From NCBI GenBank assembly GCA_904424815.1, contig CAJGBI010000001.1:954508-1018507 (forward strand): a DNA stretch of 64,000 nucleotides. The letters run 5' to 3'. Below are positions 1-64,000 of this stretch, piece by piece. The stretch's first letter is position 1. The number at the start of each line of letters is the position of its first letter. The notes under the pieces are model-generated. The model made no database searches and was not told the DNA's origin. It worked only from the letters and a program-made list of their open reading frames with translations. The position numbers were made by a program, and so were the translations under genes. Source of the DNA: Puniceicoccaceae bacterium Marseille-Q1082 (lineage in GTDB: Bacteria > Verrucomicrobiota > Verrucomicrobiia > Opitutales > Intestinicryptomonadaceae).

Positions 1-1073
1 GACACGTCGCCGATGTTTACCGCGCCGCTGTTAGAGCCTACGTTAAGGTCTCCGGTAAGTGCCGTAGACGATACGGTGTTCGCGCTTGTAATTGTAGCGT
101 TGCCTGTTCCGTTTACGGTTGTCGCTCCGCTTACTGTCGCCGCGCTGAGGTTGCCTCCGTTGAGTGTGGCGTCGAGCGCGCCGAGTGTGCCTGTCGCAGT
201 GACATCGGCTTGTGCGTCGCCGAAAGTCGCCGTTCCAGATACGTCGCCGATATTTACCGCACCGCTGTTGGAAGCTACGTTAAGGTCGCCAGTGAGTGCC
301 GTAGAAGACACGGTGTTTGCGCTTGCGATTGTCGCGTTGCCCGTCAGATTGTCGAGGCTCAGGTTGCCTGATATGTCATCTGCGGTGAAATCGCCCGTCG
401 TATTCGATACGCTAACATCGCCGACAGTATTTTTCGTAGAAATTTTGCCTGTCGAATTTGTTATGGCAATGTTGCCGGTAATGTCGTCAGACTTGAACGC
501 GAATGCCGACGGGTTGGAATCTCCCGTTGTCGCTGTCGCGTTGTCGACGGTTATGTTTCCGTTGCGGTTTCCTATTTCGACCGCAATCGCCGTACCCGAT
601 GCCGACTCGGCGGAAATGTTTTTCGCGCTGAAATCGGCGGCGGCGGTTCCCGCCTTTACCCCCGTTGCGTTTCCGGCTGTAGATACGACTTTTATGCTTC
701 CCTCATTTTCAAGAACGTCTACTCCGACAACCCCGACTACGTCGCCGGCGCCGCTTTCAACGTTAAGTGCCGCCCCCGAGTCGACGGTCAGCTTGTTTGT
801 AGAGCCGTCGAAGACAACCCCCTGGGCGGTGTCTTTTATTTCGGCGGTTCCCTGAACCTGCGCAGTGTCAACCGTGCCCATCGATAGGGATGGGGTTTGG
901 TCGTCCTGCTCCCCGTTGGCAATCGGAGCCGTGCGTATCGACGTTCCGAGGTGGGATACAGTAGATGTACCGGGATCATACGTCCAACCGTCCGCATAGA
1001 CATTCGCCGCAAGAGCGAAGAGCAATGGAACGGAGAGCGATATTCCTCGTTTCTTATTCTTGGTCTTTTTCAT
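1..1073 (-). CDS. Secreted repeat-rich surface protein, adhesin-like (N-terminal part, 3' end outside window)
   Basis: The minus-strand frame is open from an ATG at 1073-1071 to the window edge. The first residues are a typical signal peptide: basic MKKTKNKKR, a hydrophobic core (SVPLLFALAA) and a cleavage-like NVYA-D. After that the protein is rich in G, N, T, S, A and V, like a beta-helical adhesin or autotransporter passenger. A repeat of 79 residues (237 bp) is visible: the block around 238-350 recurs at 1-110 with about 85% identity, with phrases such as ANTVSSTALTGDLNV and SGAVNIGDVSGTATFGD. No strong Shine-Dalgarno is seen (AAGATAG just before the start). The likely role is cell-surface or secreted; whether it is a true autotransporter or a PEP-CTERM protein cannot be judged without its C-terminus. 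It diverges from the recombinase gene at 1334 across an inverted-repeat segment, so its expression is probably switched. Confidence 0.8.
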   Translation of the reverse strand, partial: MKKTKNKKRGISLSVPLLFALAANVYADGWTYDPGTSTVSHLGTSIRTAPIANGEQDDQTPSLSMGTVDTAQVQGTAEIKDTAQGVVFDGSTNKLTVDSGAALNVESGAGDVVGVVGVDVLENEGSIKVVSTAGNATGVKAGTAAADFSAKNISAESASGTAIAVEIGNRNGNITVDNATATTGDSNPSAFAFKSDDITGNIAITNSTGKISTKNTVGDVSVSNTTGDFTADDISGNLSLDNLTGNATIASANTVSSTALTGDLNVASNSGAVNIGDVSGTATFGDAQADVTATGTLGALDATLNGGNLSAATVSGATTVNGTGNATITSANTVSSTALTGDLNVGSNSGAVNIGDV

Positions 1074-1142
1074 TTTCTATCTTAGTTTGTAGTTTGGTTT
1101 ATACATTAATAAAAAGAACGCATCTGCGACTCGACATTCATA

Positions 1143-1161
1143 GTATTCAGAATACCCATGT
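1143..1161. repeat. Inverted repeat A-left
   Basis: GTATTCAGAATACCCATGT. It is the exact reverse complement of 1314-1332. With one mismatch it extends outward to 1139 (CATA versus CATG). The core GTATTC-A-GAATAC is itself a 13-bp palindrome, as expected for a site bound by two recombinase protomers. It lies 66 bp upstream of the surface-protein start codon. Confidence 0.9.
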
Positions 1162-1313
1162 GCAAAAAATTCGCTAAGGCATTGATAGGCAAAATTTATT
1201 TCCAAGAGCTTTCGAGTTAGTAGTACCGAAAAGAACAAATCGAATAATTCAAAGCCAGCCTATTAGCCTTTTTTATTCAAATACTTACAAAGTATTTTAG
1301 ATCTTTAATGTTG

Positions 1314-1332
1314 ACATGGGTATTCTGAATAC
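1314..1332. repeat. Inverted repeat A-right
   Basis: ACATGGGTATTCTGAATAC, the exact reverse complement of 1143-1161. It ends 1 bp before the chosen ATG of the recombinase gene (1334), so the recombination site and the translation start of the recombinase almost overlap. The 15-bp palindrome GGTATTCTGAATACC (1319-1333) differs at one base from the corresponding site at 46014-46028. Confidence 0.9.
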
Positions 1333-1333
1333 C

Positions 1334-2335
1334 ATGGACAAGGAAATTATTTCAGCAAAAACTCTCTTAAAGGGTACGGGTATATCGTTATTAGATGCGG
1401 CAAGGTTGGTAAGAAACATTCTCGATGCCTTGCCGAAAAACTCCAGTATTGCGCCCATTCAGTTTTGCGCAAAAGTAATCGAAGTTGGCAAGCGCAATAT
1501 TCGTTCCAAAGAAATGCGATTTAGCGAAGGATTTTTCCTATATTTACAAACAAAAGGAAATCTGCGGCCTGAATCTTTAAAAGACATTCGCTATCTCGGG
1601 AAACGTCTGATAAAGTCAAATCCTAAGCTTTCCAAATGCAATTTTTCCGAATTTAGCGTATCTGAATGCGAAAAATGGCTCTCTCAGACATTCTCCACCC
1701 CGAGCCAATTTAACAAGGCGCGCACGATGCTTCACGGCGTGTTTGAATTTGCTCTCCGCCGCGAATGGTGCGACAAAAACCCCATAAAGCTCATAGAGCG
1801 CAGAAGAATTATTGAGAAAGAAATATCTTCCCTTACATTCTCGCAGATTAAAAACCTCATAAAAACGGCAAAAATGCCCAAGCACAAAGAATGCCTGCCT
1901 GCCATCGGGCTTTTAATGTTTGCCGGCGTTCGCCCGAGAGAGGTGCACCGGCTAACGTGGAAAGACATAGACCTTGAAGAAAATTCCATAACGATTCATT
2001 CGCTTTGCTCAAAGACAGGAGGCGTACGTCAGGTAGAGATATGTTCATCATTGAAACGCTTGCTCGCGCCTTTTGCAAACGGTCAAAAGAATGAAAGAGT
2101 TTGTCCCAAAAACTGGCAAAAGCGTTGGCGGGATATTAGGAATGACTCTGGCTTTAAAAACGTGTGGGTTCAGGATATTTTGCGCCATACCTACGCAAGC
2201 TACCATGCAAAACGTTTTAAGGATCTTCCGCGCTTGCAACTCAATATGGGGCATTATGACCTTTCGCTCCTGCGTTCCAGATATGTAAATATGCGCGGAA
2301 TATCACATACCGACGCGAGAGATTTCTTCAGCTAA
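1334..2335 (+). CDS. Tyrosine recombinase A (putative DNA invertase)
   Basis: This is a 333-residue phage-integrase-family enzyme. The C-terminal catalytic domain shows Arg200 (FAGVRPREV), the box II region RHTYASY (Arg284, His285), His307 (MGH) and the nucleophile Tyr317 (SRYVN); the His that usually precedes box II Arg is Gln/Asp here. The N-terminal part, about residues 60-150, looks like a SAM-like core-binding domain. I chose the ATG at 1334 rather than 1316 because the paralogue at 45848 aligns from MDK onward and the bases before it belong to the inverted repeat. There is no Shine-Dalgarno; a TTGACA box lies 17 nt upstream. The adjoining inverted repeats suggest that it inverts the segment at 1139-1336. 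About 60% identical by eye to the recombinase at 44808-45848. A second integrase of a different type follows at 2480, so this one is probably not needed by the prophage. Confidence 0.85.
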   Translation: MDKEIISAKTLLKGTGISLLDAARLVRNILDALPKNSSIAPIQFCAKVIEVGKRNIRSKEMRFSEGFFLYLQTKGNLRPESLKDIRYLGKRLIKSNPKLSKCNFSEFSVSECEKWLSQTFSTPSQFNKARTMLHGVFEFALRREWCDKNPIKLIERRRIIEKEISSLTFSQIKNLIKTAKMPKHKECLPAIGLLMFAGVRPREVHRLTWKDIDLEENSITIHSLCSKTGGVRQVEICSSLKRLLAPFANGQKNERVCPKNWQKRWRDIRNDSGFKNVWVQDILRHTYASYHAKRFKDLPRLQLNMGHYDLSLLRSRYVNMRGISHTDARDFFS

Positions 2336-2440
2336 GTGCCACAAGAAAATCTCTTAGAGTTGCCGCTTTCACTTGGTTAAACACAATGATTTTACCTACT
2401 TTTGTATCTTAGTAAAATGCGTAATATATCCATAATAATC

Positions 2441-2470
2441 TTGACAAATGGGATTGTTTTGGGTTATAAT
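2441..2470 (+). promoter_or_regulatory. Consensus promoter of the prophage integrase
   Basis: TTGACA at 2441-2446 and TATAAT at 2465-2470, separated by 18 bp. A transcript from here would begin about 2-4 nt before the ATG at 2480, so the integrase message may be leaderless. Confidence 0.6.
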
Positions 2471-2479
2471 TACGCCACT

Positions 2480-3658
2480 ATGGCGAAGATTACTAAGAGA
2501 TATTGTGAAGGTAGAAAATCACCCTATCAACTGTTCTGGATTGAAGATGGCGTAAGGCATTCAAGGTTCTTTGAAACGGAGGAAGCGAGGGACGATTTTT
2601 TAAGGCTTAATGGGCACTTGGATAAACGCTCTTTTGAGGCGCTTTTGGGAATTGACGAAAATACCATTTCGGACATCTCCTACATTGAGTCTATCAGAGG
2701 GAACGTAAGTTTCCGCGATATGTGGGAATTTTGGGCAAAGAACCACAAATCAAGGCGCGTATTAACTCTTTGGGACGCTTGCGACGAATATCTGCGGGAT
2801 ATGCGCAAAGCTGAAAAAGCCAAGCCCGAACATATAAGGCACGTCCGACGAGTCTTGGAAGTTCTTGTTGAATCATTTGGCGATAGACTCTTACAGGATA
2901 TAAGCCGCAATGAGTTGGAAAATTGGCTAAAATCTCTAAAATTTGCTCCAGTCACAGTAAAGAATTGGAGGTCCAATATAACTGCCGCTTGGAACTGGTT
3001 TGAGAAAAACGAACTAATTGAAAAGAACATAGCCAAGGGACTTGAATTGCCCAAAATTGAAATGGGCGAGATTGGAATACTAACTGTGGAGGAAACTGAA
3101 AGATTATTCCGAGCAAATGAAAAGATAGATCCAGAAGTCTGCGGCTTAATGGCACTGGGGCTATTTGCGGGAATGAGAACGTCTGCTATTCCGAGGGTTG
3201 AGTATAATGAAATCACAATGCGACAAGGAATTTTAACGCCCGCTGAAAAGACCAAGAAAAACCGCAGAAACTATATAGAAAACCTCCCAGACAATCTCTG
3301 GGCTTGGTTGGAACGGACGCCAAAGTCTGCCTTTGGGTGGTGTGAACGCAAGTGGAAAAAGCGCCGAGAGAGTGCCCTGCGCAGAGCGGGATTGCTCGTG
3401 AATGGGAAACAGTTAAAAACTCCAGACGAGAATGGCAAATTCCCACAAAAGAGGATACCGCCCCACAATGCTTTCAGGCACAGTTTTGCAAGCTACCACG
3501 TTGCTTGGAAAAGAGACTTCCAAGATACTGCTTTGATAATGTCCCACAAAGGCACGGACATACTCTTTAAACACTACCGAGGGGTAGCGACTAAGGAAGA
3601 TGCAGAGAGGTATTTTAAGATATATCCGACAGAATATAAGAAAAAGAATGTGAATTAA
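2480..3658 (+). CDS. int: Prophage integrase (tyrosine recombinase)
   Basis: This 392-residue tyrosine recombinase has a middle core-binding domain (about residues 90-200) and a C-terminal catalytic domain with Arg in FAGMRTSAI, HNAFRHSFASYH and the nucleophile Tyr366 in KHYRGVAT. It is a different subfamily from the two inverted-repeat-linked recombinases. It is the first gene of the prophage and would carry out integration and excision between attP and a chromosomal site. I start it at 2480 (MAKITKRYCEGRKS, matching the usual integrase N-terminus); the frame is open upstream to 2402, but that stretch overlaps the promoter. Its 3' end overlaps by 4 bp the convergent gene ending at 3655. No attL core was found upstream. 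Confidence 0.88.
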   Translation: MAKITKRYCEGRKSPYQLFWIEDGVRHSRFFETEEARDDFLRLNGHLDKRSFEALLGIDENTISDISYIESIRGNVSFRDMWEFWAKNHKSRRVLTLWDACDEYLRDMRKAEKAKPEHIRHVRRVLEVLVESFGDRLLQDISRNELENWLKSLKFAPVTVKNWRSNITAAWNWFEKNELIEKNIAKGLELPKIEMGEIGILTVEETERLFRANEKIDPEVCGLMALGLFAGMRTSAIPRVEYNEITMRQGILTPAEKTKKNRRNYIENLPDNLWAWLERTPKSAFGWCERKWKKRRESALRRAGLLVNGKQLKTPDENGKFPQKRIPPHNAFRHSFASYHVAWKRDFQDTALIMSHKGTDILFKHYRGVATKEDAERYFKIYPTEYKKKNVN

Positions 3659-4737
3659 ATATCTGGATAATTAAAATCTTCCGTAGATTTTATTTCATCA
3701 CCTACTTCAACAAAAACTTCGGAATGCGAACGATGTTGCTCATCTCGACTTATTAGCCTAAAGTTTACGATAATATTACCGTCTTTGTAGCTAAGAGCCG
3801 TTTGCGACTTGCTCATATTGAAGAATTCACGAAAATCCTTATTTAGTCTTTTGAGCGAAACCCTTATAGTATTTTCATCGGTATAATTTAGATGTAGGCG
3901 ATTATTTGCCAGTTTGTAGAGAATTTTCCAATATGAATTTACTTCTTTTGTATTATCATTTCGGAAAATCGAAACATCACAGTATGAAAATCGCATAGAG
4001 TCTTCCCCGAATTTTATAAGGACCTCGTTTGCGTTAATAAATTCCATAGAGAGTTTCGCAAGCGTCCGAATTTCTGGTTCACGACCAACGGCGGACTTCC
4101 AAGAATAATAGCCGTCTTTTCGTCTCATTATTCTTGGTTGCTCGATGAGTTTTTTCCATTTGCCGATAACTTTAAAACCATTTTCAGCAAGGCTAATGCA
4201 ATCTTCAAAAGAAATACATTCCCCTTGATGTTTAGATACAAAATCTTGAACGTCTCCCGTAATATTGCCTAAAGCTATTACAAGAGGTTTTTGTCCGCCA
4301 TACCAATCAGACATGGCGATAACAGCTTTATAACTGTCAAAAAGCAAAAATACGCGAAAGTCCGCCCTTGCGGCGATAGTACCCAAATAGAATATACCAT
4401 CGGAATACGGAGAGTTGGAAACTGTATTATTGGGATTTAGGCAATGCGAGATAGCTTCGGCAAAGCCGCGTCTATTGAGCTCTAACTTCAATACATCTTT
4501 TGAAGTTAGTTCAAATTCGCATTCCTCACCGATTGCATACCAATGACCGCACACATTTCTTAGTTGGAATTCCTCGTTTCCGTCAGAAAATTCGTTGACA
4601 GTTTCACCATTGGCAAAACAGAGACATTGATGCGTTATAAGCCACTTCTTTTTGCTTTCTCCGAGTAAACGAGACCAGAGGTAATTACTGTACGGGAGCG
4701 ACTTGTTTTGCCTGTACCATTTCAGAAAGCTTCTCAT
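3655..4737 (-). CDS. Unknown cargo protein B (second gene of a two-gene module)
   Basis: This is a 360-residue protein that I do not recognise. It is soluble, mixed alpha/beta and aromatic-rich, with no signal peptide and no obvious transmembrane segment. Its start lies inside the 3' end of the upstream gene (53-bp overlap, 4685-4737), which implies translational coupling and a joint function. It points against the rest of the prophage and sits directly behind the integrase, the usual place for lysogenic-conversion or anti-phage cargo. There is no recognisable nuclease, ATPase, HEPN or TIR motif. Function unknown; defence is an inference from position only. Confidence 0.7.
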   Translation of the reverse strand: MRSFLKWYRQNKSLPYSNYLWSRLLGESKKKWLITHQCLCFANGETVNEFSDGNEEFQLRNVCGHWYAIGEECEFELTSKDVLKLELNRRGFAEAISHCLNPNNTVSNSPYSDGIFYLGTIAARADFRVFLLFDSYKAVIAMSDWYGGQKPLVIALGNITGDVQDFVSKHQGECISFEDCISLAENGFKVIGKWKKLIEQPRIMRRKDGYYSWKSAVGREPEIRTLAKLSMEFINANEVLIKFGEDSMRFSYCDVSIFRNDNTKEVNSYWKILYKLANNRLHLNYTDENTIRVSLKRLNKDFREFFNMSKSQTALSYKDGNIIVNFRLISRDEQHRSHSEVFVEVGDEIKSTEDFNYPDI

Positions 4738-5839
4738 CGGAATTGTCTATTGAAAATCCGTTTTGTATAAAGAATTTATCTACCAGTTCCTCGTCGCAAC
4801 CATTTGGGAATTCCGAACGGTTTGCCCCCGATAGTTTTACCCTAAATTTAGAAGCTGTATTGCGAAAAGAAAAGAGGAATGTAATGGAAAGAATTTCCAC
4901 ATTTCGCTCCATACATGAGAAAACTTCCTTTGAGACATTATTACGGCAATCCTTTACACAGCCGTTGTCATCCTTATATGTGAATGCGCCGACCTCTACA
5001 TGTGCAATTTCGTTTGATAGTTCACCGATGGAAAGAGAATTTGAATTACAAAGGTTGTTAAGGTTGTATTTTGCGTTAATTTCATACTTGGCATCAGGCA
5101 TAAATTCCGCACCGAATATTTTGCAGTAATTGCGCTTCAGAATCTTTGCGGAACACTTTTTAGTAAATATCGAAATTTCTCCATTCAATAAATTCACGCG
5201 GATAATATCGACAAGCTCTGGGCGGAATGTATGTACTTTTTGTTCATCAACAGAATTTTCGCGGGTCTTGGGCGCTCCGTGGGAAACGCAATAAAACGCG
5301 TATTTTCCCATGAGGTGGACGTATATTTCGATATACTTGGATTTTCCGCAGGACTCGAAATAAGAGGAAAGATTTTTCTTCAAGTGAGTAATTTGTTTAG
5401 GTGAAAGCGGATCTACTCTTGCGAATACCTGAGGTCGGAAATGTTCATAAGTATGCTGTTCTTCAGCAAGCCGTCTTGACGCTATAAAATTACATCTCTT
5501 TATACTTTTCAGAACGAGTTTTGCCGCTATTGCGTACACGTCATCTGTTGGTAGGGTTGGAATGCCAAGAGAATCAAGTTGGCTTACAATAGCTTCATAG
5601 AGTTCGGGTTTAGCTATCGAATGGAAGGCATAAAGCCTGTCCTCGACAATAGAATCGCAATTTTCATGAAGATAATAGGCGAGCTTGGAATATTGGAATT
5701 TCGCCTTACCTTTATCGTCAGTTTCCCAGAGTTTTAGGGTTTCAAGTTCTCCTTTCATAGGGGTTAATAGCTCGGCGAGGTCATCGACGTGAGCCTTGGT
5801 TAGTAGTGAAATTGATATAAATGATTTAATTGAAGCCAT
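4685..5839 (-). CDS. Unknown cargo protein A (first gene of a two-gene module)
   Basis: This is a 384-residue protein that I do not recognise. It begins MASIKSFISISLL with no Shine-Dalgarno. It is soluble and moderately rich in Cys (scattered, not in zinc-finger spacing). The C-terminal 50 residues are acidic. It is the promoter-proximal gene of a two-gene minus-strand operon with the gene at 3655-4737. Together they form a 2.2-kb island between the integrase and the prophage control region, transcribed away from the lytic genes, so they are probably expressed in the lysogen. Base composition is not clearly different from the phage. Confidence 0.7.
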   Translation of the reverse strand: MASIKSFISISLLTKAHVDDLAELLTPMKGELETLKLWETDDKGKAKFQYSKLAYYLHENCDSIVEDRLYAFHSIAKPELYEAIVSQLDSLGIPTLPTDDVYAIAAKLVLKSIKRCNFIASRRLAEEQHTYEHFRPQVFARVDPLSPKQITHLKKNLSSYFESCGKSKYIEIYVHLMGKYAFYCVSHGAPKTRENSVDEQKVHTFRPELVDIIRVNLLNGEISIFTKKCSAKILKRNYCKIFGAEFMPDAKYEINAKYNLNNLCNSNSLSIGELSNEIAHVEVGAFTYKDDNGCVKDCRNNVSKEVFSCMERNVEILSITFLFSFRNTASKFRVKLSGANRSEFPNGCDEELVDKFFIQNGFSIDNSDEKLSEMVQAKQVAPVQ

Positions 5840-5959
5840 ATTTTTTAGAACTGGTTATACGAGCCGACATTTTTTCCAATGTAAAGCTCAGTTTCGTTAA
5901 AACTAAATATACCTCGGAACGAAAAAAGGAGGTGGTCGTTGCGCCTTGCGGCCGCACAC

Positions 5960-5991
5960 GCCTAAGTAGGCAAAATTTGACCTAATTAGGT
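5960..5991. promoter_or_regulatory. Paired operator-like palindromes
   Basis: GCCTAAGTAGGC and the perfect palindrome ACCTAATTAGGT, centre-to-centre 20 bp, that is two helical turns, so both half-sites face the same side of the helix. This fits cooperative binding of a dimeric repressor; the protein is not identified. Confidence 0.5.
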
Positions 5992-6113
5992 GGGCAAACA
6001 GTTTCCCGAAAGCCGACATAAAAAGCCGATACAGAATCCCTTTTACGACTTTTATAATTTCTATCTATCGAATATTTTTCCCATTAGTCAATAAGTTTTT
6101 AATATATTTATAA

Positions 6114-6143
6114 TTATGCAAATAACAGCAGGTTATTGCATAA
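6114..6143. promoter_or_regulatory. Long inverted repeat in the control region
   Basis: Arms of 13 and 12 bp (TTATGCAAATAAC and GTTATTGCATAA) with one bulged A, around a 5-base centre. It is AT-rich and not followed by a T run, so an operator or replication-control site is more likely than a terminator. Confidence 0.45.
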
Positions 6144-6384
6144 AATGGAGAAAAGGTCTAATTCTCATTAAAGGGTACAAGAGAAAGTCCCACTTGAGAG
6201 CTTTCCATTGGACACGCTTCTTTTAACTATCGCATATTCAATAAGTTAATTTGGGTACAAAAGAAGCGAGGGTACTGTACCCAACCGTTGGGTGCGGCGC
6301 GAGTTCAACAACAAAGAACTCTCAGCGTTTCACCCAAAATTTTAACCCTACTCGTGTCGCTAAGGGGAAGCGCTTCGGAAAGCA

Positions 6385-6804
6385 ATGGAAGCGAAAAGCG
6401 ACAGTGAGATTTTAGCAAATCGAATATTGCGGCTTGAGGAAATAGTCAGGGCGCAAAACGACCTGCTTATGACTCTCTCTGAGCGGATTGGCGACACCTT
6501 CGCAAGGCAGGCATTTTCGGTGAAAGACTTAATGGACAGGTGGAATTGTTCGGAAACGTGTGTCCGAAAAGTCGTTAAGTCCCATAGGCTGAAACTGCTT
6601 CGCGGGCCGAATGGCAAGCCGCGTTCTCCTATTGCGGTGCTTAGAAGTTCTGTTTTGGAGTACGAAAACGGGAACACACTGTTGCCTGTTTCGAGAAGGA
6701 AGACAAAACCCGCGCCTACTTGGTCGGAAAGACCTTATCTTCCCAAGCCTGAAATTCGCAAGTGCCACTCCGAGACGAGAGTTCGCAAACTCGGAGAAAT
6801 CTAA
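6385..6804 (+). CDS. Small DNA-binding protein, excisionase/MerR-like helix-turn-helix
   Basis: This is a 139-residue protein and the first gene of the rightward early operon. The N-terminal part (about 1-45) is helical and coiled-coil-like. Residues 50-90 (FSVKDLMDRWNCSETCVRKV, then RLKLLRGPNGKP) resemble the winged-helix DNA-binding domain of excisionases and MerR-type proteins. The C-terminus is basic and Pro-rich. It is followed without any gap by the ATPase gene at 6805. It could act as excisionase or as early regulator binding the palindromes just upstream. The fold is inferred from the motif pattern only. Confidence 0.6.
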   Translation: MEAKSDSEILANRILRLEEIVRAQNDLLMTLSERIGDTFARQAFSVKDLMDRWNCSETCVRKVVKSHRLKLLRGPNGKPRSPIAVLRSSVLEYENGNTLLPVSRRKTKPAPTWSERPYLPKPEIRKCHSETRVRKLGEI

Positions 6805-7800
6805 ATGCAGATTAAAACAGGTAAAATAATGCGCTCTCAAAGGGGCGTAATATATGGTTGCGAAGGTGTTGGCAAAAGCACATTTGCATCGAAATTCCCC
6901 AAGCCGCTATTTGCGGACTTGGAAGGCGGAACGGCACATCTTGACGTGCCGAGAATATCCGACCTCAACACATGGGAAACATTGCTTTCCTGCATAAACG
7001 AACTCATAGCCGACAAGCAAGGCTTTAAAACTTTCGTACTCGATACGGCAGATTGGGCTGAGCGCTTGTGCATTGAATTCCTTTGCAAGAAGTACAAGAA
7101 GACCGGTCTCGAAGACTTTAATTACGGCAAAGGCTACCAGTATCTCGCGGAAGAATATGCGAGAATGTTGGCAAATCTTAGCAAGTTGCAGAATTCGGGA
7201 ATGCACGTTCTTGTCTTGGCGCACTCGACAATAAAAAAGCTCGAGTTGCCCGAGGAAAACGGAACATACGACCACTACGAGTTGAAATGTTCAAGGGGTG
7301 TATCCCCGCTTATCAAAGAGTGGGCTGACGGACTGTTGTTTGCAAATTACCGCACATACATACAGTCGAGCGCAAGCGGCAAAGGCAAGGCCGTAGGAGG
7401 CAAAGAGAGAGTTCTCTACACCGAGCATACATCGTTTTGCGATGCAAAGAACCGCTGGGGACTTTCGGGAGTTTTACCGCTTAGTTTCGATAGCGTAAAG
7501 GATATATTCAGCACCGAATTTTCTTCTTTGGAAGAACACGAAGATAAGACTTCTGGAAATCTTGAAATTAGCGATTCTCCGAAAGCGGATATGGCGCTTC
7601 TTGAAGCGGCTATGGAGTTTTCGGCAATTTCGCCAGATGAACTGAACGATTATCTGAGGGGTAATAATCCGAAGCGCAATGCGCTCATAAAAAGCAATCA
7701 GACGTACAAAGACCTATCAGAGTCTCTCCTCGCAAAAATCGCGGAGGAAAAGAACTGGGAGAAGGTGGAAGCTTATATTTCGGAAAGGAGGGCTAAGTAA
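6805..7800 (+). CDS. Sak4-like RecA-fold ATPase (phage recombinase, AAA_24 type)
   Basis: This 331-residue ATPase has a Walker A at residues 18-25 (GCEGVGKS), a Walker B at about 77-81 (TFVLD) and a VLVLAHS strand at about 134, the pattern of the phage nucleotide-binding AAA_24 family. Members include Sak4, single-strand annealing recombinases that work with an SSB. The neighbour at 7800 is SSB-like, which supports this. The C-terminal 100 residues are helical and variable. The ATG at 6805 directly follows the upstream stop; the ATG at 6829 (after AGGT) is an alternative start that still keeps Walker A. Likely role: recombination during phage replication. Confidence 0.75.
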   Translation: MQIKTGKIMRSQRGVIYGCEGVGKSTFASKFPKPLFADLEGGTAHLDVPRISDLNTWETLLSCINELIADKQGFKTFVLDTADWAERLCIEFLCKKYKKTGLEDFNYGKGYQYLAEEYARMLANLSKLQNSGMHVLVLAHSTIKKLELPEENGTYDHYELKCSRGVSPLIKEWADGLLFANYRTYIQSSASGKGKAVGGKERVLYTEHTSFCDAKNRWGLSGVLPLSFDSVKDIFSTEFSSLEEHEDKTSGNLEISDSPKADMALLEAAMEFSAISPDELNDYLRGNNPKRNALIKSNQTYKDLSESLLAKIAEEKNWEKVEAYISERRAK

Positions 7801-8243
7801 TGAATACCTCCGATAACGAAAGATTGGATTGGAATTCCGAAACTTCACAAGAGGCGAAGGAATTTACGGTACTTCCAGAAAACACTGTTGTTGACTTTAC
7901 CGTTGTTGGATTTGAGCGGGCCACCACCGCAAAAGGCGACAATATGGCAAAGCTCACGCTCAGATGCAGAACTTCTGACGGTTTGGAAGCGACGTTGCGC
8001 GAGAACTTGGTGCTTTTGCGCAGGTGTGAATGGAAGATAAACCAATTCTTTACTTGTGTTGGGCTTCGCAGGCATGGCGAACGTTCAGTTCCGAAGTGGG
8101 ACAAAGTAAACGGAAGTAGAGGCAAGGCTCGCCTTGGCATCGAGAAATGGGAGGGACGAGACGGAAAAATGTATGACGGGAATGTCATCAAGGACTATCT
8201 CGAACCCGAAGCGTCGGATAATGACGATGAGGACATTTTCTAA
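7800..8243 (+). CDS. SSB-like phage protein (DUF669-type)
   Basis: This 147-residue protein overlaps the upstream stop codon by one base (TAATG), with AAGGAGGG 8 nt before the start. Residues 20-85 form alternating strands (TVVDFTVVGFERA, AKLTLRCRT), as in OB-fold proteins of the DUF669 group usually found beside Sak4-type ATPases. The protein ends in an acidic tail with a terminal Phe (DNDDEDIF), like the protein-docking tail of bacterial SSB. I infer that it coats single-stranded DNA and recruits partners. There is no direct evidence of binding. Confidence 0.65.
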   Translation: MNTSDNERLDWNSETSQEAKEFTVLPENTVVDFTVVGFERATTAKGDNMAKLTLRCRTSDGLEATLRENLVLLRRCEWKINQFFTCVGLRRHGERSVPKWDKVNGSRGKARLGIEKWEGRDGKMYDGNVIKDYLEPEASDNDDEDIF

Positions 8244-8255
8244 GGGAGGTTTGCT

Positions 8256-8891
8256 ATGGAAATCGTATTCAATGTTGAAACCGACGGACTTCCCCGAGAC
8301 GAAATTCAGCACCTCATGCCTGAATTTTCCGCTCCGAGTAATTACAAGGACGCAGAAAAAATACAAACGTGGAAAGCGAGGAAGCAGGAAGAATGGTTCT
8401 TGGACGCACCGAGTTCGGCTCTCTCTGGGAGAGTCATGGCTATTGGTATCCAAAAGCCAAATCAAACCCCGCTTGTAATCATAGATTCCGATGAAGCCGA
8501 TATTTTAAGGCAATTTTGGAATTACTACCGTTCAAATGCGGATTGCAAGTTTGTTGGGTTTAATATCTACGCTTGGGCCATTCCCTTCTTAGTAAGGCGT
8601 TCATGGGCAAACCGAGTTATAGTGCCGAAGATTCTCAATGGTCGCTACCTTAACGGCAACTTCATAGATTTGTTGCAAGTCTGGGGGTGTGGGACATTCG
8701 AGAAGGCATCTCTTGGCAACATAGCGCGATTCTTTGGGATAAAGCGCAAAGACGAAGAAATAAACTTCAACGCAATGTGGCAGATAAGCCCAAGTCGCGC
8801 TATCGAGAAGCTAAAATCCGACGTATTGTCTATTCGGCGCATAGGCGAAGCTATGGGTGTTGTCAGGGAGGAGGATTCCGATGAATGGTAA
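8256..8891 (+). CDS. DnaQ/PolB-type 3'-5' exonuclease-like protein with altered catalytic motifs
   Basis: This 211-residue protein has a strong ribosome-binding site (GGGAGG, 6 nt). It follows the DEDD exonuclease plan: Exo I near residue 4 (VFNVETDG), Exo II near 98 (FVGFNIYAWAIPFLVRR) and a late KSDVLSI segment near 190. In active members Exo I reads FDxET and Exo II reads FN..FDxPFL. Here the first Asp is Asn and the Exo II Asp is Ala, so two metal ligands are missing. It is probably catalytically weak or dead, perhaps a structural or DNA-end-binding protein. The position between SSB-like and resolvase genes fits phage recombination. Its 3' end overlaps the resolvase gene by 11 bp. Confidence 0.65.
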   Translation: MEIVFNVETDGLPRDEIQHLMPEFSAPSNYKDAEKIQTWKARKQEEWFLDAPSSALSGRVMAIGIQKPNQTPLVIIDSDEADILRQFWNYYRSNADCKFVGFNIYAWAIPFLVRRSWANRVIVPKILNGRYLNGNFIDLLQVWGCGTFEKASLGNIARFFGIKRKDEEINFNAMWQISPSRAIEKLKSDVLSIRRIGEAMGVVREEDSDEW

Positions 8892-9369
8892 AATCATAAT
8901 CGGAATAGACGCGGGTGTAAACGGAGGATATGCAATCCTCCACCCGCACCCTCTCTGCGCGAATGTGGCGGACGCACTGAACGATATACAGTTCTTCGCT
9001 GAGGCAATGCGCAAACTGAAGGAATATTCCCAAAAGTGCAATATTCCTTTGAAGGCTTATGTTGAGCAAGTAAGCGGCTATATAAGTTGCAAACACGCCC
9101 AACCCGCAAGCCGCTCCTTTGTCCTCGGCAAGTCTTACGGAGAAGTAATCGGTATTCTTATCGCTTTGGAGATTCCCTTTAAGACGGTGACTCCCCAAAA
9201 GTGGCAAGGAGAAATTTTGCCCGAAGTGAAAGGATTGGAATATAACGAGCGAAAACGCCGCCTTCGGGAACACGCATACAAGCTGTATGCGTTCTTAAAG
9301 CCGACCTTAAAAATAGCCGACGCAATCCTTATTGCCGAATACGGAAGGAGGGTTTCCAATGGAGCTTAG
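8881..9369 (+). CDS. RuvC-like Holliday junction resolvase of phage type
   Basis: This 162-residue protein has the RNase H-like fold signature: GIDAG with Asp9, a strand ending in a conserved Glu (AYVEQVSG, about residue 63) and a C-terminal ADAILIAEYGRR with Asp in the last acidic motif. This matches phage and bacterial RuvC relatives that cut four-way junctions or branched replication intermediates before packaging. The start at 8881 was chosen because AGGAGG lies 6 nt upstream; the frame is open to 8857. It overlaps the genes on both sides by 11 bp, so the operon is tightly packed. Confidence 0.75.
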   Translation: MNGKIIIGIDAGVNGGYAILHPHPLCANVADALNDIQFFAEAMRKLKEYSQKCNIPLKAYVEQVSGYISCKHAQPASRSFVLGKSYGEVIGILIALEIPFKTVTPQKWQGEILPEVKGLEYNERKRRLREHAYKLYAFLKPTLKIADAILIAEYGRRVSNGA

Positions 9370-10906
9370 ACCGTATCAGCAAAAGGCGGTGGATTCTATT
9401 TTTAAGTCTTGGGGTGAGTTCGACAAAACATTGCTTGTGCTTCCCACGGGGTGCGGAAAAACCGTGTGTTTCGCAAAGGTTGCGGAGCGTGCGTTAAAGG
9501 ACGGGGGTAAAGCCCTCGTCCTCGCCCACCGTGAGGAACTCCTGACACAAGCCAGAGATAAAATAGCCGCTGTGACTGGGCTTTCTTGCGCATTTGAAAA
9601 GGCGGGAGAATCGGCTATAGGCAGTCTTTATCCCATTACTTGCGCTTCTGTTCAGACGCTAATGCGCGAAAGTAGGCTTAGGAGGTTCTCTCCAGACCAT
9701 TACGGAACTATCATTGTTGACGAAGCCCACCACGCATTGAGCGATTCATATCAAAATATTTTAAGGTATTTCTCGTCGGCAAAGGTGTTGGGCGTGACGG
9801 CAACGCCAGATCGAGGAGACAAGCAAAATCTCGGGAAGTATTTTGAGGACATCGCCTATGAATACTCAATTCGGGACGCCATAAAAGAGGGGTATCTGTC
9901 GAAGATACTCGTACAGACAATCCCGCTTAAAATATCATTAAAAGGCGTAAAGACAACGGCGGGAGACTATTCTGCCGATGACTTGGGGTCCGCGATAGAC
10001 CCATATCTTGAGGAAATCGCAAAACACATTCCAAGAGAGCGAAAGACGTTAATCTTTCTTCCGCTAATTGCCACATCTCAGCGAATGGCGCAAATCCTAA
10101 AATCGCTTGGGCACAAGGCGGAGCATATTTCGGGAGAATCGGGCGAGAGAAAGAAAATTCTCGAACGCTTCCACAGTAGCGAATGTACAGTGCTATGTAA
10201 TTCAATGCTTCTTACCGAAGGTTATGACGAGCCAAGCGTCGATTGTGTCGTATGCTTAAGACCAACTAAAATCCGCTCGCTATACGCCCAAATTATAGGG
10301 CGCGGAACTCGAACATGCGAAGGCAAAGAGAATCTTCTTGTCTTGGATTTTCTATGGCAATCAGAGCAACACAATCTTTGCCACCCTGCTAACCTCATTG
10401 CCAATAAACCAGATGTTGCCGAGCAGATGACCAAAATAGCCGAAGGCGGCAAGTTGTTCGATTTAGGCGAGCTTGAGCAGGAAGCAGAATGCACTGCCCG
10501 CCAAGAGCGCGAGAAATCCTTAGCCGACGCAATAAAGGCAAATTCGCTAAAGAAAAGCAGGTTAATAGACCCAATCGAGTATGCGCTTTTTACACACGAC
10601 GACGAGCTTCAAAGCTACTCGCCGACTTTCAAATGGGAGCGTGAAGCACCTACGCAAAAGCAGTTGCAAGCACTTGAGCGTTTACAGTTCAACCCGAAGG
10701 CAATTCAAAGCAGAGGTTTTGCGTCATTACTTTTGGGGAACGCCATAAACCGACGTTCGCGCAATCTCGCAACGCCTAAGCAAATAAAAATTCTCAACCG
10801 CTTTGGCTATAAGAATGCCGAGAGTTTCGGATTTGATTTTGCCACAAAACTAATCACAGACCTCGCAAATAACGGCTGGAGGAGGAAGCAATGGAAAAAA
10901 ATATAA
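9359..10906 (+). CDS. Superfamily 2 DNA helicase (DEAH)
   Basis: This 515-residue helicase has motif I LPTGCGKT (about 26-33), Ia VLAHREEL, motif II DEAHH (about 121), motif III TATPDR, a motif V region TEGYDEP and motif VI QIIGRGTRT. The C-terminal 100 residues carry two similar segments (PTQKQLQALERLQFN and ATPKQIKILNRFGYK), which may be an auxiliary binding domain. The closest general type is the phage replication helicases related to RadD/YejH and UvsW. The ATG at 9359 follows GGAAGGAGGG. It most likely remodels branched DNA in replication and recombination. Confidence 0.85.
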   Translation: MELRPYQQKAVDSIFKSWGEFDKTLLVLPTGCGKTVCFAKVAERALKDGGKALVLAHREELLTQARDKIAAVTGLSCAFEKAGESAIGSLYPITCASVQTLMRESRLRRFSPDHYGTIIVDEAHHALSDSYQNILRYFSSAKVLGVTATPDRGDKQNLGKYFEDIAYEYSIRDAIKEGYLSKILVQTIPLKISLKGVKTTAGDYSADDLGSAIDPYLEEIAKHIPRERKTLIFLPLIATSQRMAQILKSLGHKAEHISGESGERKKILERFHSSECTVLCNSMLLTEGYDEPSVDCVVCLRPTKIRSLYAQIIGRGTRTCEGKENLLVLDFLWQSEQHNLCHPANLIANKPDVAEQMTKIAEGGKLFDLGELEQEAECTARQEREKSLADAIKANSLKKSRLIDPIEYALFTHDDELQSYSPTFKWEREAPTQKQLQALERLQFNPKAIQSRGFASLLLGNAINRRSRNLATPKQIKILNRFGYKNAESFGFDFATKLITDLANNGWRRKQWKKI

Positions 10907-12918
10907 GCGAAATTTTATCATTCCTTACACAATCTCAAGTTGACGACTATGATACTTGGCTAAAGGTCGGCATGGCTTTACACGCCGACGGGCAACCGTG
11001 TTATGTATGGGACGAGTGGAGTAAAAACTCCCATAAATACCAAGAGGGAGCGTGCGAGAAGCATTGGAAAACTTTTGGAAATTACTCTGGAGCGAATGTC
11101 GGGATAGGTTCAATCGTACAAATGGCAAAAGACAACGGCTACAAGCCCTCTGACGGCTTTTCTTGGAACGACCCTATCGGACGTTCAAACGGGTGTGAAA
11201 ACGCCCTTAAAGCCCCAAATTTGGAGTTAAAGGAATATCTGAGGGCTTTATTCAGGCCGGGTGATACGGTAAATTTTGTAGTAAGCTCGTTTGAAAAGGA
11301 CGGAAAATTCCTGCCAAGTGGTAAAGGCGCCAATAAGTCTTTTGAAGAACTTATCAAAGCCTGCGACACTTACGAGGACATAGGCTACATTCTTGGAGAT
11401 TGGAATCCCAAGGCTGGAGCTTGGGCAAGAATTAACCCAATGTCGGGAGAAGGTTGCAAGAATTCCGATGTAGAGGAGTTCAGGCATTGTTTAATCGAAT
11501 CCGATTCACTCCCCAAGGAGGAACAATTAAGAAAGATACGCGAATTAAATCTGCCGTGTTCTGCCCTTGTCGATTCTGGAGGAAAGTCGATTCACGCCAT
11601 AGTAAAAATCGACGCGGGAAAAGATGAAAAGCTCTATCGGGAACGGGTATCCAAGCTTCACGAGTTTCTTGCAAAAAACGGTTTTCCCGTAGATAAGGCC
11701 TGCAAGAATGCAAGCCGCCTATCGCGAATTGCCGCAGTCACCAGAGATGGAAAGCGGCAAAGGCTAATTGCCGTAAATATTGGTATGCCATCTTATCAGC
11801 AATGGCAGGATAATTGCGATATTGGCAATGTGATTTCAAATACGATCGACGATTTTTGGAACGCAAACGCCAACGATATGTCGGACTGTCTATTGGGATT
11901 TCGCTTCTTGTGCACACAATGCCCTTGGCTGATTGTGGCGGCTTCTGGCGTCGGGAAATCCGTTCTGGCTATGCAGATGTCCATTCTCTTTGCGACAGGC
12001 AGAGACCTGTGGAAATTGGAACCCCACAAGCCGAGAAAGGTTATCCTTATACAGGCGGAAAATAACTTTCTCGACCTTGTAGAACCCGCCCAGTCAATCA
12101 CGCGCATATTGAACCTGTCTGAACAAGAAAAGGCTGATTTACGCAAGAATTTCCGTGTCGTATCCGATGACACACATTCTGGAGAGGGATTTGTGCGATT
12201 GCTCGAAAACATCTGCGAAAGATACAAGCCTGAAATCGTCATAGTTGACCCTCTAATGGCTTATATCGGCGGGGATATTTCCAAGCAGGAAGTATGCACA
12301 AAGTTCTTCCGAAATGGCATAAACCCAATAATCCACAAACACAATGTCGGCTTGATTGTCCTGCACCACACAGGCAAGCAAAAAGCCAAGGATTTAAAGC
12401 AATTCGAGGCGAATACCGACTTGGAATACCTCGGAATTGGCTCGTCCGACATCACGAACTGGGCGCGTGCGGTGTCCATTATCATGCCGTCCCGCCACGA
12501 TAAGAACATCTACGAGTTTAAACACGTCAAGCGCGGAAGGCGCACAGGCTCCGATCCTGTAATCTACCTGAAGCAAGGTTCAGACCATAAGGACATCTTC
12601 TGGTATATCGCCGAAAAGCCCGCCAAAGTCGTAAGGACCCAAAAAGGAGACGGCAAATACAATCCCAACACAAACCCCATTTATGAAAAATTAGGGTTGG
12701 AACAGATGTCGCCTATTTCAAAGACGAAACTCTTTGAACACATCAAAAACAAGCTGGCAAGTTTGGGCGAGCCTTGCGCAGATTCTGACGTTCAAAGAAT
12801 CTTCAACAATACCAAAAAGACCTATATGGTATTTGACGAAGTATCCAAACTTTGGAGAGGCAGATTATATATCCCAGAAACCGCTTTTAATAAGCCTACC
12901 GAGGGAGGTGCGCTATGA
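10891..12918 (+). CDS. Phage primase-helicase (PriCT-2 domain plus RepA-like ATPase)
   Basis: This 675-residue multidomain replication protein is read from an ATG after GGAGGAGGAAGC. Residues 1-80 resemble the primase C-terminal PriCT-2 domain (DDYDTWLKVGMALH..., W.EWS). Residues 160-300 resemble part of an archaeo-eukaryotic primase fold (LVDSGGKSIHAIVKID). From about 320 there is a RecA/RepA-like hexameric ATPase: Walker A AASGVGKS (about 350), Walker B IVIVDPL (about 450) and LIVLHHTGK (about 485). The C-terminus looks like a small winged-helix. It presumably primes and unwinds at the phage origin; an iteron-like cluster follows immediately at 12922-13070. Confidence 0.75.
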   Translation: MEKNISEILSFLTQSQVDDYDTWLKVGMALHADGQPCYVWDEWSKNSHKYQEGACEKHWKTFGNYSGANVGIGSIVQMAKDNGYKPSDGFSWNDPIGRSNGCENALKAPNLELKEYLRALFRPGDTVNFVVSSFEKDGKFLPSGKGANKSFEELIKACDTYEDIGYILGDWNPKAGAWARINPMSGEGCKNSDVEEFRHCLIESDSLPKEEQLRKIRELNLPCSALVDSGGKSIHAIVKIDAGKDEKLYRERVSKLHEFLAKNGFPVDKACKNASRLSRIAAVTRDGKRQRLIAVNIGMPSYQQWQDNCDIGNVISNTIDDFWNANANDMSDCLLGFRFLCTQCPWLIVAASGVGKSVLAMQMSILFATGRDLWKLEPHKPRKVILIQAENNFLDLVEPAQSITRILNLSEQEKADLRKNFRVVSDDTHSGEGFVRLLENICERYKPEIVIVDPLMAYIGGDISKQEVCTKFFRNGINPIIHKHNVGLIVLHHTGKQKAKDLKQFEANTDLEYLGIGSSDITNWARAVSIIMPSRHDKNIYEFKHVKRGRRTGSDPVIYLKQGSDHKDIFWYIAEKPAKVVRTQKGDGKYNPNTNPIYEKLGLEQMSPISKTKLFEHIKNKLASLGEPCADSDVQRIFNNTKKTYMVFDEVSKLWRGRLYIPETAFNKPTEGGAL

Positions 12919-13163
12919 TTTGGGGAAACGGTGAAATTAGCGCAATTTCGTTTCTCCGTTTCTCTGGGGAAACGGGGAAGCGGGGAAACGGGGAATATTA
13001 TTTTCCCTATCGCACCGTTAGTGGGGAAACGGGGAAACAGGGAGAGTATATATACCGTAGGTATATACTCCCGTTTCACCGATTCTCCACAGGTGCGAAA
13101 GGTGCGGTAGGCTCAAGGCAGTCTCCACCAAATTCACCGCTTCACTTCGGAGGTGCGCTATGA
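12915..13163 (+). CDS. Doubtful small gene over the iteron cluster
   Basis: This is an 82-residue frame with a good ribosome-binding site (GGAGG, 6 nt) and a start coupled to the stop of the primase gene. The product is low complexity because it is read through GGGGAAAC repeats (SGETGKRGNGE), and it ends in the same GGAL as the upstream protein. I think translation may occur simply because the start signal was duplicated. A specific function is doubtful. Confidence 0.25.
   Translation: MIWGNGEISAISFLRFSGETGKRGNGEYYFPYRTVSGETGKQGEYIYRRYILPFHRFSTGAKGAVGSRQSPPNSPLHFGGAL
12922..13070. other. Iteron-like cluster and AT-rich palindrome, candidate phage replication origin
   Basis: GGGGAAAC-type units occur at 12922, 12966, 12974, 12982, 13023 and 13031, several in strict 8-bp tandem, and inverted forms (CCGTTTCTC, CCCGTTTCACC) lie at 12949-12963 and 13070-13080. 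They are followed by a near-palindrome at 13044-13070 with arms GAGTATATATACC and GGTATATACTC. Iterons, an AT-rich palindrome and an adjacent primase-helicase gene are typical of a phage origin. Confidence 0.5.
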
Positions 13164-13684
13164 GCAACTACGAGGACGAATACCAGAAGTGGGTCTCGAG
13201 CTTATCTCCCAAAGAAAGAGCCAAGCTCGTGGCTCAGGGCCTCGACAAGCCGCTTATGGACGACTACAAGCTCGGCACACCTGACTCCGAAGTGGCGTTT
13301 GCGACTATCGGCGAGGAATTCGACTACGACCAGTTCGACAAGGAAGAGCCAATTTCGGAAACTCAGGTTGACGACAAGGCGAAAGCGTATGGTTCGCTGT
13401 TGCTATGTTGGGTGTTTCAACGGCTTCAAAGCAATCATTCCGAAAAGAATTCCACTCTTGAGCGGGATACCTTGCTGTTTGCTCTTGGGCTTGAGAACCT
13501 TCTCGTTCTGAAAACGCAGACTGCAATCGCCAAGCGGTACGGCATCACTCGCGCGGGCGTATCCTCCAGAGTGAAAGCTTGGCAAAAGCTTCTCAAGATA
13601 AAGCCGTCAGCCCTTATGAAATCCGAAACGGCGTGCAAGTCTTACCGAAAGGCTCGCCTCGCCAATTTGACAAAGCAACGATAG
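13160..13684 (+). CDS. Phage transcription regulator with C-terminal helix-turn-helix
   Basis: This is a 174-residue protein with the start after CGGAGG. The N-terminal half is acidic. Residues 117-150 (KTQTAIAKRYGITRAGVSSRVKAW) make a clear helix-turn-helix of the sigma-region-4/LuxR type. There is no recognisable sensor or enzymatic domain. Because it is the last but one gene of the early operon, it could activate later genes. Its 3' end is followed after 2 bp by the next start. Confidence 0.6.
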   Translation: MSNYEDEYQKWVSSLSPKERAKLVAQGLDKPLMDDYKLGTPDSEVAFATIGEEFDYDQFDKEEPISETQVDDKAKAYGSLLLCWVFQRLQSNHSEKNSTLERDTLLFALGLENLLVLKTQTAIAKRYGITRAGVSSRVKAWQKLLKIKPSALMKSETACKSYRKARLANLTKQR

Positions 13685-13686
13685 GT

Positions 13687-14325
13687 ATGGAACAGGAAAC
13701 TTCTATCGAAAAATCAGAAATGCCTACCGAGCTTTCCTTGGCGATTGCTCGCATTAACGAACTGCACGCTCAAGCTGAGGAATTAGCCCAAAAAGCAAAG
13801 GAAGTAGCAAGCAAGACAATCGAGATTGCTATCGAATGCGGTAAGCTTCTCATTGAGCAAAAGGCAAAAGTCGGGCACGGGAATTGGGAAAAATGGTGTA
13901 GAGACAATTTAATTTTCGATATACGAACAGCTCAACGCTATATGGGGCTTTTTCGTAAAACTCGTGAAATAGAAAATAGCACCAACTCTGAAACTCTAAA
14001 TGATAGTAGCGTTAGTCCAAAAACGACACAAAATCAAAATGTGTCGTTTTTGGAAATAGCCAAACCCAAGAATATTCGCCAAGCTTATATCGCGACAGGT
14101 ATTCTGCCCGAAACGCCAAAGCCTGACCCAGAGGATAAAATCGAGCCTCTTGTTGTCCACGTCAGGCACATCGATTTCATTGTGAAGTGGTATCGCGACA
14201 CGGTTGAGAATAAGCCCGCCAAAGACTGGAAGTTCATAGAGCGCGAGGCCCTCATAAACGACCTGACGCCTCTAATGGAAATCTACAACGAGCTGATAGA
14301 ACTCCAAGAGAATTGCAAGCAGTAG
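13687..14325 (+). CDS. DUF3102-type phage protein
   Basis: This 212-residue protein has a coiled coil at about 20-55 (NELHAQAEELAQKAKEVAS) followed by a DUF3102-like segment: IECGKLLIEQKAKVGHGNWEKW and then DIRTAQRYMGLFRKT. This combination is common in phages and plasmids, and the second part resembles a helix-turn-helix. The function of the family is not known. I start at 13687 (after ATAGGT); the frame is open further upstream inside the previous gene. It is the last gene before the interrupted tRNA. Confidence 0.65.
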   Translation: MEQETSIEKSEMPTELSLAIARINELHAQAEELAQKAKEVASKTIEIAIECGKLLIEQKAKVGHGNWEKWCRDNLIFDIRTAQRYMGLFRKTREIENSTNSETLNDSSVSPKTTQNQNVSFLEIAKPKNIRQAYIATGILPETPKPDPEDKIEPLVVHVRHIDFIVKWYRDTVENKPAKDWKFIEREALINDLTPLMEIYNELIELQENCKQ

Positions 14326-14330
14326 GTTTA

Positions 14331-14484
14331 TGCAGGGTGGTCTAACGGTAAGACGCAAGGTTGACTCGCCTTTGCATACGCAAAGCGTCTCGCCCTTCGG
14401 GTCTTTTGCCTTTGGCAAAATCTCATTCGCGCTTTGCTTGAATTCATAACCTTGAGATTGGCGGTTCGAGTCCGCTCCCTGCAC
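14331..14484 (+). tRNA. tRNA-Met(CAT) interrupted by an 82-nt element in the anticodon loop
   Basis: Two halves give a full cloverleaf when 14363-14444 is left out. The acceptor stem TGCAGGG (14331-14337) pairs 7/7 with CCCTGCA (14477-14483). The D-arm is GTCT/AGAC around AACGGTA. The anticodon stem CAAGG (14356-14360) pairs with CCTTG (14450-14454) around the loop TTCATAA. The T-arm GGCGG/CCGCT surrounds TTCGAGT. The anticodon is CAT and the insertion falls between positions 33 and 34. No CCA is encoded. It looks like a phage elongator tRNA-Met. Either the insert is removed from the RNA or the gene is dead; the sequence cannot decide. Confidence 0.85.
14363..14444 (+). repeat. Palindromic element, copy 1 (inside the tRNA gene)
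   Basis: 82 nt from GACTCGCC to CTTGAATT. Hairpins: CTTTGC/GCAAAG (14370-14385), CCC-TTC-GGG, and TTTTGCC/GGCAAAA (14404-14420); a last ATTC/GAAT pair closes the 3' part. Copies 2 (16303-16380) and 3 (30871-30951) share the ends and the middle hairpin. The exact borders are uncertain by 2 nt because TT stands on both sides. Confidence 0.85.
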
Positions 14485-14490
14485 GCATAA

Positions 14491-14814
14491 CTACTTTTTG
14501 ACAGCTTTATAAACGTACACAAAATTGCTTTCTACTTTTTCTGCAAAAGATTCTTGTAATGAGGTAGCAATTTTCGCTGGTTTTAAATCATCTGCATGTA
14601 TTGAGAACCCATGTTCTTCTAGTTTCTTTTCTATATTCCTTGCAACTTCTTCATCTGAACACCTCCAATACTTAAAGTGTTTACATGTTATCCCCTTTTC
14701 TCTTTCATGTTCGCTTTTCCTTCTATCGGGATCGTTTGATATTCCAGCATACCAATGATGATTCGTCTGGAAATTAGGATCAATTTGACGTACATAGTCT
14801 ATTATTTTTTGCAT
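14491..14814 (-). CDS. GIY-YIG-like small nuclease candidate
   Basis: This 107-residue protein is convergent with the interrupted tRNA and only 6 bp from it. Residues 20-60 (HHWYAGISNDPDRRKSEHEREKG) resemble the GIY-YIG nuclease core, where a Y-x-G strand is followed by a helix carrying the catalytic Arg (xxxRRxxEH); a Glu-rich helix follows (RNIEKKLEEHGF), with a possible catalytic Glu. I start at 14814 (MQKIIDYV), preceded by AGAAGG; the frame is open upstream to 14853. Free-standing GIY-YIG proteins are often homing endonucleases, so its position next to an invaded tRNA is suggestive. The activity is inferred. Confidence 0.55.
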   Translation of the reverse strand: MQKIIDYVRQIDPNFQTNHHWYAGISNDPDRRKSEHEREKGITCKHFKYWRCSDEEVARNIEKKLEEHGFSIHADDLKPAKIATSLQESFAEKVESNFVYVYKAVKK

Positions 14815-15097
14815 AATTAACAAACCTTCTAGCTTTTTTAAGATTTTAACCATAGATTCAAGTTTAAAAATTTAACATCTGAATGCAAGTATTTTTTAAG
14901 GAATCTATTAACCAACGACATACGGCAGGGACGTTCGGCAGACCCGTTTCTTCTTGCGAATGGCATTTTTGAAAAGTTCCACATAAAAGTATAAATGAGA
15001 CCCGCAAACCCTCTATTTTGCTAAGATTGGGGGGCTTTTTTATAAGTGGAACTTTGGTGGAACTTATGTGGAACTTTTGACAACTTCCGCTTTTTAT

Positions 15098-15712
15098 ATG
15101 GAAGAAAACATCGGACAAAAGATATTAAGCAAAGACCTTGAAAATATAGTAAAAAAGGTCGCTTCGGGAAAGACTCTTACGAGTACGGAACGCGCCATAG
15201 TGGAAAAGGCTTATGGCCAAAAAGAAGAATCTGTGAAGTATGCCGAAACTACAACCGAGCTTGCGGATATTCTCGGTGTAGCAAGACAGACCATAAATAA
15301 ATGGCGAAAAATAAAAGGTTCTCCCAAACCTTATTCTAACGGCAAGCACAGTGTGTCAAAGTGGCGGGATTTTGTAAGAAAACACGATTTAAAAGAGTCG
15401 GACTCTCCCGAAGACGAGGAGTTAAAGACCCGCAAGCTATTGGCGGAGGTAAAGCAAGCGGAAATCAAACTCAAGGTAATGGAAGGAACGTATGTTGCCA
15501 TTGAGAAGGTTCGCGAAGTATGGACTGCCCATATAGGACAAGTACGGCAAATCTTGGAAAGCAGATTTTTAAACGAGCTTCCGCCAATTCTTACAACCCT
15601 CGATGCCGTACAAATTCGGGAGAAATTGCAGGAGGTACTCGACGAGACTTACAAGGCAATCTCTATCGCCGCAGACTCGATAAAAGAGCCTGTGGAGGTC
15701 GAGGATTCTTAG
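15098..15712 (+). CDS. Terminase small subunit
   Basis: This 204-residue protein has a helix-turn-helix at about 50-75 (TTELADILGVARQTINKWRK), as in Nu1-type small terminases that bind the packaging site, and a long charged helix (ELKTRKLLAEVKQAEIKLKVMEG) for oligomerisation, ending acidic. I start at 15098: a TTGACA box lies 15 nt upstream (15077-15082), the arrangement seen before eight other prophage genes, and the residues from MEENIG make a normal N-terminus. The large subunit is unusually far away (22005), with accessory genes in between. The last 4 bp overlap the convergent gene at 15709. Confidence 0.75.
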   Translation: MEENIGQKILSKDLENIVKKVASGKTLTSTERAIVEKAYGQKEESVKYAETTTELADILGVARQTINKWRKIKGSPKPYSNGKHSVSKWRDFVRKHDLKESDSPEDEELKTRKLLAEVKQAEIKLKVMEGTYVAIEKVREVWTAHIGQVRQILESRFLNELPPILTTLDAVQIREKLQEVLDETYKAISIAADSIKEPVEVEDS

Positions 15713-15996
15713 TAGTCCTCTGGAAAAAGCAGAGTGGTTGCGCTTCTGTCCCACTCGGTTATTATCCAAATCCTTCTGCCATCTGGGAGTTTGTATTCGG
15801 AGAGCAGCCTTTCGCCGTTTTTGAGAGCCTCATCATTGCTCTTCCAGTCTTCCTTGCATACATCGCCCCAATCTCCATTTGCGTAGCGGATAAGATAAGG
15901 AAGCATTGAAAATCCCTTCTTTTCGCAGTAGTTTGCAAGCGTCGTGGTTGCAACTACCCGCCCGAAGTCGAATTTGCTTTCTATTATTGTTTCCAT
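15709..15996 (-). CDS. Small protein of the plasmid/phage DRSATT family
   Basis: This 95-residue protein contains ANGDWGDVCKEDWKSND, a GERLLSEY segment and WIITEWDRSATTLLFPEDY. This pattern belongs to a widespread small family of plasmids, integrative elements and phages, sometimes mis-named as a restriction subunit. The function is unknown. It is the last gene of a three-gene minus-strand group (17045 to 15709) driven by the promoter at 17086-17114, inserted between the two terminase genes. Confidence 0.65.
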   Translation of the reverse strand: METIIESKFDFGRVVATTTLANYCEKKGFSMLPYLIRYANGDWGDVCKEDWKSNDEALKNGERLLSEYKLPDGRRIWIITEWDRSATTLLFPEDY

Positions 15997-15997
15997 A

Positions 15998-16753
15998 TTA
16001 TGCCTTTATTGCTTGGTTAATTTGAAGTGTTGCGCCTTTCTCTCTCCCCGCACGGTAAGATGTTGCGTCCATTCTCGTACCCTGCCTTCTCCGTGATTCT
16101 CCTATCACTCTGAAAGTGTTTTTGATATAAACCTCCAGCTCATGTTCATTGTTTGATAAGGCCAGTTCATAGTTTTGGCGGGATTCTTCCCCCTCTCCAG
16201 AAAGCGTATCTTTTTCGGCTTGCTCCATTCGCTCGTATATTCCGCACCTAAGCCCGAAGTAGTAATCTGCCTTGTTTGGCCTAAAGCAGGTATTTTTAAA
16301 TTGACTCGCGTGCTTCGCACCGTCTCGCCCTTCGGGTCTTTCGGCTTGCGCCGAAATCTCATTCGCACTTCGTTTGAATTCATTCCAACATTTGAAGAAT
16401 ACGTTTCTTAGATAGCCGTGGACGTATTTTGCGATTTCAATATTTTCGGAAGTCCCAATAACCACCATTCCAGAATTTCCGTTATATAAGATTTTCACCT
16501 TGTAAAACCTGCAAAGTATTGCGGTTATTTCCGTGTCGGCAGGATTGAGAACCGCCCTTGAGAAGAAGTATTCGTGTTTTATCTTTGATGCGGGAGTATC
16601 GTTTTCGATATTCGCCATAGTGATATTGTATTTTGTCATAAGCCGTTGAGCCATTTCCATTGCTCTTTCGGCTTCCGCCTTACTTGCTCCCTTATCCTTG
16701 GAGAGAGTTAGAAGCTTTTGTATTCGTTTTAGGATTGATTTTTCAGTGTCCAT
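15998..16753 (-). CDS. DUF2786-type protein carrying an in-frame palindromic element
   Basis: This 251-residue protein begins with the DUF2786 domain (ILKRIQKLLTLSKDKGA...EAERAMEMAQRLMTKYNI) and ends with the usual partner domain (AGREKGATLQINQAI). The family is common in phages and plasmids; its role is unknown. Residues at about 125-150 (including NEISAQAERPEGRDGAKHAS) are encoded by copy 2 of the palindromic element (16303-16380, 78 bp, 26 codons, antisense orientation). The frame is kept, so the protein can be read with or without the insert. The insert falls in the domain that includes the RNVFFKCWNEF helix, so some structural effect is likely. Confidence 0.75.
   Translation of the reverse strand: MDTEKSILKRIQKLLTLSKDKGASKAEAERAMEMAQRLMTKYNITMANIENDTPASKIKHEYFFSRAVLNPADTEITAILCRFYKVKILYNGNSGMVVIGTSENIEIAKYVHGYLRNVFFKCWNEFKRSANEISAQAERPEGRDGAKHASQFKNTCFRPNKADYYFGLRCGIYERMEQAEKDTLSGEGEESRQNYELALSNNEHELEVYIKNTFRVIGESRRRQGTRMDATSYRAGREKGATLQINQAIKA
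16303..16380 (+). repeat. Palindromic element, copy 2 (in frame inside the DUF2786 gene)
   Basis: 78 nt, from GACTCGCG to TTTGAATT on the plus strand, while the host gene is on the minus strand. The outer hairpins have changed sequence but keep pairing: GTGC/GCAC (16310-16320) replaces TTTGC/GCAAA, and TTTCGGC/GCCGAAA (16339-16356) replaces TTTTGCC/GGCAAAA. The central CCCTTCGGG is unchanged. The compensatory changes argue for selection on RNA or DNA structure. Confidence 0.8.
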
Positions 16754-16763
16754 ATTCTGCTAT

Positions 16764-17045
16764 TTATAATTCCCAAGTGGCTATTATTACGTTTCCGCAT
16801 TCATCTATGCGGGGAGAAGTTTTAAAAAATTCTTCGGTTATGTTGTTTAAAGTCATCTGGAGGTTTTGGTCTCGCTCGGTATTGGAGTCGAAGTACGAAA
16901 TATCCAAATTTAGATTTGTATTTAATGTCCAAGCCTTGCCATAGAGCACGTCGTTGTGAACATTCTCCAATCCGTAATGTTCCAAAACTTGTATCGCCAT
17001 AGCGTGTTCAGCTTTCCAGAATTGTATTTTTAGTTTCTTATTCAT
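16764..17045 (-). CDS. Unknown small protein
   Basis: A 93-residue soluble protein, not recognised. It is the first gene of the minus-strand group 17045-15709, with AAAGGACAAAAT before the ATG. There are no motifs beyond a helical N-terminus (KLKIQFWKAEHAMAIQVLEHYGL). Its position under its own promoter suggests expression in the lysogen. Confidence 0.55.
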   Translation of the reverse strand: MNKKLKIQFWKAEHAMAIQVLEHYGLENVHNDVLYGKAWTLNTNLNLDISYFDSNTERDQNLQMTLNNITEEFFKTSPRIDECGNVIIATWEL

Positions 17046-17379
17046 ATTTTGTCCTTTAGGTGTTTATCGTTCTTCTATGTCATTGATATTAACACACTTG
17101 GATAATATTTGCAATGTTTTTCTTTGGTTTTTTATGAAAAAAAGATAAAAAATAATCTTGAAATTTCCGTACAGAACACCTTCGCAAAATGATACCTTTC
17201 AACCTATTGCAAGTGGCTGCATTCACCCATTTTCTGCGAGGTGTTAGCACAAAAAATGCAAGAAAAATCGTAATATTTTTGAATAATAAAAACGAAAAAA
17301 ACCTAATATAAATGTTGCAGATTTTATCGAATTATGGTAATATAAACGACATAGGAGAACCAAAATAAAAGGAAAAAAA
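17046..17379. promoter_or_regulatory. Divergent promoter region
   Basis: A 334-bp AT-rich gap between divergent genes. Minus-strand promoter: TTGCAA (17114-17109), 17 bp, TAATAT (17091-17086). Plus-strand promoter: TTGCAG (17315-17320), 17 bp, TAATAT (17338-17343). The two have the same architecture and nearly the same boxes, so both groups may be controlled alike. I see no gene in it. Confidence 0.6.
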
Positions 17380-17937
17380 ATGAAAACTATAACAATAACA
17401 GAAGAACAGGTCAAACAATACAAATTACCCGCCAAAGCTGTGGGCGATTGGTCAATCGTTGAAAAAGGCGATGGATACAGTCTCCTACACCGTTTAAAAA
17501 AGGACGGGACTTTGGGTAGTGATAGACCTAATAATAAAATCAAAATAGACTCGGAAGTTTTAAATAAGCTCTCCGCTTCGGATACAAAGGCAATAACAGG
17601 AAAGACTGAAAACGGAGAAACTGTTGTAATAGCCAAGACCAAGCATATTGATAACGAGCCTAAAGCCGATAAGCCGACCGAGAGCAACGTTGCAATGGGT
17701 GATGAAGAAATGGCCATAGGCACCCGAAAATCGAGGTGGATAGCGCAACTTGTGGAGCAAATGAAGACGGAACCGTTTACCGCAGGATTGCTTGAGAAAA
17801 TGGGAGATTCTGAATTTGTGAAGCAGGTTCTTGAGGATACAAATCCAGAACGCCAAGGTGGAAAAGCTTATAGCTCGATAAGTTCGGCTATGAGAGTATG
17901 GAATAACCGCATAAGGAGGGGTGAATATGCCTACTAA
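17380..17937 (+). CDS. Unknown phage protein
   Basis: This 185-residue protein is not recognised. Residues 1-75 form strands (TITITEEQVKQYKL, NKIKIDSEVLNKL), followed by a charged linker and a helical C-terminal part rich in basic residues (SAMRVWNNRIRRGEYAY) that could bind nucleic acid. It has the consensus-like promoter at 17315-17343 and starts after AAAGGAAAAAAA. It is the first of three coupled genes (17380, 17927, 18277). Confidence 0.55.
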   Translation: MKTITITEEQVKQYKLPAKAVGDWSIVEKGDGYSLLHRLKKDGTLGSDRPNNKIKIDSEVLNKLSASDTKAITGKTENGETVVIAKTKHIDNEPKADKPTESNVAMGDEEMAIGTRKSRWIAQLVEQMKTEPFTAGLLEKMGDSEFVKQVLEDTNPERQGGKAYSSISSAMRVWNNRIRRGEYAY

Positions 17938-18277
17938 TAAATTCTACCACATACTCTGTACAAGCGGAGACAAGGTGGTTTACGAAGGTAGGTTTCAATG
18001 CGTTTCGCGTTCGGCGGCAATGAAACTTCTAAGGGAGAAGGTAGGCCGCCAGAACCTCTATGGCTTAATTTACACAGTGACGGAAATCCCGATAGAGGTT
18101 TTAAGGGAGATAGTTGATGCGCTAATAAAAAAGAAACCGATAACCGAAGGCGATATATGTTCCTATAAGGAGACGCCGACTATAAGCCCTACATATGCAA
18201 AGATAAACTCCTATAAGCGTAATCCAAATAAGCCCCAAGGAGTAAACGGAGTAAAACGCAGACTGGGAGATTTCTAA
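17927..18277 (+). CDS. Unknown small phage protein
   Basis: 116 residues, start at 17927 after AGGAGGGG, overlapping the previous gene by 11 bp; its stop overlaps the next ATG. Basic and Tyr-rich C-terminus. The N-terminal part (FYHILCTSGDKVVYEGRFQCVSRSAAMKLLREK) has a strand-strand-helix pattern. No family recognised. Confidence 0.5.
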   Translation: MPTNKFYHILCTSGDKVVYEGRFQCVSRSAAMKLLREKVGRQNLYGLIYTVTEIPIEVLREIVDALIKKKPITEGDICSYKETPTISPTYAKINSYKRNPNKPQGVNGVKRRLGDF

Positions 18278-18699
18278 TGATATACCTGCTTGACCTAAAT
18301 TATACGCTCGTGGACAAGGAAAAGGACGCACCAAGAATTCGTCCTATGGAACTTCAAATAGAGCTTGAGACCTACCGCCAATGGCTGATTGATATGTTAA
18401 AAGGTAAATATGTGATTCTCACTACGGCACGAATGCAAAAATACGAGATATTTACCCTAAATCGAATATACACTAAGACGAATTGGCTGCCCAATGAGAG
18501 CTTTTTTTCTATCTTTAGGCATTTGCCTCACATAAAAAAGGAGTGGATACTGAAATGGCGAATATTTCCAAAACACGGAAATAATCCCGAACAATTCTTC
18601 GCAATAGAGAGCAATCCCAAAACCAGAGCTATGTACGCCAAGTATGGGATAAAATCGGCTCCCGCGATAGACGATTTCGGCAACAGAATTTCAATATAG
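18277..18699 (+). CDS. HAD-like phosphatase-type protein, paralogue 1
   Basis: This is a 140-residue protein. The N-terminus LLDLNYTLV resembles HAD motif I (DxDxT), with Asn in place of the second Asp. YVILTTARMQKY supplies motif II (Thr), and the late Lys plus FAIESNPKTRAMY could serve motifs III and IV. Short HAD proteins of phages act on nucleotides or nucleic-acid ends. It is paralogous, about 45% identical, to the protein at 20858-21277. The two flank the ParB/methyltransferase pair, so the block looks duplicated. Loss of the acid/base Asp may mean an altered reaction. Confidence 0.6.
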   Translation: MIYLLDLNYTLVDKEKDAPRIRPMELQIELETYRQWLIDMLKGKYVILTTARMQKYEIFTLNRIYTKTNWLPNESFFSIFRHLPHIKKEWILKWRIFPKHGNNPEQFFAIESNPKTRAMYAKYGIKSAPAIDDFGNRISI

Positions 18700-18724
18700 G
18701 ATTTTGACAAAATAGTCTGTCTAT

Positions 18725-19366
18725 ATGGCAGACGAAAATAAGGCACGAATTTTAGCGGACGGAATTGAAGTATGGTGCGCATACGATAAGCTCGTAAAAG
18801 TTGAAGAACTTATCCCGCACCCAAAAAATCCGAATACGCACCCGCAGAATCAGATTAAAATCCTTGCGCAGAACATACGTTATCACGGTTGGCGACACTC
18901 GATTGTAGTTTCAAAGCTAAGCGGTTATATTGTGGCGGGGCATGGTCGCTTGGAAGCGGCAAGAGAACTTGGCGTTAGTATAGTGCCGGTCGAATATCAA
19001 GACTTTGCCACCGAAGATAACGAGCTTGCAGTACTTGTGGGAGACAATCGACTTGCAGAGCTTTCCACGCTCGATTTAAACGGCTTGCAAGATATTATAG
19101 ACGGATTCAAGGAAACAAATTTTGACACAATTCTTGCGGGCTTTGAGCCGACAGACCTTGACGCCCTTTTGGGCGAACAAAAGCCCGATTTTGGGGACGA
19201 AAAAGAAAAGGAGCTGTCGCAGTCGGAAGTAACGATTCAGGCGGGAAACTACCGCTTCAGAATGTCGCAGGAAGACTTCGGCATTTGGATAGACAAGCTC
19301 AAGCAGGAAGTAGGCTTCGACAAGGAAGCGGTAATCGCTGAAATCCGCAGGAGACTTGCAATATGA
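18725..19366 (+). CDS. ParB-like nuclease-domain protein
   Basis: This 213-residue protein has a ParB/Srx fold at about 20-120: VEELIPHPKNPNTHP, then GWRHSIVVSKLSGYIVAGHGRLEAARELG and VPVEYQDF. This is the pattern of phage ParB-domain proteins that usually partner DNA methyltransferases. The C-terminal part is acidic then helical. There is no Shine-Dalgarno; a TTGACA box lies 15 nt before the ATG (18704-18709). The 3' end overlaps the next ParB-domain gene by 4 bp. I infer a role in phage DNA modification. Confidence 0.75.
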   Translation: MADENKARILADGIEVWCAYDKLVKVEELIPHPKNPNTHPQNQIKILAQNIRYHGWRHSIVVSKLSGYIVAGHGRLEAARELGVSIVPVEYQDFATEDNELAVLVGDNRLAELSTLDLNGLQDIIDGFKETNFDTILAGFEPTDLDALLGEQKPDFGDEKEKELSQSEVTIQAGNYRFRMSQEDFGIWIDKLKQEVGFDKEAVIAEIRRRLAI

Positions 19367-20874
19367 TAAAGATTGAACCGATTTCCGCCGTAAATCCCTC
19401 AACCTACAATCCGAGAACCGCAGACCCGAAGCGGCTCAATTTGATAGAACTTTCACTCCGCAAGCTCGGCTTTATCGCTCCGATTTATGCCGACGCCAAC
19501 GGAGAAATCCTCTCAGGGCACCAGAGGCATTTTGTAGCAACTCGAATGGGATTAAAGAATGTGCCTGTCTTTAGAATTCCCGCAATGGAATTACAAAAGC
19601 GCAAAGCTTTGAACATCGTATTTAATCGGGCTACAAATGACGGAGATATTTGCCAAACACCTTTAAAGGCTAAGCGCATACTGGAAACTCTAAATCTTTC
19701 GGAACTCGCCAATAGTATTTCAGATAAGGAGTTGGAAAGCAAAGAGTTCTTCCGTTGCGCTTATCCTTGCAAGGTGTCTGTAGCTAAACTTTGCAAAATA
19801 AATTCTGGGAGGTGGATTCAATATGCAAAGAGCATTGCAAGAACTCTGCGCAAGGCGGGAATTATCATGCCTATCGTTTGCACACCCGACGAAAAGGTTA
19901 TAAATGGCATAGGCAGACTTGAAATGCTTGCGGAATTAAAAGCCGATACGTGCGAAGTAGTTTATATATCGGAAGATGAAGCAAAGTTTGCAGATGCTAT
20001 GATGAATCTGCTGACAATGGATTTTAATATCCACGAGAGATATGAAGACTTGCTAAGGTATAACTCGTTTCGACGAGCCCGCAGAGTCCGCGAGGAATTG
20101 GGACACGGATTTGTATTCGCCGTTCACGGAAAGAATCCTTGCCACACCTTTGATATATTTAACCCCGCGCAACAGGCTAAATGGAGAAAAGAGCACGGAA
20201 ATACAGTTCTTGATTTCGGCGCAGGACACCTTACTGAGACGAATATATTAAATGCCGCAGGATTTGATTGTACCCCTTTTGAACCCTATCATATCGGAGT
20301 TTCGGAGATAGACAAAGGTAAGTCTTTGGAAATCTCAAAGAAGTTTTTAGAGGTTGTGGCAAGCGGTAAGGAGTTTGCGAGCGTATTTATTTCGAGCGTG
20401 CTTAATTCCGTGCCTTTTGCGAAGGATAGAGAGCATATCGTTTGTATTTGCGCTGCCTTGTGTAGGCCATTTACAAAGCTTTACGCTTGCGCCTCAAGCA
20501 CATCGGAAACTGGATATAGGCAAGTAAATGGCAAAGCCTTCCACAATGAAAGCAATGCGGGAAATATAGCCTTTCGCTTAGAATATGAGTCAGGCATTCG
20601 TATTGGAGACTTTCAAGACAAGCCAAAGGTCCAAAAATACCACACTAAAAAGGAATTTTACGACTTGTTTTATCAGTTTTTTAGGAATGTAAAAATATCG
20701 GAGATGAGCGGCAATGTCTGCGCAAAGTGCGAAAACGTTAGGCGCATTCCGTGGGAACGCATAGAGGAAGCCTTGCGTTTTGAGTTTGACTTGCCTTACC
20801 CTGACGGTAGCCGTATGGGATTGGTTGAGGAAGCAATCACCGCATTTAAACGTCGCTATGAAATATTTGGTTGA
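19363..20874 (+). CDS. ParB-domain and methyltransferase-like fusion protein
   Basis: This 503-residue protein starts with a ParB-like domain (residues 1-110: PSTYNPRTADPKRLN, ILSGHQRHFVATRMGL), continues with a second ParB-like stretch (about 160-230: IMPIVCTPDEKVINGIGRLEMLAEL) and ends with a Rossmann methyltransferase-like domain (from about 285: NTVLDFGAGHLTETNIL, with SAM motif I; acidic end of strand 2 in CTPFEPY). No cytosine (PCQ) or adenine (NPPY) catalytic motif is clear. A Cys pair (CAKC) lies near 455. It could modify nucleobases guided by its ParB domains. Confidence 0.65.
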   Translation: MIKIEPISAVNPSTYNPRTADPKRLNLIELSLRKLGFIAPIYADANGEILSGHQRHFVATRMGLKNVPVFRIPAMELQKRKALNIVFNRATNDGDICQTPLKAKRILETLNLSELANSISDKELESKEFFRCAYPCKVSVAKLCKINSGRWIQYAKSIARTLRKAGIIMPIVCTPDEKVINGIGRLEMLAELKADTCEVVYISEDEAKFADAMMNLLTMDFNIHERYEDLLRYNSFRRARRVREELGHGFVFAVHGKNPCHTFDIFNPAQQAKWRKEHGNTVLDFGAGHLTETNILNAAGFDCTPFEPYHIGVSEIDKGKSLEISKKFLEVVASGKEFASVFISSVLNSVPFAKDREHIVCICAALCRPFTKLYACASSTSETGYRQVNGKAFHNESNAGNIAFRLEYESGIRIGDFQDKPKVQKYHTKKEFYDLFYQFFRNVKISEMSGNVCAKCENVRRIPWERIEEALRFEFDLPYPDGSRMGLVEEAITAFKRRYEIFG

Positions 20875-21277
20875 TCTGAACTACACGCTTGTGGGCAACT
20901 CCCCCAAATGGGGAGAGCCGCGCATTACGCCGTTTTCAAGGCAGATTGAGCAGGAGACATATCGCCAGTGGCTTGTGGACTTTCTGAGGGACAAGTACGC
21001 AATTCTCATTACGGCACGTCCTGCCCGATATAGAGAACAAACCCTTGAAAGGATATTGTCGCAGACTGGTTGGCAACCGCAGGAAGCTTATTTCGCTGAA
21101 ATTTCCGCACCGCCGCCAGAAATCAAGGAACATCTGCTTTTAAATTACATTTTCCCGAAACACGGCAGAAATGGCGATGATTTCTTCGGGATAGAAAGTA
21201 ATCCAAAAACAAGGGATATGTACGCTTATTATGATATTAAGTCTTTAAATGCGGAAGCCTTTAAAATGGCAATCTGA
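20858..21277 (+). CDS. HAD-like phosphatase-type protein, paralogue 2
   Basis: 139 residues, starting at 20858 inside the end of the preceding gene. VDLNYTLVG matches HAD motif I with the same Asn substitution as its paralogue at 18277-18699, YAILITARPARY gives motif II, and FFGIESNPKTRDMYAYY is shared. The duplicated pair brackets two ParB-domain genes. Retention of both suggests they are not fully redundant. Confidence 0.6.
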   Translation: MKYLVDLNYTLVGNSPKWGEPRITPFSRQIEQETYRQWLVDFLRDKYAILITARPARYREQTLERILSQTGWQPQEAYFAEISAPPPEIKEHLLLNYIFPKHGRNGDDFFGIESNPKTRDMYAYYDIKSLNAEAFKMAI

Positions 21278-21312
21278 TGATAATTAGTTTTTTTGACACC
21301 TTGTCGTCTTGT

Positions 21313-22008
21313 ATGGAATTGCATACGGACGACAGGATTATTTCAAGACAGAGCAACTGGGTGTTCGACGAACACGTCGCGCCCGAATTCGACAAACACG
21401 TCAGAAAGAGCGTTCCTAATTATGTACACGTTCAGGAACTGGCTGAAACGTTTTCAGACTGGTTTACATATCCCAATTCCACGGTTATAGACTTTGGAGC
21501 GTCCACAGGAGAGACTCTGCGCCGAATAAAACGCCGCCATTCAAAGGCGTTAAATATCATCGGCTACGACAATTCTCAAGCTATGATAAATCAGGCGAAA
21601 ACAAAAGGCGTAGACATCACTTTTGCCGACCTCGAAAAGCCGTTTGTCCTGCCCGATTTTTCCTACGCAGTTTCGCTCTACACTTTGCAATTCCTGCGTC
21701 CATACGCTCGTAATGCCCTATTGAAGCGTATATACCACTGCTTGGAAAACTGCGGTGGAATGTTCGTAGTCGAGAAAGTACTCGGCTCTACCGCACAAAT
21801 GCAGGACATCTTACAGCAGCTCTATTGGGAGATGAAAGCAAAGAACGGCTTTAGTTCCGAGCAAATCATAAACAAGGCGAAAGCCCTACGCGGCTGTATG
21901 TACCCGAAAACCGTTGCCGACAACGAGGCGGAATTTAAATCAATCGGCTTTAATTCCGAAATCGTTTTCAAGGAATCGCAATTCTGCGGTTGGCTTTTAA
22001 CGAAATGA
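21313..22008 (+). CDS. CmoA-like SAM-dependent methyltransferase
   Basis: This 231-residue protein aligns by eye along its length with carboxy-SAM synthase CmoA: WVFDEHVAPEFDKHVRKSVPNY, VIDFGASTGETL (SAM motif I), IGYDNSQAMINQAK, SLYTLQFLRPYARNALLKRIYHCL, then EMKAKNGFSSEQIINKAKAL. CmoA makes carboxy-SAM from SAM and prephenate for wobble-uridine modification. The Arg that holds the carboxylate in E. coli CmoA (Arg199, in QKRSMLE) appears to be Ala here, so it may be an ordinary methyltransferase. I start at 21313 because a TTGACA box lies 14 nt upstream (21293-21298); the frame is open to 21277. Its stop overlaps the start of the large terminase gene. Confidence 0.7.
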   Translation: MELHTDDRIISRQSNWVFDEHVAPEFDKHVRKSVPNYVHVQELAETFSDWFTYPNSTVIDFGASTGETLRRIKRRHSKALNIIGYDNSQAMINQAKTKGVDITFADLEKPFVLPDFSYAVSLYTLQFLRPYARNALLKRIYHCLENCGGMFVVEKVLGSTAQMQDILQQLYWEMKAKNGFSSEQIINKAKALRGCMYPKTVADNEAEFKSIGFNSEIVFKESQFCGWLLTK

Positions 22009-23789
22009 AGCTTCTTCGGGATATTCTCAAGGACGCTTGGACTCCCGCCGACCGCAGAGAACCGTGGCGTTGGTGCGAGGAACATATAAAGAGCATTCCG
22101 TACTCTCCAATGCCCGGACCTTTCAGGAGCGAAAATTCGCCTTGGATTAGAGAGGTTATGGAAGCGATTGTTGACCCGAAAATCCGCCTTGTCTCAATTA
22201 TTGCCGCTGTTCAAAGCTCCAAGACTACAAGCCCAGAACTGACGCTTTGCTACATAATCGCGAACCTGCCTGGACCCTGCTTGTGGCTCGACCAGACGGA
22301 CGAAGACGCAAAAGACGAATCGGAAAGCCGCCTGCAAAAACTCTTTGAAAGTTGCGAGCCGGTAAAAAAGCTATTTCCCAAGAACAAAAATAAACAGCGC
22401 AACTGCACAATCCACTTTTCAAATGGCATGACGCTATGGCTACTTGGCGCATACAATAAGACCAACCTGCAAAGGCGTTCAATTCGTTGGCTCTTTGGAG
22501 ATGAAACTTGGCGTTGGCCAGTAGGTCATATGGCTGAAGCGGAGGCGAGAACAACAGCGTTCGGTTGGCTCGGCAAGTGTGTTTTTATGAGTCAAGGCGG
22601 AGAAGAAGCCGACGACACCCATCGCAAATTTGAGACTACCGATATGCGGGAATGGCACTATAAATGTCCAAAATGTGGCAAATACGTTCCTTTTAGGTGG
22701 GAAAATATAGAGTGGGACGACAATTATAAGGACGAAAACGGCGAATACGACTTTGCCAAGATAAATCAAAATACCGCCTTAAAATGCGCTGAATGTGGGG
22801 AATACTTTGAAGACACAGACAGAATGAGGCGGATTCTCAACAAAGATGGAAAATTCATTCCATTAAATCCGAATGCCGCCAAGGAGAATGTAGGCTTTCA
22901 CTGGAATGCTCTTGCTTCTATGTCTTGGGGAAAACTTGCAGAACTGTATCTTAGGGCAAAAATCGCCGCCAGAAAGGGCGACAGTTCTTTGCTTCAACAG
23001 TTTTACCAAAAACGTCTCGCCCTGCCTTGGAAAGAATTTGCCGAAGACTACCGACTGGAAATTGCGTCATCAGGATACAATCAAGGGGAATTTTGGAGCG
23101 AGGAAGGAGGCTTCAATTCCAAAGGCGAAATTATATCCCAGCCATTCTCCGAGGGAGAATGTGTCGCTCCATTGCGGATAATGTCGGTTGACGTACAAAT
23201 GGACCATTTCTACTTGGTTGTGCGCTCGTGGAGTCCGCAAGGTTCAAGCCGCCTATTATGGCATGAAAAGGTTTTAACATGGGAAGACATAGAGGATATT
23301 CAAAAGAGATTTTCAATACTGCCAAATCTCGTTTTTATCGACGCAGGATATAATTCCTACGAAGTTTATAAGCAGTGCGGCAAGCACCGTTGGATAGCTC
23401 TAATGGGAGACAATAGAGCTAATTTTGTTCATAGGCTACCGCAAGGTAAAAGCGTCTTTAGGTTTTATTCTCCAGTCAAAAATATCTTTATATCTCGAGA
23501 AGTTAAGTGCCGTATGCACTTTTGGAGCAATTTAAATGTAAAAGATACCTTAGCCCGTATCCGAAGGAATCAAAATCCTGAAAATGGAGCGACTTGGGAA
23601 GTGCCTACGGATATTTCCGAGGATTACCTAAAACAGATGGAATCCGAACACCGAATTAAGAAAGGAAATTCGTGGATATGGGAACAAATTGGCAACCGTC
23701 CAAACCACTATCTTGATTGTGAGGCGATGAATTGCGCAGGTGCACTGATGTTGAAGATTATCGGCAACGACGCAAAAGGAACTGAATGA
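22005..23789 (+). CDS. Terminase large subunit (lambda gpA type)
   Basis: This 594-residue packaging motor has a Walker A-like IIAAVQSSKTTSPE (about 65-78), a Walker B WLFGDE (about 165), and a zinc-binding insertion with CPKC and CAEC pairs (about 220-265). The nuclease domain begins around 385 (IMSVDVQMDHFYLVV) with a later VFIDAGYNSYEV. The order and spacing are those of GpA-family terminases that cut cos-type or similar ends and translocate DNA into the procapsid. The start at 22005 overlaps the preceding stop (ATGA). Followed by a gpW-like gene and the portal, as in lambda. Confidence 0.92.
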   Translation: MKLLRDILKDAWTPADRREPWRWCEEHIKSIPYSPMPGPFRSENSPWIREVMEAIVDPKIRLVSIIAAVQSSKTTSPELTLCYIIANLPGPCLWLDQTDEDAKDESESRLQKLFESCEPVKKLFPKNKNKQRNCTIHFSNGMTLWLLGAYNKTNLQRRSIRWLFGDETWRWPVGHMAEAEARTTAFGWLGKCVFMSQGGEEADDTHRKFETTDMREWHYKCPKCGKYVPFRWENIEWDDNYKDENGEYDFAKINQNTALKCAECGEYFEDTDRMRRILNKDGKFIPLNPNAAKENVGFHWNALASMSWGKLAELYLRAKIAARKGDSSLLQQFYQKRLALPWKEFAEDYRLEIASSGYNQGEFWSEEGGFNSKGEIISQPFSEGECVAPLRIMSVDVQMDHFYLVVRSWSPQGSSRLLWHEKVLTWEDIEDIQKRFSILPNLVFIDAGYNSYEVYKQCGKHRWIALMGDNRANFVHRLPQGKSVFRFYSPVKNIFISREVKCRMHFWSNLNVKDTLARIRRNQNPENGATWEVPTDISEDYLKQMESEHRIKKGNSWIWEQIGNRPNHYLDCEAMNCAGALMLKIIGNDAKGTE

Positions 23790-23810
23790 TTTGACATTCG
23801 CCAATTTAAT

Positions 23811-24068
23811 ATGGCGAATTACAACTATAAACGCGGCTATACTGTTGAAGAACTTGAGGTACTTCTTGTACAGGTTAAAACCGAGCGCGAAAAGTATCTT
23901 CAGTCGGCTTCCGACAGCGGAAGTTCCTATTCCCGCATAGCAGCTGCTGAAATCGAAAAGAAATTTAACGGCATAATGGACGCATTGGAGCTTCTCGCGC
24001 CCGAAAAGTACCAAAAGACAAACCGCAGGATTTCCCTTAGCGGCGTATTCGGAGGGGTTATACAATGA
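23811..24068 (+). CDS. gpW-like head-tail joining protein
   Basis: This is an 85-residue helical protein (YTVEELEVLLVQVKTEREKYL, AAAEIEKKFNGIMDALELL). Position between large terminase and portal, and size, match lambda gpW, which closes the portal before tail joining; the sequence similarity itself is weak. There is no Shine-Dalgarno; TTGACA lies 14 nt before the ATG (23791-23796), right after the terminase stop. The end overlaps the portal start by 4 bp. Confidence 0.55.
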   Translation: MANYNYKRGYTVEELEVLLVQVKTEREKYLQSASDSGSSYSRIAAAEIEKKFNGIMDALELLAPEKYQKTNRRISLSGVFGGVIQ

Positions 24069-25501
24069 ATTTCCGCCGAAAAATCGCCAATTTGTTTTAT
24101 GGGATTGGGCACGCCTTTGAAGCGGCAAAAATCTCTCCGTCCCGTGGCAATCCCAACACCACAAATCCGACAGACGCAAAATACGAGCTTACTTCATACA
24201 CGAGAAGCGAACTTGTCCGAAAAGCCCGCTATCTTGAGAAAAATTCTGGGCAGATTCGGGGAATTTTGCGCGACCTGAAAGTTTACGGAATTGGCAAAGG
24301 GATTTACCCGAACGCCAAAAGCGGCAACCACGCTTGGGATAAGCAAGCGGAAGACTTCTTTTTCAGGTGGAGTCGGCATTGCGACATCACAAACCGCTTT
24401 TCTTGGAGAGAGTGTCAGGCGATGATACTCCGCGCCCTGATTATCGACGGTGAGGTTTTCGTGATAAAGACGTTCAATGCGTTCAATGTCCCGAAAATCC
24501 AGATAATCGAAAGCCACCGCCTTATGTCTCCCGAAACTGAAAGCAGTCCTTTCATATCGGACGGAATTGAATTTGACCGCTACGGCAGACCCAAAGCCTA
24601 CTACTTTATCATTGGCGAAAACAGAGAGACAACGAGAGTTCCCGCTTCTGCGGTAATTCATATTTTCGACCCAGAGCGTGTCTCGCAAGCAAGAGCATAT
24701 CCGCACATTCAGCACTCGATAAACGACGTCATCGACCGTAAGGAAATCCTAGCCTTGGAGAAAAAGAAGGTAAAGGCAATTTCCGACATCGTCCATATCC
24801 TGAAAGGCGGTCAGGGAATGAGTCTCGACGGCGATTACAGGGTGGACGTCGGCAACCGACCTGAGGGAACGTCAACGGAGGCGTTAAACCAAATTCTGGG
24901 CGGAAAGAATATCCGCATAGACCCCGATGAAAGCATAGATGTTCACGAAAGCAATATTCCCTCTCCGACATTTTCTGGATTTTTGACGGAACTCGACCGT
25001 TCGGGAAGTCTCGGCATTTTGCCTTATGAATTTCTTATAGACCCGTCGAAAATCGGCGGAGCGTCTGTAAGGCTTATCGCCTCAAAGACGCAACGCTACA
25101 TTGACGATATGACACAGCTAATCGACGACCGTTTTAACGACGCCGTATGGTTCTTCGTAATCGGTTGGGCAATAGACAGCGGGATATTGCCGCTTCAGAA
25201 CTGGTGGTGGTACGCCACTTGGACACACCCCAGAAAGCTGACAGTTGACGCAGGGCGCGAGGAACAGCAAAACCGAGCAAACGTTGAAATGGGCTTAAAA
25301 ACGCTCGAAGAAAGCTATTCCGAATGCGGCTTGGACTTCGAGGACGAAATGCGCACAAGAGCCGACAACGCAAGGTTCATTATGCGCTTGGCGGGAATTC
25401 CCGACAGCGAGCCAATACCGCTTTATATGCTCTACAAGGTTAACGGAACTCAGGTTATCGAAAATAGGAAAATAGGAGAAAAAGGTAATGATGACGAATA
25501 A
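24065..25501 (+). CDS. Portal protein (lambda gpB family)
   Basis: This 478-residue protein shows the lambda-type portal pattern: SELVRKARYLEKNSGQIRGILRDL near residue 50, VIHIFDPERVSQARAYP near 200, SINDVIDRKEILALEKKK, and VRLIASKTQRYIDD near 345, with a Trp-rich stretch (LQNWWWYATW) near 380. It forms the dodecameric ring through which DNA enters. The start follows GGAGGGG. The 3' end overlaps the protease gene by 14 bp, the usual lambda order. Confidence 0.9.
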   Translation: MNFRRKIANLFYGIGHAFEAAKISPSRGNPNTTNPTDAKYELTSYTRSELVRKARYLEKNSGQIRGILRDLKVYGIGKGIYPNAKSGNHAWDKQAEDFFFRWSRHCDITNRFSWRECQAMILRALIIDGEVFVIKTFNAFNVPKIQIIESHRLMSPETESSPFISDGIEFDRYGRPKAYYFIIGENRETTRVPASAVIHIFDPERVSQARAYPHIQHSINDVIDRKEILALEKKKVKAISDIVHILKGGQGMSLDGDYRVDVGNRPEGTSTEALNQILGGKNIRIDPDESIDVHESNIPSPTFSGFLTELDRSGSLGILPYEFLIDPSKIGGASVRLIASKTQRYIDDMTQLIDDRFNDAVWFFVIGWAIDSGILPLQNWWWYATWTHPRKLTVDAGREEQQNRANVEMGLKTLEESYSECGLDFEDEMRTRADNARFIMRLAGIPDSEPIPLYMLYKVNGTQVIENRKIGEKGNDDE

Positions 25502-26315
25502 CATTTTTTTAAACGGAATTTGCAGACCGTGGAATATACACGCAGGTACATTTCTTGCGTTGTCGCTAAGGGTATTGGCTGACGCAAAAGGCGCGGACTC
25601 GCTTTCTGGGTGGCGCGAGAAGTTTTCGCAGTTCGTGCCACAACGCCAAAGTATGGCAATAGACCCTAACGGGATTGCCCATATCTCCATTCACGGAACG
25701 CTTTTCAACAAGGAAGCCCCTTATTTTGTGGCGGGCTATGGCGGCACGGATTATGAGGAAGTCCTGCAAGACATAGCGGTGGCATCAAAGGAAGCCAAAG
25801 GGATATTCCTAACGGTTGATTCTGGCGGCGGGCACGCTTGCGGGAATGACAAAGTGGCAAAAGCAATATCGCAATGCCCCAAGCCTGTGTTCGCCTATAC
25901 GGACGGAATGTGCTGCTCGGCGGCATACGCGATAGCAAGCGGAGCGTCGTATATCTGCGCTTCCGCAGACGCCACTGTCGGGAGTATAGGAACTATTTTG
26001 CCGCTAATGGACGTTTCGGGATTGTGGCAAGCATTGGGCGTAAAGCCTGACTACATTACAAACAAGGAAGGCACGCTCAAAACCGCAGGATACCCGCCGA
26101 GCCAAAACGACGACGAAAGAGCCGCTTTACAGGCGGAGACTCAATCGTACTTCGAGCTGTTTAAATCACACGTTCTGGCGCACAGAAACATCGAAAAAGA
26201 GGATATGCGGGGTCAGGCTTTCGTAGGCGCAGAGGCGTTTAGACGGGGGCTTGTTGACGATATTTGCGACAAAAATTCCGCCTACGACAAATTAAGAATT
26301 TTGACACGGGGATAA
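25488..26315 (+). CDS. Prohead protease (S49/SppA type, lambda gpC-like)
   Basis: This 275-residue S49 peptidase has HISIHGTLF (about 64), LTVDSGGGHACGND (about 110) and the serine nucleophile in GMCCSAAYAIASGA (Ser about 143), followed by VGSIGTILP and TNKEGTLKTAGYP with the likely catalytic Lys. It matures the procapsid by cleaving scaffold and portal. In lambda the scaffold is the C-terminal part of the same gene; here the scaffold candidate is a separate gene directly downstream. Confidence 0.88.
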   Translation: MMTNNIFLNGICRPWNIHAGTFLALSLRVLADAKGADSLSGWREKFSQFVPQRQSMAIDPNGIAHISIHGTLFNKEAPYFVAGYGGTDYEEVLQDIAVASKEAKGIFLTVDSGGGHACGNDKVAKAISQCPKPVFAYTDGMCCSAAYAIASGASYICASADATVGSIGTILPLMDVSGLWQALGVKPDYITNKEGTLKTAGYPPSQNDDERAALQAETQSYFELFKSHVLAHRNIEKEDMRGQAFVGAEAFRRGLVDDICDKNSAYDKLRILTRG

Positions 26316-26322
26316 AAAGTAT

Positions 26323-26709
26323 ATGGACGAAACCAATAAAGAAAAAACTCTTGCCGAAGCCATTTCGCAAATCGAAACGCTCACGGCGGACAAAACAAAG
26401 CTCGATTCCGATTTGGCAACCGCTTCTTCGCGCATTGCCGAACTCGAAAGCGAACTTAACGAGACTCGGGAGAAATTGACGGCTCTTGAACAAAAACACC
26501 GAGACATCGACAAAGAAGTCTCTTTAAAAGTTGCCGAGATTGCGGCTCAAAGTGGGGTTTCTCCCATTGAGGCAGATGCAAACGGCGGCGAGGAGGAAAG
26601 CCTTGAAGAACTCGCAAAACGCATTGACGAGGCGCAAGGCGTAGAAAAAGCAAAGCTCATTGAATCTAACTACGACCGCATAATGTCGGCGTTGAAAGGA
26701 GTTTACTAA
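26323..26709 (+). CDS. Capsid scaffold protein candidate
   Basis: A 128-residue protein that is almost wholly coiled coil (residues 8-80: ISQIETLTADKTKLDSDL, SRIAELESELNETREKLTAL), acidic in the middle (NGGEEESLEELAKR) and helical at the end. Coiled-coil proteins between protease and major capsid genes are normally scaffolds. It starts after GGGGATAAAAAGT. Confidence 0.65.
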   Translation: MDETNKEKTLAEAISQIETLTADKTKLDSDLATASSRIAELESELNETREKLTALEQKHRDIDKEVSLKVAEIAAQSGVSPIEADANGGEEESLEELAKRIDEAQGVEKAKLIESNYDRIMSALKGVY

Positions 26710-27603
26710 GTGAACACTATACCATCAGCATTAAGGCGTTCGCTAATCCTCAAGTCCGCGATGGAAGCATTCAAACATAAGCTTATTTCGTTGGGTTTGT
26801 TCTCCACTGTGTTGCGCAATGTGCCGCTTGAAGGAAACAACGAAATAGACATTCCGTATATTCCGCTTGCGACGAGTGCTTCAAAGGACTTTGACGGCAC
26901 CTACAAGTTTGACAAGGGAGATATGGAGTCCCGCAAAATAACGGTTAATAGACGCAAGTACCAGTCATTGACCTACACTTCCGAGGAGAAGGCAAGGCAG
27001 CCCTATTTCGACCCAATTACTTTGGGGAGACTAAAGGGAGCCAAGCTTGCCGAGGACGTTCTTTTGGACATTTTAAGTGTCATCACTAAGGAGAATTTCG
27101 GAGACGCAATTCTTACACGAAACGCCGCCGATTTCGACACAGACGACATAATAGACCTTGAGACGAAGATTGACGAACTCGAATGGCCAGACAGTCCCCG
27201 AGGAATGCTTCTGAAATCGTCCTATATGGCGAATGTTAAGAAGGACATAAAGACTTCGGGAGGGCTTTCGACATTTGGATTCTCGCCTTTGGGAGAACTT
27301 CCCAATCTTATGGGCTTTTCGTTCTCCAAGTTTAACCGCTTGCCCGACAATGGCGAAAAGTTGCAGGGGTTCATTGTCTATCCGTCAGCAATAATGGTAG
27401 CTCTTGCTCCGATTGCGCCGACGGCAAATGTGATGAAGCAACTGTCAACCTATACGACCTACACTGACCCGCAGACTGGGCTCACTTTTGAATATCGAGC
27501 TTGGGGCGACGCAGACACCGACGCTTCAAAAGAGATTATCGAGTGCAACTATGGGTTCGGCGTTGGCGAAAAGGCGGCACTCAAACGTATCGTATCTGAA
27601 TAA
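26710..27603 (+). CDS. Major capsid protein
   Basis: A 297-residue protein starting with GTG after AAAGGAG. Position directly after protease and scaffold, length, and the mixed beta content (VPLEGNNEIDIPYIPLAT, ITVNRRKYQSLTYTSEEKARQ) support an HK97-fold shell protein. PSAIMVALAPIAP and the C-terminal WGDADTDASKEIIECNYGFGVG look like the A-domain and the final strands. No close family is recognised by eye, so the call leans on synteny. Confidence 0.75.
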   Translation: MNTIPSALRRSLILKSAMEAFKHKLISLGLFSTVLRNVPLEGNNEIDIPYIPLATSASKDFDGTYKFDKGDMESRKITVNRRKYQSLTYTSEEKARQPYFDPITLGRLKGAKLAEDVLLDILSVITKENFGDAILTRNAADFDTDDIIDLETKIDELEWPDSPRGMLLKSSYMANVKKDIKTSGGLSTFGFSPLGELPNLMGFSFSKFNRLPDNGEKLQGFIVYPSAIMVALAPIAPTANVMKQLSTYTTYTDPQTGLTFEYRAWGDADTDASKEIIECNYGFGVGEKAALKRIVSE

Positions 27604-27604
27604 G

Positions 27605-27829
27605 ATGAACGCATTTATTACGATAGGGTACAAGAAAAACGGCAAGTCGGAGATTCTTTTGAGTCCCGACGAGCCTTACGCCAAACATAGGCAACTGTTT
27701 AAAACCCTAACAGGAGACTATACAGACGTCGAAGTTTGGTCTCGCGCTATGGGTAAAATCAAACAGCGCAAAGTCAAAACTTCAAAAGTTGCCAAAGTTT
27801 CAAAAACTTCAAAAGAATCAAAGGAGTAA
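27605..27829 (+). CDS. Small phage structural or unknown protein
   Basis: 74 residues from ATG 27605, one base after the capsid stop. The ordered first half has ITIGYKKNGKSEILLSP. The tail is a simple Lys/Ser/Val repeat (VAKVSKTSKESKE), possibly disordered and DNA- or capsid-binding. Not recognised. Confidence 0.5.
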   Translation: MNAFITIGYKKNGKSEILLSPDEPYAKHRQLFKTLTGDYTDVEVWSRAMGKIKQRKVKTSKVAKVSKTSKESKE

Positions 27830-27832
27830 GAA

Positions 27833-28081
27833 ATGGGAGAAAACGACATTTTAAGAATCAGACCCGAACATACGCACGGGGGCGGTTTGCAGATTTGCGA
27901 CGACGGCTCCGACGGAACCGTACAAAAGCTCGGCTTCTTCGGAGTTGCGCCCACAGTGCAGAGGGCAAATGCAAATCAGGCCAAGCTTGAAGACTCGGCG
28001 CAACTTGCGCAAGTGATTGTGCTTGTCAACGAGCTTAGAGAAGCCCTCGTAGAAAAAGGACTGATAAAGGGTTCGGCTTAG
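27833..28081 (+). CDS. Head-fibre-like or capsid decoration protein
   Basis: 82 residues after AAAGGAG. The sequence GTVQKLGFFGVAPTVQR followed by LVNELREALVEKGLIKG resembles the C-terminal unit of short head-fibre or appendage proteins in many phages, where the final helix drives oligomerisation. A strong terminator follows, so the head gene block ends here. Confidence 0.5.
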   Translation: MGENDILRIRPEHTHGGGLQICDDGSDGTVQKLGFFGVAPTVQRANANQAKLEDSAQLAQVIVLVNELREALVEKGLIKGSA

Positions 28082-28104
28082 GATTGGGTTGTTTCGTATT
28101 CACT

Positions 28105-28141
28105 GGGAGCTTTCGGGAGACTGGAAGCTCCCTTTTTATTA
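28105..28141 (+). terminator. Rho-independent terminator after the head genes
   Basis: GGGAGCTT (28105-28112), 12-nt loop, AAGCTCCC (28125-28132), then TTTTTATTATT. It separates the head block from the AT-rich cargo gene. Confidence 0.85.
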
Positions 28142-28160
28142 TTGATAAGCATTATACTTT

Positions 28161-29324
28161 ATGAAATATATTTTTAGTATGACATTAGAAGAATACAGAG
28201 ATAGTTTAATCAAATTAAGACAGAAATTTTTAAAAGAAGAATCTACGCTTGGGACGGCATCGTCTTCATCAGCTTACTCAAAAGTTATTGATGAAATCTT
28301 AGATTTTATCAATGAAAGAGCTCACCATAGAATATCAGAAATTAGAAATACTAAAATCGAAAATCCCATACGAATTGGAGATTCTTTTGACCTGCGTGAA
28401 AATATAATTAGGAACAATCGGAATGAAACATCCGTAGAAGAAAATTTACCATCGTATATCAAGGAAACATTTAATAGGGAAAAACTCTTAGCTCTAATTG
28501 ATGATGAAATATTTTTATCATCTCCCATAAAAGAAAAAAAAGAATTAGCTATAAGAAAGATCATAGAAGCAAGGAATTTAAATAACGAATTTTCCTATGA
28601 GTTAGCTAAAATATTCTGTGGAGATAATCCTAATTTTTTATATAGATCGAGCTCAAATATAACTTCTTTTTTTAAAGAAGCTGGCTTTAATTTTGTCCAT
28701 GATGGGAGTACACGTTCAAGGTGGATTGAAGGTAAAATAAAAGAAATTTCCGCAAAAGATATATATGGAAAATGTTTCACCAGATTATTCAAGACACGAG
28801 ATTTTGAGGCATTGTCGAAGAATTTAAATAAAAGTTTTGACGATTGTGTAACGATTGCAAAATATGAAATAAAAAATTTATTAGATAAAAGCCTCACTTG
28901 GGATAATACAATAGATTTCTCAGATGTAATTGGGCTAAATGTAAAAACGGATCTACTGTTTAATAAAAAATCAAAGACAACTGATATTACTTTGAATGAT
29001 TTAATAGATTCTTCAAAAGATTTTTTTGTTCAAGGCGACTATCAAACTGCTATCGAGAAATTATGGGACGCATTAGAAAGATGTAAGACACTATTAGACA
29101 ACGATAAGAAAAAATCGGTAAAAATGATAATTGAAAAATTATCAGGAGAAATGGAATATTCATTCTTTGACAATGAACTTAAAACTTTGACCGATATAGG
29201 AAACAAATATCAAATTCGTCATTTTGAAAAAGATAAAAAACCGATAGAAGATTTTATGACAAAAGAATATCTTTATTTTAGATTATTATCATTGATAGAT
29301 TTCATATTATCAAAAATATCTTAA
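28161..29324 (+). CDS. AT-rich cargo protein, possible HEPN/Abi-type abortive infection protein
   Basis: This 387-residue protein has codon use (A/T third positions, runs of AAA and ATT) unlike the neighbouring phage genes. The C-terminal 120 residues are helical: GDYQTAIEKLWDALERCKTLL, then NKYQIRHFEKDKKPIED and YLYFRLLSLIDFILSKI. This resembles the HEPN-like C-terminus of Abi proteins, where an Arg-His pair is close to RxxxxH nucleases, though the spacing is not canonical. The N-terminal part is not recognised. It lies alone between the terminator at 28105 and the connector genes, a classic moron position. A lysogen-expressed defence role is an inference. Confidence 0.6.
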   Translation: MKYIFSMTLEEYRDSLIKLRQKFLKEESTLGTASSSSAYSKVIDEILDFINERAHHRISEIRNTKIENPIRIGDSFDLRENIIRNNRNETSVEENLPSYIKETFNREKLLALIDDEIFLSSPIKEKKELAIRKIIEARNLNNEFSYELAKIFCGDNPNFLYRSSSNITSFFKEAGFNFVHDGSTRSRWIEGKIKEISAKDIYGKCFTRLFKTRDFEALSKNLNKSFDDCVTIAKYEIKNLLDKSLTWDNTIDFSDVIGLNVKTDLLFNKKSKTTDITLNDLIDSSKDFFVQGDYQTAIEKLWDALERCKTLLDNDKKKSVKMIIEKLSGEMEYSFFDNELKTLTDIGNKYQIRHFEKDKKPIEDFMTKEYLYFRLLSLIDFILSKIS

Positions 29325-29346
29325 TTTTGACATAGCCCATATTCCT

Positions 29347-29664
29347 ATGGGCTTTTTTAGTGAAATCAGAACCGCATTAAATGAAATCTTTGCCGAATTT
29401 TCGCAGGACGTTCAATTTAGAGGCAAGACATACAAGTGCATAATTGGCGAGAATGGTCAGCAGGAAGTAGAACTCGAATCGGGCGGGTTTGTGCCTAACG
29501 AAACTTTTACCGTAAAGTTCAAAGAAGCGGATTTAGAAGATGAGGCATATCCTTCCATAGGAGAATTGCTCCAATATTCTGGCAGGATTTTTCGCATACA
29601 TTGGATAAGTACACGCTCAAAACGAGGACAAATAGAAGTATGGGTAAGGAGTGTAGATAAATGA
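29347..29664 (+). CDS. Head-closure or head-tail connector protein
   Basis: A 105-residue mainly beta protein (VQFRGKTYKCIIGENG, TFTVKFKEADL, GRIFRIHWISTRSKRGQIEVWVRSV). Size, fold pattern and position before the tail completion gene resemble lambda gpFII-type connectors. No Shine-Dalgarno; TTGACA lies 14 nt before the ATG (29327-29332). Confidence 0.5.
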   Translation: MGFFSEIRTALNEIFAEFSQDVQFRGKTYKCIIGENGQQEVELESGGFVPNETFTVKFKEADLEDEAYPSIGELLQYSGRIFRIHWISTRSKRGQIEVWVRSVDK

Positions 29665-29666
29665 AC

Positions 29667-29723
29667 GGAAGTTCCGCTTCCATTGAAGGGCTACGCCCTT
29701 ACGCGATTGCTTCGCAATAACGC
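29667..29723. repeat. Triple hairpin intergenic element
   Basis: Three successive hairpins between two genes: GGAAG/CTTCC (29667-29681), AAGGG/CCCTT (29686-29700) and ATTGC/GCAAT with TTC in the loop (29705-29718), enclosed by GCG/CGC. No T run follows, so it is not an obvious terminator. It recalls the palindromic element at 14363 but has a different sequence. Confidence 0.6.
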
Positions 29724-29732
29724 TATCCCACC

Positions 29733-30467
29733 ATGAAGTTTGAAGTTATTACCAAGAATTTCGAGGACGCACTTGTACAATACAAAGTAGCTTGCCAGAG
29801 GGATTGGCAATTTGTCGTAAAGCAGCAATCTCGCATTGTTGGAGAAAAGCTAATAAAATTTACGCCGCCAAAGACAGCTTCAATCGGCAAGCGAAATGTA
29901 GCCCGAGACATAGGCAAGGTATTTGCGGATTTAAGCGGCACAACTTGGGAAGATAAATCACTCAATAAAATGTGGAGAGCGGGCAATTTTGAAGGAGTAA
30001 AAAAGGCACTTGAGAGCCACCCGAACAAATCCGAAATGCCCATATTTAGATATAAGCGAATATTTAAATCTCCCGTAAGAAACATTCATAAAGCGGCAAT
30101 AAATAAGAGCGGGAGAGTTCCGAAGAATTGGACTACTCAATATGCTGTTGCGGGGAAAGGAGAGCTTAAAAAGTACACGAGAAAGGCACAACTTCAGGTG
30201 GGAGTTGCCAAATCTGGCTGGCTTGCGGCTCTTACAAAGTTGGGAGGAAAGTCCCAGAGCTTTGTGACTCGCCACGGCACTAAGTATGGTGGATTCGTAG
30301 ATGGAAATAGAGGAGATAATCCATTCTTTACTCTCATAAATCGGGTAACGACATTCCCGCAAGGAGGAACACCCATGAGAATTTTAAAGCGGGCCTTTCG
30401 GGTACAGACAAAGGCGATGGAAAACAATATTAAGCGAATTTTAAGCAAGAGAGGAAGAAATTTTTAG
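29733..30467 (+). CDS. Tail completion/neck protein candidate
   Basis: This 244-residue basic protein has the N-terminal ITKNFEDALVQYKVAC and WQFVVKQQSRIVGEKLIKFTPP, the pattern of gpZ/HK97 gp10-like tail completion proteins, and a long basic middle part. No ribosome-binding site is visible; the start is preceded by the triple hairpin element. It lies between connector and tail-tube genes. Confidence 0.5.
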   Translation: MKFEVITKNFEDALVQYKVACQRDWQFVVKQQSRIVGEKLIKFTPPKTASIGKRNVARDIGKVFADLSGTTWEDKSLNKMWRAGNFEGVKKALESHPNKSEMPIFRYKRIFKSPVRNIHKAAINKSGRVPKNWTTQYAVAGKGELKKYTRKAQLQVGVAKSGWLAALTKLGGKSQSFVTRHGTKYGGFVDGNRGDNPFFTLINRVTTFPQGGTPMRILKRAFRVQTKAMENNIKRILSKRGRNF

Positions 30468-30468
30468 C

Positions 30469-30867
30469 ATGAGAAAGGAAATTGAGGATATACTATTTGA
30501 ATACCTGCTAAGCGCATTGCCAGAAGCAATGAAGCCGATGCTTGTAAAGGGACACAGCACGGAAGACAGGCATATACCGTACATTTCACTCGATGTTGGA
30601 GATGTAAGACCGTTTTCAGATATGTTGGAATCCGACGGGATATTTGAGTCTGAAGTAAATGTGGCAATAGCGGATTCAGCCCACGATATAAACTATGATG
30701 CCCAATTTTTGCGCATAGCACAGATACGCAGTATTCTTGGGAATTTTACATTGGATAACGAGAAGTATCGTTGTGAAGGATTGTGGTTTGAGGCGGAAAA
30801 CGACGCCAGAGACGATAATAATTTGGGTACAGTCCTAACGTATAAGCTCGTATTTCAAACCTTATGA
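30469..30867 (+). CDS. Minor tail or tail terminator protein candidate
   Basis: A 132-residue protein starting 1 bp after the previous stop. The order helix-strand-strand-helix (EDILFEYLLSAL, YISLDVGDVRPF, SEVNVAIADS, DAQFLRIAQIRSIL) and synteny resemble gpU-type tail terminators. The family is not certain. Copy 3 of the palindromic element begins 3 bp after its stop. Confidence 0.45.
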   Translation: MRKEIEDILFEYLLSALPEAMKPMLVKGHSTEDRHIPYISLDVGDVRPFSDMLESDGIFESEVNVAIADSAHDINYDAQFLRIAQIRSILGNFTLDNEKYRCEGLWFEAENDARDDNNLGTVLTYKLVFQTL

Positions 30868-30870
30868 ATT

Positions 30871-30951
30871 GACTCGCCTTTGCATACGCAAAGCGTCTCG
30901 CCCTTCGGGTCTTTTGCCTTCGCAAAATCTCATTCGCGCTTCGCTTGAATT
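30871..30951 (+). repeat. Palindromic element, copy 3 (intergenic)
   Basis: 81 nt, about 95% identical to copy 1, flanked on both sides by GAATT. Removing it restores the compact stop-TTTGACA-ATG spacing seen at other prophage genes, which suggests a recent insertion between a stop codon and the TTGACA box. Confidence 0.85.
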
Positions 30952-30970
30952 TGACACGCCTATATTTTGT

Positions 30971-31336
30971 ATGGCAAACGAAGCATACAAATTAAGAGGG
31001 ACAAAGCAACCGATAGCCTTTGGGGTTGAAAAGCTCGAGGGCTACATAGTTGACGCTACGGAAGACACCGTAGAGGGACAGGAGCTTGAGGTGGAAAACG
31101 AGGACGGCAATGTTGTCGCCCACTTTTCAGGTTTTGGGATAAAGTATAACAGGACGGCGAGCGTCATTCCTTTGTCAGACGCAAGCGCACCGAGTCCGGG
31201 AGATTCTTTCAAAATTGGCGAGAAGTTTGAGTTCATCGTAAAAAGTGTTAAGAAATCTCGAGCAAGAAAAGACGTAGAAAAGTGGGATTTGTCTGGAACG
31301 TACTATCCAGAGGTTCCGATGGAACCGATTAGCTAA
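30971..31336 (+). CDS. Major tail tube-like protein
   Basis: A 121-residue beta-rich protein (IAFGVEKLEGYIVDATEDTVEG, VVAHFSGFGIKYNRTASVIPL, FKIGEKFEFIVKSVKKS). Position before the tail chaperone and tape measure suggests a tail tube subunit. I start at 30971: TTGACA (30951-30956) is 14 nt upstream, and the open frame further upstream is only the translated palindromic element. Confidence 0.5.
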   Translation: MANEAYKLRGTKQPIAFGVEKLEGYIVDATEDTVEGQELEVENEDGNVVAHFSGFGIKYNRTASVIPLSDASAPSPGDSFKIGEKFEFIVKSVKKSRARKDVEKWDLSGTYYPEVPMEPIS

Positions 31337-31878
31337 TGGAATCCTTCTACGAGGCGTTTATAAATTGCGAACACAAGGTTTTAGGCAGGAGACTAAAGCC
31401 TTTTTGTTTGCGCCATTGCCTTTATCTTGAAGCGATAGGCTCTCCCATAATGCGCATTGTAAATGGTGAAGAAGTCTCAATATCAAGAAAAGACTTGGAA
31501 CTTGCCGTAATTATTTGCTCTGCCGACAGAGATATAATAACGGCAATGAAACGTCCGAACTTCGGCTTGAGATTCCATAGATTTAATCGCGGTTTAACGG
31601 CGTTTTTAGGGTATTTGACGGACTTTCTATCGCTTCCAGATATGTGGGATAGTTCTGAGGGAGAAAGAGCCATTAACGCGCCTTGGATACTCTCAAGGGC
31701 TACGCTACTACTTTCTAAGACAAATCTAACGCTTGGGGAGATTTGGAATATGCCGCTTGGCGAGCTTTTATGGTACTGTGCAAGTTTTGCGGAACAAGAG
31801 GGGCTTGGGCAAATACAGTCGGACGAAGAAAAGAAAATGATACTTGAAGCGGAGAGGGTAAAGAATGGCCTCAAGTGA
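31336..31878 (+). CDS. Tail assembly chaperone candidate
   Basis: A 180-residue helical protein directly before the tape measure gene, overlapping it by 14 bp. LKPFCLRHCLYLEAIGSP and MPLGELLWYCASFAEQEGLG resemble chaperone-type proteins in this position (lambda gpG/GT site). No slippery frameshift site was identified. Confidence 0.5.
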   Translation: MESFYEAFINCEHKVLGRRLKPFCLRHCLYLEAIGSPIMRIVNGEEVSISRKDLELAVIICSADRDIITAMKRPNFGLRFHRFNRGLTAFLGYLTDFLSLPDMWDSSEGERAINAPWILSRATLLLSKTNLTLGEIWNMPLGELLWYCASFAEQEGLGQIQSDEEKKMILEAERVKNGLK

Positions 31879-33340
31879 AATATTAGCTAAAATCGGCTTA
31901 AATTCGGCTGGATTTAAAACAGGGCTTGCGCAATGCAAACTTGCGGCTAACTCCTTTAAAAGTTCGATTGGGGGAATGTTCAAGAACTTGGGCGGTCAAG
32001 TGCTTGGAATGCTTGGGGTATCGGTTGGAATAGCGGGCTTAGGCGCGTTGGCGAAACAGACAATAGACCTTGGCGGTCACGTTGAGGATATGGCGAGGAA
32101 TTTGCGCATGGGCAAAAGCGAATTTCAGACGCTTGCTTACGCCGCCAAACTTGCAGGCATGGAAGAAAGCCGCCTCGTAATGACGATGAACAATTTGAAC
32201 TTGCGGACTATTGAAGCTTGCGACGGCAATAAAAGTTATCAAGAGTCCTTTAAGCGTCTTGGAATATCACTACAAGAATTTGCAACGCTTTCCCCTGATA
32301 AAAAGATTGAAGCATTAGGGAACGCTTACAAAAAGTCGGGAGAAAGTCTTACGGCATTAAATGATATTTCGACAATATTGGGTCAAAAGACTGGAGCGCA
32401 AATGCTCGAAGTACTCGATAAAGTATCCACAGAGGGAATGGGAAAGCTTACCCAAGCTTCAATAGAAGCCGGGCACGTTATGGACGAGGAAACACTTGCC
32501 GCCCTTGCGAGGGCCGGAGATGAAATAGATAAGTGGCAAAACCGCATAACTGTAGCCTTTGGCGGATTTTTGGCGGATATGGGAAGTGCTATAGGAAGGC
32601 AAAAGTGGGGCTTAATAATTGGGCAGAAGCTCGCTCAAATGGGAGAATTTATCGAGACTGCGTTTCGTGATATATCCAACTATATTTTAGGCACATTTAA
32701 CACCGTAGGACGGTACATAAATGGTCAATTCGGCAATTTTATTACTCCGATTAGAAACGCAATCACCGACTTTATAAGCTATCTCGGTAATGCGCTTGCT
32801 AAGATTGTCGGATATTTTGACTCAGATTGGGAGAGAGCAATAAACAAGGCTGTTAACGCCTTGGATAAGTTGAGGGAGGAATCAAATAAACTCTCCCAGA
32901 AAGATAAGGGAAAGAGCTTTTCAGAAATATTCACAGAGGAGATGGCTACTGCCAAACTTCAGAATGATACTCGCAAGCGTTCAGATTTATGGACCTCTGG
33001 CAGTGTAGATTGGTACAAGACGCAAATAGCCGAAGCCGAAAGACTGCGCGATATTGAAAAGCAAGCCCACATAGAAGCGGAAAATGCCCGCAAAGCAAAA
33101 TACGCCGCCGCTGATGCCACACCCGAAATAAAGGACGCAGGGAAAGGCTCGAAGTCAAAATCTAAATCCCAGTATAACGACAGCTCTCTTGCTAAAATCG
33201 GAGGCGGAGGTCTTACGGCAACCAGATACGATGTAGCAGAAAAGCAGCTCAATGAATCGAAAAAACAATCGAAGCTCTTAACGAAAATTGCTGAAAATAC
33301 CGAAAAGCAAAATTCGCAAAACGAGCTTCTTATGCGGTAA
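31865..33340 (+). CDS. Tape measure protein
   Basis: This 491-residue protein has Ala/Gly-rich hydrophobic stretches near the N-terminus (GGQVLGMLGVSVGIAGLGALAKQ), long amphipathic helices and a charged coiled-coil C-terminus (AEKQLNESKKQSKLLTKIAENTEKQNSQNELL). These are normal for tail length-determining proteins; by length alone it implies a short, perhaps 70-80 nm, tail. It starts inside the end of the chaperone gene. Confidence 0.8.
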   Translation: MASSEILAKIGLNSAGFKTGLAQCKLAANSFKSSIGGMFKNLGGQVLGMLGVSVGIAGLGALAKQTIDLGGHVEDMARNLRMGKSEFQTLAYAAKLAGMEESRLVMTMNNLNLRTIEACDGNKSYQESFKRLGISLQEFATLSPDKKIEALGNAYKKSGESLTALNDISTILGQKTGAQMLEVLDKVSTEGMGKLTQASIEAGHVMDEETLAALARAGDEIDKWQNRITVAFGGFLADMGSAIGRQKWGLIIGQKLAQMGEFIETAFRDISNYILGTFNTVGRYINGQFGNFITPIRNAITDFISYLGNALAKIVGYFDSDWERAINKAVNALDKLREESNKLSQKDKGKSFSEIFTEEMATAKLQNDTRKRSDLWTSGSVDWYKTQIAEAERLRDIEKQAHIEAENARKAKYAAADATPEIKDAGKGSKSKSKSQYNDSSLAKIGGGGLTATRYDVAEKQLNESKKQSKLLTKIAENTEKQNSQNELLMR

Positions 33341-33364
33341 TTTTTGACAATGCGGCTTTCTATA

Positions 33365-34051
33365 ATGAAAGTACGCTTACAAAACGGAGAAGTTTGTTTT
33401 CTTAGGGATTCTGGAGAGAGAACAGTATCGGAGGATTCTGTTGCGACGTGTTCTGCTACTTGGTTTTGTTATCCATATTCGGCGGCAAGCGCAAATTCGC
33501 CTATAATAAACAAGTCCGTTCACCCGATATGGAACGGTTTGTATTGCAAATCGGTTTCCATAAAAAAGTACGGCGATGGGGCTTTAATAACTGCGCAATA
33601 CGAAGGTGCCGAGTCATGGAGTTCAACAAGCGACCAGCATGAAAACACGGTTGAAGTTTCCTGCACAATGCGCGAGGAACCTATTGAAAGCCACCCGAAT
33701 TTTGAAAGTTGGGCTGGGACTCCTCAAAAACCTAATTGCGGAATATTCGACGAGGACGGGAAGTTCACAGGGTGGAATTCCAAGACAGAAGGCGGCAAGA
33801 TTATGGCGGGGGTAAAGAGCTACCTTGTCCCCTCATATTCGGGAACTGTGAGCTACATTTCAAAGGGGGTGCCGAGTCTCGGCGGCATAGGAAGAATAGG
33901 CGGTGGAGGAGGATTGCCGTCTGTTGGCGGAATGTACCAATGGATGTGCACAGGGATTTCCTACCAGAGTATGTCTGACGGCAATTATAAGGTTTCGGAA
34001 ACTTACCTTTTAAGCGGTCCAAGAGGGTGGAACAGATATATATACAGCTGA
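33365..34051 (+). CDS. Tail tip or baseplate protein candidate
   Basis: A 228-residue beta-rich protein with Gly-rich loops (SLGGIGRIGGGGGLPSVGGM). It follows the tape measure. I start at 33365 because TTGACA (33344-33349) is 15 nt upstream, as in related cases; the in-frame ATG at 33350 would overlap that box. No family recognised. Confidence 0.45.
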   Translation: MKVRLQNGEVCFLRDSGERTVSEDSVATCSATWFCYPYSAASANSPIINKSVHPIWNGLYCKSVSIKKYGDGALITAQYEGAESWSSTSDQHENTVEVSCTMREEPIESHPNFESWAGTPQKPNCGIFDEDGKFTGWNSKTEGGKIMAGVKSYLVPSYSGTVSYISKGVPSLGGIGRIGGGGGLPSVGGMYQWMCTGISYQSMSDGNYKVSETYLLSGPRGWNRYIYS

Positions 34052-34069
34052 CTTTAATCTAAAACTGAA

Positions 34070-34093
34070 GGGATATTTGCGATAGCAAATCCC
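34070..34093. repeat. Intergenic hairpin before the fibre gene
   Basis: GGGATATTTGC (34070-34080), GATA, GCAAATCCC (34085-34093). No T run follows. It may be a processing or REP-like site. The next gene starts 22 bp downstream after AGGAATAATAAAAA. Confidence 0.5.
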
Positions 34094-34115
34094 GCCTCTT
34101 TAGGAATAATAAAAA

Positions 34116-36191
34116 ATGCTTAAGGATTTAGGAAATCAGAAACTCCCGCGATTTAAGGCGGGCGCACCTTTGTTGGAACAGGTCACTGCAGAGCGAATGA
34201 ACGATATTTGCTCTATGATAGAGGCGTGCCGTTTGCAAAATGGCGTTGGCTACACAATGAATCGTTCAGTTGGCGGAACGACGCTTACCATATTGGATAT
34301 GGCGTCAGCTTCAAAAGTGAAACTTTGGAATATAAACTTTGATGACAACATATCGCTTTCCGCCTTGGAAATTTCCGCAGATGTTCTTGAACATTTGGAA
34401 GATATAGTAGCCGATGTATTGCCAGACACGGAGGAATATCAGAGCAACATTCAGACATATCTAAATCAAGTTATAGGCACTCACAAATCTGGTGAAGCTG
34501 GAACAGCCGACGGCCTTTCAGAGAAAATAAAAGAACTCTTTGAACCTTACAGGGAACAGATAGAAGATGCCATACGGGAATATCTTGAATCTATCGACCC
34601 CGCCTTTGTGGTGCGAAGCAATATTCAAAGCTATTTTAGTTCACACGACCAAAGTCCACACTCGGGAGATATGATATGGAATGCAAGATATGGTCTTTGC
34701 TATGCCATTTTTAAGGAGGTCAAAAATAGCGATGATACTTCTTTCCCAGAGGAAAATGGACTTTACTCGATATTGTTTACAGTCTCCGATGTCCGCTATT
34801 TTGCCTTATATCTTGGACCAGTTGAAAACCCGGAAAAATTTTTAGAGACTCTCACTGGATTTGTGGGGAAAACCATAGGCGATGTTGTAGGAAATCTTAC
34901 GGAGGGCAATGCTTCCGCCTATCTAAATGCCACTGCCGCCGCCTTAAAGGCACTTTGGGACGATATACCAGAGCCGATTCCCGGTCCTATGGGGCCGCAA
35001 GGTCCTAAAGGAGAGGACGGTAAAGATGGCCAAGATGGGGAAAAGGGAGAAAAAGGCGACAAGGGGGATAAAGGTGATAAAGGCGATACTGGAGACCAAA
35101 TAATAGAAAGAGTTGTCGATAGTGGAGCCTATGACGACACCGAATTGCGCAATCTCGTTAAGCAACTTTCGGACTTATTGGATAAACAGACCGAGATTAT
35201 CAATAACAATATCCAAGAAATTGACGGCTTAAAAATCTGGCGAACTGGCACGGAAGGCGAACTTCGTGCTATTGAAATCGAAATCCAGAATATAAAAACT
35301 CGTTTAAGTGAACTCGCGGGAGAAGACCAACGTATATGGGCGGAAATTTCCAATCTTTGGAACGCAATTCGGAATATTCCCAAAGGCGAAAAAGGAGACC
35401 AAGGAGAGGTTGGCCCGCAGGGTCCTCAAGGAATTCAAGGACCAAAGGGTGACAAAGGCGACAAGGGGGATACTGGGCCAATGGGACCTCAAGGACCCGC
35501 AGGCGGAAGTGGCGGAGAACAAGGCCCTATGGGACCGCAAGGACCAAAGGGAGATAAAGGTGACAAAGGAGACACTGGCGCACAAGGTCCAATGGGACCG
35601 CAGGGTCCTCAGGGAATAAAAGGTGACACTGGTCCGCAAGGTCCCCAAGGAATCCAAGGCCCGAAAGGTGATAAAGGAGATGCAGGAGATGTTTCGGCAA
35701 TAAGTGCATCGCTTGCTTCTCTTGAAAGTAGAATGGCAAATGCCGAGGGTAGAATTTCCGCAAATGAAACTGCAATTTTGAATATGCGGCAAGATATTGA
35801 CTACGTTAAGCGGACAATAGATTCAGCCGTGAATGTTGCGCTTGTAGATGCCAATGGGAACGTCGCCAATGTCAAAGTATTGCAACACGCGCAAGGCAAT
35901 GAACTTATGACGGAAATATACTACTTTGACCCCGTGAGCAATATGATGACAGCTACCAAAGTATTTTCAAATGCCTCAAACGCAGTCGTGACGGATTGGA
36001 AGCCTACCGAAATTCAGTTCGTTCTTCCGAATGGCGAAAGCGCAAGTATTACGATACTGGCAGATAGTTCCACATTGCAGGCTCTCGGAACGGTATTCCA
36101 GTCGGAGGGGTGCGAAGTATGCGAAGGGGGTTCAACCATAGTTAAGTATTTTCTTACGTCCGGCGTGGGGAGTGGCCCTGAGGGGAATTGA
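34116..36191 (+). CDS. Collagen-like tail fibre
   Basis: This 691-residue protein has an N-terminal attachment part (about 1-280), a Gly-X-Y block at about 287-330 ([17 protein letters not shown]), a helical spacer with coiled coil (about 330-420), a second long Gly-X-Y region at about 424-523 interrupted by GGSGGEQ, a trimeric coiled coil ([19 protein letters not shown]) and a beta C-terminus of about 110 residues likely to bind the receptor. Collagen-like and coiled-coil segments make homotrimers. The repeats may recombine, changing the length of the fibre. Confidence 0.85.
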
Positions 36192-36193
36192 TT

Positions 36194-36529
36194 ATGGTAA
36201 GAATAAAAGCAAAATGCGACGATAATTGCGATTGTCAGACGCGAATTATAGCCAAGTACACAACAAGTCGTGATAATCCAGTTTGGGATTTAACGCCGTA
36301 CCAAGGCGCGGGAATAGGAATGCCCAATACATATTGGAGGCTTGTTGAGAGAGATTATCTTCTGGAATACAATAGGGGAAGGATAGATGAAAGCGGAACT
36401 CTTGTAGGGCTTCCAAACGAATTTAGGTCAACTTATATATACGAGGGATTTATGGAACTCCAACAAGGGTGTTCAAATCCTTGCTGTACGCCAAGTGTTG
36501 GTTGTGAAGACGATGTATCGTGGCCATAG
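36194..36529 (+). CDS. Small Cys-rich phage protein
   Basis: 111 residues with clustered cysteines at both ends (CDDNCDCQ; CSNPCCTPSVGC), which could bind metal or form disulfides. The start at 36194 is just after the fibre stop. Function unknown; probably fibre- or tail-associated by position. Confidence 0.5.
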   Translation: MVRIKAKCDDNCDCQTRIIAKYTTSRDNPVWDLTPYQGAGIGMPNTYWRLVERDYLLEYNRGRIDESGTLVGLPNEFRSTYIYEGFMELQQGCSNPCCTPSVGCEDDVSWP

Positions 36530-36540
36530 GAGAATATGCA

Positions 36541-37491
36541 ATGTTCGATTTTAAAGAAGAAATATGCTCCCACATGCCGTTTATAGCTTATGGGAAAGCT
36601 CCCGATTTTGAGCCAAAGGCATTTTGCTGTTTGATGTTAAATGGCAAATGGAAGCTCCATCACTTTTACAATGGCAAGTGGGAACGGGTAAATACAGGAT
36701 TGCCAGACGACGCCACAGAGTGTTCCCCAACTGCCGAATGGAAAGGCGCTAAATGGCATTTATCATTTATAGCGGGCGGATTTGGAGACGATAGAAGGTA
36801 TTATCTTTATCGAATTGATGATTTGGACAATCCAATAGCTGAAAAAGTGTGCCTTGCAGATGTAGGCTTCATCTGGAAAAATCAAATCGTTTACGCCACT
36901 CGGGGCGGAGAACTAAGCATAAGCGGCATACAAGGCACAAAGAATTTTCATTTTAATGATGTAGAATGGCTTTATAGGGTATCTTACAATCCAGACAATC
37001 CTCACGAACTTCTTATATCTGGGCAGAAGAAAGGCGGCTACATTTTCTCTTGGATTTTTAATCCTTCAAAAAAATACCTATATGACTTGTCCGACAATGG
37101 AGATGTTGCGTATAAGGCGGCTCTATTTAACGGCAAATGTTATTATGCAAAGCGCGGCAACGGTGGCTTTGAAGATAGACACATTGTAATGGCACAAAAC
37201 CTGCGAATAAGTGAACTTTCATATGACGATATTGTCGGGAATTCGCAGGAGGCAAATTCGCCGAGCATGCTTAAAATGCTCCAGAACTTTACAAGTGCTA
37301 CCTTTCGTTGGGCGAGTGCAGGCTTTAAGATAGCAGACGATGAAACCTTGGCAAAACGCCAAGCATTTTGCGATACATGCCAATATTGGAAGGCTTCCGC
37401 CCGCCTTGGAATGGGGAAATGCCTAAAGTGCGGTTGCACGTCTTTAAAGCTTAAATTCGATACTGAAAAGTGTCCAGTAGGGAAGTGGTAA
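36541..37491 (+). CDS. Beta-propeller-like protein with C-terminal zinc ribbon
   Basis: 316 residues, start after AGGAGA. The first 230 residues have repeated strand units with Trp (GKWKLHHFYNGKWERV, EWKGAKWHLSFIAGG, IWKNQIVYATRGGELSI), a propeller-like pattern. The C-terminus has CDTCQYW and KCLKCGC, plus a final Cys, consistent with one zinc site. It could be a fibre adaptor or a host-surface-binding protein; it is not a recognisable lysin. Confidence 0.5.
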   Translation: MFDFKEEICSHMPFIAYGKAPDFEPKAFCCLMLNGKWKLHHFYNGKWERVNTGLPDDATECSPTAEWKGAKWHLSFIAGGFGDDRRYYLYRIDDLDNPIAEKVCLADVGFIWKNQIVYATRGGELSISGIQGTKNFHFNDVEWLYRVSYNPDNPHELLISGQKKGGYIFSWIFNPSKKYLYDLSDNGDVAYKAALFNGKCYYAKRGNGGFEDRHIVMAQNLRISELSYDDIVGNSQEANSPSMLKMLQNFTSATFRWASAGFKIADDETLAKRQAFCDTCQYWKASARLGMGKCLKCGCTSLKLKFDTEKCPVGKW

Positions 37492-37515
37492 TTTTGACAA
37501 TGTGCGTTTTCTTAT

Positions 37516-39819
37516 ATGACGCTATACATTGACATAGAGAACAAGAAGCTTGTCCAAAGTATTACCTCAGACCGTTCGGTTTCTACTCCCGTTTTTATGC
37601 AGGGAGACAAGGAACCACTGGAAATCTTCTTATTGGAAAAAGGCGAGGACACAATATTTAGCCCAAAGGTCTTGACTGTCGGCACCGACTTCTTGCGGGT
37701 GGCCATTGCAAGATTTAAGGGTTACCCCAAATCCTTGACCTATGCAAGCGGCTATACGCTCAATCCTAATGGCGGGGCGGAAGTCTTGTTGCCCCTTAAC
37801 ACAAAGGACATTGAAATAGCCCTCCAAGAACAGGAATATATTTCCGCCTTTTTGGAGGTGGAATATTCCAATACCGACGGCAGGGTTATCACTGTATTGC
37901 AGACTGCTTGCAGAGTAAAAAATGACCTAATCGACAATGCACCGAGAGTTGAACTCCAAGAGCAGTTTTACGACAAAGTCTATGTTGACGAGGTGTTTTC
38001 AAAGAAGTCCGCAAACCTTTCAGACTTGGCAGACAAGGCGGCTTCGCGCACAAACCTCGGCGTATATTCAAAGTCCGAAACCGATGCTAAAGACGCATTG
38101 GCCTTAGAAAAGGCGTCCAATCTTTCGGACCTTGCTAATAAAGAGACTGCAAGAAGCAATCTCAGTGTATATTCAAAATCTGAGGTCGATTCAAAGCACG
38201 AGCTTGACCTAAAAAAGGCTGAAAACCTTTCCGATTTGGCTGATACAGAGCAAGCAAGATCCAATCTCGACGTCCCGCAAGTTTGCGAACTTGCCCCTTT
38301 GGGAAGTTCGGGAATAATCTCTCGGGGTTCTCTTACAATATCGGGTTCATACGGCTATGGGATAGGCGACGACTTTCCCCAAGGTGAAAAGAAATGGACG
38401 TTTCTAACTACATACCTTTCGAGAGACAAAGGAGGTACATTATTTTCATCTGCATATACAGATTATAATTACTTTTACCCCGCTATTTCAGCAGACGGGA
38501 GTAAATTAGACGCGGGGTATATTTATTCGTACGATAGTGAAACCGGTACCGATAATAGCCGAGAAGTTTTATTCCCTATTTCAAATCCAATTAAATATGG
38601 AGATAAAATAGCAATGACTTTGGACGACCGAGATTTCAAGCTCTATAAGGGATTGGAGCTTGTCGCATCGGGAACAATACCGGACGAATTGTACATATAC
38701 AGCGCATCGAGCTTCTTGTCTTGGAAGGGATTAAAGAAGGATATTGTGTATTCTTGCTCGATGATTTTACCACTCACATCGGCAGAGGGTACTTCGTCCA
38801 AGTTGAACTATTCCATTGAAGACTATATGAACGGAGAATATCCGCCCAAGACTATTTTGAGTTCAAGATTCTACAATGTAAAAACGACCTTTCTCTCGAC
38901 ATTCTCATACTCTAACTCGGGGATACAATGTGTTGGCGGCGCAAGTATTGGCAATAAGTCAAACTGCCTAAAAATTTCGCTTAAGGTTTTAACTTACAGC
39001 TACTCAAGGGAGTACAACCTGCCCGTTAACTCATTTTCGGCAAGTGGAATAAAGTATCGAATAAAATTTAACGTATATCTGCCGACCACAAATCCCAATG
39101 TCTCTAAACTACAATTAAAACTTGGGAGTTATGCCTTAAGCACAGCAGGTACTATTATATCAAAAACCGATAACATTGATAATAGGGGATATATCCAACC
39201 CAAAGATGAGTGGCAGGAAGTAGATGTCACTCTAAGAATGAAATATACGGGCACTCCCAAGCTTTGCCTTTTAAAGGGAAGTTCTAGCTATTATAGAGTA
39301 GAAGAAGAAACTACAGATGCTGTTTATGTAAGAGACATATATGCTTGGGGCATGGAAGGAATAGAAGGTCTCTTTTATGGGAACACTGAATGTGACTTCT
39401 GGATAAACAAGGGAGCTTCAAAATATAACTTAACACACTACAATGGGTATTCATTGCCTTGCTACGGTTCAAAGACCTATCTGCATAAAATTAAAATATC
39501 TGCATTTAACAACTCGTATTTCGAGTATTTTGATAGCTCCATCGCAGGATTGGCTCTATCGCAAATAATTCTGAAATTCGATGGCAATGTAGCTGATACT
39601 TCACAAGAGGAAGATGATAATATCAAGAATATCTTTGTTATGAATCTAAACGGCTATGAAATCTGCCGAGAACAAATACCCGCCGTTAATGCGGGCATGG
39701 CTTACAATATATATCCGCATAAGGGTATTAACAATTATTTTAGCAGTATAGACGTAATGCCTATGTATAGCTGTTCTTGTGGGGGTACGATAGACTTAAT
39801 CTTTACCAAAACAGACTAA
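37516..39819 (+). CDS. Tail fibre or receptor-binding protein
   Basis: This 767-residue protein has an N-terminal domain of about 150 residues, then three fibre repeats of about 35 residues built on NLSDLA-(D/N)K-(A/E)-ARSNL-V-YSKSE (about 160-255), a motif of many phage tail fibres. A long beta-rich carbohydrate-binding-like part follows (FRF-type strands, IAMTLDDRDFKLYKG). No Shine-Dalgarno; TTGACA is 16 nt before the ATG (37494-37499). It probably recognises the host surface. Confidence 0.75.
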   Translation: MTLYIDIENKKLVQSITSDRSVSTPVFMQGDKEPLEIFLLEKGEDTIFSPKVLTVGTDFLRVAIARFKGYPKSLTYASGYTLNPNGGAEVLLPLNTKDIEIALQEQEYISAFLEVEYSNTDGRVITVLQTACRVKNDLIDNAPRVELQEQFYDKVYVDEVFSKKSANLSDLADKAASRTNLGVYSKSETDAKDALALEKASNLSDLANKETARSNLSVYSKSEVDSKHELDLKKAENLSDLADTEQARSNLDVPQVCELAPLGSSGIISRGSLTISGSYGYGIGDDFPQGEKKWTFLTTYLSRDKGGTLFSSAYTDYNYFYPAISADGSKLDAGYIYSYDSETGTDNSREVLFPISNPIKYGDKIAMTLDDRDFKLYKGLELVASGTIPDELYIYSASSFLSWKGLKKDIVYSCSMILPLTSAEGTSSKLNYSIEDYMNGEYPPKTILSSRFYNVKTTFLSTFSYSNSGIQCVGGASIGNKSNCLKISLKVLTYSYSREYNLPVNSFSASGIKYRIKFNVYLPTTNPNVSKLQLKLGSYALSTAGTIISKTDNIDNRGYIQPKDEWQEVDVTLRMKYTGTPKLCLLKGSSSYYRVEEETTDAVYVRDIYAWGMEGIEGLFYGNTECDFWINKGASKYNLTHYNGYSLPCYGSKTYLHKIKISAFNNSYFEYFDSSIAGLALSQIILKFDGNVADTSQEEDDNIKNIFVMNLNGYEICREQIPAVNAGMAYNIYPHKGINNYFSSIDVMPMYSCSCGGTIDLIFTKTD

Positions 39820-39823
39820 AATC

Positions 39824-40090
39824 ATGAATAAATATATCACTATAGTAGAACTCGGCGAGGACGCCACCGACTTTGCCCAAATTATCGGTATAAGAGGTTT
39901 TGAAGCTTCACGATATATATGTGATGCCATAGATCCCGAAGGCAATAGAATTCACGGACAAACCTTTACGCTTCCAAAGAGTATTGAAGGTTTACCGCCC
40001 AATAAAGAAGCTATAAAAAGCGATGTGCTTGCCTCTTGGAAATCTGAAGAAGCCAAGCGCAAAAGAACCGAACAAATTGACACGCTGTAG
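39824..40090 (+). CDS. Small unknown protein next to the fibre
   Basis: 88 residues. The C-terminal half (NKEAIKSDVLASWKSEEAKRKRTEQI) is a charged helix like those of phage tail fibre assembly-type proteins. It begins 4 bp after the fibre stop. Assembly chaperone is a guess. Confidence 0.45.
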   Translation: MNKYITIVELGEDATDFAQIIGIRGFEASRYICDAIDPEGNRIHGQTFTLPKSIEGLPPNKEAIKSDVLASWKSEEAKRKRTEQIDTL

Positions 40091-40096
40091 TCTTGT

Positions 40097-40564
40097 ATGG
40101 AACTAATAACATCACTTTGGGATAGCGGTATTTTAGGCGGAATTGCCACTATGATTGTAACGATTGTCGGGCAGTTATCCGCATTGAATACCCAAAAGTT
40201 TACAGCGGTTTTAGAAACGTTACAAAAGCAACAGACTGCCGATGTAGCCGCTCACGATGCCGCCTTTGCTCGTAGCGGAGACGGAGGCGTATTTGTAAGG
40301 AGGACTATGCTTTTTATGGCCTTTGCCATACTCGGTTTATGCCCGTTTATATTCGCCTTCTTTGAGGATATACCAGTGGCTGTCGAAACTCTCGAACAGA
40401 GCGGCGGCTGGCTCTGGGGATTGATTCCCGAAAAGGAAAGCTTTGCGGTGGCATATGTGAAAGGATTTTACCTCGCCGACGTCTGGAAGGAGCTTATGGC
40501 AAACCTCATATCGGCGTACATTGGAGCGGGTATCACTCGAAAAGCTTTTAGCATTGGGAAATGA
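40097..40564 (+). CDS. Holin-like membrane protein
   Basis: 155 residues with hydrophobic segments at about 10-28 (GILGGIATMIVTIVGQL) and 70-90 (TMLFMAFAILGLCPFIFAFF) and a weaker one near the end (LISAYIGAGI). It lies at the end of the late genes, where lysis genes are expected. TTGACA is 14 nt before the ATG (40077-40082). No endolysin gene is recognisable beside it. Confidence 0.5.
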   Translation: MELITSLWDSGILGGIATMIVTIVGQLSALNTQKFTAVLETLQKQQTADVAAHDAAFARSGDGGVFVRRTMLFMAFAILGLCPFIFAFFEDIPVAVETLEQSGGWLWGLIPEKESFAVAYVKGFYLADVWKELMANLISAYIGAGITRKAFSIGK

Positions 40565-40764
40565 GCGAGGAGTCTAAAGAGCTTGAACTTGTCGAGAAAC
40601 GCCTTGATGTCCTTGAAAGAACCTTGTTTGGCAATGGACATAAAGGACTAAAGGCGGAACTCGTGGAACTCAAAACCCAAATCGAAACCTTTAAGCGCAT
40701 AGCCGTATGGCAGATTGGTATTTTGGTCGCTATTTTCTGTGCGGTTTTAAAAAATATTTGGTGA
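40561..40764 (+). CDS. XhlA-like lysis-associated membrane protein
   Basis: 67 residues: an N-terminal coiled coil (ELELVEKRLDVLERTLFG, LKAELVELKTQIETFKRI) and one C-terminal transmembrane segment (WQIGILVAIFCAVL). This is the layout of the XhlA family, which works with holins. It overlaps the holin-like gene by 4 bp and is the last phage gene. Confidence 0.6.
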   Translation: MSEESKELELVEKRLDVLERTLFGNGHKGLKAELVELKTQIETFKRIAVWQIGILVAIFCAVLKNIW

Positions 40765-40840
40765 AACCTTGCAACTAAACTGCAACTGAGCGATGCCATT
40801 AAAAAATGGAGATGTTGGTAATTAAGGACTTACAAATCTT

Positions 40841-40865
40841 GTCCAATTCCCTCTCTCTCCGCCAG
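40841..40865 (+). other. Possible attR: tRNA-Ser-like 3' end
   Basis: GTCCAATTCCCTCTCTCTCC followed by GCCAG resembles the T-arm and acceptor end of bacterial tRNA-Ser (TTCAATTCCCTCTCTCTCCGCCA), with one T-loop difference and no upstream tRNA body. Such fragments mark prophage ends inserted in tRNA genes. It lies 76 bp after the last phage gene. The matching intact tRNA was not found in this window, so the call is tentative. Confidence 0.35.
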
Positions 40866-40899
40866 TTTTTAAGCGTAAAAGGCAGATTTGCATTAAGTT

Positions 40900-42198
40900 G
40901 GGTCAACACCAAAGGTTGTGGAATAGGTTGATTTTTTAGATTTGCCTTTCATAGATTCACCCCGCATTCCACGAGGACTCTCAGTCTGTAATTTTCAAAG
41001 TTTCTGTATCCATAGGCTCTGCGTTGTATCAACTTCATCTTGCGGTGGAAGCCTTCCGTAATTCCGTTATTTTTTGTAAATCTCCACATTCTTATTATCG
41101 GCGCAAACCATTCGCTTATCGTTTCCGCAAGCTTCCCAAACTCTGTCGGCGCTTCGTATTTCATTATCTTCATCATTTCCTTTAACTTTCTTATGTTATC
41201 CCTGCATTGCTTTGCCGTCTGACTCTTTTTATTCAATAGCCCGCATAATCGCTCCTTAAATTCGTACGCAAGCTCTATTGCCGGATTTCCCCTAAAAAAG
41301 CTTTTAAGCCGCTCCATCTCTTGCGCTTTTAGCCTCTCTCTCCTTTTCCGCAAAGGATAAGTAATCGATCTCTTCCACTTTACTTCTTCCTGCGCACTCT
41401 TGCAAAATTCCATAAAGTGGTGGAGCACTAATCGTATCACATGAAACCTATCCGCTACTATCTTCGCCCTCGGAAAACATCTCCTTACGATACTTCGATA
41501 TCCGCTCGATAAATCCATGCACACTACCTTCACATTTTCCCTGCCTTTGTACGACATTAGCGCGCCTGCTATATCGATATGTCTCTTCCCTTTAATAACA
41601 TCGTATACCCTGTGGTGCGATAAGTCGGCTATCGTAGTCGCAAACTTGTAACCCTTGTGGATTGTGTGCTCGTCTATTCCTATAATTTCAGGACAAGGAT
41701 AGTTGATTTGCTCTTTGAGCTTTTGCTCGTACCTACTGTGGATTGCCCGCTCAACCGTGCTTGCAGATATGCGGTAAATCCGAGCAATAGCCTTATTGCA
41801 AACGTTCCGAGCGTATTCACTTACGAGCCTGTTTTTGAACCTCTCCGAGTGACGAGCGTAAGGCCTTACTCCCTCAAGCCTTTCGCGAAAGACCCTTCCG
41901 CAATCGAGACACTTGTAACGCTTGCATTTTACCTTGAGATGATAAATAGCTCCGTTTTCAGATACGTGCTTAATATAACGCCGGTAGGAATCGTAATGAA
42001 TCAAACGATGCGACCCGCATAAGCAGTCGGGTATACCCGACTGCTTATGCTCAACTTCCGCAAGCGAAAAGTCTTGACCAACTCTTACTGTCCTGAGTAT
42101 CTTGTAACCCTTGATTAACACATTGGGCATTGTAGAACATTTTTTATTCTCTTTGCCCTCTTTTTTTTCTCCCATTCCACAATCTTTGACGTAGAGCG
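40900..42198 (-). mobile_element. ISL3-family insertion sequence
   Basis: About 1.3 kb with one transposase gene. The ends are imperfect inverted repeats: CAAAGGTTGTGGAATAGG on the left (about 40910-40927) and, on the opposite strand, CAAAGATTGTGGAATGGG on the right. The outer part of the right end, GCTCTACGTCAAAG, is ISL3-like; the left outer end has diverged. No clear 8-bp target duplication was seen. Confidence 0.75.
40949..42175 (-). CDS. ISL3-family transposase
   Basis: This 408-residue protein has an N-terminal zinc-binding part (CLCGSHRL and CKRYKCLDCGRVF), a helix-turn-helix (ARIYRISASTVERAI), and the DDE transposase core: Asp in IIGIDEHT, Asp in VVCMDLSSGYR, and Glu in the final ITEGFHRKMKLIQRRAYGYRNF, which is diagnostic for ISL3. 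It appears intact. The first ATG lies in the terminal repeat; a start at 42130 (MPNVLIKGY) is equally plausible. Confidence 0.9.
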   Translation of the reverse strand: MGEKKEGKENKKCSTMPNVLIKGYKILRTVRVGQDFSLAEVEHKQSGIPDCLCGSHRLIHYDSYRRYIKHVSENGAIYHLKVKCKRYKCLDCGRVFRERLEGVRPYARHSERFKNRLVSEYARNVCNKAIARIYRISASTVERAIHSRYEQKLKEQINYPCPEIIGIDEHTIHKGYKFATTIADLSHHRVYDVIKGKRHIDIAGALMSYKGRENVKVVCMDLSSGYRSIVRRCFPRAKIVADRFHVIRLVLHHFMEFCKSAQEEVKWKRSITYPLRKRRERLKAQEMERLKSFFRGNPAIELAYEFKERLCGLLNKKSQTAKQCRDNIRKLKEMMKIMKYEAPTEFGKLAETISEWFAPIIRMWRFTKNNGITEGFHRKMKLIQRRAYGYRNFENYRLRVLVECGVNL

Positions 42199-42430
42199 TT
42201 TTTATTGTCTAACACCATTGCAGCGAAAAATGCCCATTTTTTTGAATTTTAAACTCAAGCTTTTCTCTAAAAAAGGCCGATTTTGGGAAAATGTGTTAGA
42301 CAATTTCCAGCAATTTTTGCCCTTAAAAAACCTTCATTTTTAGCCTCAAAACAGGCCTGAAAAGTGCCTTAAAAAACGCCGCTTTTTACCCGCCGTTTCG
42401 ATCATTTTTTAAATGGGTGTTATACACTCT
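42199..42430. other. Non-coding stretch between the IS and the unknown operon
   Basis: About 230 bp without a supportable gene. It contains A/T runs and a few short inverted repeats, but no convincing terminator, promoter or RNA. Confidence 0.4.
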
Positions 42431-42889
42431 CTATCTGTGCCAAATAGCGCCAATTCGACTCAAATAACCTCTTATTTTGAAAGAAAATGGCGAAGGGAGA
42501 GCTGCGATTCTTAGGGCGTAAACTTTTGCGATTGCGTCTATGACTTGGGGGCACTCCGTTCTTATCGCAATTTCGTACGGCACAAAGTCTCCGCTTTCAA
42601 GGCACCCTGCAAGTATCCTATGCAGTTCAAGATGTTTTCCCTGTGAGCATTTTATCCTGAGTGTTCCCCTCCCATACCTTCCAAATACCGGAAATAAATC
42701 CCAAAAATATACATGGTGGGTATGGTAGTTTTTAGCGCCCAGGCTAATTCCATCAAGTGCCATAGTACCGCAAGGCAAAAGCAAGCCTTTGTCAATTTCG
42801 CATTCAAGGGAAACTTTCTTAAGGTAGTCGTCCAAGGGATTGTTTACATCCCTTGGATTTAAGTGTTTTCTAAAACTTTTCTGCCTCAT
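42431..42889 (-). CDS. Unknown protein, last gene of a three-gene operon
   Basis: 152 residues, not recognised. It starts immediately after the stop of the 51-residue gene (TAA-ATG), so the two are translationally coupled. The central part has MALDGISLGAKNYHTHHVYFWDLFPVFGRYGRGTLRIKC and the end CPQVIDAIAKVYALRIAAL. It could be intact; nothing indicates truncation by the nearby IS. Confidence 0.5.
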   Translation of the reverse strand: MRQKSFRKHLNPRDVNNPLDDYLKKVSLECEIDKGLLLPCGTMALDGISLGAKNYHTHHVYFWDLFPVFGRYGRGTLRIKCSQGKHLELHRILAGCLESGDFVPYEIAIRTECPQVIDAIAKVYALRIAALPSPFSFKIRGYLSRIGAIWHR

Positions 42890-43045
42890 TTAGTTGCCCA
42901 ACTTTTCGATTTCCCTTGCGGTTAACATCTTCCCCAAGTGCTTTAAGGGAATTTGCGAATATATCTCCCATATATCGCAGGCGCGCCTTGTGGTGCGTTT
43001 GCGGCGGTTAAGTCTTGCTAAAATCTTTTTATTTTCCTTCGTCAT
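42890..43045 (-). CDS. Small basic protein of 51 residues
   Basis: A short frame from ATG 43045, with AAAGGA 12 nt upstream, ending directly at the start of the next gene. It is very basic in the first half (ILARLNRRKRTTRRACDIW), then helical (LTAREIEKLGN). The tight coupling on both sides supports it as real. It may bind nucleic acid. Confidence 0.55.
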   Translation of the reverse strand: MTKENKKILARLNRRKRTTRRACDIWEIYSQIPLKHLGKMLTAREIEKLGN

Positions 43046-43060
43046 AAATAATGTTCCTTT

Positions 43061-44647
43061 CTATTTAGTTTCATTAGAGTCCAAACCATTGGGCTCTTCA
43101 CTTTCTTTGCATTTTGAGGATAAAATTTTCCGCCTTTGCCGAATCTTCTCGTCCAGTATAAACTCAAAGAGATTTGGCTTCTTTTCTTTTGCCAAAGTTT
43201 CCAGCTCATCTGCGGATTTGCTATCTGCAAGTTCTATAAACGAGGCGAATCCTTGCCGCGCGTAATAGCGCCTTGCGTCTAAACTGAGCTTCAAATAGAG
43301 CTCTGCCGCCTTGTTGCATTTGGCCTGCTCCAATTCTCCAACGGTGACGTTAAATGAAAGCTTAAGGCCCATTGCCTTGTTTGCAAAATATACGGCTCTG
43401 CTGTCTCTATAATCTATGCAGTGCGATATATCCCACTTCTCATAGCCGAACACCTTTGAGTAGTCCTTTTCATTTCCCTTAAGAATAAAGTTTGTAAAGT
43501 GCCACATGAGGTTTTCAGGCGTGACGTTCTCAGGCTCTGGAAAGGTTTTTATGAGATTGTCCAGATATGCTATCGCCTTGCCATGCTGGGCGAGTATTAA
43601 AAAATTCCACTCAAATTCAAAGTACGCGCTTTCCCAGAGCTTGCATATAAAGCGCCGCCTCTCATGGGTCTTTGCCAATTTAAGTATTCCCCAAATAAGC
43701 CTTACATAAGGAAACTCTTCTATATTCGCCTTTTGGCAGACTAATTTTGTTATGGCTTCAGATATGTCCCTACCGCCTCTGAAAAACGCCAATGTATCCT
43801 CATAGTCGTTACCGAAAAACAAGATTAGCGAGCCTTGATCAAGCACAGATAAAGGTGGCTTTTCTTTAACATCATTAGGCCATGTTTTGAAAGTAATGCG
43901 CTTCCAAATTTGCTTTGGAAGCCCAAAGGGGTGGTCTTTAATATATTTTTCAATCGTAGATTCGGTTAGAGTTTCAGGAAAATCTAAAAATTCCTCCACA
44001 GACTTTTCCGATGAATAGAAAAAGTAGCGCCGCTTTTCCTCGGACAATCCCATCAGAAAGTTTCGGTACTTCACATATTGCAGAGTGTTATTAAGCCCAT
44101 TGCCTTCCGCCTCTTGAATTAGCTCCAATTTTAGCGGAGACTTTTCCATCGCAAGATAGGCAGGATAAATCGAAAAGCCCGTGTATTTAAGGTAATCAAT
44201 AGAACTTTCGGCAGCCACCTTCTTTTGCTGTGCTGTGCTTAGATAGGCGTTATAAATGTAAAGCGAGATAGCCGGATCATTGGAAAAATTTATCCCCCAC
44301 TTGCATTCGTAGATAAAACGCCTCAAATATCCCGCGCGGATATGTGAAAAGTCCATTTCAAGCGAATCTAAGTCAAGCCCGGAACAAACCCGAAAACTAT
44401 TTTCTAAAATAGCAATGTCGCTCTTATCGAATAGATAGATTTCATTGGCAAGTTCCGGGCCAAATTCCGCCTTGATTGCTTCATAGACCCTCGCAAGCGC
44501 AAGCTCTTTAAAATAAGACTTTGGACTTTTTATGTGCTTTTTTAATTCAGGCCAAACGCTTACGGCCTTTTCATAGCTTGGCGCAATCGGCCCCTTAAGA
44601 AGCCTCTTGCGGATTAACGTGTTCGTTATAATTTCTGAATCTGTCAT
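43061..44647 (-). CDS. Unknown large protein, first gene of a three-gene operon
   Basis: A 528-residue, mostly helical protein with AAAGGG 5 nt before the ATG. No domain is recognised: there is no Walker motif, no signal peptide and no transmembrane segment. Aromatic residues are abundant in the middle (RRYFFYSSEKSVEEFLDF, CKLWESAYFEFEWNFLIL), as in helical-repeat proteins. It forms an operon with the 51- and 152-residue genes between the IS and the second recombinase. The role is unknown. Confidence 0.6.
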   Translation of the reverse strand: MTDSEIITNTLIRKRLLKGPIAPSYEKAVSVWPELKKHIKSPKSYFKELALARVYEAIKAEFGPELANEIYLFDKSDIAILENSFRVCSGLDLDSLEMDFSHIRAGYLRRFIYECKWGINFSNDPAISLYIYNAYLSTAQQKKVAAESSIDYLKYTGFSIYPAYLAMEKSPLKLELIQEAEGNGLNNTLQYVKYRNFLMGLSEEKRRYFFYSSEKSVEEFLDFPETLTESTIEKYIKDHPFGLPKQIWKRITFKTWPNDVKEKPPLSVLDQGSLILFFGNDYEDTLAFFRGGRDISEAITKLVCQKANIEEFPYVRLIWGILKLAKTHERRRFICKLWESAYFEFEWNFLILAQHGKAIAYLDNLIKTFPEPENVTPENLMWHFTNFILKGNEKDYSKVFGYEKWDISHCIDYRDSRAVYFANKAMGLKLSFNVTVGELEQAKCNKAAELYLKLSLDARRYYARQGFASFIELADSKSADELETLAKEKKPNLFEFILDEKIRQRRKILSSKCKESEEPNGLDSNETK

Positions 44648-44807
44648 TTTTACCCTTTCTATTTTTTCTTAGAAGCCCACCGCAGGCTCCCTTCATTTTT
44701 TAGTTTTTCAGGGTAAAAATTTTCCTTTTTACAGAATGAGATGATTGTTTCAGAAAAAAATATAAACTCTGCGTAATAAGCCTTGTAGCATTGAGACTCA
44801 AAATTCA

Positions 44808-45848
44808 TCAGTTTAACGAAAGGGCTTCAGATGTAATATTCCGTCCCAATGACTCAAAAAACGCCTTTGCGTCGGACTTCTTTATTCCAACCATATTCAC
44901 ATATCGGGAACGCAAGAGCGATAGGTCTCTATGCCCCATGTTTAGCTGCAATCGCGGCAAGTCTCTAAACCGTTTGGCAAAATAGCTTGCGTAGGTATGC
45001 CGCAAAACGTCTTGAACCCAAGTACCCTTAAAGCCCGATTCTTCACGGATATTCTTCCACTTCCTTCGCCAGTTTGGTGGGCATATAACGGACTCGTCAT
45101 CGCTTTTATATTTTGCTAAAATCTGTTTTAGACTTGGGACTATTTCCACATGTCGTACGCCTCCTGTTTTAGAACATTGGGAACGCACAGTGATAAAACC
45201 TTCTTTCAAGTCTATATCTTTCCATTTTAGGCGCCGCACTTCTCTGGGGCGAATCCCCGCAAATAACAAGAGTCCAACCGCAGGCAGGCAGTTGCTATTT
45301 TTTTGAACTTTTGCACTTTTTAAGAGAGACTCCGCCTGCGTATGGGTTAGCGGGATTATTTCCTTTTCAACGACCTTGCGTTTTTCAATAAGCTTTATTG
45401 GGTTTTTATCGCACCATTCGCGCTTGAGGGCGAATTCAAATAGCCCATAGAGCATTGTGCGCGCCTTGTTGAACTGGCTTGGTGTCTTAAAAGTGGAAGA
45501 AAGGCACTGTTCACAGTCTCCGGCTTTTATTTCAGAAAAATAGGCTCCTCCAAGTTTTGGATTGGAATTTATTAGGCGGTTTCCCAAATAACGTATGTCT
45601 TTTAAAGAGTCCGGACGCAAATCGCGCTTAGTTTCAAGATATAGCAGAAACCCGTCTTTGATAGACCTCTCTTCATTGCGGATATGCCTAAGGCCAGTCG
45701 ATATGACTTTGGCGCAAAATTGTAGTGGGGTTAAGCCGGACTCTTTTGAAAACGAGTCTAACGCGTTTCGTATTAGTCTTGCCGCGTCAAGTAGTGTAAC
45801 TCCACGTTCGTTAAGTAGCGTTAAAGCTGATTGAGTGTTTTTGTCCAT
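44808..45848 (-). CDS. Tyrosine recombinase B (putative DNA invertase)
   Basis: A 346-residue paralogue of the recombinase at 1334-2335, with identical blocks such as TPSQFNKARTML, REWCDKNPIKLIE, CSKTGGVR and WVQD-LRHTYASY. Catalytic residues: Arg in FAGIRPREV, RHTYASY, MGHRD and Tyr316 in SRYVN. The start at 45848 (MDK) is chosen by alignment with the paralogue; the frame is open upstream only because it reads through the inverted repeat. TTGACA lies 17 nt before the ATG, also as in the paralogue. The inverted repeat ends exactly over the start codon. It probably inverts 45863-46014. Confidence 0.85.
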   Translation of the reverse strand: MDKNTQSALTLLNERGVTLLDAARLIRNALDSFSKESGLTPLQFCAKVISTGLRHIRNEERSIKDGFLLYLETKRDLRPDSLKDIRYLGNRLINSNPKLGGAYFSEIKAGDCEQCLSSTFKTPSQFNKARTMLYGLFEFALKREWCDKNPIKLIEKRKVVEKEIIPLTHTQAESLLKSAKVQKNSNCLPAVGLLLFAGIRPREVRRLKWKDIDLKEGFITVRSQCSKTGGVRHVEIVPSLKQILAKYKSDDESVICPPNWRRKWKNIREESGFKGTWVQDVLRHTYASYFAKRFRDLPRLQLNMGHRDLSLLRSRYVNMVGIKKSDAKAFFESLGRNITSEALSLN

Positions 45849-45862
45849 GGTATTAAGAATAC
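45843..45862. repeat. Inverted repeat B-left
   Basis: GTCCATGGTATTAAGAATAC. It covers the start codon of recombinase B and contains the core GTATTAAGAATAC, one base different from the core at 1143-1155. Confidence 0.88.
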
Positions 45863-46014
45863 GTATGTCAACATAAAAATTTCTTAACCCGTTTGTCTTT
45901 GTGGAGTTATTTCTCAATAAAGCGATTTTTACTACATCTCATTAAATTGTATTTTATTTAAAATATATCATTACTTTCTTTGAATCAAGATATTATAATT
46001 TTACACTGCGCGTG

Positions 46015-46034
46015 GTATTCTTAATACCATAGAC
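46015..46034. repeat. Inverted repeat B-right
   Basis: GTATTCTTAATACCATAGAC, the reverse complement of 45843-45862 with one mismatch. It lies 50 bp before the PEP-CTERM start codon. Confidence 0.88.
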
Positions 46035-46083
46035 ATATTAGCAACAAGCACAAGAATATTAAATTATTTTTGAGTTGGATATT

Positions 46084-47340
46084 ATGAAAACGACAACCAT
46101 ATTATTATTAGCAACTATAACTTCAGCGTTATCGCTTTCAGCGCAAACTCTGGATGATATCACATATAGCGGCGATACTTTGCCTGGACAAAATTACAGC
46201 TCGTATGTGATGAATAATGTAACATTTGAAAATTCGGATATACACGATTCGAATTTTTCTAACGCCACTTTGAATAACTTCACAATATTCGTAACCGAAG
46301 ACAGCGGTTTAAGCAATTTGGATACTGAACGTTATTTTGCAAATCTGGATTTCTCAAGTTCCGTTTGGACTGGCGGAAAAATTTCCGGTTTAACTAGTAA
46401 AACTACCTCGTCACAAATTTATGAAGTATTTGTACCTGTCGTACTAAAAAATGTAAATTTTTCAGGGGCAACCTTAAGCGGGGTTGAGTTCTCTAGCATA
46501 GATTCCATTAAGGGTAGCACGAATTTCAAAGGTGCAAACCTCAGCGGGTCGAGTTTTTATCGTGTTGATGTTCGGGAAGCGGATAGCAGCCTGTTTGAAG
46601 ACGCAACTATAAACGGCGTTTTATTCAACCAAGTTGGCGGTTTAAACGGAAAAATATTGGAAAAAACCGGAAGCTACAAAAAAGGAGATTTATCCGGCCT
46701 TTTAATTAGCGGTTATGCCTCTTCTCATACGGATCTTTCGGGTATGGATTTTAGCGGGATGAATTTGCAGGGTATGGGGGCTACTTTTGTCAACCTCAGT
46801 AATGCAAACTTTACCGGAGCCGATTTGCGTGACAGTGTATCATTTCTCACGGATACAAGCGGCGCCATTTACAAAAACACTATAATGTCCAATGGCGAAA
46901 TAAACAACATAACCTTTAATTCAGAAAGCGATGTGCTTGTTGTGAGAGACTATAAAACCAATGCAAAGATTGCCGAAAACGCCGAATTATCCGCTGGTTC
47001 CATAGAACTTTTGGACGGTGCAAAGTTGGAAGTCATGGACGACGTAACTGTGACAATTTCAGACGAGCTGTCCATAAGTTTTGACGGAGAAATATCCGGT
47101 GTGAACGATATATTGTTGATGGGGGATAACTCTACCATAGTAATGGCAGGCTATGAAAGTAATGAAGAAGCGCAGGCAGCCTTTATCGGATTGTTTAAAG
47201 ATTCCGAAGGCAACAGTGTTGATTGGGCTCCGGAATCTGTCGCTTCTTTCGTAACGGCAGCTATTCCCGAACCATCTACTTATGCGGCAATATTCGGAGC
47301 TTTAGCGATAGCCTTTGCGGCATACCGTAGAAGGAAGTAG
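46084..47340 (+). CDS. PEP-CTERM surface protein with pentapeptide-like repeats
   Basis: 418 residues from ATG 46084 (a TTG at 46075 is less likely). Signal peptide MKTTTILLLATITSALSLSA. Residues about 35-265 contain pentapeptide-like repeats (NFSGATLSGVEF, NFKGANLSGSSF, DFSGMNLQG, NFTGADLRDSV), which form a right-handed beta-helix. A beta-rich segment follows, then a C-terminal PEP-CTERM signal: IPEPST, a hydrophobic stretch and RRRK. PEP-CTERM proteins are processed by exosortase and exported to the envelope or matrix. Its promoter lies in the invertible segment, so the protein is probably phase-variable. Confidence 0.88.
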   Translation: MKTTTILLLATITSALSLSAQTLDDITYSGDTLPGQNYSSYVMNNVTFENSDIHDSNFSNATLNNFTIFVTEDSGLSNLDTERYFANLDFSSSVWTGGKISGLTSKTTSSQIYEVFVPVVLKNVNFSGATLSGVEFSSIDSIKGSTNFKGANLSGSSFYRVDVREADSSLFEDATINGVLFNQVGGLNGKILEKTGSYKKGDLSGLLISGYASSHTDLSGMDFSGMNLQGMGATFVNLSNANFTGADLRDSVSFLTDTSGAIYKNTIMSNGEINNITFNSESDVLVVRDYKTNAKIAENAELSAGSIELLDGAKLEVMDDVTVTISDELSISFDGEISGVNDILLMGDNSTIVMAGYESNEEAQAAFIGLFKDSEGNSVDWAPESVASFVTAAIPEPSTYAAIFGALAIAFAAYRRRK

Positions 47341-47364
47341 CACGTAATTGCAGATAATTTCTTC

Positions 47365-47402
47365 GGAGCTTCTCTGTTGGGAAGCTCTTTTTATTTTTAT
47401 TT
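47365..47402 (+). terminator. Rho-independent terminator after the PEP-CTERM gene
   Basis: GGAGCTTC, 8-nt loop, GAAGCTC, then TTTTTATTTTTATTT. It separates the switch module from the convergent mobile element. Confidence 0.85.
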
Positions 47403-47433
47403 ATTTTTCTGATCGTTAGTACGGTAAATTCAT

Positions 47434-48861
47434 CTACCGTTCTTCTGTAAAATCGTACAGTGATACGGCGTTTGCGGCTGTGCGGAGCTTGTCCATGCAG
47501 TTGCGGAGGGGATCGCTATTTTCGGGCTGTTGGGAGTTAGGAGATTTTATAAAAAGCCTTTCAAGTTGAACCGGGCTTTTGGTCTTAAAGCCGTTTGCAA
47601 GCTTTATTACAGCGTATCCCGTAGGGAACTCCTCCACGTTAAGCGGTACCTTTTCCAAACCGTTTGGAAAGAAACCAACACTACTGCCCGCAGAAAAAAG
47701 ATCCATTTCGTCAACAAGCGCCTTTACCTCCCTTTCCTCAGAGCGGAATATAAAGCGGTTATTAAAATTTAGCATCAGCTGTTCGCGGTTTGCCCCGCCA
47801 ACTGCCATATCAAGCGAGACTAGCCCCTGGGTGGCAGCCACTACAAAGCCGCCCTTGCTTCTAATCGTTTGCAAATTTACTCCGTCTCCAAAACGGCCGC
47901 AACTTGCTACGAGTGGGTATTCGTCCATTATTATCCCTGCAAGCCTGTTAAAATTTTGCCGCTTTTGTATCGCCCTGTAATAGCCTCCCTTTAGAAGCTT
48001 TGCCACAACTGCCGCCGAAAATCCGTCAACGCAGGCAGGAAAGCTTACTACCGCGATTTTTCCGCCTTCAACAAGCCTGTCTAAGTCAAGCCTATGCTTG
48101 CCAATCTTACTCAATAATCCTTCAACAGATGGGTTCGTAAAGGCGCTTAGCAGGTTGGATATTGTGCTTGTCTCATTTGACTTTGTACGGCTATCAAGGC
48201 TCTGCCACTCCAAGAACACCCCTCTTAGCCTTTCTAGCCTGCGCTTTAAAATTTCGTACTCTATGCGATGTTCGCGGGTTTTGCTTAGTATGTCTTCTAT
48301 TGCCAATTCAAATTTGCCAATTTCGTACAATAGCTCATTCGTGTGGCTTAAAAAATTAAAAATTTCATTTAAAAAATTTTCAAAACATGGGGTGTCATAC
48401 TTGAATAGTACATATTCCAGCACGCATGTTATGCGCTTTCGCAAAGCGTGCTGCCAGTAGCGCTCCCCCTCTTCGGGAACTACTTCCAATATGCCTTCCG
48501 CAAATTGAGACAGCTTTTTTAGGGAGTCAAAGCCACAGAGTGGGTCATAGTAAAATTGCCCTTCGGGAGCGAAGTCTAAGATGTCCTTATCCCTGCCGCA
48601 CTCATTAGCCCAAGTTCTTATTTTTCCCAAAGTGCCGTCGCCTTTAAAATCAAATACGATTAGGGCGATTTTCCGCTCTTTGTCATATGCCTTATAGCGG
48701 ATTAAGTCACGCAAGAGCACATTGCAGGTAGATGTCTTTCCGCTGCCCGTTGAGCCTATAAAAATCGTGTGCTTGCAAAGCACATCTTCGGAGATCTCCA
48801 CAACTCCGCTCTTAAAGCCAATCCTTGCGACTATTTCGTCTTTCATAAAAAGACGTATCAA
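47434..48861 (-). CDS. HerA/TraD-type ATPase, mobile-element coupling protein candidate
   Basis: This 475-residue ATPase has Walker A IGSTGSGKTST (about 35-45), a following VFDFKGDGTLG, Walker B GIIMDEYP (about 310) and a downstream VVAATQGLVSLD sensor. The pattern fits the HerA-FtsK superfamily, including type IV coupling proteins that link a relaxase-DNA complex to a secretion channel. There is no N-terminal transmembrane region, so it would be a soluble type. It is the last gene of the mobilization operon. Confidence 0.7.
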   Translation of the reverse strand: MIRLFMKDEIVARIGFKSGVVEISEDVLCKHTIFIGSTGSGKTSTCNVLLRDLIRYKAYDKERKIALIVFDFKGDGTLGKIRTWANECGRDKDILDFAPEGQFYYDPLCGFDSLKKLSQFAEGILEVVPEEGERYWQHALRKRITCVLEYVLFKYDTPCFENFLNEIFNFLSHTNELLYEIGKFELAIEDILSKTREHRIEYEILKRRLERLRGVFLEWQSLDSRTKSNETSTISNLLSAFTNPSVEGLLSKIGKHRLDLDRLVEGGKIAVVSFPACVDGFSAAVVAKLLKGGYYRAIQKRQNFNRLAGIIMDEYPLVASCGRFGDGVNLQTIRSKGGFVVAATQGLVSLDMAVGGANREQLMLNFNNRFIFRSEEREVKALVDEMDLFSAGSSVGFFPNGLEKVPLNVEEFPTGYAVIKLANGFKTKSPVQLERLFIKSPNSQQPENSDPLRNCMDKLRTAANAVSLYDFTEER

Positions 48862-48877
48862 GCGCTCAAAATTTTCA

Positions 48878-50860
48878 CTAATTTTTGCTTGAGGGATAGA
48901 CCCTTTTATTCAAGCGCTCTTTTAGCATGTTTAGTTGTAATCGGGCTGGAACATTTGCCACGTTTTCAAGGAATCTAAAGCTAAATTTTTGTATGTCCTC
49001 CACGTATCTTAGCCGCTTCAAAAAGTTTGTCGCTTCAAGTGACAGCCCTTCCAATAGGCGCTTTTCGCGCCACAGCATGCCGTGCTTTATGTCCAAGTTC
49101 TTCGCCATTTTTCTAAGCGATAAATTATTTTTTCGCATTTCCTCCAAGCGCGATATCGCGCTATGTATAAAATGCCTTCCCCTAGGGCCAGCCTTCTTCT
49201 CATTGACTTTTACCCAAGTAGCGCAGGTAAGCTTAAAGGGAGATGTTATTTCCCAAAGCCCCAAGCCGCGGCTATTATTTATATTGAACTCTATTTGAAG
49301 AAAGTCTCCCAAGACCTTCGCGTATTCCTCCGTTGGATAGATTTTAAGCACACAGTTTCTCTTGATTGATTTTGTGCTGTCGCAGCAAATAACAAGCTTC
49401 TTTATGCATGCCTCCACAAGTTTTGACTTTTCTTCAAAAGTAAGCTCCTCGTGTATGCCCTCGTAGTTTTCCAAGGCGGATTCAATCTGTAATTTGCCCA
49501 TATCGAACTTCTCATGAAGTGCGGAAAGCTCCTTTTCTACTTCCCTTAACCGCTCTTCGCGCAATTTCAAATCTTGCGCCTTCTTCCGCAAAATTTCCTT
49601 TGACGAGTTTTTTAATATATCGTCATCTCCCAATTCCCCAAATCGCTCAAGCGCCCTATCTATTTCAAGTTTAAGGTGCTTGATGCCGCAATTTAGCTCC
49701 GCTTCCTCTTTAATAAGACTTTCCCTGTAGGTTTCCGTAGAAGATTCAACGTCCTTTGCGCTCAGTCCCCTTGAGCCCACATACGCGAGCGCCGAAAGTA
49801 GCACATTGTCCAATATGCGCATCGCTATTTGTGTCTTGCAGCCGCAATTTGAGCGGTTGTGGATCTTGCGCGTGCAAGTGTAATAGTAATAATTGCTGCC
49901 GTCTTTGTGCTTATTGCCGCTCCAAGTGACTGTCATATGGGCGCCGCATGTGCAAAAAAGTTTCCCCTTTAAAAGGTAATCCTTGCGCCTTTTGATTTCC
50001 GGACAATCCCGCTTGCCCCTGTTTTCCTCAAGCTTCCTCTGGGCGGCTTTCCAGGTATCTTCGGATATAATCGCCTTGTGCCTGCCTTTAAATAGTTCAA
50101 GCCCCTTGGTCCTTCTAAATACAAAACCCGCATAGGTCGGATTTGCCAAAATCTTTCTTATTATGTTCTCACTATATGGCTTTGCCTTAAAAACTTTGCC
50201 GCAGCGCAACTTTCTCGGCGGAACGCAAATGCCCGCATCGCTAAATTCATTCGATATTTGGCTAGGTTTTTTGCCCAATAAAAAATCTTCAAAAATCTTT
50301 TTTATGTGAGGAGCGCAATTCTTGTCCACTACTATTGTCTTTGACTTGCGTCCGCTCAGATACCCTATCGGCGGCAATCCCGAAACATGGTAGCCCTGCT
50401 TTAAGGTTTGGTACATCTTGTCCCTGACTCGCTGGGAGGACTGCATGCGCTCAAAGCTTGCGCTTGCTATCTTTATGTCCTTTACGTATTCGCCAGACGG
50501 AGTGTCGTCGGTATTGAGGTCGTTCGTGTAAATGATTTTTACATTAAAATCGTTCAGTATCCGCTCAAATTCATAGTAGCTGAACTTCTCCCTCGTGATT
50601 CGGTCAAGGCGGTAGCTTACAACGTAGCTTATCCCTCCAGCTTTTATGCGCCTTACCATATCCTTGATCGCGGGGCGGTTCATATTCTTAGCGCTCTTTG
50701 CGCGGTCTATAAAAATTTCCTCCAGCTCAAGTTCCGGCCGCGACTCAACGTAATCCTTTATTATCTGGATCTGCGAGTCTATTGAAGTGTAGTCTATGTT
50801 CGCTAGCTGGTTTGCCGTTGACACCCTGGCATAACCAACAACTTTTTTCTTTTCCGTCAT
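48878..50860 (-). CDS. Large serine recombinase
   Basis: This 660-residue protein has an N-terminal resolvase domain (VVGYARVSTANQ with the catalytic Ser near residue 13; YRLDRITR), then the recombinase domain (PPIGYLSGRKSKTIVVD; NPTYAGFVFRRTKG), a zinc ribbon (CTCGAHMTV, YTCTRK and SNCGC) and a long coiled coil (about 390-470). Large serine integrases catalyse directional integration of mobile elements. A C-terminal extension of about 120 residues (RLEEMRKNNLSLRKMAKNLDIKHGM) has a helix-turn-helix look and is not usual. The start overlaps the upstream small gene by 4 bp. Confidence 0.88.
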   Translation of the reverse strand: MTEKKKVVGYARVSTANQLANIDYTSIDSQIQIIKDYVESRPELELEEIFIDRAKSAKNMNRPAIKDMVRRIKAGGISYVVSYRLDRITREKFSYYEFERILNDFNVKIIYTNDLNTDDTPSGEYVKDIKIASASFERMQSSQRVRDKMYQTLKQGYHVSGLPPIGYLSGRKSKTIVVDKNCAPHIKKIFEDFLLGKKPSQISNEFSDAGICVPPRKLRCGKVFKAKPYSENIIRKILANPTYAGFVFRRTKGLELFKGRHKAIISEDTWKAAQRKLEENRGKRDCPEIKRRKDYLLKGKLFCTCGAHMTVTWSGNKHKDGSNYYYYTCTRKIHNRSNCGCKTQIAMRILDNVLLSALAYVGSRGLSAKDVESSTETYRESLIKEEAELNCGIKHLKLEIDRALERFGELGDDDILKNSSKEILRKKAQDLKLREERLREVEKELSALHEKFDMGKLQIESALENYEGIHEELTFEEKSKLVEACIKKLVICCDSTKSIKRNCVLKIYPTEEYAKVLGDFLQIEFNINNSRGLGLWEITSPFKLTCATWVKVNEKKAGPRGRHFIHSAISRLEEMRKNNLSLRKMAKNLDIKHGMLWREKRLLEGLSLEATNFLKRLRYVEDIQKFSFRFLENVANVPARLQLNMLKERLNKRVYPSSKN

Positions 50861-51054
50861 GGCCTGCCTTTCTTCGCGTCAAAATTTTCCGAAGGTTTTT
50901 TCTCCGATTCCAATGGCTCTTTGTACTTGCGGGCTTGGCGGTACCTCGTGGAGCGGCTGCCGCTTAGGTGCGCTGCGGGATTCTGAAGCCGGCTTATGCG
51001 TATGCCCCTCCGCAATATCCCGCGCACTATCGTCTCTCTTAGCAAATTTTCCAT
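50857..51054 (-). CDS. Small basic protein between relaxase and recombinase genes
   Basis: 65 residues, highly basic (LRRGIRISRLQNPAAHLSGSR, RYRQARKYKEPL). Its stop overlaps the recombinase start (ATGA), which supports translation. Possibly a recombination directionality or mobilization accessory factor, but no family is recognised. Confidence 0.45.
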   Translation of the reverse strand: MENLLRETIVRGILRRGIRISRLQNPAAHLSGSRSTRYRQARKYKEPLESEKKPSENFDAKKGRP

Positions 51055-51087
51055 ATCTTTTGCTACTGCCGATTAAAATTTCCCCCG

Positions 51088-52698
51088 CTATCGCTCCGGC
51101 CCATAGCCGTAAATTCTATCTTCGTAGGCGCCCTTATACCTCTCAAAACTCTTCAAAACGCTTTCGCTATCGCGCATATCCAACTCTTTGACCATCTCTG
51201 CTATGGGTATATTGTTCCTTACGGAAAACTTTGCGACAAAGTCCACCATGTACTTGTCGTCCGCGCGCTTGTTCTCAATTCTTGAACATATAAACGCTAT
51301 GCCTTCATTGATCTTTTCCTCCTCCGTTTTTTCGCGACCTACCGCAGTTTGTGCGGGCATTTTTACCAAAATATCAGGCGGCTTTACTCCAAATGCCTCA
51401 AAAATACCCCTTAATGTATTTATCACCAGCTTTGAAAATGGCGTATATTTTCTACGGGTAATCCCGCTTATTATCTCTAATATTATCTTGCTTGCTTCAT
51501 ATATTGATTTACATAATCCAAAATCCGGCGCAGGTTCTGCATCGTATTCGCATAGTTTTTTACTATTTGCGAGAGCTTCACCATCTCTTTTTTCATAGTC
51601 TCCATTTCCTGGATCCTTTGCGCGTCTCTCGCTTCCATAAACGCTATCTTCTCCGAAAACTCTCTTGATTTGGCTTCCAACATTGCTTTCATAGCGTTTG
51701 AAAACTTCGCTGATTCGCGCTCCAAGATCTCTTCTATCATCTTGTATATTTCCTGCTTTTGGCATGCTGAATCCAGAATCAGGTTTTTCATGTTCTCCTT
51801 TGATACTTCCAACATGGCGTCCAATATAGGTTGCATGTCTTTGCTCTTGTTTATCTTCTCGTTCATAATCTTTTATCTTCCTTTCACTTAAATGTTTATA
51901 TCTTGACTTCATAATGTCGTGGCGGCGCTTGTTTTCGGCCTCCCACAACTTGCGGTAGTCCACTTCGTCACTTTGCCTTAAATCAGCATTTTCTATATCA
52001 AATGTCTTTTCTGCGGCAGGGCCTTTCAGCCTTATGCGGGTATCGCCGCGCTTTACCGTAAAGTAATCCTTGCCTTGGCGCGGGATTTCCATTCCCTCTC
52101 TTTTCAATATCCCAAAAAGATCTTCCCGCGTTCGTACGATGCCTTCTTCTATTCCATCAAAACTCAATCGGCACACCTCATAATAAAGCTCTTTGCCTTT
52201 TTCACCCAGCCGCGCGCTCGCGCTAAGAAGCTTCCTTTTATTGCTTGGATCGCTAAGCTTGGGATTTTCTTGGTGCAGCATTTTACCCATAAGCTTATGG
52301 GCCTTTATGTCGCGCCGGTGCAAATACGGCGTAAATTGCCTGTTATTTGCCATGCAGAGCGTGTAAAAATTTAACTCATAGCTTCTGTCCGGATTGTGGT
52401 GCCTTATAAACAAGTAATAGAAGTCCTCATGGTCAAAGCCCGGAAAAAAGGTCTCTAATATGCACTCCTTCAAGCGCTCTTCAAATTCTATTCCGCCTAT
52501 CTCGCTAAGCGGACGCTTCTCGCGGTAAACGTAGGTAAGCGACGGCTCCTTATACCTTCGGGCATATTTTCTCATGTGCATTATTACCCTCAAGTTTCCG
52601 CCGCCTACAACTTCGCTTGTCCTATCTCGCCCTTTAGAATCGGTATTTCCCAAAAGATATTCCAAGTCCTTATCTGGGCTTATTCGCTTGCCGATCAT
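51088..52698 (-). CDS. mobA: Relaxase of the ColE1 MobA (HEN, MOBP) type
   Basis: 536 residues. The N-terminal 160 residues hold the relaxase: about residues 95-130 read YLFIRHHNPDRSYELNFYTL and then NRQFTPYLHRRD. This fits the HEN signature (His, then Glu-Leu-Asn) and the following K/R-x-PY-x-R segment of ColE1-like MobA, whose relaxases cut oriT using a His-Glu-Asn metal site. The rest is charged and helical. Another gene is nested in a different frame at 51483-51866, as mobB/mobD are in ColE1-family elements. The start overlaps the mobC stop by 4 bp. Confidence 0.75.
   Translation of the reverse strand: MIGKRISPDKDLEYLLGNTDSKGRDRTSEVVGGGNLRVIMHMRKYARRYKEPSLTYVYREKRPLSEIGGIEFEERLKECILETFFPGFDHEDFYYLFIRHHNPDRSYELNFYTLCMANNRQFTPYLHRRDIKAHKLMGKMLHQENPKLSDPSNKRKLLSASARLGEKGKELYYEVCRLSFDGIEEGIVRTREDLFGILKREGMEIPRQGKDYFTVKRGDTRIRLKGPAAEKTFDIENADLRQSDEVDYRKLWEAENKRRHDIMKSRYKHLSERKIKDYEREDKQEQRHATYIGRHVGSIKGEHEKPDSGFSMPKAGNIQDDRRDLGARISEVFKRYESNVGSQIKRVFGEDSVYGSERRAKDPGNGDYEKRDGEALANSKKLCEYDAEPAPDFGLCKSIYEASKIILEIISGITRRKYTPFSKLVINTLRGIFEAFGVKPPDILVKMPAQTAVGREKTEEEKINEGIAFICSRIENKRADDKYMVDFVAKFSVRNNIPIAEMVKELDMRDSESVLKSFERYKGAYEDRIYGYGPER
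51483..51866 (-). CDS. MobB-like coiled-coil protein nested inside mobA
   Basis: A 127-residue frame wholly inside the relaxase gene but in another frame. The ATG at 51866 is preceded by AAAGGAAG 13 nt upstream. The product is a regular amphipathic coiled coil (LEVSKENMKNLILDS, YKMIEEILERESAKFSNAMKAMLEAK, RDAQRIQEMETMKKEMVKL), not the random sequence expected of a shadow frame. In ColE1 the mobB and mobD genes overlap mobA in just this way. I infer a MobB-like role in relaxosome anchoring. Confidence 0.6.
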   Translation of the reverse strand: MNEKINKSKDMQPILDAMLEVSKENMKNLILDSACQKQEIYKMIEEILERESAKFSNAMKAMLEAKSREFSEKIAFMEARDAQRIQEMETMKKEMVKLSQIVKNYANTMQNLRRILDYVNQYMKQAR

Positions 52699-53276
52699 TT
52701 TTCATCCTCCTCTAAGGCGACGTCCAATATCACGTCCAAGCGATTGCTTATTGACATAATTTCACAAAGGATTTCGGGAAACCTCTCATGGGATCTTCCG
52801 CCTTTTGCCATTATGTTTATACCCCGGGCTATTTGATTGATATTTACACCTATGCGGTTCAATTCTTTGTACGCCTTATATAATCTGCCGAATTGGCGCT
52901 TCCGGCGAACCGGCCTCAATGTGGGGATTTTTATCCCGGCAAGATGCTTGTTTATAAGCTCGCGCAAAAGTTCGGATACGTCCATTTCGCAACTTCTGGC
53001 AATAGCTTTTATCCTGGCTTTTTCCTCTTCGGTGCAGCGCAACTTTATGATGTATTTGCGCCCGCCTTCTGTGGATGCGGCTTTCTTTTTAGGTGGCGTA
53101 GCGACCGGGGTGGGTCGAGGGATGGGGGCTCTGCCCCCGTCCCCGCAAGCCGGCTTTAGGGCACTTTGTGGCCCTAAAGCTGAGCTTGCCCTGATAAACC
53201 CCAGCCCATTTGCTTTGAATACGTTATATCCGATTCTCCATTTTTTAGAATAGGAAGGCTCTACTTCTGAAACCAT
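52695..53276 (-). CDS. mobC: MobC-like mobilization accessory protein
   Basis: 193 residues. Residues 75-185 match MobC relaxosome proteins: a ribbon-helix-helix (KYIIKLRCTEEEKARIKAIARSCEMDVSELLREL), then LNRIGVNINQIARGINIMAK, the hallmark of the family, and a C-terminal helix. The N-terminal 70 residues are Pro/Gly-rich and poorly conserved, and translation could begin later. It binds oriT to help the relaxase. The start overlaps the upstream stop by 1 base and the end overlaps mobA by 4. Confidence 0.75.
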   Translation of the reverse strand: MVSEVEPSYSKKWRIGYNVFKANGLGFIRASSALGPQSALKPACGDGGRAPIPRPTPVATPPKKKAASTEGGRKYIIKLRCTEEEKARIKAIARSCEMDVSELLRELINKHLAGIKIPTLRPVRRKRQFGRLYKAYKELNRIGVNINQIARGINIMAKGGRSHERFPEILCEIMSISNRLDVILDVALEEDEK

Positions 53277-54772
53277 TATAGCCCTCCTTCCTTGGAATTG
53301 CCGTTGGGAAAGAATTTGCTATATAATTCCGCGACCGAGTCAACGCCCCTTAGCTTTTCTGCGTCCAGGCCGTTCTTTACGATTTCCCATGCAATCTGCA
53401 TGGCCCTCGGATGATCTTTTGGAACGTAACCGAGCCCGCTTCCCCTGATTACTTTTGTAATATTACTTACCAGTCTTTGTCTTGACGCTAATCCTTCCTT
53501 GCCCGTAAAGCCGCTCATCAAAACGGAAACTTTTTCTAAGAGTAGGTCTTTCGAAGCGTTTGCCGAAGTTTCAGTTAATTCGGGGTTCGCGCTAAGCCCT
53601 GTATTTTCTCTTTTGGGCGAATCTTCATGCTTTTCGGATATATTGCTTGAACCCGCATCTGCTAAATCCAAACTATCTTTTTGGGCGACATTGGATTTAT
53701 TAAGCAGATGGGATTCTAAGTATTTCAGTAATTTCTCAATATTGTTCCATTCGGGCGATCCCTCCGCATATCTGTCCATGAATAAACTGATGTATTCGCG
53801 CATAGACTCAAACGACGCCTCTATTTTTTCTGCGTCAATCTGACCGTGGCCCACAATATCTATTCTTACCCCTAAGGACTTCCGGCTATACCCATTTGCT
53901 TCTTCCTGAAGAATATCAGGATTACCTTCATTATTTAGAAGCTCCTCAATATCATTTTCTTGCATCACTTTCTCAGAGGGTAATACCGATACCGCAGTAC
54001 CCCCGTATCCAAACCGGTTTGGATAGTCAACTTTTGTGCTTTTTGCTTGCGGGGCAATGCTTCCGCTTTTGGCAACTTTTGGCCTTACTGAAAGCTTTTT
54101 TGGGGGGAATATGCTATTAACATACTCTTCGGCGTTACTTCGGCTCACTGCCGGGCCGGACAGAAATTTTTTAATTAATGCCTCAAAATCTTTCCGCTCA
54201 GATATTCTTAAAAACTTTACGACTACCGATACCCCGCAGTTCCGTAATTTTTCGCGCGTATCATGGTTCTTAATTTTACTAATTATTTTAAAGGCGTTTT
54301 TATTGTTTAAGAGCGTCTGGTCCGAAAAGCAACCATCCTTCAACCCCGTCTTCCTCAGGAAATCATTGTAACTTAGTTTCGCAAATTTCGGATTGTTCGT
54401 AAAAAGCACCTGAAGCGCACACGAAATTACATTCGAAAAGCCATTGTAATAACCCCTTAACCTTTCTAAAAATATGGTTTCTCCATGAACCGTATAATTT
54501 TTGTTTAACGCATTGAAAATTTCAGAATTAGTTCTGGGGACCTTCCGGCAAGATTTACTATCCGCTAAATACCAATCTGTACTTACAAACTCGTATTTTG
54601 TTATTTCTTCATTACCTCCTTTCCCGTCTTTTGTTACCGCGCAGGGGTCCTGAGCGATTGCGTTAATGGGTGTAGATTCTACAAGCTCTTTTTCATCCTT
54701 AGAATTTACATTGTCTGCGATAGAAGCAACTGTGGCTTCCACCCCTCTTATATGATATGTACTTTTTTCCAT
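53276..54772 (-). CDS. Unknown first gene of the mobilizable element
   Basis: This is a 498-residue, mostly polar protein. Residues about 60-200 (DWYLADSKSCRKVPRTNSEIFNAL, FLERLRGYYNGFSNVI, NFLRKTGLKDGCFS) could be a folded domain; the middle is low complexity and the end (SKDLLLEKVSVLMSGFTGK, MQIAWEIVKNGLDAEKL) is helical. Not recognised; replication initiation or regulation are possibilities because of its position at the head of the mob operon. The preceding AT-rich gap (54773-54929) may hold its promoter. Confidence 0.55.
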   Translation of the reverse strand: MEKSTYHIRGVEATVASIADNVNSKDEKELVESTPINAIAQDPCAVTKDGKGGNEEITKYEFVSTDWYLADSKSCRKVPRTNSEIFNALNKNYTVHGETIFLERLRGYYNGFSNVISCALQVLFTNNPKFAKLSYNDFLRKTGLKDGCFSDQTLLNNKNAFKIISKIKNHDTREKLRNCGVSVVVKFLRISERKDFEALIKKFLSGPAVSRSNAEEYVNSIFPPKKLSVRPKVAKSGSIAPQAKSTKVDYPNRFGYGGTAVSVLPSEKVMQENDIEELLNNEGNPDILQEEANGYSRKSLGVRIDIVGHGQIDAEKIEASFESMREYISLFMDRYAEGSPEWNNIEKLLKYLESHLLNKSNVAQKDSLDLADAGSSNISEKHEDSPKRENTGLSANPELTETSANASKDLLLEKVSVLMSGFTGKEGLASRQRLVSNITKVIRGSGLGYVPKDHPRAMQIAWEIVKNGLDAEKLRGVDSVAELYSKFFPNGNSKEGGL

Positions 54773-54983
54773 AATAAGAGGAGTATAGGAAGACCTCGCG
54801 CTTTTTTTTGATTTTTTTAAATTTTTAAAAAATTTTACCTCGTGGGAGTACTATAGTGGCACTTTTTTAGCAAAATGCGGAAAATCGTCTTCGCTTTTTC
54901 ACTTACTGCGGCTTTGTTCATAAATTGAATTGAATGGAACTGCGCGATTTGTAATAATTTTGGAAGATTTGCATTATATAAAA
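54773..54983. other. AT-rich gap between the mobilizable element and the restriction operon
   Basis: About 210 bp with runs of A and T, the short AT palindrome AAATTTTTAAAAAATTT near 54815, and candidate promoter boxes for the divergent operons. It is also where an oriT or element end might lie. I could not define either. Confidence 0.4.
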
Positions 54984-56723
54984 ATGGATTTGAACTCAAA
55001 AATTACGAACAAGGCCGCGCTCATATGGGCAATAGCCGATAAGATTACCGGTGTATATAAGCCCCACGAGTACGGTAAGGTTATTTTGCCGCTTACAGTC
55101 ATAAAGCGTTTTGATTCCATATTGGAGGAAACAAAATCTGATGTTTTGGCAGCCTTTGAAAAATGCCGCAACATGGATAACGATATAATGCGGAACGAAA
55201 TTTTAACAAAAGCTTCCGGACATCCTTTTTATAATACGAGCAAATATACCCTGCGCACGCTTCTTGACGACCCCGACCATATAGACGACAACTTTGCCTC
55301 TTACATTAACGCCTTTTCGCCAAACGTATGCGAAATCATTGAAAAATTTGAGTTTGCAAAAGACGAGCTGCCTAAAATGCGCGAATACGGACTCTTATTT
55401 ACCGTATTGCAGGAATTTGGCACCAAAAAAGCCGACATGCATCCTTCGCGGGTGAGCGACATAGAAATGGGCTACATTTTTGAGGAACTAATCCGCAAAT
55501 TTTCCGAAAGCTACAATGAGGAGGCCGGGCAACATTATACTCCGCGCGAGGTCATAGAGCTCATGGTGCACATACTGTTAAATTTTGACAACGCCATGCT
55601 TTCAAGTAAGCAAGCCCGCACAATCTACGACCCTGCCTGCGGAACGGGCGGCATGTTGAGCATAGCAAGCGAATACATAAAAAAGCACAATAGCTCAGCG
55701 GCTTTTTTGTGCTTTGGGCAGGAAATCAACCCCGAAACCTACGCCATAGCAAAGGCCGATATGCTCATAAAAGGAGAGAACGATAGCCTAATACGCAGCG
55801 GCAACACCCTTTCCGACGACCAATTCCCCAACCAGACATTCAATTACATAATATCCAATCCGCCATTTGGCAGGGAATGGAAGAAGGAAAAGGCGAGCGT
55901 TGAAAAAGAGGCAAAACTTACCAGAGAAAATGGCGGACGCTTCTTTATGGGGCTTCCTGCAATAGGCGATAGCCAGATGCTTTTTCTTTCAAACGCCGTC
56001 GCCAAGATGAAGCCTGTTGAGGAAGGCGGTAGCCGCGTGGCGATAGTCCACAACGGCTCTCCGCTCTTTACCGGCGACGCCGGCAGCGGCCCAAGCAATA
56101 TCAGGAAATACCTATTGGAAAACGACTTGCTTGAAGCCATCATCGCCCTTCCAAACGACATATTTTACAATACGGGAATTGCCACATATATTTGGGTGTT
56201 AAGCAATAACAAAGAAAAGCGCCGCATGGGCAAAGTTCAGCTTATAAACGCCAATGGCCTGTATGAAAAGCGCCGAAAGAGCCTAGGCAACAAGCGGAAC
56301 GACATACCCCAAACCGCCATAGATGAAATCGCAAAGATTTATGGCGACTTCCGCGAGAATAAGCTAAGCAAGATTTTTAAGAATGAAGACTTTGGTTACC
56401 GCAAAGTTGTGGTTGAGCGCCCCCTACGGGACGAAAGCGGAAAGCCCATACTAAAAAAGGGGAAAGTTCAGGCGGATCCAAAATTGCGCGATACCGAAAA
56501 CATACCGCTTTCCGAAGATGTCGCAGAATACATGAAGCGCGAAGTCTTGCCCTACGCCCCCGATACTTGGATAGACGAAAGCAAGACAAAAATCGGCTAC
56601 GAAATTCCATTTACGCGCTACTTTTACGAATATACTCCGCCAGTGCCCTCCGAGGAGCTCAAGCGGGAAATTTTGCAAATTGAGTCCGAACTGAAAGGTT
56701 CAATCGAAAGGATTTTTGGATAA
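54984..56723 (+). CDS. hsdM: Type I restriction-modification methyltransferase subunit
   Basis: 579 residues, starting with MDLNSKITNKAALIWAIADK, the usual N-terminus; the open frame upstream to 54930 is not needed. SAM-binding motif I is YDPACGTGGMLSIA (about 216), and the catalytic adenine motif is NPPFGREW (about 292). It methylates adenine in the target sequence together with HsdS, and with HsdR forms the restriction complex. Full length for the family (HsdM of the YeeA/EcoR124-like group). Confidence 0.92.
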   Translation: MDLNSKITNKAALIWAIADKITGVYKPHEYGKVILPLTVIKRFDSILEETKSDVLAAFEKCRNMDNDIMRNEILTKASGHPFYNTSKYTLRTLLDDPDHIDDNFASYINAFSPNVCEIIEKFEFAKDELPKMREYGLLFTVLQEFGTKKADMHPSRVSDIEMGYIFEELIRKFSESYNEEAGQHYTPREVIELMVHILLNFDNAMLSSKQARTIYDPACGTGGMLSIASEYIKKHNSSAAFLCFGQEINPETYAIAKADMLIKGENDSLIRSGNTLSDDQFPNQTFNYIISNPPFGREWKKEKASVEKEAKLTRENGGRFFMGLPAIGDSQMLFLSNAVAKMKPVEEGGSRVAIVHNGSPLFTGDAGSGPSNIRKYLLENDLLEAIIALPNDIFYNTGIATYIWVLSNNKEKRRMGKVQLINANGLYEKRRKSLGNKRNDIPQTAIDEIAKIYGDFRENKLSKIFKNEDFGYRKVVVERPLRDESGKPILKKGKVQADPKLRDTENIPLSEDVAEYMKREVLPYAPDTWIDESKTKIGYEIPFTRYFYEYTPPVPSEELKREILQIESELKGSIERIFG

Positions 56724-56724
56724 T

Positions 56725-57987
56725 ATGAAACCCAGCGGCATAGAGTGGATAGGCGATATTCCCGACGATTGGCAAGTTAGAAAGCTTTTATCTTTATTTA
56801 AAGAACACAAAGACAGAAACAAAAACCTGGAAGAACAGAATTTGTTGTCACTCAGTTACGGTAAAATTAAACGTAAGGATATAAATAATAATGACGGTCT
56901 TTTGCCCGCATCATTTGAAACCTACAATATCGTAGAAAAAGGAGATATTGTTTTTAGGCTTACTGACTTACAAAATGATAAGAGAAGTTTGAGAACTGGA
57001 ATTGTGACACAACGTGGAATAATAACATCTGCATATGTGACTATTCGTCCCAAGATTAAGTTAGATTCACGTTTTTACCATTATCTATACCATATGTATG
57101 ATATTTGTAAAGTGTTCTATGGAATGGGTGACGGGGTCAGACAAGGAATGGGATTTGAAGATCTGAAAAACATACCAACCTTGATTCCACCTCTTAAAAC
57201 CCAAGAAATAATAGCTGATTATTTGGATGAGAAATGCGGGGAGATAGACGCGACGATAACCAAGCAGAAGGAGAGCATAGAAAAACTCAAAGCCTATAAG
57301 CAGTCATTGATATCCGAAACCGTCACCAAAGGCCTTGATAAGTCCGCCCCCCTCAAACCCAGCGGCATAGATTATCTCGGCGATATTCCCAATGATTGGG
57401 AAGTAATTAAAACAAAATTTCTTTTTAACGTATATGGAGGATCAACGCCAAAGATAAACGTTCCAGAATACTGGGGAGATAAAATTACTTGGATAACACC
57501 TGGAGAATTGGGCGATGATATTAAAATCGTTTTAAATTCTAAAAGAATGTTATCTGAAAAAGGATTAAATTCATGTGGAGCGACGTTGGTTTCCAAAGGA
57601 TCAATAATTATTTCAAATCGGGCACCTATAGGTCAAGTTTGTCTTGCAGGAAGTGAATTGTGTACAAACCAAGGTTGTAAATCTCTAGTAGCTAAAATAA
57701 AGTTATCTTGTTTATTCTTTTATTATTTCTTCAAAGTACAGTCTGAAGTACTGAATATGTTGGGGAATGGAACTACATTTATGGAACTTTCAACCTCAGA
57801 TTTATTAAACTTTAAAATACCTTGTCCTACAATCAAGGAACAACAGAAGATAGCAGATTATTTGGACAGTAAGTGTTCCCAAATAGATAAATATATCACA
57901 GAAAAGCAAAATATAATACAAAAACTTGACGCATACAAAAAATCCCTTATCTTCGAATACGTAACTGGAAAACATTATTTTATATAG
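56725..57987 (+). CDS. hsdS: Type I restriction specificity subunit
   Basis: 420 residues with the two-fold HsdS plan: each half begins with a conserved block (PSGIEWIGDIPDDWQV; PSGIDYLGDIPNDWEV), continues with a target recognition domain and ends in a long helix (QKESIEKLKAYKQSLISETV; NIIQKLDAYKKSLIFEYV). The recognition domains are AT-rich compared with hsdM, suggesting exchange by recombination. The start is 2 bp after hsdM. No second, silent hsdS or inverted repeat was found near it. Confidence 0.9.
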   Translation: MKPSGIEWIGDIPDDWQVRKLLSLFKEHKDRNKNLEEQNLLSLSYGKIKRKDINNNDGLLPASFETYNIVEKGDIVFRLTDLQNDKRSLRTGIVTQRGIITSAYVTIRPKIKLDSRFYHYLYHMYDICKVFYGMGDGVRQGMGFEDLKNIPTLIPPLKTQEIIADYLDEKCGEIDATITKQKESIEKLKAYKQSLISETVTKGLDKSAPLKPSGIDYLGDIPNDWEVIKTKFLFNVYGGSTPKINVPEYWGDKITWITPGELGDDIKIVLNSKRMLSEKGLNSCGATLVSKGSIIISNRAPIGQVCLAGSELCTNQGCKSLVAKIKLSCLFFYYFFKVQSEVLNMLGNGTTFMELSTSDLLNFKIPCPTIKEQQKIADYLDSKCSQIDKYITEKQNIIQKLDAYKKSLIFEYVTGKHYFI

Positions 57988-57993
57988 AAAGGA

Positions 57994-58815
57994 ATGCCAA
58001 TGGAAACATATGAGAATGGATTTACAGTTGAATATCACACAGAATCTGAAATGAGGATAGATCTCTCTGAGCTCGCAGAGTCTTTACAAGGATGGGCTAG
58101 AGAGTATGATAGTTTCTGTAAAACTCAATTAAAGGGCGAAACAACAAGTAAACTTTTAATAACAGGTGTGAGAGGAAATAGTATTGATTTTGACTTCATT
58201 CAAAATTCTCTACCAATCATATCGAGCAATTTTCCGATTATTCTAAGCTTAAGTGAATTTATTTCTAATATAAAAAATATTTGTGAATTTTTCAAAGGAA
58301 ATCCTCAGGCAACAAAACCATCAAAAACCTCTACAAAAAATGTAATATCTATACTTTCTCCATCAACAAATGGATCTGTTGGGAATATTTCCGTAAAAGG
58401 AAATAATAATATTATTTATAATTATAATATTACTTACAATGATGCAAATCAAATAACGCAAGCGGGTAAAAAATTTTTGGAAGAAACTTCAGAAAGGGAG
58501 GAATACTTAACCAATAAATTTTTACGTTTTTATCAGGCAAGGAATGCTAGATCTCAAAAAGGAAATAAAGCAATAATTGAAGATATTTCTCAAATTCCAA
58601 TTAATACGACGTTTGATTCTGATGAACTAAAAAATAGAATATTACACCCAGATAAATACAACATATTTGATGTTGCTTTTAAAGTAGATCTAAGGGTAAA
58701 AATAAAAGATGACAAGATTAATGAATATGTTGTTGAAAAGTTACATGAAATAATTTCGTTAGAACCTACAAATGAATTAGGATTGGAAGACAATCTTTTT
58801 GAAGATGACATATAA
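57994..58815 (+). CDS. Unknown protein inside the restriction operon
   Basis: 273 residues, AT-rich like the hsdS recognition domains. The start follows AAAGGA; ATG 58000 is an alternative. The first 100 residues are alpha/beta with a hydrophobic helix (PIILSLSEFISNIKNICEFF). A Ser/Asn-rich stretch (NGSVGNISVKGNNNIIYNYN) may form a beta-helix or linker. The last 110 residues are alpha/beta with an acidic end. It is inserted between hsdS and hsdR with 6- and 9-bp gaps, so it is co-expressed with the system. Accessory or anti-restriction-sensing defence protein is speculation. Confidence 0.55.
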   Translation: MPMETYENGFTVEYHTESEMRIDLSELAESLQGWAREYDSFCKTQLKGETTSKLLITGVRGNSIDFDFIQNSLPIISSNFPIILSLSEFISNIKNICEFFKGNPQATKPSKTSTKNVISILSPSTNGSVGNISVKGNNNIIYNYNITYNDANQITQAGKKFLEETSEREEYLTNKFLRFYQARNARSQKGNKAIIEDISQIPINTTFDSDELKNRILHPDKYNIFDVAFKVDLRVKIKDDKINEYVVEKLHEIISLEPTNELGLEDNLFEDDI

Positions 58816-58824
58816 TATAACTCC

Positions 58825-61803
58825 ATGACTCACTTTAACCACAGGGAAATCAAGTTGGAGGAGGCCATTGAGGCGTATTTGTGCTCGCCCGAGGGCGGAT
58901 TCATTAAGGGAAGCGACAAGAATTTTAACGCCCGCTTGGCGTTGGATACCCAAACTTTGCTTTCATTTGTAAAATCTACCCAGCCCAAGGCTTGGGAGCG
59001 CTATCAGGTAATTTATGGTTCCGACTGCGAGCGCAGATTCATAAAGCGCTTTTGCGAAGAGGTTGAAGCCGACGGCCTAATTCAGGTTTTGCGCCACGGT
59101 ATAAAAGATAGGGGCGTAAATTTTATGGTAGCGTATTTTGCGCCTGAAACCTCCATAAATCCGGACCTTGCGGTGCGCTATAAGAGCAACATTTTGCACT
59201 GCGTGCGCCAATTCCATTATTCGCCCAGCGATACGCAAAATACGATAGATATAGTTTTACTCCTAAACGGAATACCCATTGCAGCTCTTGAGCTGAAAGA
59301 CGAATTTTCAGGCCAAAACGTCGATGACGCCATATACCAGTACAAAAAAGACCGCGACCCGCGCGACCCCATTTTTGCCTTCAATCAGCGCCTGCTTGTG
59401 TATTTTGCGCTCGATTTGGCGCAGGTATTTATGACAACTCAACTTGCCGGCGCCGCAACCTACTTTCTGCCCTTTAACCAAGGCTCAAACGGCGCGGGTG
59501 AAGTCGGCGGCAAGGGAAACCCTCCCAATCCCGACAACTTTATGACTGCCTATCTCTGGGAAAATGTACTCCGCAAAGATAGGCTAATGGAAATTCTACA
59601 GAAATACATTCACCTTGATGTAAAAAAAGACGGCAGAAAATCCATAATATTCCCGCGCTACCACCAGCTTGACGTAGTCACAAAACTTTTGGCCGACGTA
59701 AAGGCAAATGGAACCGGCAAAAACTACCTCATTCAGCACAGCGCGGGCAGCGGGAAGTCTAATTCCATAGCCTGGCTTGCGCACCGCCTTTCGGGGCTTC
59801 ACGACGCAAACGACAAAAAAATATTCAACTCTGTAATTGTCGTTACGGACCGTAAGGTATTGGACTCGCAGTTGCAGGATACGGTTTATCAGTTCGACCA
59901 TGTCCGCGGGGTCGTTAAAAAAGTCGAAAAAAATTCCAAGGAGCTGTTGCAAGCTATAAACGATAGAATCCCGATAATTATAACAACCCTTCAAAAGTTC
60001 CCTGTGATATTCGAGCAAATTAAGGCGGGCGGGCGGCGATTTGCAATAATCTGCGACGAAGCCCATTCCTCCCAAACGGGCGAGGCCGCAAAAAAGCTCA
60101 AATTCGCCCTCGCCGACATGGGAAAGGAGCTTGAAGAGGCGGCAAAAATTGCAAGCCAAGACGAGAACGCAAAGCCGGATTATCAGGATAAAATAGTTCA
60201 GGAGTTGGCCTCGCACGGGACCCATAAAAATATGTCGTTTTTTGCTTTTACCGCCACTCCAAAGGGCAAAACTTTGCAAATGTTTGGCACTAAAATGCCC
60301 GACGGTACCTACCGCGCGCTCCACATTTACTCTATGCGCCAGGCCATAGAGGAAGGCTTTATATTGGACGTATTAAAAAACTATACGACATACAAAACCT
60401 ACTATAAAATTGCCAAAAGCGAAGAAAACGACCCCGAATTCAACAAGCGCAAAGCATCGCGGGCAGTCCGCCAATTTGAGTCGCTGCACCCGCACAATAT
60501 ATCGCAAAAGACGGCGATTATGTTGGAGCATGTCCGCGATATAACCTCGAAAAAAATAGGCGGGCACGCAAAGGCAATGGTAGTTACCGCCTCCCGCCTG
60601 CACGCGATACGCTATTTCAAAGAGTTCAAAAATTTTATAAGGGACAATGGCTATAAGAATTTAGACGTGCTTGTTGCATTCTCCGGAGAGCTTGTCGACG
60701 GAGAAGTCTCTTACACTGAGGAAAAGTGCAACAAGACAAAAAGCGGCGAAACCATAAAAGAAAACCAATTAAAAGAGTATTTTAAGAGCGACGACTTCAA
60801 TATTCTAATTGTCGCGGAAAAATACCAGACGGGCTTTGATGAGCCCTTGCTGCATACAATGTTTGTCGATAAGCGCCTAACGGGCGTCAAGGCCGTGCAA
60901 ACGCTCTCGCGCCTAAACCGAACATGCAAAGGCAAAACCGATACCTTTGTGCTGGACTTTGTAAATAGCCCCGAAGACATAAAGGAGGCCTTTCAGCCCT
61001 TTTATCAAGCTACCGTTTTGCAAGAGGAAACGGACCCCAACCGAATATATGACCTAAAAAAGTATCTCGATAAATCGGCGGTATATACGCAAGAACAGAT
61101 AGACAATGTCGCGGACATCTACTTTAAAAGCGGAGAACAGGACAAAAATGCCATCGGCAAAATGCGGTCAATTCTCGATAGTTCCGTGAAAACTTATTCC
61201 GATTTAAAAAGAGAAGATCAGGACAAATTTTTGTCGGCATTGGAGTCCTTCGTAAGTTTCTACGGTTTCATAACTCAAATATGCAGGATGTATGACAAGG
61301 ACTTGCTTAAATTTGCCATATTTGCAAAGTTCCTCCTGAAAGTAATCCCGCGAGACAAAAGTGAAAAAGTCCATTTGGACGACATGATACTTTTAGAATA
61401 CTACAAAAACGAAAAGAAGTATGACGGAAGCATAGCGCTCGATGAGTCCGACGGGAAAGTCGCACCAATGACAGGTAAAGGGAAAAAATCCGAACCTAAG
61501 CGAGACAAGCTGTCCGTGATTGTCGACGATATAAACAAACAATTCGGAACCAACTTCACCGAGATGGATAAGGTCTTAAAACAGATAGAAAACGACCTTA
61601 TAAACGATCCGGAACTTCAAAAATTTGCAAAGAGCGACAGAGAGACTATCCGCATCGTTTACGATAAATTATTCCCGTCAATACTTGCAAATCGCTACGC
61701 CACAAATGAGGACTTCTTCTCAAAAATGTGTAGCGACAAGAAGTTTATGAGCGATGTAATGGCAAGACTATTCCCCATAGTCTTACAAAGGTTGGGCAAA
61801 TAA
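58825..61803 (+). CDS. hsdR: Type I restriction endonuclease subunit
   Basis: 992 residues. The nuclease domain shows TIDIVLLLNGIPIAALELKDE (PD-(D/E)xK, about 150-165). The motor domain shows Walker A QHSAGSGKSNS (about 303-313), DEAHSSQTG (about 411), FTATPKGK, and KYQTGFDEP with VQTLSRLNRTCKGK. The C-terminal helical part binds the methyltransferase core. It cuts unmodified DNA after ATP-driven translocation. The gene appears intact. Confidence 0.92.
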   Translation: MTHFNHREIKLEEAIEAYLCSPEGGFIKGSDKNFNARLALDTQTLLSFVKSTQPKAWERYQVIYGSDCERRFIKRFCEEVEADGLIQVLRHGIKDRGVNFMVAYFAPETSINPDLAVRYKSNILHCVRQFHYSPSDTQNTIDIVLLLNGIPIAALELKDEFSGQNVDDAIYQYKKDRDPRDPIFAFNQRLLVYFALDLAQVFMTTQLAGAATYFLPFNQGSNGAGEVGGKGNPPNPDNFMTAYLWENVLRKDRLMEILQKYIHLDVKKDGRKSIIFPRYHQLDVVTKLLADVKANGTGKNYLIQHSAGSGKSNSIAWLAHRLSGLHDANDKKIFNSVIVVTDRKVLDSQLQDTVYQFDHVRGVVKKVEKNSKELLQAINDRIPIIITTLQKFPVIFEQIKAGGRRFAIICDEAHSSQTGEAAKKLKFALADMGKELEEAAKIASQDENAKPDYQDKIVQELASHGTHKNMSFFAFTATPKGKTLQMFGTKMPDGTYRALHIYSMRQAIEEGFILDVLKNYTTYKTYYKIAKSEENDPEFNKRKASRAVRQFESLHPHNISQKTAIMLEHVRDITSKKIGGHAKAMVVTASRLHAIRYFKEFKNFIRDNGYKNLDVLVAFSGELVDGEVSYTEEKCNKTKSGETIKENQLKEYFKSDDFNILIVAEKYQTGFDEPLLHTMFVDKRLTGVKAVQTLSRLNRTCKGKTDTFVLDFVNSPEDIKEAFQPFYQATVLQEETDPNRIYDLKKYLDKSAVYTQEQIDNVADIYFKSGEQDKNAIGKMRSILDSSVKTYSDLKREDQDKFLSALESFVSFYGFITQICRMYDKDLLKFAIFAKFLLKVIPRDKSEKVHLDDMILLEYYKNEKKYDGSIALDESDGKVAPMTGKGKKSEPKRDKLSVIVDDINKQFGTNFTEMDKVLKQIENDLINDPELQKFAKSDRETIRIVYDKLFPSILANRYATNEDFFSKMCSDKKFMSDVMARLFPIVLQRLGK

Positions 61804-61919
61804 TTGCCTATTGCTGTTGTGGGTTTGCAAAGTTATATCGGCAAAAATATCGGCATATTTTTTGGGTTTTATACTTTACTTATGTAAATTACTTGCGATA
61901 ATACAATAAGTTAAACTTT

Positions 61920-63107
61920 ATGACAATCGGCAAAAACATCGGCAAAGTTATTCCAATGAAGGTTTCAAGTATGGAACCTATGATGCCGCGCATTACGCCT
62001 GAACTTATCTCGCTTTCAGGCGCTATTAGAGAAAGAATCGGCGGATTAAAGGAAAAACTTCATCCGATTACGGCAAAAGCTGTCTCGGCAGTCGTCGCCG
62101 ACATGAACAGCTACTATTCAAATTTAATCGAAGGACATCATACATACCCGAAAGACATAGAACGCGCCTTGCAAAACGATTTTTCCTCGAATCTGCAAGA
62201 GCGGGACAAGCAACTTTTAGGTCTTGCCCATGTAAAGACCGAAAACGCCATATTAAGTTACGCAACGGAAGAAAATATATTTACTCCCGGAACATTGCTC
62301 AAAATCCATGAGACTTTTTATGCAAATTTGCCGGAATCGATGCGACTCTCAAAATCGCAAAGCGGCAAAGAATATCAAATCATTCCCGGAAAATTCCGAA
62401 ATTTTGAAGTTGCCGTGGGCGCTCATCAACCCCCAGCCTCAAAAAGTTTAGAGAAGTTCATCGCAAGGTTCTGCGAGGCTTATAAAAATATCCCAATAGG
62501 CGAAATTCTGATTGCCGCCGCGGCATCTCATCACAGGTTGGCGTGGATTCATCCTTTTGGAGACGGTAACGGTAGGGTTGTGCGCATATTTACAAGCTCT
62601 CTACTCAAGGCATACGGACTAAACGGAGGCGGAATATGGTCTATTTCCCGCGGGCTTGCAAGAAACCGCAGTCAGTATTACGCAAAGCTTGCAATCGCCG
62701 ATCAGGATAGACAAGGCGATCTTGACGGACGAGGCACTCTTAGCGAGCGAAGCCTGATTAAATTTTGCGAATTTTTCCTTTCCACAATGCTTGATCAAAT
62801 GGACTTCATGCTTGGCGTCCTGAAATTGGATTCCGTAATAAGCCGATATGCCCGCTTAATGCATGAGGTATTCCCAAAGAAATCGGAACTTTGCCTTCGC
62901 ATTATAAAAGAGCTTTGGACTTTTGGAGAAACGCCCCGCGGGAAGATATGCGAAATAACTGGTATGTCCGAAAGGGCTTCGCGCGCAATTTTATCCGAAC
63001 TTGAATCCAAGGGTTTTGTAAAAAGCGATTCTCTTAAAACGCCCGTTCATATAAATATTTCCGCTGATATATCCGAACAAATCTTCCCCAATCTTTTCAT
63101 AGGTTAA
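61920..63107 (+). CDS. Fic-domain protein (AMP-transferase type)
   Basis: 395 residues. The Fic motif HPFGDGNGRVVR (His about 211) is complete, so AMP transfer to a target is likely. About residues 67-72 read SNLIEG, the inhibitory (S/T)xxxE(G/N) motif of self-inhibited class II Fic proteins. A helical linker and a winged-helix-like end (LCLRIIKELWTFGETPRGKICEITGMSERASRAILSELESKG) follow. A -10-like TAATAC with TTACTT 17 bp upstream lies before it. It sits behind the restriction operon as a separate unit, and could be a toxin or a regulator. Confidence 0.85.
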   Translation: MTIGKNIGKVIPMKVSSMEPMMPRITPELISLSGAIRERIGGLKEKLHPITAKAVSAVVADMNSYYSNLIEGHHTYPKDIERALQNDFSSNLQERDKQLLGLAHVKTENAILSYATEENIFTPGTLLKIHETFYANLPESMRLSKSQSGKEYQIIPGKFRNFEVAVGAHQPPASKSLEKFIARFCEAYKNIPIGEILIAAAASHHRLAWIHPFGDGNGRVVRIFTSSLLKAYGLNGGGIWSISRGLARNRSQYYAKLAIADQDRQGDLDGRGTLSERSLIKFCEFFLSTMLDQMDFMLGVLKLDSVISRYARLMHEVFPKKSELCLRIIKELWTFGETPRGKICEITGMSERASRAILSELESKGFVKSDSLKTPVHINISADISEQIFPNLFIG

Positions 63108-63530
63108 AATTTGGATTTTAGTCTTATGCTTGCAGATGCATTGACTAATTTTTTATGAATGGATTTTCTGAAAGATTCTCCAAAAATAGATTATAACTAA
63201 ATACTAAGCAAATAGCGACAGCATTTTTAAATTACTGATATAAAAATATTAGGGCTTATTGTTTCCCTTGTAATAGTACGATTGCACTATCCCTTTAAGA
63301 ATAATATCCCTGTTATTGACATCGCTTGTAAGGTTTTCTCATTCCCGCTAAGATATTAATAACTTCAGAACGTAAAACAGCTACGCTCATGTTACTAGCT
63401 CTCCATCATGACAAGCTATTTTCTGAGCAGTAAACAAAATTTATTGCTAAATTATAAAATAAAACAACCACTTTTACGAAGATAAGTGGTTGTGAGCCTA
63501 TTAAATAAAATAACGACTTAGATTAAGAAT
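63108..63530. other. Intergenic stretch with a terminator only
   Basis: About 420 AT-rich bp. Apart from the hairpin at 63464-63493 I see no gene, no tRNA and no clear promoter. Confidence 0.45.
63455..63493 (-). terminator. Terminator of the 25-aa-repeat gene
   Basis: On the minus strand ACAACCACTT, 10-nt loop, AAGTGGTTGT, then TTTTATTTTATAATTT, 38 bp after the stop at 63531. Confidence 0.75.
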
Positions 63531-64000
63531 TTATTTAACGTATCTTTCTTTAATAGATTCGGGAATTATATATTCAAATATTTTCCAGTCAGCAGGTGAA
63601 AATTCATCATAAATAGTATCTGGACAATTATTCACAAACTGCGGTTGTCTTCTTATGAGCGGCTCCCAGTTCAAAACATCAAATTCCTCCCACTTATCGA
63701 ACTTGTCTGCAAATTGTGGTTGTTCACTTAGGAGGCGGCTCCAATCCCAAGTATCAAATTTTTCCCACTTATCACACTTGTCCGCAAATTGTGGCTGTTT
63801 ACTTAAGAGCCAGCTCCAATTCTCAGTATTAAATTCTTCCCACTTGTCGCATTCTGATGCAAGCCCTAGATTCTTCTTCAATAGAGCAAGCCAGCCTGCT
63901 GCATACTCCTTTGATTTTTCTAGAAACTGCGGTTGTTGTACTATGAGCCGTCGCCAGTCTATATCGTCAAATTTCTCCCATTTGTCACACTTATCTGCAA
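63531..64000 (-). CDS. Protein of 25-residue WSxLLxxQPQFADKCDKW repeats (C-terminal part, 5' end outside window)
   Basis: The frame is open from the window edge to the stop at 63531 (156 residues visible). It consists of degenerate repeats of about 25 residues built on QPQFADKCDKWEKFD-WDWSRLL, with four to five units visible, the last ones degenerate. Each unit has conserved Trp and Cys and suggests an alpha-solenoid. Similar repeats are, to my knowledge, common in gut Verrucomicrobiota, with unknown role. The repeats could vary in number between strains. Confidence 0.7.
   Translation of the reverse strand, partial: ADKCDKWEKFDDIDWRRLIVQQPQFLEKSKEYAAGWLALLKKNLGLASECDKWEEFNTENWSWLLSKQPQFADKCDKWEKFDTWDWSRLLSEQPQFADKFDKWEEFDVLNWEPLIRRQPQFVNNCPDTIYDEFSPADWKIFEYIIPESIKERYVK

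Follow-up and report, generated by a model that had tools for sequence, protein, structure and literature searches.

An 82-nt palindromic element interrupts the anticodon loop of a tRNA-Met(CAT) gene in a Verrucomicrobiota prophage, and we think it likely that this insert is a non-autonomous mobile DNA element that has become fixed in a phage tRNA which probably no longer decodes. We favour mobility at the DNA level because other copies of the element lie in frame within protein genes, in an intergenic spacer and in a tandem array, and because relatives without the insert exist. The window, by which we mean the whole stretch of 64,000 nucleotides that was analysed, is a prophage region of a 2.70-Mb genome (G000, contig C1:954508-1018507) and its features are collected in Table 1.

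The split tRNA gene and its surroundings

The Rfam tRNA model RF00005 matches 14331-14484 on the plus strand with 46.7 bits (gathering score 29), the full model being covered with the insert included. Without 14363-14444, each of the 21 cloverleaf pairs is standard (20 Watson-Crick and one G-U) and the anticodon loop has 7 nt with CAT at positions 34-36, which confirms the preliminary description of a tRNA-Met gene split between positions 33 and 34. TT is found at both edges of the insert and the cut could therefore be placed up to 2 nt further left; it was assigned after position 33 because the element consensus, GACTCG...AATT, supports that placement. Interrupted at this point, the encoded RNA has no continuous anticodon arm. 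As the same split recurs in a second prophage of the host genome and in genome G002, it is unlikely to be an assembly artefact. Interrupted tRNA genes are easily missed, since ARAGORN called no tRNA in the window and a genome-wide RF00005 search listed the split copy of the second prophage (40.4 bits) without that of the window.

The host genome encodes 45 tRNAs, three of them with CAT, which makes the tRNA of the phage probably dispensable. Of these 45, a CAT tRNA (L110) read as initiator is closest to the joined halves (52/77 aligned columns); the two have 6 of 7 acceptor-stem pairs in common, and a C is read at the discriminator position of the host tRNA.

Table 1. Coordinates of the features of the window
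Feature	Position	Strand	Evidence or remark
Integrase-family gene	1316-2335
Phage gene with DUF3102 domain, immediately before the split tRNA	13579..14325	+	PF11300 3.7e-11
tRNA-Met(CAT) 5' half: acceptor, D arm, 5' anticodon stem, loop up to position 33	14331..14362	+	Rfam RF00005 and pairing
Palindromic mobile element (probable), 82 nt, four hairpins, plus orientation relative to the tRNA	14363..14444	+	Model R1, covariation
tRNA-Met(CAT) 3' half, beginning with the CAT anticodon	14445..14484	+	Rfam RF00005 and pairing
Terminase small subunit gene	15068-15712		Downstream of the split tRNA
DUF2786/DUF7168 protein gene with the element as a 26-residue insert	15998..16753	-	Pfam PF10979 5e-13, PF23771 2.1e-10
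Element copy, 78 nt, in frame and antisense within the DUF2786/DUF7168 gene	16303..16380	+	R1 86.1 bits
Element copy, 81 nt, spacer after ORF 30469-30867 of the window prophage	30871..30951	+	96% identical; R1 99.4 bits
Integrase-family gene	44808-45917

Genes for the terminase large subunit and the portal protein also lie downstream of the split tRNA. In a DNA alignment, the end of the DUF3102 gene matches the gene that directly precedes an unsplit tRNA in a related phage (L071). On the downstream side the split tRNA is adjoined by a 120-aa ORF (14491-14853, minus strand) whose similarity to GIY-YIG (PF01541, E 0.0038) is weak and falls short of the cut-off. Homing by such an endonuclease was considered and rejected: the ORF has no PHROG match and the DNA of the second prophage does not align there, which leaves no consistent link with the insert. 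Further downstream, in front of the terminase small subunit gene, both the second prophage and L071 can be aligned with 14894-14982, though not with the DNA immediately preceding it; this short segment may be a cis-acting phage signal. Among the other phage genes, 21277-22008 (plus strand) matches PHROG 4752, annotated as a tRNA methyltransferase (E 1.7e-57), and two genes about 2.5 kb apart (18277-18699 and 20780-21277) both match PHROG 32036, of unknown function.

The element and its distribution

The host chromosome carries an array of nine head-to-tail units of 79 nt (G000:C1:87747-88459, L059), whose junctions read CTTGAATT|GACTCG. From these junctions and from the constant ends of the copies we define the unit as GACTCG...CTTGAATT, positioned 3' of TT, usually 78-82 nt long, with four hairpins and in low copy. 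The tRNA and G008 copies measure 82 nt, the spacer copy and both integrase copies 81 nt, the DUF2786 copy 78 nt, and a copy of 114 nt in G017 has an internal addition. TT is the left neighbour in 16/16 copies listed, namely nine array units and seven single copies, two of which are the same site in homologous integrases; an eighth single copy (L064), with an altered 5' end, was left out of this check. The TT fits a target-site duplication and a fixed motif alike.

A genome search based on the insert recovered five dispersed copies in the host, and a pattern search returned the same five: those in the split tRNAs of the window and of the second prophage, the spacer copy, and a pair in homologous stretches, one of which is 16303-16380. 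All five fall in the two prophages. We also built a covariance model, R1, from six copies, which scores the tRNA copy of the window at 105.7 bits (14361-14444, left TT included), this copy being one of the six used to build it. Scoring the best 150 or fewer first-look candidates per genome, R1 found matches in at least 8 of the 19 genomes of the family, at no fewer than 28 places, with at least 14 places in the host genome; the weakest of these matches (below about 40 bits, in G009, G015, G017 and G018) are doubtful and may represent another repeat. With a pattern made for the 3' end, 5/19 family genomes matched, and the pattern scan of named genomes gave four loci in two genomes. G002 and G008 are relatives of the host in the same genus. 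Pattern scans of viral contigs gave matches only in two prophage records of one IMG genome (2914150438). When phage records were compared with the tRNA and the element, one phage alone matched, over 40 nt that correspond to the 3' half of the tRNA, and the same comparison with plasmid records gave no match.

In genome G005 (L067, 2778-3785), a segment that has two short ORFs is enclosed between diverged relatives of the element in inverted orientation, and another element-like 3' end, the third, follows at a spacing of 139 nt.

Copies in a spacer and inside protein genes

The preliminary description had raised the idea of a small mobile element, and this is supported by the dispersed copies in genes, spacer and array and by the relatives without the insert. 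The DUF2786 copy is read in frame from the strand opposite to the tRNA orientation, and the homologous protein on a related phage contig (L082) lacks the 26 residues. Likewise, the element forms 27 extra in-frame residues in a tyrosine integrase of G002 and G018, which belong to different genera; exactly these 27 columns are absent from 9/9 aligned homologues (11 loci were supplied, two of which were dropped by the frame filter). In a wider integrase search, the alignments of many homologues were interrupted near query residues 126/150. The integrase copies, too, have the opposite transcript orientation to the tRNA copy and are open in frame.

For the spacer copy, the corresponding site of prophage record L070, from an IMG genome, is without the element and has a 0.7-kb insertion instead. 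L070 is apparently the second prophage of the host (L060), as its alignments with the window match those of L060. Since another insertion occupies it, this site is not a clean empty site. The insertion is a cassette (L070 18324-19040) with a 188-aa ORF between 11-bp direct repeats, CCTTATGAATT.

An uninterrupted tRNA and the divergence of the split copies

A search for the same tRNA without insert in related phages, which had been suggested beforehand, was successful. The related phage contig IMGVR_UViG_3300004154_000036 (L071), whose terminase is 87% identical, carries an uninterrupted tRNA-Met(CAT) at 2409-2480, in the syntenic place. This tRNA has diverged, its anticodon stem being different yet fully paired, and it is unusual in that position 33 is a G and two of its acceptor pairs are non-standard. 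A pattern allowing up to three mismatches found an uninterrupted close copy in none of 372 genomes drawn from the order; the tRNA of L071 is too diverged to be detected by that pattern.

Across the three split copies (window, second prophage and G002) the element is variable at 0/82 positions and the tRNA at 7/72 (Fisher p 0.004). Two stem pairs are broken in the copy of the second prophage and three in that of G002 (RF00005 score 31.6 bits), whereas none is broken in the window. The gene at the DUF3102 position contains an internal stop codon in both the second prophage and G002 and is open in the window. With L071 as outgroup, the window tRNA has undergone two changes at paired positions, both of which keep or make a pair. 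The insertion seems older than the split of the three prophages, yet the window tRNA retains full pairing. Decayed versions of the tRNA in related phages, which had been named, together with the lack of a joined product, as what would refute the first interpretation, were found in part: the other two split copies have lost pairs and L071 carries the tRNA uninterrupted, but the window copy is fully paired.

The full pairing of the window tRNA, and an element more conserved than the tRNA around it, count against the reading of an inactive tRNA. They are also what could be expected if the element were cut out of the RNA at its base and the halves rejoined by some unrecognised activity of phage or host, its identity being kept because excision needs the exact structure. 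We regard such removal, whether self-catalysed or dependent on a ligase, as very improbable. The identity of the element in the three split tRNAs can also be explained by a recently exchanged tract without selection, since 14328-14490 forms an isolated island of 95.7% identity between the two prophages, the directly adjoining DNA having no blastn match, and since most differences among the split tRNA copies cluster near the 3' end of that island; the numbers are too small to decide.

Fold of the element and fate of the transcript

The insert had been described as structured, and the comparison of copies agrees with this. In an alignment of 12 distinct copies, standard pairs make up 96.4% of cells. 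Both partners have changed in 11 pairs; shuffled alignments give 4.3 +/- 1.5 such pairs and slid controls no more than 3. This alignment was fitted to the model, a circumstance that favours covariation, but a MAFFT alignment of six copies already contained 6 pairs of this kind. The number of further pair types (16 versus 14.8 in shuffled alignments, a value reached by 159/500 shuffles) is the one measure of five that does not clearly exceed the shuffled value.

The insert alone folds at -23.6 kcal/mol and the whole 154-nt RNA has a fold z-score of -3.1. In the ensemble of the unprocessed precursor, the acceptor and T arms are likely (mean 0.95 and 0.81), whereas the D and anticodon arms have a probability of 2-3%; shuffled inserts give 15% and 28%. 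Only 2.2 kcal/mol separate the minimum from the less stable cloverleaf in which the element extends the anticodon arm.

This last value would suit removal of the element from the RNA to give a working tRNA, as would the position of the insertion after U33, where the joined loop would be normal. The pairs broken in the other two split tRNAs and the orientation of the DUF2786 and integrase copies, which are open in frame on the opposite strand instead, point the other way. No known ribozyme or intron reached the gathering score, the tRNA being the sole Rfam family to do so in the window, so that group I, group II and other known introns were rejected for this 82-nt insert; in this the preliminary description, which had judged the insert not to be a group I intron, was right. 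RtcB-mediated joining was rejected as well, no RtcB having been found in the host genome with a search whose control matched 9/14 genomes. A search for T4-type RNA ligase found none, but its control matched nowhere and it says little. Of the two fates first proposed, rejoining of the RNA or inactivation of a phage tRNA, inactivation is thus favoured as the probable one, and a processed tRNA from the window copy is unlikely. The further suggestion of a small mobile RNA that leaves RNA precisely is unsupported; the copies read in frame from the other strand, the spacer copy and the tandem array fit mobility of DNA.

Excision without rejoining would be another fate. Intervening sequences in fragmented 23S rRNA are excised in this way and the pieces stay paired, and a double-strand RNase of the host could similarly remove the hairpins and leave two paired tRNA halves. 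The stable hairpins of the insert and the persistence of the acceptor and T arms fit such a course, but the D and anticodon arms are rarer in the precursor than with shuffled inserts, and a tRNA nicked beside the anticodon is not expected to decode; we regard this, too, as very improbable. Alternatively, the 154-nt locus might by now encode a structured RNA that serves another purpose, as a decoy or a processing signal for instance, and for which the tRNA-like ends would be retained. Its fold z-score and its standing as an island of high identity amid unmatched DNA agree with this, but exchange of a short tract by recombination accounts for the island just as well, the element by itself may account for the fold, and the stems are broken in the other two split copies, so that we give this reading, too, very little weight.

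Origin of the insertion

In the explanation that we prefer, a mobile palindromic DNA element, the element would have moved at the DNA level to sites 3' of TT, in prophages and elsewhere, within one Opitutales family, presumably through a transposase acting in trans. In this prophage lineage it would have landed after U33 of a phage-borne tRNA-Met(CAT), and at least three prophages would then have come to share the split tRNA by descent or by exchange. The plus strand of the split tRNA offers four places that end in TT and the anticodon loop is one of them, so that the insertion point needs no splicing to explain it. The hairpins may persist because recognition of the element depends on its folded DNA, or because they render insertions tolerable. 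The interrupted tRNA would be non-decoding and would persist as a dispensable phage gene, and the element would generally persist where its harm is small, as in a spacer, at in-frame sites of two proteins and in a phage tRNA.

As for the source of the transposase, no match to the Y1 family (PF01797; IS200/IS605, RAYT) was found in G000, a genome that is 96% complete, whereas 5/14 control genomes matched. Mobilisation by a resident IS200/IS605 or RAYT transposase was accordingly rejected, although such an enzyme may be supplied by another host or phage.

Comparison with known systems

In behaviour, the element works most like the Rickettsia palindromic elements (RPE), and we liken it to them without claiming membership of RPE proper. 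RPE, too, occupy spacers, and they are reported within the reading frames of protein genes as well as in the genes for tmRNA and RNase P RNA (PMC2229807, PMC10969869). Like them, the element is a short hairpin repeat at unrelated sites: a spacer, in-frame positions in protein genes with uninterrupted homologues, and an RNA gene. It differs in belonging to another phylum, in its usual length of 78-82 nt (105-146 bp for RPE), in that the five dispersed copies of the host lie in two prophages, and in that the RNA gene hit is a tRNA, at the anticodon loop.

REP and REPIN sequences with their RAYT (TnpA-REP) proteins share with the element the palindromic, hairpin-bearing character, but the latter is in low copy (at least 14 places in the host), about 80 nt long with four hairpins, and also found inside genes, and the host genome yielded no Y1 transposase.

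The IS200/IS605 family is characterised by insertion 3' of a short fixed motif, without obvious target duplication, and by hairpins. The element has hairpins as well and would be compatible with a miniature member in the other two respects, although its TT may equally be a target duplication; the head-to-tail array, in which each unit stands 3' of another's AATT end, is a further likeness. The missing Y1 transposase is a difference, and what is seen of target specificity here is the TT neighbour.

Group I introns occur in bacterial tRNA anticodon loops, where the element also sits. Unlike them, it has 82 nt, ends in T, has no Rfam intron match at gathering score, and has other copies that are open in frame on the other strand. 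Among the top matches in the open-licence PubMed Central literature, we recognised no report of a palindromic repeat in a tRNA anticodon loop.

Biological meaning

The split tRNA-Met gene cautions against assuming an intron whenever a tRNA is interrupted and all its arms are perfect. Were removal at the RNA level true after all, a mobile element would have been turned into a harmless 'intron' of a phage tRNA. On the reading that we prefer, Verrucomicrobiota prophages would harbour a compact and mobile palindromic repeat, tolerated both within the reading frames of proteins and in the anticodon loop, which is among the few sites at which a tRNA can be interrupted with every arm left whole. The split gene is a clear occasion to ask by what means these repeats spread, and whether RNA genes ever rid their transcripts of structured insertions.
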